A stretch of DNA of 38,917 bases, from assembly GCA_015295905.1 (NCBI GenBank), contig DVEB01000238.1, positions 1-38,917 on the forward strand, given 5' to 3'. Under the pieces are notes generated by a model that made no database searches, was not told the origin of the DNA, and saw nothing but the letters and a program-made list of their open reading frames with translations. The stretch is from Synechococcales cyanobacterium M55_K2018_004. Lineage in GTDB: Bacteria > Cyanobacteriota > Cyanobacteriia > Elainellales > Elainellaceae. Of this stretch, positions 1-38,917 are shown piece after piece. Position 1 is the first letter of the stretch, and every line of letters starts with the position of its first letter. The position numbers and the translations under genes are program-made.

Positions 1-136
1 CCCACGTCTGATTTTCAGACTGAGAATTGCTGGTAGGCTGTAGCGGTGTGCAGCGGCATTAAGAAAAACCGGTACCGTATTTAATCAACGCGCTCGGCGC
101 TATAAATGGGATGGTGCTGTGTTGGGCAGAATTGTC

Positions 137-841
137 ATGGAATCAAACGGAATGCATCCAAGGACGCTAGCGGTTGACATTGGAGGGAGTGGCATCAAGG
201 TGATGGTGTTAGATCATGAGGGGCATCCATTGACGGAGCGCGATCGCCTTGAAACACCGCAACCTGCCACTCCCGACGCTGTGCTGGAGGTGATTCAAAC
301 CTTGGCAGCCAAGCAGCAGTTCGACCGCGTCTCGGTTGGCTTTCCGGGGGTGGTGCGGCGTGGCGTTACGGAAACAGCCGCCAATCTTGATGCTCAATGG
401 ATTGGGTTCGACCTGGGCACAGCGATTGAGCAACGGTTAGAAAAGCCAACTCGGGTTGTCAACGATGCTGATATGCAGGGGTTAGGGGCGATCGCTGGCG
501 ATGGTGTGGAACTGGTCGTGACTCTGGGCACAGGTTTTGGCTCTGCTCTATTTCTCAATGGCAAACTGGTGCCTAACCTAGAACTAGCTCACCACTCTTT
601 TCGTAAGGGAGAAACCTACGAGCAACAGTTGGGCCGGGAAGCCCTGGATGCGATTGGCAAAAAGCGCTGGAACAATCGGCTGGGAAAGGCGATCGCCAAT
701 CTCGAAAAGCTGTTTAACTACGATCAGCTCTACCTCGGTGGTGGCAACTCCAAACACATTGACCAAGAACTGCCTGCCAACGTCAAAACGGTTCCAAACG
801 TAGCAGGACTCCTGGGAGGTATTGCCCTCTGGCGAGAGTAG
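137..841 (+). CDS. ROK-family polyphosphate glucokinase-like sugar kinase
   Basis: Predicted cytosolic hexokinase of the ASKHA/ROK superfamily. It would phosphorylate glucose using polyphosphate and/or ATP, feeding glycolysis or the pentose phosphate pathway. The N-terminal phosphate loop reads AVDIGGSGIKVMVLD, the catalytic region NDADMQGLG carries the expected base Asp, and the second phosphate motif is LGTGFGSALFLNGKLVPN, close to actinobacterial PPGK enzymes. The Cys-rich zinc motif of ordinary ROK sugar kinases and repressors is absent, as in PPGK. There is no DNA-binding N-terminus, so it is not a ROK repressor. I chose the ATG at 137. An in-frame GTG at 119 and an ATG at 152 are alternatives, and none has a clear Shine-Dalgarno. 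The gene ends 4 bp from the convergent helicase stop. Family assignment is firm; the polyphosphate donor is inferred. Confidence 0.78.
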   Translation: MESNGMHPRTLAVDIGGSGIKVMVLDHEGHPLTERDRLETPQPATPDAVLEVIQTLAAKQQFDRVSVGFPGVVRRGVTETAANLDAQWIGFDLGTAIEQRLEKPTRVVNDADMQGLGAIAGDGVELVVTLGTGFGSALFLNGKLVPNLELAHHSFRKGETYEQQLGREALDAIGKKRWNNRLGKAIANLEKLFNYDQLYLGGGNSKHIDQELPANVKTVPNVAGLLGGIALWRE

Positions 842-845
842 TACT

Positions 846-3326
846 CTATTTTCCCGCCCACTGTTGCTTTAGGCGCTCGACTCGTTCCAGCAAACTTTCG
901 TTAGAGAGGCGAGAGTTCAGCCGTTCCACGTAGAGCGGAAACGCAAAGGGGGAGGGGCGTTTGGTCTCCTTCCAGAGAACGGAGAATTGGCGCAATCGCT
1001 GCAATGTCTCCACCAGTCGGTGGGCTTCCAGTTGTTCCTGTAGCACCTCGCTTTCGGCCTGTTTTAGCAGGAGGTTATCCGGCTCGTACTTTGTGAAAAC
1101 CTCGTAGATCAGGGATGCACTAATTTGCAGTTGACTGGTGGTTTTCTTGGCAGTGGGAAAGCCCTTGAAGACCAGCCCTGCCACTTGAGCAATGCCGCGA
1201 AATTTTCGTCCAGTTAACTCTGAGATGTTCAAGCTAGCCTTCAGATCGGTGTAGAGCGAATCTAGGCTGAAGAAGTCAGTAGAAAATAGCTCCTGAAAGG
1301 GATAACCTTTGGGTGCTAGAATCTCGAAACCGTAGTCATTCACGGAAATGGTGAAGGTGGCCTGTTGTTTTTGGGCAAAGCGATAGCCCCAGAGAAACCC
1401 TAGCCCCTCGTGCACAAACCGCCCCTCGAAGGGATAGACGTAGAGGTGTTGGCCATCACGAGTTTTGCAATGTTCGATCAGGAGTTGATCAGCCTCGGGT
1501 AATGCTGAAATCCGATGTTGAACCGATAACAGCGGTAATAAACATTCCAATTCTCGATTTAGGTTTTGGTTGTCGGTCTTGACCCGTTCAATTTCCCGGC
1601 GCAGGTGTTGACTCAACGTATCAGAAATGGCTAGATTTCCGCCGCCCCACGTGGGTGTGACGGTTGATCGCTTGGTTGTCCCTTTAACATACACCACCAT
1701 ATCCTTCATCATGAAAAATTCGAGTTGGCGACCGGCAAAAAAGAAGACATCTCCTTTCTTTAGCTTTGAAACAAAGCTTTCCTCTACCGTGCCAATCTTG
1801 CGTCCATTGGTGTATTGGACATCAACCGCTTGGTTGGATGTGATTGTTCCAATGCCCATGCGGTGCAGTCGAATTAACTGAGCATCTTTGACTTTGTAAA
1901 CACCGTTCTCTAGTACCACTTTTTGATACCGGGGGTAGGCCCCCAGACATTTTCCTCCTTTTTCAATAAACTCCAGAATCCAGTGATATTCTGTCTCGGT
2001 GAGATCTTGATAGGCGATCGCACGTCGCAAAGTTGCGAGAGTGTTCTGCGGCTCAAAACCATCCCCACAGGCCAGGGTAATCAGATGCTGGATCAGCACA
2101 TCGTAGGGCTTGTAGCGGGGACGACGCACCTCAATGTCGCCCGCAGCCAAACCACGCCGGAACGCGGAAATTTCTAGCAACTCCAACGCATTGGTTGGCA
2201 AGAAAAAGATCTCCGAGGTGCCTGCCGGGATGTGGGCCGACCGCCCTGCCCGTTGCAACAGCCGCGCCAGATTTTTGGCACTGCCAATTTGCACCACTCG
2301 TTCCACGGGCTGAAAATCTACTCCCAAGTCCAACGATGAGGTGCAAACGACCCATTTGATCGTCCCTGCTTTCACCCCTGCCTCGATCGCTTCCCGTTCG
2401 CTCACATCGATGGAGCCGTGGTGGAGGGCGATGCGATCAACGGCTTCTGGCAGGGCAAAGGCGATCGCCTGGTACCACTTCTCGGCTTGGGCGCGGGTGT
2501 TGGTGAAGATCAGGGTCGATTTTTCCAGATCCAACGCATCTACCAAGTCTTGAAACATCCGCAGACCTAGGTGTCCTGCCCAGGGAAAGCTATCCACCGA
2601 CGCAGGGAGGATGCTCTCAATCTTTGTTTCCCGCTGCAAGTCAGATTGAATGATGACAGGTTCCACCCCCACCCCCACGGCGACTTGGGCCGCCTCCTGC
2701 AAATTGCCTAACGTGGCGGAGATGGCCCAGGTCTTGAGAGTGGGCTGCAATTCTCGCAACCGGGACAGTGCCAGTTCAACTTGAGTGCCACGTTTGGAAC
2801 TGAGCAGTTCATGCCATTCGTCCAAAATCACGCTCCGTAGTGTGGCAAAGCGCTTCCTGCTATCGGTGTAGGACAACATCAAGGACAACGATTCTGGTGT
2901 GGTGATCAGAATCTCTGGCATGGTTTTGAGTTGTTGGCGCTTGCGCGATGAACTGGTGTCGCCTGTGCGCGATTCCACCCGTAACAGCCAGCCCATCTCT
3001 TCAATCGGGCGACGAATGGATTGCTCAATGTCTCGTGAGAGCGCCCGCAGCGGAGTGACATAGAGGAGTTGCAGCCCTGGGGTTGGAGTCGCCAGCATTT
3101 CGGCGATCGCTCCCATCACTGCGGCGTAGGTCTTGCCCGACCCCGTGGGCACCTGAATCAACCCACTCTTCCCTGCCAGGTATGCCTCCCAGGTGGCCCG
3201 CTGAAACGAGAGCGGTTGCCACCCTTGCCGAGAAAACCATTGCAACACTGGATCAAGGACAAGAATAGGCGAATCAGCGTGGGCAGACGTCATAGGTATA
3301 GGCATCGCAGTGTCATACGTTTCCAC
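846..3326 (-). CDS. Lhr-like (ligase-associated type) DEXH-box helicase
   Basis: 826-residue superfamily 2 ATP-dependent helicase. The Q-motif region precedes Walker A (PTGSGKTYAA, about residues 60-69). The Walker B/DEXH box is DEWH (about 169-172), motif III is SATLGN (about 203-208), and motif VI is QRAGRSAH in the second RecA domain. The C-terminal half (winged-helix and Lhr core-like region) is about 400 residues. Length and motif spellings fit the 'ligase-associated DNA damage response' DEXH helicase family. In other bacteria that family sits beside an ATP-dependent DNA ligase and an MBL-fold exonuclease; neither is here. It lies 15 bp downstream of the alcohol dehydrogenase on the same strand, so the two may be co-transcribed. 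A role in DNA repair or recombination is inferred from the family. Confidence 0.85.
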   Translation of the reverse strand: METYDTAMPIPMTSAHADSPILVLDPVLQWFSRQGWQPLSFQRATWEAYLAGKSGLIQVPTGSGKTYAAVMGAIAEMLATPTPGLQLLYVTPLRALSRDIEQSIRRPIEEMGWLLRVESRTGDTSSSRKRQQLKTMPEILITTPESLSLMLSYTDSRKRFATLRSVILDEWHELLSSKRGTQVELALSRLRELQPTLKTWAISATLGNLQEAAQVAVGVGVEPVIIQSDLQRETKIESILPASVDSFPWAGHLGLRMFQDLVDALDLEKSTLIFTNTRAQAEKWYQAIAFALPEAVDRIALHHGSIDVSEREAIEAGVKAGTIKWVVCTSSLDLGVDFQPVERVVQIGSAKNLARLLQRAGRSAHIPAGTSEIFFLPTNALELLEISAFRRGLAAGDIEVRRPRYKPYDVLIQHLITLACGDGFEPQNTLATLRRAIAYQDLTETEYHWILEFIEKGGKCLGAYPRYQKVVLENGVYKVKDAQLIRLHRMGIGTITSNQAVDVQYTNGRKIGTVEESFVSKLKKGDVFFFAGRQLEFFMMKDMVVYVKGTTKRSTVTPTWGGGNLAISDTLSQHLRREIERVKTDNQNLNRELECLLPLLSVQHRISALPEADQLLIEHCKTRDGQHLYVYPFEGRFVHEGLGFLWGYRFAQKQQATFTISVNDYGFEILAPKGYPFQELFSTDFFSLDSLYTDLKASLNISELTGRKFRGIAQVAGLVFKGFPTAKKTTSQLQISASLIYEVFTKYEPDNLLLKQAESEVLQEQLEAHRLVETLQRLRQFSVLWKETKRPSPFAFPLYVERLNSRLSNESLLERVERLKQQWAGK

Positions 3327-3341
3327 CCCATCGAATTTACG

Positions 3342-4343
3342 TCAGTTGATTGTGTCGTGTGACATCTGCAAAACTGCGGCTCCCATGATTTTTCCTGTTC
3401 TCAGGGCCATTAGTGCTTGATTGGCAGCCTCTAGCGGAAAGACCTGAACCTCGGTGTGGATGGGGATTTGGGGGGCGATCGCCAGAAATTCCTCGCCATC
3501 CTGCCGGGTGAGGTTGGCGACAGAGCGGACGACTCGTTCTTCCCACAGAATAGAGTAGGGGAAAGCGGGAATCTCGCTCATGTGGATGCCAGCACAAACG
3601 ACAGTGCCTCCCTTGCCAACAGCCTTCAACGCTGCAGGGACGAGGCTCCCAACCGGCGCAAAGATGATAGCCGCATCCAATGGTTCCGGCGGTGTTTCCT
3701 CAGAGGCACCAGCCCAGACTGCACCCAGGCTGCGGGCGAACTCCTGGCCAACGGTGTCACCACTCCGAGTAAAGGCGTAGACCCGCTGCCCCCGGTGGCG
3801 GGCAACCTGGATCAGGATATGAGCTGCTGCGCCAAAGCCATAGAACCCCAGGGTTTCTGCCTCGCCAGCCAGACGCCAAGAGCGATAGCCAATTAACCCC
3901 GCACACAACAGAGGAGCGGCCTGGAGGTCGGGGTAATCTGCGGGGATCGGGAAACAAAATTGCTCGTAGGCAACAGTGTACTCGGCATAGCCGCCGTTGA
4001 TCTGATAGCCCGTGAACAGGGCGCGATCGCACAGGTTTTCCTGCCCCCGCACACAGTAGCGACAGTGCTGGCAGGTCTTCCCCAGCCAAGGCACACCGAC
4101 GCGATCGCCCTGGCGAAATCGGGAGACGCCCTCGCCCACGGCTACCACAGTCCCCACAATCTGATGCCCGGGAATCAGGGGCAGCGTTGGGTCTGGCAGT
4201 TCACCATCTACCACATGCAGGTCGGTGCGGCAAATGCCACAGGCGTTGACCCGCAACAATACCTGTCCGGCCTGGGGTTCTGGTCTAGGAAGCTGAACCA
4301 AGTGCAGCGGTTGACCGACTTGATCTAGCACCATTGCCCGCAT
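3342..4343 (-). CDS. Zinc-dependent medium-chain alcohol dehydrogenase
   Basis: Predicted NAD(P)-dependent alcohol/aldehyde oxidoreductase of the MDR superfamily. The catalytic-zinc ligand Cys35 is in NACGICRTD and the His is in IPGH (about residue 60). Four structural-zinc cysteines follow in CQHCRYCVRGQENLC (about 91, 94, 97, 105). The Rossmann segment reads GFYGFGAAAH, a slight variant of GxGxxG. About 333 residues is the usual length for this subgroup. The annotated start is the ATG at 4343 because an excellent Shine-Dalgarno, AAGGAGGT, lies 7 bases upstream. The in-frame GTG at 4352 overlaps that site and is unlikely. It lies between the ABC ATPase (69 bp upstream) and the helicase (15 bp downstream), all on the minus strand. 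Substrate cannot be read from sequence; ethanol or longer aldehydes are possible. Confidence 0.88.
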   Translation of the reverse strand: MRAMVLDQVGQPLHLVQLPRPEPQAGQVLLRVNACGICRTDLHVVDGELPDPTLPLIPGHQIVGTVVAVGEGVSRFRQGDRVGVPWLGKTCQHCRYCVRGQENLCDRALFTGYQINGGYAEYTVAYEQFCFPIPADYPDLQAAPLLCAGLIGYRSWRLAGEAETLGFYGFGAAAHILIQVARHRGQRVYAFTRSGDTVGQEFARSLGAVWAGASEETPPEPLDAAIIFAPVGSLVPAALKAVGKGGTVVCAGIHMSEIPAFPYSILWEERVVRSVANLTRQDGEEFLAIAPQIPIHTEVQVFPLEAANQALMALRTGKIMGAAVLQMSHDTIN

Positions 4344-4412
4344 GGATAGCACCTCCTTTCACCGTCCAGTTTCAGCGTGGTTTGCAGCCTTCCAACCAGG
4401 CTGGATAACACT

Positions 4413-5174
4413 CTACACTTTGGCAGGACTCATGCGGCTCAGAAAAGTTCTGAGGCGATCGCTCTGGGGTTGGGTCAACACCTGCCGCGCTGGGCCTGCT
4501 TCTTCGATTTGTCCTTGGTTGAGAAAGAAAACACGGTGGGCCACGTCACGGGCAAACTGCATCTCATGGGTGACAATCACCATCGTCATGCCTTCGTTTG
4601 CTAGTTGTCGCATCACCTCCAACACTTCGCCCACCAATTCGGGGTCAAGGGCACTAGTGGGTTCATCAAACAACATGATCTTGGGCTTCATACACAGGGA
4701 ACGAGCGATCGCCACCCGCTGTTTTTGGCCGCCAGAGAGTTGGTCGGGGTAGGACTCAGCCTTCTCCAGCAGGCCAACCTTGTCCAATAGCGATCGCGCC
4801 AGTCGCCCACTTTCCTTTTCCGACATCCCCAGCACCTTGCAGGGGGCTAGGGTGAGGTTATCGATCACCTTCATATGGGGAAACAGGTTGAACTGTTGAA
4901 ACACCATCCCCACGTCTGCCCGCAACTTGCGCAGTTGGCTGTGGCTAATTTTCGGATGGGACAGGTCAATGCCATTGACGATCAGCCGCCCACCATTGAT
5001 CGTTTCCAATCGGTTGAAACAGCGCAGCAGTGTGCTTTTTCCACAACCGGAGGGGCCAATCACCGCCACCACTTCGCCCCGCTGAATTTGCCCACTCACC
5101 CCCCGCAACACCTGCAAGGGACCAAAGTTTTTTTCCACCCGGTCAAAGACAATCCCTGCTTCGCCGCTGCTCAT
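4413..5174 (-). CDS. Polar amino-acid ABC transporter ATP-binding protein (GlnQ/HisP type)
   Basis: 253-residue cytoplasmic ATPase that energises a PAAT-family amino-acid importer. Walker A is GPSGCGKST (40-48), the Q-loop lies in VFQQFNLFPH (about 91-100), the ABC signature is LSGGQKQRVAIARSL (about 146), and Walker B is IMLFDEPTSALDPE (about 166). The H-loop is in VIVTHEM. The FNLFPHM segment is characteristic of the GlnQ/HisP/ArtP group. Its binding protein (5692-6549) and permease (6877-7596) are encoded on the opposite strand, so the transporter is split across a divergent region rather than forming one operon. Which amino acid is carried is not determinable; the companion binding protein would decide it. 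Confidence 0.92.
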   Translation of the reverse strand: MSSGEAGIVFDRVEKNFGPLQVLRGVSGQIQRGEVVAVIGPSGCGKSTLLRCFNRLETINGGRLIVNGIDLSHPKISHSQLRKLRADVGMVFQQFNLFPHMKVIDNLTLAPCKVLGMSEKESGRLARSLLDKVGLLEKAESYPDQLSGGQKQRVAIARSLCMKPKIMLFDEPTSALDPELVGEVLEVMRQLANEGMTMVIVTHEMQFARDVAHRVFFLNQGQIEEAGPARQVLTQPQSDRLRTFLSRMSPAKV

Positions 5175-5213
5175 TTGGCTTGAGTTCTCCCCGGTTAACT
5201 AGCTGACTAAACT

Positions 5214-5328
5214 GGATGGGAAATTGCTGGGTCGTGTGGCATTGCTGCACCCAGCAACAAGGCGCAGTGCGCGATGCCGATCCATTCGGGGATGGGAAAT
5301 TGCTGGGTCGTGTGGCATTGCTGCACCC
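5214..5328. repeat. 39-bp direct repeat, two copies 37 bp apart
   Basis: The same 39-base sequence occurs at 5214-5252 and 5290-5328, beginning GGATGGGAAATTGCTGGG and ending TTGCTGCACCC, with a 37-base unique spacer. In the first copy TGCTGGGT and ACCCAGCA form an 8-bp stem around a 16-base loop. In the second copy the right arm is replaced, so the stem is lost. The pair lies just upstream of the ABC ATPase start, in its probable leader or promoter region. No further copies and no cas genes are visible, so it is not treated as CRISPR. Confidence 0.8.
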
Positions 5329-5691
5329 CCATAAACTCATCCTAAAGCATTGGTTCTATCCCCAGGGGCAACTATCCTTAAACCTTGCTTAATCCGCCTG
5401 ACCAATGCTTGATTCAATCGTTAATGTAATGCTGGTGCTCTATTATTAGCATCTATTAGCAGCAATTCTCACCTTGAGCGCCTGGTGTGGTGTTAGCCCA
5501 CTTGTGGCAGACGAGCACCACACCAGCAGTAGTTTCCCTGCAACGTTTGGGTTTCATACTCAGAATTGCTATTCTATTCGCTTTTGGGTTGACAAACGCT
5601 TTGCTTGGTGGGGGCGATCGCCGCAGAAATACCAAGCTGAGAGTGCAGTCAACCCTGCTTACCCCAAAAACTCTTGGAGAACCAGTCTCAA
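5329..5691. other. Divergent intergenic region with an 11-bp inverted repeat
   Basis: This non-coding stretch should hold the promoters for the ABC ATPase (minus) and the binding protein (plus). Two features stand out. CTTAAACC and CTTAATCC (5377-5384 and 5388-5395) form an imperfect pair at 11-base periodicity. CTGGTGTGGTG (5482-5492) and CACCACACCAG (5516-5526) form a perfect inverted repeat around a 23-base loop. The inverted repeat could be an operator or an RNA hairpin. No convincing reading frame is present, and no NtcA consensus (GTA-N8-TAC) was found by eye. Confidence 0.5.
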
Positions 5692-6549
5692 ATGCTTCGC
5701 TTAACCCGTTCCCATTTTTTGCGTCGGTGGCTGTTGGGTGCGCTCGGCTTGTTTTGCGCCGTCACCTTTGCCGCCTGTGGTGCCGGCACTCCCACGGGGG
5801 ATACTTCTGCTCCTTCTGGGGGCAGTCCTGCGGCTACACCTGCGGCAACAATCACGCTGAAGATTGCCCTTGACCCGACCTTTCCCCCCTTTCAGTCCAA
5901 AAATGCCGATGGCACCTTGCAGGGGTTTGATATTGACCTGATCAATGCGATCGCCGACGCCGAAGGATTTGCCGTAGACCTACAGGCGCTTCCCTTCGAC
6001 GGAATCATTCCTGCCCTGCAGGCTGGGACGATGGATGCCACCATCAGCACCATGACCATTACCAAGGAACGCGCAGAAGTGGTGGACTTTACCCGTCCCT
6101 ACTTTAAGGCGGGGCTGGCGATCGCGGTACAAGAGTCCAATACCGACATTACCGGGTTCGAGAGTTTAAATGGTAAGCGCATTGCTGTGCAGATTGGGAC
6201 AACGGGCGAACAGGAAGCACGTAAGGTTCCTGGAGCCGACGTGCGCACCTTTGACAATGCACCGCTGGCCTTGCAGGAACTAGCCAATGGCAACGTAGAC
6301 GCGGTGATCAACGATGCACCAGTGACGTTGTATGCCCTCAAGAGTGGTCAGGTGAACGGCCTCAAGGTGGTAGGCCAACTGTTGACCGAAGAATACTATG
6401 GCATGGCAACGCCGAAGGGATCACCCAATCTGGAACGGTTAAATTCTGGGCTAGGCACCATCATCCAGAATGGCAAGTATCGGGAGATTTACCAGAAGTA
6501 CTTTAGCGGTGAACCACCGACCTTGCCTGATGCAGCACCGCTGTCGTGA
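5692..6549 (+). CDS. Amino-acid ABC transporter substrate-binding lipoprotein (SBP family 3)
   Basis: Periplasmic solute-binding protein of the PAAT (family 3) type, about 285 residues. The N-terminus is a lipoprotein signal: basic start, hydrophobic run, then a lipobox FAAC with the lipidated Cys at about residue 29. A low-complexity Ser/Thr/Pro/Ala/Gly tether follows. The mature domain begins LKIALDPTFPPFQ and contains GFDIDLINAIA, DATISTMTITKERAEVVDFTRPY and AVQIGTTGE, all hallmarks of the family. The ATG at 5692 is preferred over a TTG at 5674 because GGAGA lies 11 bases upstream and the signal peptide then has normal length. The permease follows on the same strand, but only after a 327-bp gap filled with repeats. 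Ligand identity is unknown. Confidence 0.93.
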   Translation: MLRLTRSHFLRRWLLGALGLFCAVTFAACGAGTPTGDTSAPSGGSPAATPAATITLKIALDPTFPPFQSKNADGTLQGFDIDLINAIADAEGFAVDLQALPFDGIIPALQAGTMDATISTMTITKERAEVVDFTRPYFKAGLAIAVQESNTDITGFESLNGKRIAVQIGTTGEQEARKVPGADVRTFDNAPLALQELANGNVDAVINDAPVTLYALKSGQVNGLKVVGQLLTEEYYGMATPKGSPNLERLNSGLGTIIQNGKYREIYQKYFSGEPPTLPDAAPLS

Positions 6550-6601
6550 CGCTGCGTTTCTGCCACAACTTCTAGACCAGAGGCGCTGGTAAATGAGAGC
6601 A

Positions 6602-6723
6602 TGTCACCTTTGCAGGCCCTCATCCCCCAGCCCCTGCCTCCAAGTTGGGAGCAGGGAAGCCGAGCATCTCAACGTTCCTCTCCCAAGTTGGGAGAGGGAT
6701 TCAGGCTGAGGGCAAACGTGACA
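6602..6723. mobile_element. MITE-like element, copy 1 (ends GTCAC/GTGAC)
   Basis: A 122-bp segment bounded by imperfect inverted ends: TGTCACCTTTGC on the left and GCAAACGTGACA on the right. It has the same arrangement of internal blocks (GCAGGCCCTCA, CAAGTTGGGAG, GAGGGCAAACGTGAC) as 29416-29535, 23 kb away, with many substitutions between the two. There is no coding capacity. The internal CTCCCAAGTTGGGAG is itself palindromic. It is probably a non-autonomous, transposase-mobilised relic; no target-site duplication is obvious. Confidence 0.65.
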
Positions 6724-6733
6724 TCACCCTGTT

Positions 6734-6837
6734 ATACGGAATCCGTTGCTTATAGGGTCGGTTAGTTTTTGGTAGAACGCGCGCGCAGCGGGCGTTCTAC
6801 CAAAAACTAACTGCTACTTTATAGGCGGATTCCGTAT
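6734..6837. repeat. Nested palindromic element (12-bp outer and 20-bp inner arms)
   Basis: The outer arms ATACGGAATCCG (6734-6745) and its exact complement (6826-6837) enclose a second, perfect 20-bp inverted repeat: 6761-6780 pairs with 6792-6811 around an 11-base GC-rich loop, GCGCGCAGCGG. It lies directly after the MITE-like copy and ends 39 bp before the permease start. It could fold into a long stem in the mRNA between the binding-protein and permease genes. A partial match to the right outer end is seen at 17920-17933. Confidence 0.85.
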
Positions 6838-6876
6838 CAGACCAGGAGAGTCAACCGCGTTAGGAGAACCAAAACT

Positions 6877-7596
6877 GTGCTGCGATCGCTCGAAATTATT
6901 TGGGATGCGCTGCCCAACTTGCTGTTCGGAGCGTTTGTCACCTTGCAACTGACGGCCATTTCGATCACCCTTGGTCTGATCTTTGGCTCATTGATTGGAA
7001 TTGCTCGCCTGTCTGCCGCTCGTCCGCTGAATCTGGCGGCTCGGGTTTATGTAGACTTCTTCCGGGGCACGCCGCTGCTCGTGCAGATTTTCATGATCTA
7101 TTTTGGCATCCCAGCGCTGGTGCGATCGCTGGGGGGCAATTTCTCCTTCAATCAGTGGGCCGCAGCGGTGATGGCACTTACCCTCAACAGTGCCGCCTAC
7201 CTGGCAGAAATCGTGCGAGCCGGAATTCAGTCCATTGACTTAGGTCAACGGGAAGCGTCCCAGTCCCTTGGCCTGGGGCCAGTGCAGACAATGCGCTACA
7301 TCATCTTTCCCCAGGCATTTCGCCGCATGATTCCGCCGCTGGGCAACGAGTTCATCAGTATGCTGAAGGACACCAGCCTGGTGGCAGTCATCGGGTTTGA
7401 AGAACTCTTCCGCCGGGGGCAACTGATTGTCGCCCAAAACTTCCGGGCGTTTGAAATTTACCTCTCGGTGGCCCTAGTCTACCTAGTGATGACGCTGATC
7501 TTCTCCCAGCTTTTCTCCCAATTAGAACGGTGGATGAATCCCGTCGAACAGGCTCGTCGAACCGTTCATCCCACTACTCCCGCAGGCGAGGCATAG
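6877..7596 (+). CDS. Amino-acid ABC transporter permease (HisM/GlnP type)
   Basis: 239-residue inner-membrane permease of the PAAT family. The first hydrophobic segment begins near residue 10 (LPNLLFGAFVTLQLTAISI), and five membrane segments are expected. The family motif FFRGTPLLVQIFMIYFG lies near residue 63. The cytoplasmic EAA loop reads GQREASQSLGLGPVQTMRYIIFPQAFR, which docks on the ABC ATPase. The GTG at 6877 is chosen because TAGGAG lies about 11 bases upstream and the product then starts at the usual place. It should work with the ATPase at 4413-5174 and the lipoprotein at 5692-6549. Its expression may depend on read-through of the repeats at 6602-6837 or on its own promoter. Confidence 0.93.
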   Translation: MLRSLEIIWDALPNLLFGAFVTLQLTAISITLGLIFGSLIGIARLSAARPLNLAARVYVDFFRGTPLLVQIFMIYFGIPALVRSLGGNFSFNQWAAAVMALTLNSAAYLAEIVRAGIQSIDLGQREASQSLGLGPVQTMRYIIFPQAFRRMIPPLGNEFISMLKDTSLVAVIGFEELFRRGQLIVAQNFRAFEIYLSVALVYLVMTLIFSQLFSQLERWMNPVEQARRTVHPTTPAGEA

Positions 7597-7613
7597 GGGA
7601 ATCGGGCTGCGTC

Positions 7614-8153
7614 TCACGGTTGGCGTGACCCTGCTGCTTTGACAGGCAACAGGTACACTAGCCCCGAAATCAGCGTGAGGGCAACCGAGAGCCAGAACAC
7701 CCAGAGGGCGTAGGGGGAAGCGGCAGTGGGTGGGGCAATGAGGAGGGCGATCGCCCCAATTTGACTCACGGTTTTTAGCTTGCCCCAGAGGTTTGCCCCC
7801 GCAATTTTGGTTTGGTTGACGCGCCATCCTGCGATCGTCAGCTCGCGTGCTAAGACAAGAAACACCCCCCAAGCAGGCACCTGCCCCAGTTCAATCAGCA
7901 CTAGCAGTGGAGCCAGCACCAGTAGCTTATCTACCAGGGGATCCAGAAATTTGCCTAGGTCTGTCACCTGGTTTAAGCGTCGTGCCAAGTAGCCATCCAC
8001 CCAGTCTGTTCCTGCGGCAATGAGAAAAATCACCACCGCAGTCCAGCGATTTTGTTCTAAGGGATGGGCCAGTAGCATCAGCAGCAGTGGCACTCCCAGC
8101 AGGCGAGACAGAGTGACCCAGGTCGGCACGTTAATGGCGGTGAAGGTATTCAT
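7614..8153 (-). CDS. pgsA: CDP-diacylglycerol-glycerol-3-phosphate 3-phosphatidyltransferase
   Basis: Integral membrane enzyme that makes phosphatidylglycerol phosphate from CDP-diacylglycerol and glycerol-3-phosphate. Phosphatidylglycerol is the only phospholipid of thylakoids and is needed by both photosystems. The full CDP-alcohol phosphotransferase signature D-x2-DG-x2-AR-x8-G-x3-D-x3-D is present: DWVDGYLARRLNQ followed by TDLGKFLDPLVDK (about residues 50-76). The 179-residue length is normal, with several hydrophobic helices. The start MNTFTAINVPTWVTLSR fits the family. It converges on the permease gene with 17 bp between stops. The minus-strand DUF937 gene lies upstream, separated by a hairpin. 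Confidence 0.95.
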   Translation of the reverse strand: MNTFTAINVPTWVTLSRLLGVPLLLMLLAHPLEQNRWTAVVIFLIAAGTDWVDGYLARRLNQVTDLGKFLDPLVDKLLVLAPLLVLIELGQVPAWGVFLVLARELTIAGWRVNQTKIAGANLWGKLKTVSQIGAIALLIAPPTAASPYALWVFWLSVALTLISGLVYLLPVKAAGSRQP

Positions 8154-8235
8154 GGGGAAGCGCCGAGCATCTCGGATTCACCATAGCGCGAATCTGTTCT
8201 CGAACTCTACTCCCCCAATGCTTGCCTAAGGCCTA

Positions 8236-8308
8236 CAGTTCTTCCTCCATCGCTCTCAATCGATGGAGGAAGAACTGCTTAAGGGAGAATTGCTTGAGGG
8301 AGAACTAC
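8236..8308. repeat. 17-bp perfect hairpin followed by a 15-bp tandem repeat
   Basis: CAGTTCTTCCTCCATCG (8236-8252) and its exact complement (8261-8277) flank an 8-base loop. The right arm runs into a tandem array with a 15-base unit (AGAACTGCTTAAGGG, then AGAATTGCTTGAGGG, then AGAACTACG) at 8271-8308. It lies just after the DUF937 stop on the minus strand and before pgsA. It could terminate or stabilise the DUF937 transcript, although no T-run follows the stem. Confidence 0.8.
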
Positions 8309-8312
8309 GATG

Positions 8313-8828
8313 TCAGGTTGGAGGGTTCAAAAATCGTGACGCAAACTTCATCACGGTGCCCAAGTCGTTACCGCCACCCTGATCACCTTTCAGAAATGCG
8401 CTCAGTAATGGATTTTCGCCGCGGTTTCCCGGAGTGCTTGCCCCCATATTCAAAAATCCCAGCACAGCAGGGATGAGGGATGGCAGCATACTTTGCAGCA
8501 TTCCCGCATCGAGGCCAGTCTTTTGGGACACAAACTGAACCAACTGTTGTTGCATCTGGGGGGGAATTAGGTTTGTGAGGCCAGTGCCACCAGCGGCATT
8601 GGCGATCTGTCCAATCAGGCCGTCCAACCCTGGCAGTGTCTGTTGCTGTTTAAGCATTGGCCCCAGACCACTACCCAGAGCTGAAACGACTGATTGCATC
8701 TGGTTGGCATCCATTCCTTGGCTGGCTGCAATTTTTTGTAGCGACCCCATCACACCTTCGAGTTGGGCCACACTTCCCTGCTGGTTAGGATTGTTGATGG
8801 AACTAAGCAGATCAAAAACGAGACTCAT
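8313..8828 (-). CDS. DUF937 domain protein
   Basis: 171-residue soluble protein recognised as DUF937 (YidB-like): MSLVFDLLSSINNPNQQGS start, repeated helical blocks rich in Gln, Gly, Leu and Met, and the pattern LQSMLPSLIPAVLGFLNMG towards the end. The molecular function of the family is not established. No signal peptide or membrane helix is visible. The start ATG at 8828 has AAGGA about 8 bases upstream. It is 75 bp downstream of the PstS-like/DUF4912 gene on the same strand, so co-transcription is possible. Gly/Asn-rich segments near the C-terminus look disordered. Confidence 0.8.
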   Translation of the reverse strand: MSLVFDLLSSINNPNQQGSVAQLEGVMGSLQKIAASQGMDANQMQSVVSALGSGLGPMLKQQQTLPGLDGLIGQIANAAGGTGLTNLIPPQMQQQLVQFVSQKTGLDAGMLQSMLPSLIPAVLGFLNMGASTPGNRGENPLLSAFLKGDQGGGNDLGTVMKFASRFLNPPT

Positions 8829-8903
8829 AGGATGTGTCCTTACAGAGAGGTTTACAGGATTGCAAGTCAGATGATCCGGCGATCGCCGTCATCACATTGG
8901 AGC

Positions 8904-11405
8904 CTAAGCATTCGGTACGCGAGCATGAGCAGAGTGAACCAGCGATAACCAGCGTCCGTCATCGGTCATGTAGCCCAGTTCAGCAACATAGTCGCGATCG
9001 CCCGTTAATACCGTGACGGTTCGTTCTGACTCACCCTCACTACACAGATAGGTCTGGGTGTTGTGGGGGGCTTCGTGCTCAATGTTGAGGTTGGTGGCAT
9101 CGTGGATGCGGAGCATCAGCTTGCGGCCTCCCTGCTGCCGTAGGGCGGCCCGATAGCGTTCATCCACATTCCAGACAACAAATGCGGTTTTGCCCCCCAC
9201 TGGCGTTAGGCGAATCGAACAGTCTGCCGCAGATTGGACAAGCGTTTGCCCCTGCTCAACCAGTGAATGAGCGATCGCTCCAACGCCACCCAGGGCAGTG
9301 GTGCTGGCAGCGATCGCCGCTTCCGTGGCATTGCCCAGTGGTGTAGAGATGGCGGCAGCCATCCCGCCAGGGCTAGTGGTTAGGCTGTTGGCAACACCGG
9401 AAACCGTTGTGGCTTGGGGGCTGCTGGCGGGTACATCACTCGCAACGTGGATGTGTTCAGATCGGGCAAGGCTGAGCCAGCGACCATCCTGAGTCGTATA
9501 GCCCAGTTCGGCCACGTAGTCACGATCGCTCACGGGAATCGGCACATGACGATCCTGGTCCAGTTCACTCACGGTGTATTCCTGGGTAGAATGAGCCGCT
9601 TGAGTGTCCAGGTTCAAGTCAGTGGCATCATGAATCCGTAGTTTCAGGTCACGCCCCCCCTGACGACGCAGTTCCGCTTTGAGCGCATCCGGCACTTCCC
9701 AGTAGGCATAAGCGCTCTCAGCATTACGGGGAACTAGGATGATCCGCGCGGCTGGCATCCCTACAGCAGACTGAGCAGCAACCGTCTGAGCAACAGGCGC
9801 TGGACTCTTGAGGGCCTGGGCGACTGCTGCGGCCCCCGCCCCGGTTGCCATCACCCCCGCTGTGCTGGGAGCGATCGCAGCTTGGGCAGCCTGAGAAATT
9901 TTCTCACTGGTTGTGCAAGCGGGCACACGCACTGGCGCCGAATGAGTAATTTCTAACCATCGACCGTCCGCCGTTTTGTAGCCTAGTGCAGCAATATAGT
10001 CCCGGTCATCGCGCGAGATGGGCAGGTGGAGGTCTGGATCCGTCGTTGAGCAATCAAATTCTTGAAACTGCTCTGGTCTCTGGTGCTGAGCGTTTTTCCA
10101 ATCTGTCACGTCGTAGAGGCGCAGTTTCAGGTCACGTCCGCCCTGCTGTTGCAGCGCTTGCAACTGTTCCGCAGGCACTTCCCAGTAAGCATAGGCATGA
10201 CGGCAATCACGGGGAGTCAAAACCATGCGTCCTTTGGTGGTATCTGCTGCCGCTAGGGGAGCCACTGCGGGCGGTGCCCCTTTCCCTTTCAACAACCAAG
10301 CCAGCAATGGAATCCCCACAATCGGCAGGAGGAGCCACCACCAGGGAGAGATCCCCCCAGCTTGGGCTGTTTCCGCAGGGGCAGTGGTTGCGGGTGGGGC
10401 GATCGCTTCAGCCGGGCTAGATTGAGGCGTTGCGGTTGCAGCCGGAGCAGTCACCGCAGCCGGGGCGGGTTGGGGCGTTGCAGTGGCAGGGGCTGCTCCC
10501 GGTGTTGCAGGTACGGCGGCGGGTTGTCCTGGCGCCTGTGCAGAGGCACCAGTGGCAATTCCTAAAAACGCCTGCACCGGCAGACTCGGTGTGCCTCGAT
10601 AGACATAAAAGCGGGGTTGAGAGAAGGGATAGCGGGAATCGCTGGGCAGCGTCTTGTGCATAGCAACAATGCGCACATCGCTGCGATCGCTCACTTGGTC
10701 TGCCACCGCATAACCAATGCCGTCATCGCCTAAGGCAGAGATGACCGCCGCAGTATCGTCTGTACTGACGGGATCGGCAGTGGCCCCAGTAGTAAAGGGA
10801 GCGGTTTGAAACACTGGATAGTTGCGAAACGCCTGCCGAGTGTCGCTGGATTCTGGCCGATCGACAAAGCGAATGGGGCCAGGTGCACCGCCTAGCTGAG
10901 ACCAATCGGTAATTTCACCCCGGAAGATTTTGGCAAATTGCTCAAAGGTGAGATCGCCTTGAAACGGGCTGTTGGGGCCGACAATAATGGCAATCTTAGC
11001 TCGCTCCAGAGGCACTGCAGTGAGTCCCTGATTGGCTTCTGTTGCCGTTAAATTCCGTCCGATTGCTGCCAAATCAATCGTCCCTCGAAGCAACTCTTGG
11101 AGCGCCACTTCAGTACCATTGGTTGAAATCGTGACATTTGAACCTGCAAATCGATCTAAAAACTGTTCTTGCAAAGATTTGTTGGGTACTGCCATGCTGG
11201 GACTACCATCAATTCTGACGGTGCTACCGTCGGGCAACGAACTGGGCAGAGTAAAGGTCGGGGCGCTGGCAGGAGCCTGAGCTAACAGCTTGCCCGGTTC
11301 AAGCGTGATCACTGCACTGGCAACCAATGCAGGAGCCATTAGCAACGCTGTTAACGACTTCGGTACGGGTGATACGGATGAGAGTATCTTCTTTTTTCTA
11401 ACCAT
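8904..11405 (-). CDS. PstS-like periplasmic binding domain, one membrane helix and three DUF4912 repeats
   Basis: 833-residue modular protein. A basic N-terminus and hydrophobic run (about 1-43, ending LLAQA) look like a signal peptide or anchor. Residues about 55-305 resemble phosphate-binding PstS-type proteins: STVRIDGSPSM, GTIDLAAIGRNLTATE, FAKIFRGEITDWSQLGG and GDDGIGYAVADQVSD. A Pro/Ala/Thr linker of about 50 residues follows, then a Trp-rich membrane helix (about 351-373, PWWWLLLPIVGIPLLAWLL) and KGKG. Three DUF4912 modules come next (about 392-493, 552-653, 727-833), each with AYxYWEVP or a variant, QQGGRDLKLRLYD-like and DRDYxAELGYxTxDGRWL blocks, joined by Ala-rich linkers. The layout suggests an envelope-to-cytosol sensor or scaffold, not a transporter subunit: no pst permease or ATPase genes are nearby. 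The function of DUF4912 is not known to me. Confidence 0.82.
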   Translation of the reverse strand: MVRKKKILSSVSPVPKSLTALLMAPALVASAVITLEPGKLLAQAPASAPTFTLPSSLPDGSTVRIDGSPSMAVPNKSLQEQFLDRFAGSNVTISTNGTEVALQELLRGTIDLAAIGRNLTATEANQGLTAVPLERAKIAIIVGPNSPFQGDLTFEQFAKIFRGEITDWSQLGGAPGPIRFVDRPESSDTRQAFRNYPVFQTAPFTTGATADPVSTDDTAAVISALGDDGIGYAVADQVSDRSDVRIVAMHKTLPSDSRYPFSQPRFYVYRGTPSLPVQAFLGIATGASAQAPGQPAAVPATPGAAPATATPQPAPAAVTAPAATATPQSSPAEAIAPPATTAPAETAQAGGISPWWWLLLPIVGIPLLAWLLKGKGAPPAVAPLAAADTTKGRMVLTPRDCRHAYAYWEVPAEQLQALQQQGGRDLKLRLYDVTDWKNAQHQRPEQFQEFDCSTTDPDLHLPISRDDRDYIAALGYKTADGRWLEITHSAPVRVPACTTSEKISQAAQAAIAPSTAGVMATGAGAAAVAQALKSPAPVAQTVAAQSAVGMPAARIILVPRNAESAYAYWEVPDALKAELRRQGGRDLKLRIHDATDLNLDTQAAHSTQEYTVSELDQDRHVPIPVSDRDYVAELGYTTQDGRWLSLARSEHIHVASDVPASSPQATTVSGVANSLTTSPGGMAAAISTPLGNATEAAIAASTTALGGVGAIAHSLVEQGQTLVQSAADCSIRLTPVGGKTAFVVWNVDERYRAALRQQGGRKLMLRIHDATNLNIEHEAPHNTQTYLCSEGESERTVTVLTGDRDYVAELGYMTDDGRWLSLVHSAHARVPNA

Positions 11406-12046
11406 ACGTTTGCACCACTTAGAAAATTAGACGTGGAAGCGAGCTGCTTTCAAATGGCAGCAAATTTCGCAATTACTCAGGCCGTGCTCTGAGTAACAAG
11501 TTGCTCTCATCTCCCCATCCCTTCTTGCAAGCCTAGGACTCACAAGCCTAGGAGGAGAAGGAGAGCCAGATTCCAACGCTCTCGCCCAAATTTGGACTTA
11601 GGAGAGAGACTTAGGGGTATAGCTTGTTTTCTTAGGGTGGAGAGGTTGAGTAGCCACCAAATCAAAATCAATCAAAATCGAGCAATCGAAATATTTCAAA
11701 CAACATCAATTCAAACTACACTTTACAGTCTAAAGGGAGAAAATGTCGTATAGTCGGGTTAAAGAATGTCTTAAGAGATCGTTATCACCCTTCTTATGCC
11801 AGTCGTCAGATACGTATTGATTGGTATATAAAAGCGTTGCACCCGAATTTTTGGTTCTTCAGCAAGGCGCTAGGCTTTGAATGAATTCCAGGTAATGAGC
11901 AGACTGCACTTTACTTTGCTCAGCAATTCCGTTTGAATACTCCTCTAAATACCGAGTTAACCAAGGTTTGCGAGTATTCAATCGAACAATCTAATGGGTC
12001 TGACTTCAGTAGAATCGAGCCTTGCCTGCATCTAGGAGTTCAATTG
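11406..12046. other. Long divergent intergenic region
   Basis: About 640 bp between the minus-strand receptor-like gene and the plus-strand holin-like gene. TTACTCAG (11473-11480) and CTGAGTAA (11489-11496) form a perfect 8-bp inverted repeat, 68-91 bases upstream of the receptor start. CAAGCCTAGGA is directly repeated at 11528-11538 and 11543-11553 (15-base period). Around 11500-11640 the text is a weak, degenerate relative of the CTCTCCCAA-type dispersed repeats. The sequence becomes AT-rich from about 11650, which suits promoters. No gene was recognised in 11554-12046. Confidence 0.5.
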
Positions 12047-12427
12047 ATGACTTATCTATTAGTTTCGTTTGTCATTTCAGTGATTATTACAGCCATTACT
12101 CTGATGATTGTGTCAAAACTTTCGTTTACTGGCGTGGAATTGACTGATGTAGGTTCAGCGGTGATTGGAGCAATTGTGTTTGGATTATTGAATGGGATTT
12201 TATATCTCATTCCTGGATGGCTGAGATTAACAATTAACATCATTTCTCTGGGCTTTATCGGATTGATTGTGAATATGCTAATCTTTGCACTAACCGCCTG
12301 GTTAGTTGAGGGATTTCGACTGCGCTGGGGAGCCTGGAGTGCGCTGATTGGTTCAATTCTTCTGGCGATTATTAATGGGTTGCTTCTCTGGTTGTTCCGA
12401 ACCCTTATCCCCTTTGGTGTCGGCTAA
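12047..12427 (+). CDS. Phage holin family 4-like small membrane protein
   Basis: 126-residue, almost wholly hydrophobic protein with four predicted membrane helices (starts near residues 3, 37, 60 and 92). It resembles the 'phage holin family / DUF360' group that is widespread on bacterial chromosomes and usually unrelated to phage lysis. The ATG at 12047 is chosen because AGGAG lies 8 bases upstream and the protein then starts directly with a helix, MTYLLVSFVISVIITAI. The open frame extends 38 codons further upstream, but that part is polar and has no ribosome site. A DUF4126 membrane protein starts 17 bases after its stop, so the two are probably co-expressed. Function unknown. Confidence 0.75.
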   Translation: MTYLLVSFVISVIITAITLMIVSKLSFTGVELTDVGSAVIGAIVFGLLNGILYLIPGWLRLTINIISLGFIGLIVNMLIFALTAWLVEGFRLRWGAWSALIGSILLAIINGLLLWLFRTLIPFGVG

Positions 12428-12444
12428 TTTATCAAAACAACGTA

Positions 12445-13002
12445 ATGGAAACTTTATTCAGTCTTGCGATTGGGATTGGCCTGAGTGCTGCTGCTGGGTT
12501 CCGGATTTTGATTCCTTTTCTAGTGATGAGCGTGGCGGCGCGGGCAGGCCACTTGCAACTCGCTCCAGAAATGGCATGGATGAGTAGTGATGCTGCGATC
12601 GCAGCATTTGCCATCGCCACTCTGGTGGAGGTGATGGTCTACTTCATTCCAGCGGTCAACGACTTGATGGACTTGATTGAAGTTCCAGCAGCAGCGATCG
12701 CAGGCACCGTCCTCACCGCAGCCGTCACCTCGGATATGAGTCCCTTCCTGCGCTGGAGTTTGGCGGCGATCGCGGGAGGAACTTTGGCAGGAGGCACCGA
12801 GGCGCTGATGGGAGTCACTCGCCTCTCCTCCACCGCCATTGCAGGCCCGGTGGGAAATATGGCAGTGTCCTCAGCAGAGTTGCTTAGCTCTGTCATTCTC
12901 TCTATCCTGGCGATCGCCCTGCCCATCCTCACGCTTGTCCTGATTGGCGTGTTGATCTACCTAGGCTTGCGTCAGTTCCAGCGTCGCCGCTCTCGATATT
13001 AG
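12445..13002 (+). CDS. DUF4126 membrane protein
   Basis: 185-residue integral membrane protein of the DUF4126 type: METLFSLAIGIGLSAAAGFRI start, central FIPAVNDLMDLIEVPAAAIAGT, and AGGTLAGGTEALMGVTRLSSTA. About five hydrophobic helices and a basic C-terminal tail (RQFQRRRSRY) are visible. The Asp/Glu-containing middle segment and Gly-rich helices are family features. Biochemical function is not established. It follows the holin-like gene by 17 bp and likely shares its transcript. The next gene, a soluble histidine kinase, begins 334 bp later. Confidence 0.85.
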   Translation: METLFSLAIGIGLSAAAGFRILIPFLVMSVAARAGHLQLAPEMAWMSSDAAIAAFAIATLVEVMVYFIPAVNDLMDLIEVPAAAIAGTVLTAAVTSDMSPFLRWSLAAIAGGTLAGGTEALMGVTRLSSTAIAGPVGNMAVSSAELLSSVILSILAIALPILTLVLIGVLIYLGLRQFQRRRSRY

Positions 13003-13336
13003 ATTCCTGACAGCATTGCTGATTTGGCTCATGGTTGTTTGATGGGGAGGAGCCCGTGTCGTTGCATTTGGAATATCGTTGTGAGCCACTGAGGAGCGTT
13101 TATGAGATACTTAAGGTAATTGAGAGACTTAAGGTAATTTTTAGTACTTTTATCAAAGTTTTTCCTGAAGTTTTAGAGCCTTAGCAAGGATAGTTTTGAA
13201 CGCTGCACCAGGCTGCATCTCTACTAAGCATCAAGATTAGGTATCAAGGACTTCACACCCTAGTGCAGTTTTCTGGTATAAAAACGAGCCACGCTATCCT
13301 CAAGTCAATTCTCTCAACTATACGGATATTATCGCT
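13003..13336. other. Intergenic region with an 18-bp tandem duplication
   Basis: No gene is seen here. GAGATACTTAAGGTAATT (13104-13121) is immediately followed by a near copy, GAGAGACTTAAGGTAATT (13122-13139). This probably lies in the promoter or leader region of the histidine kinase that starts at 13337. A repeated site for a regulator is possible, but slippage duplication would look the same. Confidence 0.5.
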
Positions 13337-16321
13337 ATGGATGTCTCCCAAGCATCTGATATCGATGCTGGCCTCACCGAGCCAACCATCGCCAGCCTCC
13401 AGAAGCGAAATGCAGAACTGGAGCAGGAATTGCAACAATACCGGGCCGAATTACACCAGTTGCGGTCTAGTCAGCAGGCCACCACCAATCAGCTCAGCCA
13501 CCTCCTACAGATGCAACAGTACGAACGAATTGTATCGGTCACTCCAGATGCCATTGGTTTAATTGATCACACCTACACCTACCGGGTTGTCAACCACACT
13601 TACTCGAAGTGGTATCAGCAGCCTGTGCATGAAATTATTGGGCGGACGGTCTGCGACCTGATGGAGGCAACACTGTTTGAAACAACCGTCAAACCCAATC
13701 TCGATCGCTGTCTTGCCGGAGAACTCGTGCGCTTTGAGTCCTGGTTTCACTACCCAGATGGCAATCGTCGTTTTGTCGGGGTCACCTATACTCCCTACAT
13801 CGAGCAAGATGGACGCATTACAGGCGTTGTGGTCAACAAGCGAGATCTGACCAATCTGAAGCAGGCAGAAGCTGCTTTGGCGGAAAGTGAAGGGTTTCTC
13901 AGAAATATCTACGAACACACCCAAGTCTCTATCTTTCTGGTGGATGTGGCAGATGGTCCGGTTTTCCGTTATGTCAGCATGAACCCCACGCATCAGCGGA
14001 TCACTGGCCTCACATCGATCGATATTCGTGATAAAACGCCCGAACAGATCTTTCCGTCTGCGATCGCCGCCCAGATCCGCCGCAACTACTGTACTTGTGT
14101 CGAGCGTGGCGAAAGCATCACCTACGAAGAGATGGTTCCCTTTCTAGGGCAGGAGTTCTGGTGGCTAACCACCCTGACCCCGCTGTTCGATAACCAGAAC
14201 CGCGTCTACCGACTGCTAGGCAGTTGCCTAGATATTACTGAGCGTAAGCGTACAGAAAATGCCCTGCGCCAGCAGGCCGAGCGCGAACAGGCAGTGAACC
14301 GGGTGATGCAAGCCATTCGTCACTCGCTCGATCTGGAAGAGATTGTCAACACTGCTACCGCCGAACTGGGCCATCTGCTGCTGACCGATCGAGTCTCCCT
14401 TTGGCGCTACTGGCCCGACAAAGAACTGTGGATGGTGTTGGCAGAATATCGATGCCGCCCAACGGTGGCACAGGCCGTTGGGTTAGAAATTCCGGATCGC
14501 AATAACCCCTTTGCTGCCCGCCTCAAACAAGGAAAAATTGTCCAAATTGAAGACACTGCCAGCATTGAAGATGCTGTCAACCAGGCGATCGCCCAAGTCC
14601 ATCCCGGTGCATGGTTGATCGTTCCCCTCCAAGTCAACGGAGTATGTTGGGGAGCGATTACGCTGTATGCCAGCTTACCCCGACAATGGCAGGCGGCAGA
14701 GGTGCAACTGACCCGCATGGTGACCGACCAGTTGGCGATCGCCATCCAGCAAGCCAATCTGTTTCAGCAGGTCCAGCAACTGAATCAACACCTAGAAGCC
14801 CGGGTGCAGGAGCGTACCCATCAACTGCAAATGGCACTCACCGCTGCCCACATGGGCACTTGGGAGTGGGATCTGCGCACCAACCAAAAAAATTGGTCGC
14901 CTGAGGCGTGTACCTTGTTTGATTTTCATCCCACCACACAACCGCCAACCCTTGAGGGAGATGCAGGCTATTCAAGCCAGGTCCCCGACCACGACTTCTT
15001 GCTTAGCCGCATTCACCCCGAAGATGTTCCAATCTTTCAGAGAGCCTGTGAACTCGCCCTACAGGAAAACGGCTTCTACGAATGTGAGTTTCGTGTGGTC
15101 TGGCAAGATGGTAGCATTCACTGGATCTATAAGCGGGGGGCCTATACTTACGACAGTCAGGGGCAACCCATCAAGCTCGGGGGCATTTGCATGGATATCA
15201 CCGAACGCAAGCAAATTGAGGCTGCTTTGCGTCAGAGTGAGACCCGTTATCGCGGCATGATTCAAATGCAGAATGAAATTGTGTGCCGTGCCCTACCGGA
15301 TACCACCATCACCTTTGTCAATGAAGCAGTCCGTCGTATTGGAGTAACCCCGCAAGACTTGATTGGCACCCGCTGGCTTGAGACAGTTCATCCTGACGAC
15401 TACGCAACCGTCTGGCAAAAAATCACCCAACTTACCCCTGCCAATCCTACCCTAATCAGCGAACACCGTCATGTGTCAGCAGACGGTGCAACCTACTGGT
15501 TTCAATGGAGTATGCATGGCATTTTTGACGACCAGGGGAATTTGATGGAGTTGCAAACGGTTGGTCGAGATGTGAGTGAGGAGGTGCGGTTAGAAACCGA
15601 AAGAAAAGTGGCGGAGGAAAAGATCCGTCGATCTCTATTGGAAAAAGAGGTGATGCTCAAGGAGATTCATCACCGAGTCAAAAATAATCTTCAAATTATC
15701 GTTAGCCTTTTACGCATGCAGGCACAACAGCATCAAGATACCCAGATCACCACATTGTTTCAGGAAGCTCAAAATCGTGTGCGCTCCATGGCATTGATCC
15801 ATGAACAACTCTATCAATCTTCCGATCTTGCGGGTATTAGCTTTAGTGCTTATCTCAAAATTCTGGTTGACAATTTATACAAATCCTATGGCGTGAGCCA
15901 AAGTCTGATCACGCCAGTGATCGAGGCAGACCTAGTGACTCTACCGATTCATGTCGCAATCCCTTGCGGCCTGATTGCCAATGAACTAATTTCTAACGCC
16001 TTAAAGTACGCTTTTCCAGAGCAGAGGGCTGGGAAAATCTCCATCCAACTGCGAGCCGTCTGCGGCAACAACCCTCTCCAGGAAACCGACTGTACTCACG
16101 TCAAACTGATCGTTGCAGACGATGGCATCGGCCTCCCCGACTATTTGAACCTCGACACCCTTGACACCCTTGGCCTGACGTTGGTGCATAGCCTCACTCA
16201 GCAAATTGGGGGCAACCTAGTCCTCCGGCGTGAGGGGGGAACTTGGTTTGAAATCATCTTTCCCTGTTGTAAGGAATACATTAGCCCAAAGGTTTCTCAA
16301 GGGAACGTCAGCTCTAGTTAA
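13337..16321 (+). CDS. Soluble PAS/GAF sensor histidine kinase (HisKA_2/HWE-like)
   Basis: 994-residue cytoplasmic sensor kinase without membrane helices. Order: N-terminal coiled coil (about 20-60); PAS (about 63-175); PAS/PAC (about 180-305, ending CLDITERK); GAF (about 315-460); short coiled coil (about 465-500); PAS/PAC (about 500-630, ending CMDITERK); PAS (about 635-755); HisKA_2 dimerisation/phosphoacceptor box EIHHRVKNNLQII (about 776); HATPase_c with N-box NELISNALKYAF (about 880), G1 DDGIGLP and TLGLTLV. The HHRVKNN box places it with HWE/LisK-type kinases, whose partners are often stand-alone regulators. No response regulator is adjacent. The last five residues and stop lie within a dispersed repeat (16304-16379), so the native C-terminus may have been altered. 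The signal is unknown. Confidence 0.92.
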   Translation: MDVSQASDIDAGLTEPTIASLQKRNAELEQELQQYRAELHQLRSSQQATTNQLSHLLQMQQYERIVSVTPDAIGLIDHTYTYRVVNHTYSKWYQQPVHEIIGRTVCDLMEATLFETTVKPNLDRCLAGELVRFESWFHYPDGNRRFVGVTYTPYIEQDGRITGVVVNKRDLTNLKQAEAALAESEGFLRNIYEHTQVSIFLVDVADGPVFRYVSMNPTHQRITGLTSIDIRDKTPEQIFPSAIAAQIRRNYCTCVERGESITYEEMVPFLGQEFWWLTTLTPLFDNQNRVYRLLGSCLDITERKRTENALRQQAEREQAVNRVMQAIRHSLDLEEIVNTATAELGHLLLTDRVSLWRYWPDKELWMVLAEYRCRPTVAQAVGLEIPDRNNPFAARLKQGKIVQIEDTASIEDAVNQAIAQVHPGAWLIVPLQVNGVCWGAITLYASLPRQWQAAEVQLTRMVTDQLAIAIQQANLFQQVQQLNQHLEARVQERTHQLQMALTAAHMGTWEWDLRTNQKNWSPEACTLFDFHPTTQPPTLEGDAGYSSQVPDHDFLLSRIHPEDVPIFQRACELALQENGFYECEFRVVWQDGSIHWIYKRGAYTYDSQGQPIKLGGICMDITERKQIEAALRQSETRYRGMIQMQNEIVCRALPDTTITFVNEAVRRIGVTPQDLIGTRWLETVHPDDYATVWQKITQLTPANPTLISEHRHVSADGATYWFQWSMHGIFDDQGNLMELQTVGRDVSEEVRLETERKVAEEKIRRSLLEKEVMLKEIHHRVKNNLQIIVSLLRMQAQQHQDTQITTLFQEAQNRVRSMALIHEQLYQSSDLAGISFSAYLKILVDNLYKSYGVSQSLITPVIEADLVTLPIHVAIPCGLIANELISNALKYAFPEQRAGKISIQLRAVCGNNPLQETDCTHVKLIVADDGIGLPDYLNLDTLDTLGLTLVHSLTQQIGGNLVLRREGGTWFEIIFPCCKEYISPKVSQGNVSSS

Positions 16322-16379
16322 GCGGGTTTTAGGGCACCGCGCGGTGCCCCAAAACTCTTGCGTTTCTGGAATTCACGTT
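16304..16379 (-). repeat. AACGT/ACGTT palindromic element, copy A (internally deleted)
   Basis: A 76-bp short form of the family described at 22351-22474, in reverse orientation. It runs from AACGTCAGCTCTAGTTAAG to GGAATTCACGTT. It keeps the GGGTTTTAGGGCACCGC/GCGGTGCCCCAAAAC stem but lacks most of the second stem. Its left end overlaps the last 18 bases of the histidine-kinase gene, including its TAA. Confidence 0.8.
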
Positions 16380-16389
16380 AAAGCAACAA

Positions 16390-16440
16390 TTGGTTGTGAT
16401 GTGAAGCGTGCGCTGTGCGCACGCTTCACATCACAACCAA
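16390..16440. repeat. Perfect palindrome with 24-bp arms and a 3-base loop
   Basis: The arm 16390-16413 (starting TTGGTTGTGATGTGAAGCG) is exactly complementary to 16417-16440, leaving the loop TGT. It sits between the convergent histidine-kinase and dapL genes, 11 bp after element copy A. It would form a very stable hairpin on either strand's transcript and may separate the two converging transcription units, but no T-run follows either end. Confidence 0.95.
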
Positions 16441-16525
16441 CCGACTTAGTAACCGACGGAGTTAGGATGAGTCGTGATGATTTGTCCAGCAAAACTGCTG
16501 GCTAACCTCACATCAGTTTGTAGCA

Positions 16526-17776
16526 CTAGTTTAATGCGCTGTGTGCATTGAACGTTTCTGTAATGCGGCGCATGGCTTCTTCCACATTCTCACGACTATT
16601 GAAGGCTGAAATGCGGAAATAGCCTTCACCTGCGGCACCAAAACCAGAACCAGGAGTGCCTACAACATTACAGGTGTGTAGCAGTTTGTCGAAGAAGTCC
16701 CAACTTGAGAGGCCATCGGGCGTTTTCACCCAGACATAGGGAGCATTCACACCACCGTAGACGGCAATCCCTGCGGCGGTCAGTTGTTCGCGAATAATCC
16801 GGGCATTTTCCAGATAGAAGGCAACCAGCGCTTTGATCTGGGCTTGTCCTGCTTCGGAATAAACGGCCTCTGCCCCCCGCTGCACAATGTAGGACACGCC
16901 GTTGAACTTGGTGGACTGGCGGCGGTTCCACAGCGCCCAGAGTTCCACATCAGAGCCGTCAGCGGCTTTGGCAGTCAGGGTTTTGGGGACGACGGTAAAA
17001 GCGCATCGAGTCCCCGTAAAGCCTGCATTTTTTGAGAAGGAACGAAACTCGATCGCACAGTCTCTCGCTCCCTCAATCTCAAAGATGGAGTGGGGCAAGC
17101 TGGGGTCAGTGATGAAGGCCTCGTAGGCGGCATCGAAGAAGATGATGGATCCGTTGGCGCGGGCATAATCGACCCAGGCTTGTAGGTGTTCCTTTGTAGC
17201 AGTGGCCCCTGTGGGGTTGTTGGGGAAGCAGAGATAGATCAGGTCTACCTTTTCGCTGGGAATTTGGGCCGTAAAGTGATTGTCGGCACTGATGGGCAGA
17301 TATACCAGGCCAGCATATTCGCCGCGCTCGTTGGCTTCGCCCGTGTGCCCCGCCATCACGTTGGTATCGACATAGACAGGATACACCGGATCCGTCACTG
17401 CAATGGTGTTAGTATCGCCAAAAATATCGAGGATATTGCCACAGTCACACTTAGAACCATCGGAGACGAAGATCTCATCGGCGCTGATGTCGCATCCGCG
17501 CGCTTGGAAGTCGTGGGCTGCAATCTTTTCACGCAGCCAAGCATAGCCCTGCTCTGGGCCATAGCCTCGGAAGGTGGTGCGATCGCCCATCTCTTCCACA
17601 GCTTTGATCATGGCAGTGCGGCACGCCTCCGGCAGTGGTTCTGTCACATCCCCAATCCCCAGACGAATAATGTTGGCATCGGGGTTAGCCTGCGCGAAGG
17701 CATTCACCCGCCGGGCAATCTCTGGAAACAGATAGCCTGCCTTCAGTTTCAGGTAGTTGTCGTTAATCGTCGCCAT
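16526..17776 (-). CDS. dapL: LL-diaminopimelate aminotransferase
   Basis: 416-residue PLP-dependent class I/II aminotransferase that converts tetrahydrodipicolinate directly to LL-diaminopimelate. This is the one-step lysine/peptidoglycan route used by cyanobacteria, plants and chlamydiae. The N-terminus [20 protein letters not shown] is diagnostic of DapL. The PLP-Schiff-base Lys is in [14 protein letters not shown], the Asp that holds the pyridine nitrogen is in [10 protein letters not shown], and the substrate-side segment [10 protein letters not shown] is present. The length matches the family. The start ATG at 17776 is well placed. aroE lies 154 bp upstream on the same strand, so a separate promoter is likely. 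Confidence 0.96.
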
Positions 17777-17930
17777 CGTTTTTTGCTCTAAAGACCCATC
17801 AAAACAGCTTACTGTGAAACGCTGTCTTGCTAACCAGGAATCAGGCAGGGCGCAATCCCCCTGATTCCCAAGTCATGCCGACTCCGTCAGTTATTGAGTC
17901 GATTTGTTTTGGTGTAAAACGGATTCTGTA
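17777..17930. other. Spacer with a hairpin and an element-end relic
   Basis: GGAATCAGG (17837-17845) and CCTGATTCC (17860-17868) make a 9-bp stem between aroE and dapL. At 17920-17933, CGGATTCTGTATCA closely matches the outer end of the nested palindrome at 6826-6839, suggesting the remains of another copy that abuts and slightly overlaps the aroE stop codon. Confidence 0.45.
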
Positions 17931-18809
17931 TCAATTCCTCTGGCTCAAATAGTCCACCAGCGCCGACCGCATTACCTCCACTGGCACTTCCTGCCTTAGC
18001 CACAGCCGCAACGCCGCTGCCCCCTGTTGAACCAGCATTTCCAGCCCATTGATGGCGATCGCACCTTGTCGTTCCGCCAGTTGCAGGAAGCGGGTGGGAC
18101 TGGGAATGTAGATCAGGTCGTAGGCGATCGCCCCTGGTGGCAAAGCGGTCAGGTCGGTTTCTGACAAAGGCGAGTCCTCGCCGTGGGGGTGCATGCCAAT
18201 CGGGGTGGTGTTAACTAGCAAGGAAGCCTGCGGCAGCAACCGGGGTAATTGTTCCCAGGGGTGCACCGAGAGGTTGACGGAGAGGGGAGAGTGCTGCCAA
18301 CTGGCGAGAAACGCCTGGAGTTTTTCGGGGTTGCGTCCGACCACCTGCACCTGGGCAAAGCCCAGTTGGGCGCAGCCTGCCACCACGGCTCTAGCCGACC
18401 CTCCGTTGCCCAAAATCACCGCGCTTTGCTGGGGGCTAGTGGCTAAGTGCGATCGCAACGGTGCCACAAAGCCTTCCACGTCCGTATTCGTCCCCATCCA
18501 GCCCTGCTCCGTTTTAATCACAGTATTGACTGCCCCCACTGCTTGCGCAAGCTCAGAAACGTCACTGAGCAACGGCATCACTGCCTGCTTGTGGGGAATG
18601 GTGACATTAAACCCCTGCAGGCCAATTGCGGCAAACCCAGCGATCGCCGGTTCCAGATCGTCCGGTTTGACGGGCAAGGGCAGGTAGACATAATCCGCCT
18701 GTAGGTGGGCGATGGCGGCGTTGTGCATCACAGGCGACAGCGAATGGTGGATGGGATGGCCAATGACGCCCAGAAGTTGAGTCGTGCCAGTGATCATGGG
18801 GATGAACAT
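17931..18809 (-). CDS. aroE: Shikimate dehydrogenase
   Basis: Cytosolic NADPH-dependent enzyme of the shikimate pathway that reduces 3-dehydroshikimate to shikimate, 292 residues. The substrate-binding segment is GVIGHPIHHSLSPVMHNAA, the catalytic Lys is in GFNVTIPHKQAVMPL, the cofactor loop is ILGNGGSARAV, and NTDVEGF and NTTPIGMHP are both present. The first ATG (18809) is annotated. A second at 18797 (MITGTTQLLGV) is equally compatible, and neither has a clear Shine-Dalgarno. The C-terminal stop is abutted by a possible repeat relic. dapL is downstream on the same strand. Confidence 0.95.
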   Translation of the reverse strand: MFIPMITGTTQLLGVIGHPIHHSLSPVMHNAAIAHLQADYVYLPLPVKPDDLEPAIAGFAAIGLQGFNVTIPHKQAVMPLLSDVSELAQAVGAVNTVIKTEQGWMGTNTDVEGFVAPLRSHLATSPQQSAVILGNGGSARAVVAGCAQLGFAQVQVVGRNPEKLQAFLASWQHSPLSVNLSVHPWEQLPRLLPQASLLVNTTPIGMHPHGEDSPLSETDLTALPPGAIAYDLIYIPSPTRFLQLAERQGAIAINGLEMLVQQGAAALRLWLRQEVPVEVMRSALVDYLSQRN

Positions 18810-18901
18810 GTGACGCAGCGCGAGCGTAACCTCGAATGACCGTATCTTCTATCATCCCATCCCCGCGTCCCCCTCTGTGGCGCTACACGCTCATGATGTC
18901 A

Positions 18902-18991
18902 AATGCGTTTTGTAGGCCCTCCGCGGCGCGGGGGTTCCCACAAAACGCGTTGTCCTAACTGGTTTTAGTCTGCCCGTGGCGGGCTAAAACC
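18902..18991. repeat. Two adjacent stem-loops
   Basis: The first stem pairs AATGCGTTTTGT (18902-18913) with ACAAAACGCGTT (18940-18951), with one G.U pair and a GC-rich interior. The second pairs GGTTTTAG (18961-18968) with CTAAAACC (18984-18991), with an inner GCCCG-TGG-CGGGC. The core of the second is nearly shared with the hairpin at 34629-34657. They lie between the divergently placed aroE start and the end of the upstream minus-strand kinase, within a 285-bp gap that holds no gene. Confidence 0.75.
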
Positions 18992-19094
18992 ACACTAGAA
19001 GTAGAATGTTCGCAGCCTGCGGGGGCGAATATCCCACTGCTCATTTGCAAGTTTGGATACCGAGAATTGCTCACTCGATTAACATCAGTTCTGG

Positions 19095-22000
19095 TTAAGC
19101 AACGTTCACGGGTTCACCCTGCCGTCGGGGAATGGTAATGATAAATTCTGTGCCCTCGCCGGGCGCGGAAATGCATTCTAAGATGCCGCCATGGTTTTCA
19201 GTGACAATTTGGTAGCTAATCGACATGCCAATCCCCGTTCCCTTGCCAATCGGTTTGGTGGTAAAGAAGGGGTCAAAGATGCGGTTTTTCACCGACTCCG
19301 GCATCCCAGGGCCATTGTCAATGATGCGAATGGCAACTGCATCGGGTTCCACCAGTTCAGTACAGATTTGAATGCGGCTAGGAGACTCTTGCATCTCCTC
19401 GGGGGAGCGGGTTTGATCGCGTTCATCTAGGGCATCTAGGGCATTCGTCAGAATGTTCATAAACACTTGGTTGAGTTGTCCTGCGTAGCATTCAACCAAC
19501 GGTAAATTGCCATACTGCTTGATGATTTGCACCGCTGGGCGATCAGGTTTTGCCTTGAGGCGGTTTTCCAGGATCACGAGTGTACTGTCGATGCCATCGT
19601 GGATATCTACAGCCTTATATGCTGCTTCATCCAGGCGAGAGAAAGTTCGCAGGGAGCCAACGATCTGCCGGATGCGATCGGCACCAATTCTCATTGAGGC
19701 CAAGAGTCGGGGTAAGTCCTGTTTGATGAACTCCAGGTCAATGGCTTCAATAGCATCCTGAATTGCAGGCACTGGATTAGGGTAATGCATCTGATAGAGA
19801 TCAACCAAATTGAGCAGATCCTGGGTGTACTCCTTGGCGGGAGAGATGTTGCCATAGATGAAGTTCACCGGGTTGTTGATCTCGTGGGCGACTCCAGCGA
19901 CTAGTTGCCCCAGGGAGGACATCTTTTCACTCTGGATCATCCGCAGTTGAGTCCGCTGCAATGCCTCGAGGGTCTGTTCTAACTCCCGCGCTTTGGCCTG
20001 GCTTTGGGTATAAAGGTCAGCTTGGTTGAGGGCGATCGCCAATTGTTCGGTAACGGCCTGCAACAATTCCACCTCATCCTCGCTCCAATGGCGCACCTGA
20101 CCGTGGTCGCAAGCAATAATGCCAACTACGCCAGAGCGTCCTTGCAGCGGGATGACCAGAGTTGACCTTGCCCCAATGCTCCGGAGGTAGTCTCTATATT
20201 GCTGGTCAGGGCAGAGTTCAGTATTGTCAATGCTGATGATCTCTAGATTAATGATGCGTTGGGGCAGCGTTCCTGTTGCGGCAGCCGAGCAACGGCCAAG
20301 CATGGGAGGGAGGTCGGGTCGCTTTGACTCTTTGATCGTGTCCCATTCGTTGGTGTCGCTGTAGTACCAGCAAAAACCACAGCGATCGATGTTCAATAAG
20401 CTGCGGATTTCTTTCACCGTCGTACTCAAAATCACATCAAAATCGAGCGTGTTGCGGATTTGACGGGTGATGCGATTGAGCAGTCTTTCCTTTCTGGTGC
20501 GTTGTCGCAGTTTTGCTTCGGCCTGCTTTTGTTCAGTGATGTCACGGATGATGGTCGAGAGAAATTCGGGCGTACCATCCGCAGATTTGTGAGCAATGAT
20601 CACTTGGGAAACGGGAATCTCTCGTCCATCCCGCGCGATAATTTTGTTTTCCCCTCGCCATGTGCCCTGCTGAATCGCTGTGGGAATTGCCTGCTCCATG
20701 ATGAATTGATTGGTTTCTTTAGAGTGCACTGCTTCCACAGGGAGGTGACTCACATCTTCCTCTGGTGGCAGTTGCAGCAACTGCCGACCTGCCGCATTCA
20801 GGTACAGCGAGTTGCCCTGCATATCGGCAATGCCCACTAAGTCAGAGGTGGCCTCCAGGATGGCGGTGAGTCTTGCCTGGGCCTGTTCTGCAGCTTTGCG
20901 ATCGCTGATATCGAAGGACAGCCCAACTAAGCCAATCAGGTCTCCCTGGGCACTATGGAGCGGCGCTTTGGTGGTGAGATAGGTGCGATCGCCAAACACT
21001 TCTTCAAAGGTCTGGGTTTTCTGGTGCTCAAAAATGCAGCGGTCTTTCTGTTCGATCGCCGCCGCATCTGCCGGTGGCAACAGTTCAGCATCAGTCTTGC
21101 CGAGGATCTCTGGGATTGGCCTACCAAAAAACTGGGCCAAGTTGGAGTTGGAGACTAGATACCGTCCTTGCAAATCCTTGGCAAAGAGAAGACCGGGCAG
21201 CGTTTCCAGGACAGTATTTACCAAAATATTGGTTTGCTCCAACGCCGCCTCAGCCGCTTTGCGATCGCTAATATCTCGAACGACGGTCAGCGCATGGGGT
21301 TGTTCGTTGTAGAGGAAGGGAATGCCAATCACCTCAAGATTGATCAGGCGACCATCTCTATGGATGTCAACCACCTCGGCAAAGAAGCGCTTTCCGGCTT
21401 TGACCGTTGCGACAAACTGAGCAAAGACAGGGAGTGACTCAGGGTGAATGTACTCCCTGGGGTTGAGGGCCACCATTTCCTCGGCAGAATAGCCGTGAAT
21501 CTTACAGTAGGCAGGATTGGTTGAAACAATTTTGCCCGTTTCTAGATCAGCAATGGCAATGCCATCGTTGATGGTTTCAAAGATGCTGCGGTACAGAGTT
21601 TCTTGCTCTTGCAGTTCGGCTAGAGCGGCTGCACGGTCGGCCTCAAGCCGTTTCGTTTCAGTAATGTCGCGGACAATGGCACGGAGAATTTGCCGGTCGT
21701 CGATCTCAATCCGGGTCAACAGCACTTCTGCCCAAAAGTCTTCTCCATCGAGTCGGCGATGCATCCATTCAAACCGATGGTTGCGCTGGGCGATTGCGAT
21801 GGCCATCATTTCATTGGCCTTCTCAAACGACGGTCGCCCATCGGGTTGACATTCTGGTGAAATTTGCGAGGGATGCGCTGCCAACAATGCTTCTCTGCTC
21901 TGACACCGCATCAGATTGATTGCCGCTGGGTTGCAATCAATCATCAGCCCGTTCTCAAGTAAGAACATGGCTTCGGCGGAGGCTTCAAAGATTTGCCGGA

Positions 22001-22127
22001 ACAACGACTCAGGCTGTTGAAACACTGCACCTTGCTCAAACAGTTCAGGACAGGAGGGTGAATCGTTGATCGAAGCGGCATTGCCAACAACACCGATGGT
22101 CTCAGGACGGGAGGTCATATCGTGCAT
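19095..22127 (-). CDS. Soluble multi-PAS/GAF sensor histidine kinase (HisKA type)
   Basis: About 1010-residue cytoplasmic kinase. Order: PAS (FRQIFEASAEAMFLLEN, PAC ending VRDITETK), PAS (YRSIFETINDGIAIAD, PAC ending VRDISDRK), PAS (TVLETLPGLLFAKD, ending SFDISDRK), PAS (ILEATSDLVGIAD, ending IRDITEQK), GAF (LNRITRQIRNTLDFDVI to AIALNQADLY), coiled coil, then HisKA with H-box GVAHEINNPVNFIYGN (phospho-His about 748). HATPase_c has N-box NILTNALDAL, G1 DNGPGMP, F-box FDPFFTTKPIGKG and G2 GTGIGMS. No membrane helix or receiver domain is present. I use the ATG at 22127; an upstream TTG (22175) would add 16 residues and is unsupported. It diverges from the CHASE2 kinase, but the two share no domain that shows a direct link. 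The GAF segment contains CGFC and could bind a chromophore or small ligand; this cannot be decided here. Confidence 0.92.
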   Translation of the reverse strand: MHDMTSRPETIGVVGNAASINDSPSCPELFEQGAVFQQPESLFRQIFEASAEAMFLLENGLMIDCNPAAINLMRCQSREALLAAHPSQISPECQPDGRPSFEKANEMMAIAIAQRNHRFEWMHRRLDGEDFWAEVLLTRIEIDDRQILRAIVRDITETKRLEADRAAALAELQEQETLYRSIFETINDGIAIADLETGKIVSTNPAYCKIHGYSAEEMVALNPREYIHPESLPVFAQFVATVKAGKRFFAEVVDIHRDGRLINLEVIGIPFLYNEQPHALTVVRDISDRKAAEAALEQTNILVNTVLETLPGLLFAKDLQGRYLVSNSNLAQFFGRPIPEILGKTDAELLPPADAAAIEQKDRCIFEHQKTQTFEEVFGDRTYLTTKAPLHSAQGDLIGLVGLSFDISDRKAAEQAQARLTAILEATSDLVGIADMQGNSLYLNAAGRQLLQLPPEEDVSHLPVEAVHSKETNQFIMEQAIPTAIQQGTWRGENKIIARDGREIPVSQVIIAHKSADGTPEFLSTIIRDITEQKQAEAKLRQRTRKERLLNRITRQIRNTLDFDVILSTTVKEIRSLLNIDRCGFCWYYSDTNEWDTIKESKRPDLPPMLGRCSAAATGTLPQRIINLEIISIDNTELCPDQQYRDYLRSIGARSTLVIPLQGRSGVVGIIACDHGQVRHWSEDEVELLQAVTEQLAIALNQADLYTQSQAKARELEQTLEALQRTQLRMIQSEKMSSLGQLVAGVAHEINNPVNFIYGNISPAKEYTQDLLNLVDLYQMHYPNPVPAIQDAIEAIDLEFIKQDLPRLLASMRIGADRIRQIVGSLRTFSRLDEAAYKAVDIHDGIDSTLVILENRLKAKPDRPAVQIIKQYGNLPLVECYAGQLNQVFMNILTNALDALDERDQTRSPEEMQESPSRIQICTELVEPDAVAIRIIDNGPGMPESVKNRIFDPFFTTKPIGKGTGIGMSISYQIVTENHGGILECISAPGEGTEFIITIPRRQGEPVNVA

Positions 22128-22297
22128 AACAACAAGGGAACTTAAAACACGGCGTGTAAGCAACCACGATGTCAAGCCACGCGGGTAATTCCAAGGCTGC
22201 GAGTCTTTTTCAGAGTGCCCGGTTCACGCTTGGATCTATCAGCCAAAAGGCGTAGACTCAGCCGCTCACCAATCACCCCCTGGTAGCCCTAAACTCC

Positions 22298-22346
22298 TAA
22301 TAATTGGTTGGGTTGCGGGCGCGGCCTGCAACCCAACCAATTATTA
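22298..22346. repeat. Perfect 19-bp palindrome with an 11-base GC-rich loop
   Basis: The arm 22298-22316 (TAATAATTGGTTGGGTTGC) is the exact complement of 22328-22346, around the loop GGGCGCGGCCT. The geometry (about 20-bp arms, 11-base loop) matches the inner palindrome at 6761-6811, although the arm sequences are unrelated. It directly precedes element copy B. Confidence 0.92.
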
Positions 22347-22350
22347 CTTG

Positions 22351-22474
22351 AACGTGAATTCGAGAGAAGCTGAAACCCTTGCTGTTCTGTGCACGACGCG
22401 CACGGAACAGCAAGGGTTTTGGGTCACCGCGCCGAGCGCGGTGCCCCAAAACCCTCTTAACCAGAACTAACGTT
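22351..22474 (+). mobile_element. AACGT/ACGTT palindromic element, copy B (full length, flanked by ACTTG)
   Basis: The clearest member of the family, 124 bp from AACGTGAATTC to CCAGAACTAACGTT. Stem 1 pairs 22374-22392 with 22400-22418 (19 bp, one G.U or mismatch). Stem 2 pairs 22413-22432 with 22436-22455 (20 bp, one mismatch). The two stems both use 22413-22418, so they compete there. The pentamer ACTTG lies directly outside both ends (22346-22350 and 22475-22479), which looks like a target-site duplication. There is no coding capacity. Confidence 0.85.
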
Positions 22475-22565
22475 ACTTGAATACCACGACCCAACTCCTG
22501 GCTTAAAAGCGACTGAAGTGTAGACGTATTGCGTGGGTCTACACAAAAATAGAGAGAGCCATCCA

Positions 22566-24740
22566 ATGCCTAGACAAGATCTCATGCTAAACACGCTACT
22601 GGGCGGGCGCTATCGAATCATGACCGTCTTGGGGGCGGGGGGCTTTGGGCAGACCTTTCTAGCGGAAGACACCCGGCAGCAGCGGCAGTGTGTGGTCAAG
22701 CAGTTCAAACCCATCAGCAGTGATGAGCGGTTTCTAGCAGTAGCACGCCGGTTGTTTGAAAAGGAAGCAGACACCCTCAGTCGGCTCGGGCAGCATGACC
22801 AGATTCCCGAACTGTATGACTACTTTGAGGAGGGTGAGGAATTTTATCTAGTGCAGGAGTTTATTGATGGGCATTCCCTGGCGGAGGAGTTCTTCCAGGG
22901 GCAGCTTTTATCTGAGCCAGCCGCCGTTGCGCTGCTCAGAGATGTGCTGGACGTGCTGACCTTTGTGCATGAACACCAGGTCATCCACCGCGACATTAAA
23001 CCCGCTAACCTGATCCGTCGTCGCAAAGACGGCAAGATCGTGCTGATAGACTTTGGCGCAGTCAAAGAATTCCAGACGCAGTTAACCGCCTCCCCTGGAC
23101 AGACGGGGTTCACCGTGGGCATTGGCACCCAGGGCTATACCCCTAGCGAACAGTTGATGGGCAAACCCCGCTATTGCAGCGACCTGTATGCTCTGGGCAT
23201 GACGACCATCCAGGGAATTACGGGAATTCAGCCCACTCAAATGCTGACTGATGCCACAACATCCGATATTCGCTGGCGCGACTATGCTGCCATCAGTCCT
23301 GGTTTGGCCTTCATTCTTGACCGTATGGTGCGGTTTGACTACACCCAGCGCTACCAATCGGCGCCAGAGGTGCTGCGGGCGCTGCAAAAACTAGCAGAGT
23401 TGCCCACCGATTTAACTGATATTCCGCCAGCGCTGCTGCTGCCAGAGGCGATGCTGCAAAGCCAGACTGAACCAATGGTGTGGATGGACTGGCGGAGTCG
23501 GCTACGGCGGGGAATTCAGGTCGTGGCGATCGCCTCGATTGCCGTCAGTGGCTTGGTGGGGGGACTGCGGCTGCTGGGCTGGCTGGACCCGCTGGAGATG
23601 GTAGCCTACGATCAGATGACGCGCCTGCAACCGCAGCTTCCCCCCGATCCTCGGCTGCTGGTGGTGGGCGTGACTGAGGCAGACCTGCAACGTCTCCAAC
23701 GAGTCACCCCCTCTGACGCCACCCTGGCCCAAGTGCTGGAAAAGCTCCAGCGAATGCAACCCCGCGTCATTGGGTTGGGGCTGTATCGGGACCTGCCCCA
23801 ACCGCCAGGACAGGCAGATCTGTTGCGGCAACTACAGTCGCCTAACGTCATCACCCTCTACAGAATTGGCGAAGGGGAAGCCGATCACATTCCTCCCCCG
23901 CCGGGAGTCCCTGCAACACGCACGGGCTTCAGCGATATCTCGCTCGACCCAGGAAACATTGTGCGGCGTAACTTTATGTTTGGCTCTACGCCCGATGGTC
24001 AACCGCTGGAGTCTTTCGCGGTGAAGCTGGCCTTTCGCTATCTGGCCGGTCAAAATATCCAGCCGCAGGGCAGCCCCGCCAATCCCACACTGCTTAAGCT
24101 GGGAGAGACAACCTTTCCACCGCTCGAGTCGAACTCTGGCGCTTACCAAGCACTCGATGCAGGGGGCTATCAGATTATGCTGCGCTACCGTTCCAGCCAC
24201 AGCCCGGCGCAGCAAGTGTCCCTCATGGATGTGCTGCAAGACCGAGTGCAACCGGAGTGGGTGCGCGACCGGGTGGTGCTGGTGGGAACGGTGGCTCCCA
24301 GCAGCAAAGACCTGTTCTACACGCCGTTTAGCGCCAGCGCTGATGCCAACCACCAGATGCCGGGGGTGGTGCTGTACGCCCAGATGACTAGCCAGATTTT
24401 GAGTGCAGTGCTGGATGGCGATCGCCTCATCTGGTACTTGCCGCAGTGGGGCGAAGGGATGTGGATCGCGGTGTGGGCGATCGCTGGCAGCAGTATTTTC
24501 TGGTTTATCCGCAATCCCATCCTGCTGGGGCTAGTAGGCGTGGGGGCCGTGGTTGTCCTAGCTGGCTCTAGTCTGCTCCTGTTCAGTCAGCAGGGATGGT
24601 TGCCCGTCGTGGCACCAGCGATCGCCTTCGGCGTCAGCGGCGTTGTCGTCGCTGCCTACCGCACCTATCAGGACCACCAACAACAGCGATCGCTGAACAC
24701 ACTCCTATGGCAAGACACCATTCCCACCCAAAGGTTTTAG
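22566..24740 (+). CDS. Serine/threonine protein kinase with CHASE2 sensor domain
   Basis: 724-residue membrane receptor kinase. The N-terminal cytosolic Hanks-type kinase has its Gly loop GAGGFG (about 23-28), the ATP-anchoring Lys in VVKQF (about 45), the catalytic loop HRDIKPANL (about 141-149) and DFG (162-164). The activation segment reads GTQGYTPSEQ, the usual cyanobacterial form. A membrane helix (about 316-340) leads to an extracytoplasmic CHASE2 domain (about 345-610, DPLEMVAYDQM start). Three closely spaced C-terminal helices (about 640-705) are typical of CHASE2. I chose the ATG at 22566; an upstream GTG at 22533 would add residues absent from the kinase fold. Its leader contains palindromes and element copy B. 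It ends beside element copy C. The signal sensed is unknown. Confidence 0.93.
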   Translation: MPRQDLMLNTLLGGRYRIMTVLGAGGFGQTFLAEDTRQQRQCVVKQFKPISSDERFLAVARRLFEKEADTLSRLGQHDQIPELYDYFEEGEEFYLVQEFIDGHSLAEEFFQGQLLSEPAAVALLRDVLDVLTFVHEHQVIHRDIKPANLIRRRKDGKIVLIDFGAVKEFQTQLTASPGQTGFTVGIGTQGYTPSEQLMGKPRYCSDLYALGMTTIQGITGIQPTQMLTDATTSDIRWRDYAAISPGLAFILDRMVRFDYTQRYQSAPEVLRALQKLAELPTDLTDIPPALLLPEAMLQSQTEPMVWMDWRSRLRRGIQVVAIASIAVSGLVGGLRLLGWLDPLEMVAYDQMTRLQPQLPPDPRLLVVGVTEADLQRLQRVTPSDATLAQVLEKLQRMQPRVIGLGLYRDLPQPPGQADLLRQLQSPNVITLYRIGEGEADHIPPPPGVPATRTGFSDISLDPGNIVRRNFMFGSTPDGQPLESFAVKLAFRYLAGQNIQPQGSPANPTLLKLGETTFPPLESNSGAYQALDAGGYQIMLRYRSSHSPAQQVSLMDVLQDRVQPEWVRDRVVLVGTVAPSSKDLFYTPFSASADANHQMPGVVLYAQMTSQILSAVLDGDRLIWYLPQWGEGMWIAVWAIAGSSIFWFIRNPILLGLVGVGAVVVLAGSSLLLFSQQGWLPVVAPAIAFGVSGVVVAAYRTYQDHQQQRSLNTLLWQDTIPTQRF

Positions 24741-24742
24741 TG

Positions 24743-24866
24743 GACGTGAATTCTGGATACGCTGAAGCCCTTGACGTTCCGTGTGCGTCGTGCAGAGAAA
24801 CTCAAGGGTTTTGGGGCACCGCATCCGGCGCGATGCCCCAAAGCCCGCTTCACCAGAACTGACGTT
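24743..24866 (+). mobile_element. AACGT/ACGTT palindromic element, copy C
   Basis: 124 bp from GACGTGAATTCTGG to CCAGAACTGACGTT, the same length and orientation as copy B but more diverged, so stem 1 is eroded. Stem 2 (GGGTTTTGGGGCACCGC against GCGATGCCCCAAAGCCC) is mostly intact. It fills almost the whole 137-bp gap between the convergent kinase and era genes, where it could act as a bidirectional transcript end. Confidence 0.82.
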
Positions 24867-24877
24867 AGCCACTCCCA

Positions 24878-25864
24878 TTATTCCTCAACCTGATAGCCAA
24901 ACTCTGCCAAGTGCAGGCGCGATTGTCGCCACTTTGGTTGAACCCGCACAAACAACTCTAGGTAAACCTTCCCCATGATCAGCTTTTGGATCTGTTGACG
25001 AGCAGCGGTGCCAATGGCCTTCAGCATGGTTCCCCCCTTGCCGATCAGGATGCCCTTCTGAGACTTGCGCTCGACGTGGATCGTGGCTAGGATGCGGGTG
25101 ATGTCCGGTGCTTCTTCAACTCGGTCAATGGCGATCGCCACAGAATGGGGCACCTCCTCCCGCGTGTGCAGTAAAATTTGTTCGCGGATCAGTTCACCCA
25201 TGATGAAGCGTTCGGGCTGGTCTGTCACCAAGTCGGGAGGATAATAGTAGGGGCCGGGTTCCAGGTGTTGGATGAGTTCAGCCTGGAGGGATTGCAGTCC
25301 TTCACCCGTCAGAGCAGAGAACTTGACAACTGTCCAGCCTTGCTGATGGGCCAAGTGGCGATAGCTCTCATCAATGTCGGGGCGATCGCCAGGTTGCACA
25401 TCTGCCTTGTTGATCCCCAGCAGAACAAGGGCTTCGGTGTGTTTGAGCAGGTCAGTAATGTAGCGATCGCCGCCCCCCAGTTCCGTTGTTCCGTCTACCA
25501 CAAACAGCACCACATCAACGGATTGAATCGCAACCTTCGCATTTTGTACTAGCACTTTGCCCAATTCGTGGTGGGGCTTGTGGATACCAGGGGTATCGAC
25601 AAAAATAATCTGTGCAGTGGGGGTGGTGAGGATGCCCCGCAGACGGTTGCGTGTGGTCTGAGCCACAGGTGATGTGATCGCAATCTTCTGACCAATCAAC
25701 GCATTCATCAACGTAGATTTGCCCACATTCGGACGACCAATAATCCCCACAAAGCCAGAGCGGAAGTTGGGCGGAGCCACCGGGATCATGCTGCCGGGGA
25801 TCTCGAGATCGAGCCGCAGATCAGCGGCTGGAGACGGTTGGGGGGAGGGGAGTTGGTCTGTCAT
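24878..25864 (-). CDS. era: GTPase Era
   Basis: 328-residue TRAFAC GTPase that binds the 3' end of 16S rRNA and assists 30S maturation. G1 is GRPNVGKST (about 43-51), G2 lies in the QTTRNRLRG segment, G3 is DTPG, and G4 is NKAD. A C-terminal KH domain holds the GKGGTMLKAIG loop. The N-terminal extension of about 35 residues before the G domain is Pro/Ser-rich and variable. The ATG at 25864 is preferred; the frame extends to 25951, but that would overlap the upstream gene and adds no conserved sequence. It starts 16 bp after the Hcp-like gene on the same strand, so the two are probably co-transcribed. Confidence 0.96.
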   Translation of the reverse strand: MTDQLPSPQPSPAADLRLDLEIPGSMIPVAPPNFRSGFVGIIGRPNVGKSTLMNALIGQKIAITSPVAQTTRNRLRGILTTPTAQIIFVDTPGIHKPHHELGKVLVQNAKVAIQSVDVVLFVVDGTTELGGGDRYITDLLKHTEALVLLGINKADVQPGDRPDIDESYRHLAHQQGWTVVKFSALTGEGLQSLQAELIQHLEPGPYYYPPDLVTDQPERFIMGELIREQILLHTREEVPHSVAIAIDRVEEAPDITRILATIHVERKSQKGILIGKGGTMLKAIGTAARQQIQKLIMGKVYLELFVRVQPKWRQSRLHLAEFGYQVEE

Positions 25865-25880
25865 GGGGAAATCCGTGAGC

Positions 25881-26450
25881 CTACCGGCGGATGGTGACAA
25901 AGTCTTCGTGCTCAATACCACCGTTCTCATAACGCCAGCCAATTTGAGCAAAGGAGAAGGTGACTTCCTCCACCGGAGGAGCCTCTGCCGTTGCCGGACT
26001 CAGGGCATCAGGGCTGACCTGTTTCACCGAAGCCACTCGCCCCTGCTGAAAACTGACTGTGTAGTACTGCTCCGTTGTGCCATCCCCCGTAGGAGACAGA
26101 CGGTAGAAGCGAAACTCTCCTTCGACCACGGCATTGTCGGTCAGGGCTTTGAAGAGTAGAGGAGACGATTTATCGATGCGTTTGGTGATCCGAATCGGCG
26201 CATATTGACGTCTGCCGGTGGCGATCGCCCCATTGCGCTCAAACGGCACAAGCACAGACTGCTCGTAGGACAAACACTCGATTGCACCAGCACGTCCTAA
26301 AGTCACTTGCTGGCTCTCACCCTGAATTTCGCTGCCATTGGCTTGCAGAAACAGGTAGACAGGCTGTGCGGCGTTCGCCCTCGGCTGCGGCAGCCAGACT
26401 GCCAACAGGCACAAGGCAACCGTCAAAAACCATCGGCTCCAGCGGTACAT
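25881..26450 (-). CDS. Exported Hcp-family (type VI tube-like) protein
   Basis: 189 residues. A Sec-type signal peptide (RWFLTVALCLLAVWL, likely cleavage after RANA at about residue 28) precedes a domain resembling Hcp1: VYLFLQANGSEIQGES, then ITKRIDKSSPLLFKAL (the Hcp core motif with DKSSP), YYTVSFQQGRVASVKQV, and EEVTFSFAQIGWRYE near the C-terminus. Classical Hcp forms hexameric rings of the type VI secretion tube and has no signal peptide. Here no tss genes are nearby and the protein should be periplasmic or secreted, so it is probably a re-purposed Hcp fold. The ATG at 26450 is chosen because GGAGA lies just upstream; the frame opens at 26492 without support. It lies immediately upstream of era. 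Confidence 0.8.
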   Translation of the reverse strand: MYRWSRWFLTVALCLLAVWLPQPRANAAQPVYLFLQANGSEIQGESQQVTLGRAGAIECLSYEQSVLVPFERNGAIATGRRQYAPIRITKRIDKSSPLLFKALTDNAVVEGEFRFYRLSPTGDGTTEQYYTVSFQQGRVASVKQVSPDALSPATAEAPPVEEVTFSFAQIGWRYENGGIEHEDFVTIRR

Positions 26451-26540
26451 GTCATCTCCATCTCTCAAACGTAGATTGCAGTATCGATACAAACAGGAAC
26501 GGGCTGCAACTCAGGAACAGGAATTAAATAACCCGGGGAA

Positions 26541-26611
26541 CTCGTGTTGCCCTCATCCCTGTGCCCCGTCTCCCAAACGTGGGAGAGGGAGAGGGGTTGG
26601 GGTCAAGGGCT
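26541..26611. repeat. Fragment of a CTCCCAA-type dispersed repeat
   Basis: This stretch reads CCCTCATCCCTGTGCCCC, then TCTCCCA-AACG-TGGGAGA (26569-26586, a 7-bp hairpin), then GGGAGAGGGGTTGGGG. It resembles the interior of the MITE-like copies at 6602-6723 and 29416-29535 but lacks their ends. It lies in the 224-bp gap upstream of the Hcp-like gene. Confidence 0.5.
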
Positions 26612-26674
26612 TAGAAGACCATCCAATTACCGACGTGATTAAATCCTGATCCTAAGCCAACAACTCATCCCAAT

Positions 26675-26983
26675 TCATACCAATTCAGCTAACTCACCGA
26701 AAAAATAGTGCTTGCGGACATCTTGCAAAATCTTCCAAGTACAAGACATCCCTGCCGGAAATGTCACCAAGTCGCCCTGCCTCAAATGAACTGGTTCGCC
26801 TCCAGTCGGCGTCACAATCACCTCACCCTCTAAGAAATAGCAGGTCTCAGCATCATCGTAAGTCCAAGGAAATTCTGAGACTTCCTTCGTCCAAATAGGC
26901 CAGTGTGTTATTCCCAAGGCATCCAGTCTTGCTGCACTAGGCTGACGTTCAATCTGAATTTCAGTCTGTAGGTTAGAGGACAT
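26675..26983 (-). CDS. Small cupin protein (DUF861/cupin_3 type)
   Basis: 102-residue single-domain cupin: WTYDDAETCYFLEGEVIVTPTGG, then LRQGDLVTFPAGMSCTWKI. This is the plant- and Thermotoga-like cupin_3 pattern of the EutQ/ureidoglycine-related group. The metal-binding His residues of classical cupins are largely replaced (Tyr, Glu and Cys at the usual positions), so catalysis is uncertain. The ATG at 26983 has AGGAG 7 bases upstream. The start overlaps the last 11 bases of the dehydrogenase gene, so translation is probably coupled. Function unknown. Confidence 0.85.
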   Translation of the reverse strand: MSSNLQTEIQIERQPSAARLDALGITHWPIWTKEVSEFPWTYDDAETCYFLEGEVIVTPTGGEPVHLRQGDLVTFPAGMSCTWKILQDVRKHYFFGELAELV

Positions 26984-27878
26984 GATCACGCTCCTGATGG
27001 GACTGCAAATTGACTAGAGGGTTTGGGGAAACAGCGGCAAATAGGGCGGAGTAGTCGGCATCACTCAACCCAAGCTGACAGGCTCTCGCTAGAATCTGCT
27101 GCACCCCGGCTAAACTGTCAACACCTAGATGGTTAGCCTGGGCTTCTGCCAAAAACAGGCGCGTATCCTTCAGCAGGTGCTTAGTGGGAAAGTTGGGATG
27201 CTCGAAGTTGCGTTGCAGCATCCGTTGCAGCTTCTTGTCAAAGGTGGGCGCGTAGAGCGCGCTCTGCCGTAGGACTTGCATAAACACCTCAGGGTCAACC
27301 CCCTGAGCCTGGGTAAAGGCCAAACTCAAGGAAAAGGCTGTGGTCAGGGAGGCAATCAGTTGATTGAGCGCTAGTTTCAGCGCTGCGGCAGATCCCACTT
27401 CTCCAATGTAACGTGGTTCCTGCCCAAAGTTTGCCAGCAGCGATCGCCACTGTTCATACTGAGCCGGGGTCGCGCCCACCATCACCTGCAATGTTCCGGT
27501 TCTGGCTTCAGGAATGCTTCCCAGCACAGGCGCCTCTAGGTATTCACCCCCCGCCGCCACAATTTCATCCCGGAGCCATCGGCTTTCACGAGGAGCAATC
27601 GTCCCCATTTGAATAATGGTGCGACCGCAGAGGGCAGAACGATGCGCGTCTGACAACAATACCTCACGGATTGCAGACGCATCGGACAGCATTAACAGCA
27701 CAACTGAGCAAGCCCCCAATAGGGCAGGCACATTGGGAGCGATCGCCGCCCCTGCCGCCCGGAGTGGCTCCAACTTCTCCACCGTTCGGTTATAGGTGAC
27801 CAATGATACACTGGAATCAAGTAGACGCTGTCCCATTGGCAGCCCCATCAGCCCAGTTCCAATCAAACCAACTTCCAT
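26973..27878 (-). CDS. NAD(P)-dependent beta-hydroxyacid dehydrogenase family protein
   Basis: 301-residue oxidoreductase of the 3-hydroxyisobutyrate dehydrogenase/6-phosphogluconate dehydrogenase-like family. The Rossmann motif is GLIGTGLMGLPMGQRL (about 4-19), with YNRT at the end of the second strand (an Arg after Asn suggests NADP(H)). The substrate loop is EAPVLGSIPEARTGTL, and the catalytic Lys lies in AAALKLALNQLIA. The ATG at 27878 is preferred (AAGGA just upstream) over the frame's opening at 27905. It overlaps the cupin gene by 11 bp. Glyoxylate/succinic semialdehyde reductase activity is one possibility, but substrate is unresolved. Confidence 0.9.
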   Translation of the reverse strand: MEVGLIGTGLMGLPMGQRLLDSSVSLVTYNRTVEKLEPLRAAGAAIAPNVPALLGACSVVLLMLSDASAIREVLLSDAHRSALCGRTIIQMGTIAPRESRWLRDEIVAAGGEYLEAPVLGSIPEARTGTLQVMVGATPAQYEQWRSLLANFGQEPRYIGEVGSAAALKLALNQLIASLTTAFSLSLAFTQAQGVDPEVFMQVLRQSALYAPTFDKKLQRMLQRNFEHPNFPTKHLLKDTRLFLAEAQANHLGVDSLAGVQQILARACQLGLSDADYSALFAAVSPNPLVNLQSHQERDHVL

Positions 27879-28059
27879 ATCCTTGTCCTTGGAAAGCCTT
27901 ATCAACTCAGCAAAGTAGCGTTTCTTAAACTTCTGATGTAGTTGCTTTAGATAAAAGTCAATCTTAGATAAACTCTCAGCGGTTTACGCGGTTTATCGGA
28001 GAACACCCGGAAATTATGTGTGAAAGATAACTAATATGAGATCCGTAGAGGCGATCGTA

Positions 28060-28266
28060 ATGACCCCAGAAGAGTTTAGGCAACTCTACCAGGAAAGACA
28101 AGAGGAATTGGGTAATCGACTCCAAACGTTGAGTACTCTCAACCACGAAGTCAATCGCCTGATTAACCAGATCAATCAGGACTATGCCCACATTAATGCC
28201 TTAGTGGAGGGCTTTTTACAGCAGCAAAGCTCTAGCAAGACAGATGCCCAATCGGAACTGCCTTGA
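28060..28266 (+). CDS. Small coiled-coil protein of unknown function
   Basis: 68 residues from the ATG at 28060 (an in-frame ATG at 28036 would add 8). AGAGG lies about 9 bases before 28060. The sequence is charged and heptad-rich (EEFRQLYQERQEELGNRLQ, LNHEVNRLINQINQDY), so a coiled coil is likely, with a polar C-terminal tail. I do not recognise the family. The 3' end overlaps the convergent response-regulator gene by 35 bp. It could be a small partner protein; the regular heptads argue against chance translation. Confidence 0.6.
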   Translation: MTPEEFRQLYQERQEELGNRLQTLSTLNHEVNRLINQINQDYAHINALVEGFLQQQSSSKTDAQSELP

Positions 28267-28624
28267 ATAGTTCCGTCTCCACTGCCGTTGCAATGGTTGT
28301 CAGGGCAGTCGGCTTTGTTAAATAACAGCATGCGCCTAAACTCAAGGCTCGTTGACGTTGCGGGGCAAACGCATAGGCTGACACCACAATCACCGGAATG
28401 TGTCGCCAAGGTGACTGTTGCAGTTGCTCTAGCAACGTAAAGCCGTCTACTGTAGATAGTTTGAGATCGAGCAAGATCAGATCAGGTGCGTGATGCTTCA
28501 GTTCAGTCCACAATTGACTACCATCTTCCAGGCCAACCACGGCATAACCCTGTCGCTCGAAAAACTCCTTCGTCAGGATCAGGTGAATCGTGTTGTCTTC
28601 GATAATGAGGAGCCGTTTTGTCAT
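28232..28624 (-). CDS. Stand-alone CheY-like response regulator
   Basis: 130-residue receiver domain with no output domain. The acidic pocket is in LIIEDN (Glu9, Asp10), the phosphoacceptor is Asp53 in LLDLKL, the switch Ser is in VIVVSAYA and the conserved Lys is in YLTKP (about 105). Such single-domain regulators usually act through protein contacts or phosphorelays. The two orphan histidine kinases in this window have no adjacent regulator and are candidate partners, but nothing in the sequence links them. The start ATG at 28624 lacks a clear Shine-Dalgarno. The C-terminus overlaps the small convergent coiled-coil gene. Confidence 0.9.
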   Translation of the reverse strand: MTKRLLIIEDNTIHLILTKEFFERQGYAVVGLEDGSQLWTELKHHAPDLILLDLKLSTVDGFTLLEQLQQSPWRHIPVIVVSAYAFAPQRQRALSLGACCYLTKPTALTTIATAVETELFKAVPIGHLSC

Positions 28625-29415
28625 GGGGGTCTAAGCCAATACGGGACAGTCCATACCGTTTACAAAACACTGCGTGTCCTGGTGCATCGCGATCGCGAAC
28701 GAACCCAGCCAACATTACAACACTCAAGCTCACATAGCCTATTCCACTCGTGCAGTTGGATCAGCGATTCCATGACTTAATCTCATGACTTAATCTATTG
28801 ATTGCAAGCGTTGAATTGTCTGCGAGAGAGACACTGGGTGAACACACTGTGCAAACACATTGTTCGCCCCAACAACGTATAGTCTTAATGCTCCATACGT
28901 TTTGTCAGGCAATCAGCAGTGCTTTATCGCCGTTTCTAATTTGGTGGAGTGCCGCTCATTCTGGCTAGCAGGGGGCTATAGCCTTTTAAGCTGTTCCACG
29001 GGTTGGTTGAAAAACGCGATCGCAGGACTGGACGAACTCGGTGTGCAGAGGATTAATCCATTGGAGAAAGGATTTCACTCTGAGTTTTTACAGTCATTTT
29101 TACAGTCAAATGAGGAAGTTGTATCAGGAATAATACTTGGATAATTCAAAGCGTTTTGGTAAAGATAGGAAGAATCAATTTGAAGGAACGATTAAGCCAA
29201 AAGTCAGGTTTTCTGGCTCGCTGCAATGACAATCGGCAAAAGCCGGAAAGATAACCCCAAAAATCAGCCATTTGTGCGATTTTTTTGCGGCCATTGCCTC
29301 AGTGTTCTATGGGAAACTTCCCCCTCGCTTTGCGTGGAACTGCGCAATTTCTGCGGGCGCTTGTGTCTGTCTAGTGCGTTTCCTGAAGCTGACTCCAAAG
29401 CTCCAGCGAGAGTAG
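28625..29415. other. Long intergenic region with short tandem duplications
   Basis: I recognise no gene in this stretch. Two exact duplications are present: CATGACTTAATCT at 28771-28783 and 28784-28796, and TTTTTACAGTCA at 29085-29096 and 29097-29108. A frame from 29226 with several cysteines runs into the repeat at 29416 and is not supported. The region probably carries the promoter of the response regulator near its left end. Confidence 0.5.
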
Positions 29416-29535
29416 GTCACTTTTGCAGGCCCTCAGCTCCCAACCCCTTCTCCCAACTAGGGAAAAGGGAAGCCGCGTATCTCAAAGTTTCTCTCCTCAG
29501 TTGGGAAAGGAATTTAGGGTGAGGGCAAACGTGAC
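29416..29535. mobile_element. MITE-like element, copy 2 (ends GTCAC/GTGAC)
   Basis: 120 bp bounded by GTCACTTTTGC and GCAAACGTGAC. It corresponds block by block to 6602-6723, including GCAGGCCCTCA near the left end and GAGGGCAAACGTGAC at the right end. It has no coding potential. It lies 58 bp beyond the miaA stop, so it may be transcribed from that gene. Confidence 0.65.
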
Positions 29536-29593
29536 AAGCACCCGACTCCACACACGATCAAGACTAGAGGATACCATCTCCTGGACGCCTCGC

Positions 29594-30610
29594 TCATTGC
29601 GAGCAGCCCCTAATGAACTCTGTAATCCGCTGTTCAACCTGTTCCAGCAGGTCGGGGGCATCTGCATCAAACCACTGAATGGTAGGGTCACTGCGAAACC
29701 ACGTGCGTTGCCGCTTGGCAAACTGTCGGGTGTGCAGAGTAATCTGGGCGATCGCCTCTTCCAAAGTGACCTCCCCCGCTAAATACTGTTTGACCTCCCG
29801 ATACCCCAAGGTGTTCAGCAAGGGTAGGTCGGCTCCGTACTTCTGACAGAGGGTTGCGACCTCAGCCACAAATCCCGCCGCAATCATCTGCTTGGTTCGA
29901 CGGTGAATCCGACGAGTCAAGGGATCTTCCGCTCCAGCAGGTGTGGTCAGGCAGTCGAGCCCAATTTGCAGGATGGGGTAATTGGGAGGAAACTCGCCCT
30001 GTTGTTGAGCCATCGGTTTGCCCGTGACATAGTACACCTCTAGGGCACGCAGGGTTCTCACGACGTCATTGGGGTGAATCTTTTCAGCAGAGCGCGGGTC
30101 AACTTGTTGCAGGATGGCGTGACAGAGTGGCTGGCCCAAGGTGGTGAGTTGCGATCGCAGTTCCGGCTGGGGGGCAACACGGGGAATCTTCAACCCCCGC
30201 ACAACCGACCGAATGTATAGGCCGGTGCCTCCTACCAGAAGCGGTAGCGGCAGACTGGCCGCAGCGCCATCCCCCTGTGGACCAACGCTCTTCTGGTGAA
30301 TCATCGCAATCAGGGATTCGGCCTGCTGCTGATAATCGGCGACAGTGAGAGTTGTGGTTGGCTCGCAGATATCAATCAGATGGTGGGGCACCTGCTGCAA
30401 CTCCGCTGGCGTGGGTTTTGCCGTGCCGATGTCAAATTCGCGATAAACCTGGCGCGAATCGGCACTGAGAATGATACTGTTGAAGCGTTGCGCTAGATTT
30501 AGCGCCAACCCAGACTTTCCTGTGGCCGTTGGCCCACAAATTACGACTAAAATAGGGACAGGCACACCTGGTACGGGGGTACTAATCTTTAGCGCCAGTT
30601 TTCCAGTCAT
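29594..30610 (-). CDS. miaA: tRNA dimethylallyltransferase
   Basis: 338-residue cytosolic enzyme that transfers dimethylallyl to N6 of A37 in tRNAs reading UNN codons. The P-loop is GPTATGKSGLAL (about 26-37). SADSRQVYREFDIGTAKPT holds the catalytic Asp and the tRNA-contact region. PHHLIDICEP, GGTGLYIRSV and the C-terminal TRQFAKRQRTWFR motif are all present. Length and order are normal; a short Pro/Val-rich extension precedes the P-loop. It is divergent from gyrB with 176 bp between starts, so the promoters are back to back. Confidence 0.96.
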   Translation of the reverse strand: MTGKLALKISTPVPGVPVPILVVICGPTATGKSGLALNLAQRFNSIILSADSRQVYREFDIGTAKPTPAELQQVPHHLIDICEPTTTLTVADYQQQAESLIAMIHQKSVGPQGDGAAASLPLPLLVGGTGLYIRSVVRGLKIPRVAPQPELRSQLTTLGQPLCHAILQQVDPRSAEKIHPNDVVRTLRALEVYYVTGKPMAQQQGEFPPNYPILQIGLDCLTTPAGAEDPLTRRIHRRTKQMIAAGFVAEVATLCQKYGADLPLLNTLGYREVKQYLAGEVTLEEAIAQITLHTRQFAKRQRTWFRSDPTIQWFDADAPDLLEQVEQRITEFIRGCSQ

Positions 30611-30712
30611 CTACGGTTCACACGCACCAATGTCTGAGCTTAAGTCTTGATAGTTCCATCCCCAATCAAAATTAGCCCTAAAACTTCCCTAAAACCGCGC
30701 CAAGCCCTTTTG

Positions 30713-30721
30713 TGCTACAAT
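30713..30721 (+). promoter_or_regulatory. Possible extended -10 promoter for gyrB
   Basis: TGCTACAAT matches the extended -10 form TGnTAnAAT and lies 66 bases before the gyrB start codon. No good -35 hexamer is visible 17 bases upstream, which is compatible with an extended -10 promoter. GGAG about 11 bases before the ATG is the likely ribosome site. Assigned by eye only. Confidence 0.35.
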
Positions 30722-30762
30722 TTTGGATAGTTTTGTCGTTTCAAGGTCGCAAGCGTCTTTAG

Positions 30763-32724
<1,962 letters not shown>

Positions 32725-32763
32725 AGCGATTTAGAGCGGGTCTGAAGCTCTTTCAACAGTCTC

Positions 32764-32818
32764 GTATAGCTGCTTGTGGGGGTGTGGGCTGTGACCACAC
32801 CACCACAAGCAGCTATAC
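32764..32818. repeat. Long hairpin between gyrB and the next gene
   Basis: GTATAGCTGCTTGTGG (32764-32779) pairs perfectly with 32803-32818, and an inner GGTGTGG/CCACACC stem (32781-32787 with 32795-32801) closes on a GCTGTGA loop. It lies 40 bp after the gyrB stop and 13 bp before the end of the convergent gene. It may end both transcripts, but there is no T-run, so a classical intrinsic terminator is not shown. Confidence 0.85.
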
Positions 32819-32831
32819 CAGCAATGACTGC

Positions 32832-33719
32832 TCAAATCTCTGCGGCAGCGCGTTCGATCAGTCGTCTGGCCAGTGTTTGCGTTCCGGTATGAGAGTAGTA
32901 TTTCACAGCAATATCTAGGAATGCGCCCACGTAGTCGAGTTTGTCCTTAGAGATCTCCACAAACTTGGTCAAATTGTCGAAAATCTTCTCCTGCGTCAGG
33001 CTGTGAGAGGCGACAAAATCAGTCATCCAGCCTTTAACCGAGTCGAAGCTTTGACCAATGAAGTTGAGTTTATCTTTGGAGTTTGCTCCTGGAATCAGAT
33101 CTTTCACTCCATTAAAGGTCTGGTTTTTCTCCAGTTCATCGGGCGTTAACCCCTGAATCGTCGCAAGCCCCTTGAGGATAAAGTCAGCACCAAGGGGGAG
33201 GATGCCATCAAAACAGACCAGGGCAGCCATCCGCATCAAGGATTCACCGCTGTAATCTGCCAAGGCTGCCAAAAAGTCGCCAATGCTATCTCCAGGGATG
33301 CCGTTAATCTGGCAAAAGGCGACCAGTTCTGTCACGAGTTTCACACTCAGGTCAATGCTCTGCGCTTTTTCGGGTTTGGGCGTCAACCGATCCAGAAATC
33401 CCAGAAAAGAGATATCCTGCCCCACGCGGTTTGCCAGCGTTGCTGTACCTAGCAGCCCCGATGCACTGTCTACAGTATCGTAGAGCCACAATGCCCGTTG
33501 GTATCCTTGTGATTTGTCGTTGAAGAGCGCAACCGCGCGTTCTCCAATTTGTCGGACGAGGGCTTCATCGGTTTCGCCAGTCACCGCTCTAATGGTGTTG
33601 TCGAAGCCCACGAGGTTTTGCCATTGTCCGGGAATCACAAAATCGAGCGACTTTAACGCTTGGACGGTGATGCCTCCGGTCGGAAGCTCATCAACCCGTT
33701 GGTAAATTGGCTTGCTCAT
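32832..33719 (-). CDS. Conserved-looking protein of unknown function
   Basis: 295-residue soluble protein, mostly alpha-helical by composition. No signal peptide, membrane helix or recognised motif. It begins MSKPIYQRVDELPTGGITV, includes DKSQGYQRALWLYDTVDSASGLLG and PGDSIGDFLAALADYSGES, and ends LARRLIERAAAEI. The ATG at 33719 is preferred over a TTG two codons earlier. Codon use looks like that of its neighbours. It converges on gyrB and lies downstream of the lipoprotein gene on the same strand, with 173 bp between. I can offer no function. Confidence 0.75.
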   Translation of the reverse strand: MSKPIYQRVDELPTGGITVQALKSLDFVIPGQWQNLVGFDNTIRAVTGETDEALVRQIGERAVALFNDKSQGYQRALWLYDTVDSASGLLGTATLANRVGQDISFLGFLDRLTPKPEKAQSIDLSVKLVTELVAFCQINGIPGDSIGDFLAALADYSGESLMRMAALVCFDGILPLGADFILKGLATIQGLTPDELEKNQTFNGVKDLIPGANSKDKLNFIGQSFDSVKGWMTDFVASHSLTQEKIFDNLTKFVEISKDKLDYVGAFLDIAVKYYSHTGTQTLARRLIERAAAEI

Positions 33720-33892
33720 AATCAAAACTCTTGAGAAGACGAAACGGCATTGGCGCTCTTAGGGAACTGCAAGGGAACTTTCTTGAACGCTGAAGCTCTG
33801 CAGGAGGGGCGGGTTTGCTCAACAGCCCACGTATCAACCCATGGGGGACAGCCAGAGCCTGACCCCACCAGTCATGGTTGGCGACACGTCTC

Positions 33893-34402
33893 CTACAGTT
33901 TGGAAAGCCCATTCAGGTCAAATTTTTGTAGCCAGTTGCGCCGATCTTGGGGGGTAAAGCTCGGATCGCGGGACTGCACTTTGACTTGGTAGCGATCGCC
34001 TACCAGTACCCCCGTCTGGGTGTCGCCAATCTCCAGGACAGGATAGCCTGCCAGCGTTTCCGTCGCTGCCTTATACTTATCGGCTGCGGCAGGGAGGCTG
34101 ATGGTGTCAGAGATCGAGAGCATGGCGACATCTTGACCATTCCGCTTCAACTTGGCTTCCGAAAAGCCCTTTTTCTCCTGAGTGTAGACCACACTATAGC
34201 CATTGCCGCCCGTCGGGAAAAATTTGTTGAAACGACTGCCCTGTTCGGCTTCCCGTGCAACTGCGGCAGGCGCGCCTGGCTGAGTCGTTTCCTGTTGAGT
34301 CTGGGCGTAGGGAGAGGTGTCAGGCCGGGTACACCCTGCCACCATGAGTGTGACGGACAAAATCAAAGCGGCAAGGATCGTTTGCCAGTGAGAGGGACGC
34401 AT
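33893..34402 (-). CDS. Predicted lipoprotein
   Basis: 169 residues from the ATG at 34402, which has GGAGA 7 bases upstream. The N-terminal signal SHWQTILAALILSVTLMVAGC ends in a lipobox (VAGC), followed by a Thr/Gln/Ser/Pro-rich tether. The mature part begins about SRFNKFFPTGGNGYSVVYTQEK and ends DRRNWLQKFDLNGLSKL. It resembles cyanobacterial small envelope lipoproteins of unknown function. The open frame continues to 34453, but without support. The upstream region carries a tandem 15-bp repeat and several palindromes. Confidence 0.8.
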   Translation of the reverse strand: MRPSHWQTILAALILSVTLMVAGCTRPDTSPYAQTQQETTQPGAPAAVAREAEQGSRFNKFFPTGGNGYSVVYTQEKKGFSEAKLKRNGQDVAMLSISDTISLPAAADKYKAATETLAGYPVLEIGDTQTGVLVGDRYQVKVQSRDPSFTPQDRRNWLQKFDLNGLSKL

Positions 34403-34470
34403 AGAAAGTCTCCAGACATGATAACTGCCGTGATACACAGTATCGTGATGCACAGTATTTCAGTCGATTC

Positions 34471-34515
34471 TGACAGCCAGAATACCAATAGCCAGAATAC
34501 TGATAGTCAGGATAC
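34471..34515. repeat. 15-bp tandem repeat, three units
   Basis: TGACAGCCAGAATAC, CAATAGCCAGAATAC and TGATAGTCAGGATAC follow one another without spacers. They lie 69-113 bases upstream of the lipoprotein start, so they may be part of its promoter region. Confidence 0.85.
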
Positions 34516-34628
34516 CGCGCTCTGCTGCGCTGGCAATGCGCCCTGAGGGGGAGTCGCGCCATTTTACAGAAAGATTTAAGGGGAAGGAGCGATCGCTCTA
34601 TCGCAACCGCCTTTGGGCTGCTAGTGCA

Positions 34629-34657
34629 GCTTTAGCCCGCCTGTGGCGGGCTAAAGC
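34629..34657. repeat. Perfect 13-bp hairpin, loop TGT
   Basis: GCTTTAGCCCGCC and its exact complement flank TGT. The core (GCCCG...GGCGGGCTAAA) is nearly the same as in the second hairpin at 18961-18991. It abuts element copy D. Confidence 0.9.
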
Positions 34658-34663
34658 GACGAT

Positions 34664-34788
34664 AACGTCAGTTTTGGTTAAGAGGGTTTTGGGGGCCCCG
34701 CGCACCGCGCGGTGCCCCCAAAACCCTTCATTTTCCGTGCGCATCGCCTGCAGAAAATAAAGGGTTGCAGCGTATCCGGAATTCACGT
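34664..34788 (-). mobile_element. AACGT/ACGTT palindromic element, copy D (flanked by GACGATAAC)
   Basis: 125 bp in reverse orientation, from AACGTCAGTTTTGGTTAAG to GGAATTCACGT. The AGGGTTTTGGGGGC/GCCCCCAAAACCCT stem is perfect over 14 bp. The second stem (34722-34735 with 34753-34766) has 13 of 14 pairs. GACGATAAC occurs at 34658-34666 and 34789-34797, at the two ends, and looks like an insertion footprint. A fragment of another end (CTGACGTGAATTCG) follows at about 34798-34811. Confidence 0.82.
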
Positions 34789-34811
34789 GACGATAACCTG
34801 ACGTGAATTCG

Positions 34812-35327
34812 ACATCCCTGGTTGAACTTGCGTTCATCCCAATTCCAAAAACTAGGGCAACGGATAGAGGGCGCACCCGAAAAGCCGCTCCTTGAGCTAG
34901 ATTGTCGTCTAGCAATCTTAGGCACCCCATTGATAGAGGCCATGCATTGATGCTCTAATGAAAGCATGAGTGTGCTTTTGCCTCGCTGCATTGGTTTGGT
35001 GGTTTGGTGGTTTTCGCCTCTCGCCAAACCACGTTTGTGGTGTCAGTTTAAAAAGTGGTGATCCAGTTTACGGGTTATATTCACGTTTTATAGCCATGAG
35101 GTCAGCGCGTGGGGCAAGCTGCTGCACTACGCTTCCATCATTGTCAGTCGTGCCTGATATCGCATCGTCGAAGTGCCTGGATCTTGCTGGCTGGTCGGTT
35201 CAAGCAATGACTACGTAGACTGGTAACCTGCAAAGATATTTGGCTGAAGAGAGAAGAGGTGACCAAATTCAACGCTTTTGCAGCTTTCAATTTTTACTCC
35301 TGTTACGTGTGATTCCTCGAACCCAGG
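34812..35327. other. Intergenic leader region of the SNF2-family gene
   Basis: No gene is recognised here. GTGGTTTGG (34999-35007) and CCAAACCAC (35024-35032) form a 9-bp inverted repeat in a G/T-rich tract with repeated GGTTTGGT. The rest has scattered short open frames without ribosome sites or family matches. The SNF2-family promoter presumably lies within it. Confidence 0.4.
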
Positions 35328-38300
35328 ATGGCTATTCTTCACGGTAGCTGGCTCCTCCAGCCGCCAGAACAGACGACTGCCCCTTCTCCTGAATCGCCTC
35401 AGCCGCAGCGACAGGCTCCCCACCAAGGCTATTTCTGCTTGTGGGGCGAAGCATGGCGACGGGTAGACCCAATCACGCTGCAGCCGACCGATGCCCCTGC
35501 CCCTTACCCCTTTGCGATGAGCCGGGAGGAGTTGTTGGACTGGTTGCGATCGCTCCACCAAGTCTGCCAGATTACCGGGGCAATTGAGACGCTGCCGCTG
35601 GAGACTGCTGTGACCTCCTCGAAAGCCCCACCCTCCCCCACCTCCCCGCTGGCATCGCTGTCTGAGCTAGGAGTTGCAGAACGCTGGCAAACGGTTTACC
35701 TGACAGTTCCCACGCGGGTATTGGGTTCTCCGCTGCACTCGGGCGATGCTGAAGCTCATGAGTCTGAAGAGTCTAATGCTGACAACGCGATTACCGTCTT
35801 AGCCCAACACTCCGCTGCGGTTGTCTCCCAGCCAGATCGACCTGCGGACACTGACCTTGCTTCATCCCTTGCCCTTTTTCCCTGGCGGGTAGAAGGGATT
35901 CGTCTGACTCCGCTTGAAGCCCTCCACTTTCTCAACGCTCTGCCGTTGGCGGCATTGCCTGAAGGCGAATCTTTTGTGGGCGGTGATCTGCGGTTTTGGT
36001 CGCATGTGGCTCGCTGGAGCCTGGATTTGCTAGCACGTTCTAAATTTCTTCCAGGACTGCGATCGCACGGAGAGACGGGCACTCCCTTCTGGCAAGTGTT
36101 GTTAGATAGTGAAGTGGATCAAGCTAGGCTGCGGCAGTTCGTTAAGCGGATGCCGCTGGCCTGCCGCAGCTACAGCACTAGTCCAAATCGACCTACAGCG
36201 GTGATCACAACGCTAGTCGAAGGGCATCTGCCGCCAGAACAACAAGGCCGACTGCTGCTCTTGGGGTTCCTCAACAGTATTGTCGATGCGCAGGTGAGTC
36301 GGGTCGCTGCCACCCATGCGTTGCCCACGCTGCCCTTACCCAAGGATATGCTGCTGCGCGAATGGCTAGCCAGCTTAGGCAGTGGGCAATCCGTGACTGG
36401 CGACTCTGCCAAAATTGAACGCCTCAACAGTATGCTGACCCAGTGGATGGCCCCAATTCAGCAGCACTTGGGACAACAGATCACTAGCTTTCGCACCTGC
36501 TTTTATCTGCATCCACCGCCAGAAGGCCAGACGGACTGGCGCTTAGAGTACTTTCTGCAAGCGGCGGATGACCCCGATTGTCTGGTTAGTGCTCGCACTA
36601 TTTGGAATAACCCGGTCGATCGCCTCTCCTGGATGGGGCGATCCATCGAGCAACCCCAGGAAACCCTGCTGGCAGGCTTAGGACTAGCCTCTCGGTTATA
36701 CCCAGTCTTGGAGCCTAGCCTGCAAACGTCACAGCCTGAGTCCTGCCAGCTCAATCCGCTCCAGGTCTATGAGTTCATTAGCTCGGTTGCCTGGCGTTTG
36801 AGAGACAGTGGTTTTGGTGTGATTCTGCCTCCCAGCCTCTCACATCAGGGGGGCTGGGCTAATCGGTTGGGCCTCAGCATCCGCGCCGATGCCCCCATTG
36901 CTGGCAAAGGGCTAGGGCTGAAAAGCCTGCTCAACTTTAAGTGGGAACTGACCATCGGTGGACAGCGCCTCTCTAAAGCAGAGTTTGACCGGCTGGTGGC
37001 GCTCAACACTCCCCTGGTGGAAATTAATGGAGAGTGGGTCGAGCTGCGCCCGTCAGACATCCGCGCTGCCCAAGCCTTCTTTGCCAACCGCAAAGACCAG
37101 ATGGCGCTCTCTTTGGAAGATGCACTCCGCATTAGTACGGGTGACACGCAGATCATTGAAAAGTTACCCGTCCTCAGTTTTGAAGCATCAGGTGCCTTAC
37201 AAGATCTGATCACGGCGTTGACCAAAGGCAACCAGAGCATCGAAATTCTCCCTACGCCACAGGGCTTTCAGGGAGAACTGCGGCCTTACCAACAACGGGG
37301 GATGTCTTGGCTGCGGTTTTTGCAACGGTGGGGGCTGGGGGCTTGTCTAGCCGATGATATGGGCTTAGGCAAAACCCCCCAGTTTATTGCTCTGCTACTG
37401 CATCTGAAGGAAGAATCGCTCATTGAGAAGCCTACGCTGTTAATCTGCCCGACCTCGGTCTTGGGTAACTGGGAACGCGAAGTCAAACGGTTTGCGCCTA
37501 GTCTCAAAGTTCTAGTGCATCACGGAGACAAGCGATCGCAGGGGAAAGCGTTTGCCAAGGCGGTTGAGGGAATGGATCTGGTGCTCACTAGCTATGCCTT
37601 GGTTTATCGAGACGAGGATGAATTAAAGAGTGTGGACTGGCAAGGGGTCGTTCTCGATGAAGCGCAAAATATTAAAAATCCAGAGGCCAAGCAGTCTCAG
37701 GTGGTGCGTCAGCTCACAGCCGACTTTCGCATTGCCCTGACCGGTACCCCCGTCGAGAACCGCTTGTCAGAACTCTGGTCTATCCTCGATTTTCTCAACC
37801 CTGGCTACCTAGGGCCACGCAACTTCTTTCAGCGTCGCTTTGCGGTGCCAATTGAACGATACGGCGATACGGACTCGCTGCGGACGCTGCGATCGCTCGT
37901 TCAACCTTTTATCCTGCGTCGGCTCAAGACTGACCGTGACATTATTCAAGACCTGCCGGACAAGCAGGAGATGACCGTCTTCTGTGGTTTAACGGCAGAG
38001 CAGGCCGCCCTTTATCAACACCTAGTAGACGAATCCCTAGTCGCGATCGAATCTGCCGAGGGAATCCAGCGCCGTGGCATGATCCTAGCGTTGCTGACGA
38101 AACTCAAACAAGTCTGCAACCACCCAGAATTACTCAAGCTTGCCGGAGAGAGCGAAACATCCACTCAAAAACAAGCATCCACCAAAAAACGCAGTAGTCA
38201 GCCATGGATGCAACTTGATGCGGCGTTTCTAGGGCGATCGGGCAAGTTGCAACGACTCTCTGAAATGTTGGAGGAATTGCTGGCTGAGGGCGATCGCACC

Positions 38301-38783
38301 CTCATCTTTACCCAATTTGCTGAGTGGGGCAAACTGCTGCAAGGCTATCTAGAGCAACAATTTAAGCGAGAAGTGTTGTTTCTCTACGGCAGCAGTTCCA
38401 AAAAGCAACGCGAAGCCATGATCGACCGCTTCCAAAATGACCCCCAAGGCCCCCGCATCTTTATCCTTTCCCTCAAGGCCGGTGGCGTTGGCTTAAACCT
38501 GACCCGCGCAAACCATGTCTTTCACTTTGACCGCTGGTGGAACCCTGCTGTTGAAAATCAAGCCACCGACCGGGCCTTCCGCATCGGCCAAACGCGCAAC
38601 GTGCAAGTCCACAAATTTGTTTGCACAGGCACCTTAGAAGAGCGTATCCATGAATTGATTGAAAGCAAAAAAGCCCTGGCGGAGCAAATCGTGGGTGCCG
38701 GTGAACACTGGTTGACAGAACTGGATACCGACCAACTTAGGAATTTATTGCTGCTCGATCGCAGTGCCATCATTGACGAATAA
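35328..38783 (+). CDS. SNF2/RapA-family DEAD-like helicase with long N-terminal region
   Basis: 1151-residue Swi2/Snf2-type ATP-dependent DNA translocase. The N-terminal ~640 residues lack helicase motifs and match the bacterial SNF2-associated region by position, with a WG/AWRR-rich start and many Leu-rich helices. RecA-1: Walker A DDMGLGKT (about 675), LICPTSVLGNW (Ia), DEAQ (about 775), and TGTPVENRLSELWSI (III). RecA-2: TLIFTQFAEWGKLL (IV), SLKAGGVGLNL (V) and QATDRAFRIGQ (VI, about 1078), ending with the SNF2 tail. A Gly/Lys/Ser-rich insert (QKQASTKKRSSQPW) lies between the domains. The start ATG at 35328 is the first reasonable codon. A role in chromatin remodelling-like displacement, transcription or repair is inferred from the family only. 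Downstream is element copy E. Confidence 0.93.
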   Translation: MAILHGSWLLQPPEQTTAPSPESPQPQRQAPHQGYFCLWGEAWRRVDPITLQPTDAPAPYPFAMSREELLDWLRSLHQVCQITGAIETLPLETAVTSSKAPPSPTSPLASLSELGVAERWQTVYLTVPTRVLGSPLHSGDAEAHESEESNADNAITVLAQHSAAVVSQPDRPADTDLASSLALFPWRVEGIRLTPLEALHFLNALPLAALPEGESFVGGDLRFWSHVARWSLDLLARSKFLPGLRSHGETGTPFWQVLLDSEVDQARLRQFVKRMPLACRSYSTSPNRPTAVITTLVEGHLPPEQQGRLLLLGFLNSIVDAQVSRVAATHALPTLPLPKDMLLREWLASLGSGQSVTGDSAKIERLNSMLTQWMAPIQQHLGQQITSFRTCFYLHPPPEGQTDWRLEYFLQAADDPDCLVSARTIWNNPVDRLSWMGRSIEQPQETLLAGLGLASRLYPVLEPSLQTSQPESCQLNPLQVYEFISSVAWRLRDSGFGVILPPSLSHQGGWANRLGLSIRADAPIAGKGLGLKSLLNFKWELTIGGQRLSKAEFDRLVALNTPLVEINGEWVELRPSDIRAAQAFFANRKDQMALSLEDALRISTGDTQIIEKLPVLSFEASGALQDLITALTKGNQSIEILPTPQGFQGELRPYQQRGMSWLRFLQRWGLGACLADDMGLGKTPQFIALLLHLKEESLIEKPTLLICPTSVLGNWEREVKRFAPSLKVLVHHGDKRSQGKAFAKAVEGMDLVLTSYALVYRDEDELKSVDWQGVVLDEAQNIKNPEAKQSQVVRQLTADFRIALTGTPVENRLSELWSILDFLNPGYLGPRNFFQRRFAVPIERYGDTDSLRTLRSLVQPFILRRLKTDRDIIQDLPDKQEMTVFCGLTAEQAALYQHLVDESLVAIESAEGIQRRGMILALLTKLKQVCNHPELLKLAGESETSTQKQASTKKRSSQPWMQLDAAFLGRSGKLQRLSEMLEELLAEGDRTLIFTQFAEWGKLLQGYLEQQFKREVLFLYGSSSKKQREAMIDRFQNDPQGPRIFILSLKAGGVGLNLTRANHVFHFDRWWNPAVENQATDRAFRIGQTRNVQVHKFVCTGTLEERIHELIESKKALAEQIVGAGEHWLTELDTDQLRNLLLLDRSAIIDE

Positions 38784-38864
38784 TTCAGCGCGTTGTAGTA
38801 CTGTGTGCGCGGATTACATACGACCCCGTGCCGTTTTTGTCCTTAACGACTGTCAGTTCGAGTT

Positions 38865-38917
38865 AACGTGAATTCGGGATAAGCTGAAACCCTTGCTGTT
38901 CCGTGCGCGACGCGCAC
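38865..38917 (+). mobile_element. AACGT/ACGTT palindromic element, copy E (cut by the window end)
   Basis: AACGTGAATTCGGGATAAGC followed by AACCCTTGCTGTTCCGTG and the GCGCGACGCGCAC tip match the left half of copy B. Only the first 53 bp are visible. It begins 82 bp after the SNF2-family stop. Confidence 0.85.

Follow-up and report, generated by a model that had tools for sequence, protein, structure and literature searches.

What does a PstS-like binding domain do when it is joined, through a single membrane helix, to three DUF4912 domains, and has such a protein any part in phosphate handling? The question is raised by a reading frame on the minus strand of the window (the whole 38,917-nucleotide stretch of DNA analysed here, from Synechococcales cyanobacterium M55_K2018_004), which runs from an ATG start at 11405 to 8904 and encodes 833 aa. 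Judged from the reading frame, Pfam and AlphaFold2, the gene (8904..11405, minus strand, as are all features of the protein given below) is built from a signal peptide, a PstS-like periplasmic binding protein (PBP) domain, a Pro/Ala linker, a transmembrane (TM) helix and three DUF4912 copies. The putative N-terminal signal peptide covers residues 1–44 (11274..11405) and ends in ...LLAQA, a predicted cleavage site placed from the sequence and the hydrophobic N-termini of relatives. The PstS/Sll0540-like binding domain follows at residues 47–291 (10533..11267), recognised by Pfam, closest structure, AlphaFold2 and Foldseek, with PBP_like_2 scoring 96 bits at residues 58–278 against a cut-off of 27. 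A disordered, Pro/Ala-rich linker (residues 292–353, 10347..10532, pLDDT <50) then leads to a Trp-rich TM helix, residues 354–372 (10290..10346), of sequence PWWWLLLPIVGIPLLAWLL, with KGKG immediately after it, on the side predicted to face the cytoplasm.

Three stretches of the C-terminal half exceed the gathering cut-off of DUF4912 (PF16258; 277.5 vs 29.4 bits), and all are recovered by both Pfam and AlphaFold2: copy 1 at residues 387–497 (9915..10247), copy 2 at 550–661 (9423..9758) and copy 3 at 724–833 (8907..9236). An AlphaFold2 model of the full protein, built on 29 sequences, places the binding domain (47–291) and the three DUF4912 domains mostly at pLDDT >90, while the linkers between them fall below 50, giving a beads-on-string model. 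The composition given in the first-pass annotation, a PstS-like domain, a TM helix and three DUF4912 domains, is thus borne out by Pfam and AlphaFold2.

This architecture is no chance fusion, because it recurs widely in cyanobacteria. In a draw of 244 genomes from the phylum, 88 had a match, and in about 36 the PBP match lay within a long ORF (list rows counted by hand). The unit of binding domain plus helix is represented by 119 fused proteins from 116 loci, and in a set of 80 named loci 66 of 83 PBP-containing frames carry one to five DUF4912 domains. These 80 loci come from a PBP-alignment scan that preferentially picks up fused members containing RGEIT[DN]WS, so the census is biased; the two locus sets also partly overlap (L047 and L134 are apparently one genome), so what is counted is loci, which need not come from different genomes. 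Among the hosts are Leptolyngbyaceae, Oculatellaceae, Calothrix, Fischerella, Scytonema, Okeania and Nodosilinea. Two loci in which PBP-TM and DUF4912 lie in separate ORFs (L138, L147) were considered as split genes and not used, the second ORF of L138 being in the same frame, so that a premature stop or an assembly error is likely. In the window's own genome, contig 223 encodes a paralogue of the form PBP-TM-2xDUF4912, and contig 283 a Rho_N-DUF4912 protein that lacks a signal peptide. In one member of the family, L007:7495-10881(+), a same-genome paralogue, HVPGS(A/V)Q repeated in tandem over a long stretch separates DUF4912 from a C-terminal domain that the canonical Rho_N-DUF4912 protein also has.

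On which side of the membrane the two halves lie can be predicted from the relatives. Of 119 proteins, 118 have a hydrophobic helix after the PBP domain, and a hydrophobic N-terminus or export signal is present in 117 of 118; the hydropathy scale favours Trp, and the Trp count of the helix is no independent result. Among 118 relatives net charge rises across the helix, from its N- to its C-terminal side, in 99 and falls in 15, and by the positive-inside pattern DUF4912 is therefore placed in the cytoplasm. A separate line of evidence for a C-terminus in the cytoplasm is given by relatives that carry, after this helix, TPR together with phosphorylase, or acetyl-CoA synthetase. The canonical DUF4912 protein, with an N-terminal Rho_N and no signal peptide, is consistent with a cytoplasmic DUF4912. 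The layout predicted from sequence is accordingly that of a single-pass type I protein, with an export signal, one TM helix and a cytoplasmic C-terminus, and the earlier proposal that DUF4912 lies across the membrane from the binding domain gains support from all three of the helix, the charges and the N-termini.

The binding domain is closest, both by sequence and by fold, to Sll0540 of Synechocystis (9L8J), with an E-value of 6.5e-46 over residues 57–290, and in Foldseek a TM score of 0.92, 1.7 A and 40% identity; other PstS proteins rank next. The NCBIfam PstS subfamily model TIGR02136 is matched at 82.2 bits, below its cut-off of 206.6. In E. coli PstS phosphate is contacted by T10, F11, S38, D56, R135, S139, G140 and T141 (PMC10846223), to which P69, S70, T98, R117, R183, S187, D188 and T189 of the window protein correspond by alignment, equivalences that rest on the motifs R-x3-S-G-T and G-S-T-S rather than on superposition. 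By this alignment T98, R183, S187 and T189 are kept, T10, F11 and G140 are replaced (P69, S70 and D188), and R117 stands at the position of D56, as in the short-type 4GD5.

These changes are general to the fused proteins, as a comparison of 123 fused PBPs with 24 solo relatives indicates (one of the latter, encoded on contig 280 of the window's own genome, is a PBP of more distant kinship). Position 188 is Asp or Glu in 119 of 123 fused domains and Gly in all 24 solos, giving SDT for SGT; position 182 is Asp in 123/123 against Asn in 24/24, position 263 Gln in 116/123 against Arg in 24/24, and position 116 Gly in 110/123 against Ser in 24/24, while Thr occupies position 69 in only 9/123 fused domains against 23/24 solos. 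R117 is invariant (123/123), and R183, S187 and T189 are kept in more than 90%. In a tree every fused protein falls into one group without solos, at a node support of only 0.66, and nodes inside that group along the window's path have support of 0.77–0.94. On these sequences the fused binding domains are a clade of their own with a conserved but altered pocket. The strong conservation of the cleft motifs (R117 and D182 are each found in 123/123) implies selection on the binding site; it argues for a working pocket, and the changes argue for a specificity other than that of PstS. The pocket presumably has a ligand in the living cell. Because the pocket is altered and Pst permease genes are absent nearby, phosphate as ligand and simple anion sensing are unproven. 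The first-pass annotation had called for a check on the ligand-coordinating residues and had spoken of the binding of a periplasmic anion. They are not all lost, R183, S187, T189, T98 and R117 remaining, while T69 and the Gly of SGT are changed; as stated, the anion claim finds no support in fused members that have SDT for SGT, D182 and Q263 and have replaced T69.

Within the cytoplasmic half, the three DUF4912 copies are probably not interchangeable. AlphaFold2 models copy 2 (102 sequences, pLDDT 95.2, pTM 0.87) as a beta sandwich with one helix, whose top Foldseek matches in the PDB are nearly all fibronectin type III (FN3) domains, with E-values from 1.3e-4; the best VIA Z is 9.7, at 3.1 A over 89 residues and about 10% sequence identity. 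The modelled DUF4912 fold is fibronectin-III-like, and homology to fibronectin was dropped since identity of this order supports likeness of fold alone; FN3 is moreover a very common fold that carries little functional information. In a tree of 72 DUF4912 copies most first copies cluster, copy 1 of the window included (0.89), and the last copies of a three-repeat, mostly DUF937-linked subfamily do so with support of 1.0 (n=9, copy 3 of the window included). This points to positional orthologues that are old, differentiated and specialised, and makes doubtful the earlier suggestion that three diverged copies mean multivalent binding. DUF4912 occurs in nearly all sampled Cyanobacteriia, even in small genomes (1.6–3 Mb); the window protein itself matched nothing in these small genomes at E 1e-20. 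Searches for DUF4912 in phages and plasmids gave no match. A literature search found no functional study of DUF4912, only an incidental mention in one paper. The domain presumably binds proteins.

A candidate for what it binds is encoded next door. The gene at 8313..8828 (minus strand, 171 aa, no signal peptide seen), 75 bp downstream of the fused gene, matches DUF937 (PF06078) at 29.1 bits against a gathering cut-off of 25.4 and is a probable operon partner. DUF937 is present at 14 of 116 fused loci, on the same strand in 14/14: in 12 it follows the fused gene immediately, at 13–205 bp, and in 2 it immediately precedes it. The remaining neighbours vary. Strand agreement alone would have a chance of 2^-14 if the loci were independent. 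The locus survey thus confirms the DUF937 neighbour noted earlier as a real partner gene, and its product would be the likeliest partner of the DUF4912 arm; with DUF937 at just 14 of 116 loci, the family as a whole cannot depend on it. An EF-hand/dockerin-like DxDxDG loop was seen, by eye and regular expression, at the C-terminus of 8 of the 14 linked copies, and in the window's DUF937 (8313-8828(-)) it is degenerate and lost. No DUF937 structures were found in the PDB. Elsewhere in the window, a pgsA-like gene (7614-8153(-)) lies 160 bp downstream of DUF937 on the same strand and might share its transcript, and is not conserved as a neighbour among the relatives examined; an ORF with a T6SS Hcp-family match (25881-26492(-), E 8e-22) overlaps the beginning of the ORF 24878-25951, which encodes an Era-like GTPase.

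The inner modules are not always DUF4912. L039:11762-16237(-) and L079:4446-9101(+) encode PBP-TM-glycogen phosphorylase proteins, each adjoining a PBP-DUF4912 gene. Neither has the PLP lysine (TGNLI vs TGNMKF of active enzymes), and in both NDTHP reads NDTDP, without the histidine, so that they are predicted to be membrane-bound pseudo-enzymes. L106:9851-14056(+) encodes PBP-TM-acetyl-CoA synthetase next to another PBP-TM protein, whose repeats are rich in Gly and Ala, L120 and L156 have what were judged from sequence to be coiled coils after PBP-TM, and L076:7091-10699(-) has a WD40 propeller between PBP and TM, and TPR after the helix; this beta-propeller would sit outside the cell membrane. 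The PBP-plus-helix unit might, tentatively, be a general cyanobacterial receptor chassis in which one type of periplasmic cue gates the recruitment of varied cytoplasmic machines, and if so it would form a transmembrane scaffold class apart from two-component and ABC systems. A 131-aa domain without a Pfam match was also seen just upstream of the fused gene at about 17 loci (e.g. L089:1716-2111(+)), is fused to the C-terminus in many of these and is repeated inside the L120 coiled-coil protein; it was not found in the window's genome in a search run without a positive control. In L081, L083 and L085 the fused gene is followed, after 128–131 bp, by a co-directional gene for a BMC shell protein (CcmK-like).

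Could the protein nevertheless serve phosphate uptake, as a membrane-tethered phosphate-binding subunit feeding a Pst permease encoded elsewhere, its DUF4912 tail a passive anchor or regulator? The PstS-like fold, the retention of R183, S187, T189 and T98 and the two pst permease sets elsewhere in the window's genome speak for this. The window itself, however, shows no pst genes, the nearby ABC genes (4413-7596) being of the polar-amino-acid type, and queries with PstC/PstA of both own-genome sets found a Pst permease at 0 of 116 fused loci, 86 of them longer than 15 kb; the absence of pst genes alongside, already remarked for the window, extends, as regards the permease, to these loci. The Gly of SGT and the T10 equivalent (Pro in the window) are moreover kept by solo relatives (24/24 and 23/24) and lost by most of the fused proteins, and the TIGR02136 score of 82 falls short of 207. 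Such a feeder role is unlikely. Unlikely too is a receptor for phosphate or another anion that reports phosphate status to the cytoplasm, exactly as the first-pass annotation proposed: half of the residues that contact phosphate in E. coli PstS are retained, and one class of members has a phosphorylase-like inner domain, but at or near the pocket two acidic residues have become fixed and an Arg is lost, and the phosphorylase copies look catalytically dead. Nor was a Pho-box signal found, the upstream region of the window gene scoring 17/24 against a shuffled median of 18, in a test of little power since the genome's own pstS controls reach only 19–20.

A purely structural tether, in which the PBP domain would dock passively on an envelope protein and fix cytoplasmic assemblies to the membrane without sensing a small ligand, accounts well for an outer module that stays constant while the inner ones are swapped (DUF4912, phosphorylase, acetyl-CoA synthetase, coiled coil, TPR). 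Yet the cleft residues are among the most conserved of the domain, and a pure docking domain would not need that, which leaves this reading rather improbable. Given somewhat better than an even chance is a single-pass type I membrane receptor or scaffold, with a remodelled pocket and DUF4912 as docking arm, that recruits cytoplasmic partners to the membrane; the receptor- or scaffold-like build proposed from the outset is supported to this extent. In such a receptor or scaffold the signal peptide would export the binding-protein domain, which would bind a ligand other than, or besides, phosphate in its conserved, remodelled pocket, and the disordered linker and the one Trp-rich helix would anchor it. 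Three FN3-like DUF4912 domains on flexible linkers would form a cytoplasmic docking arm, with the co-directional DUF937 protein as likeliest docking partner. Ligand binding outside may change clustering or conformation, and hence recruitment inside, so that the PBP-DUF4912 protein would signal across the membrane.

Set beside known systems, the protein combines familiar parts in a different arrangement. With Sll0540 of Synechocystis, a solo PstS-like protein, it has the PBP fold in common, but Sll0540 as crystallised is a PBP domain only and keeps N, SGT and R in place of the D, SDT and Q of the fused clade. The title of the 9L8J entry mentions an evolutionary hotspot; a literature search found no functional or structural paper on Sll0540 or 9L8J, whose authors may already discuss the fused clade. 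PstS itself (4GD5 and the E. coli protein) has the same fold, and the Arg, Ser and Thr of the R-x3-S-x-T loop are kept, but the window protein is membrane-anchored, has a cytoplasmic tail and an altered pocket, and stands without a pst operon; the label "phosphate-binding" on fused proteins is probably wrong. DUF4912 is common to this protein and to the canonical cyanobacterial Rho_N + DUF4912 protein (ca. 430 aa), which is near-universal in the class and lacks signal peptide, PBP and TM helix, and the contig 223 paralogue is among the fused members that carry the C-terminal part of that canonical protein. DUF4912, itself near-universal in Cyanobacteriia, thereby gains a predicted fold and a predicted cellular side. 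BvgS-type kinases are sensors with periplasmic binding-protein domains and TM helices. The window protein carries no domain known from signalling, such as a kinase or cyclase, yet it would work like them, with a binding-protein domain outside and an effector inside. The fused family suggests a class of transmembrane receptors or scaffolds in cyanobacteria, so far undescribed, whose cytoplasmic modules can be swapped.
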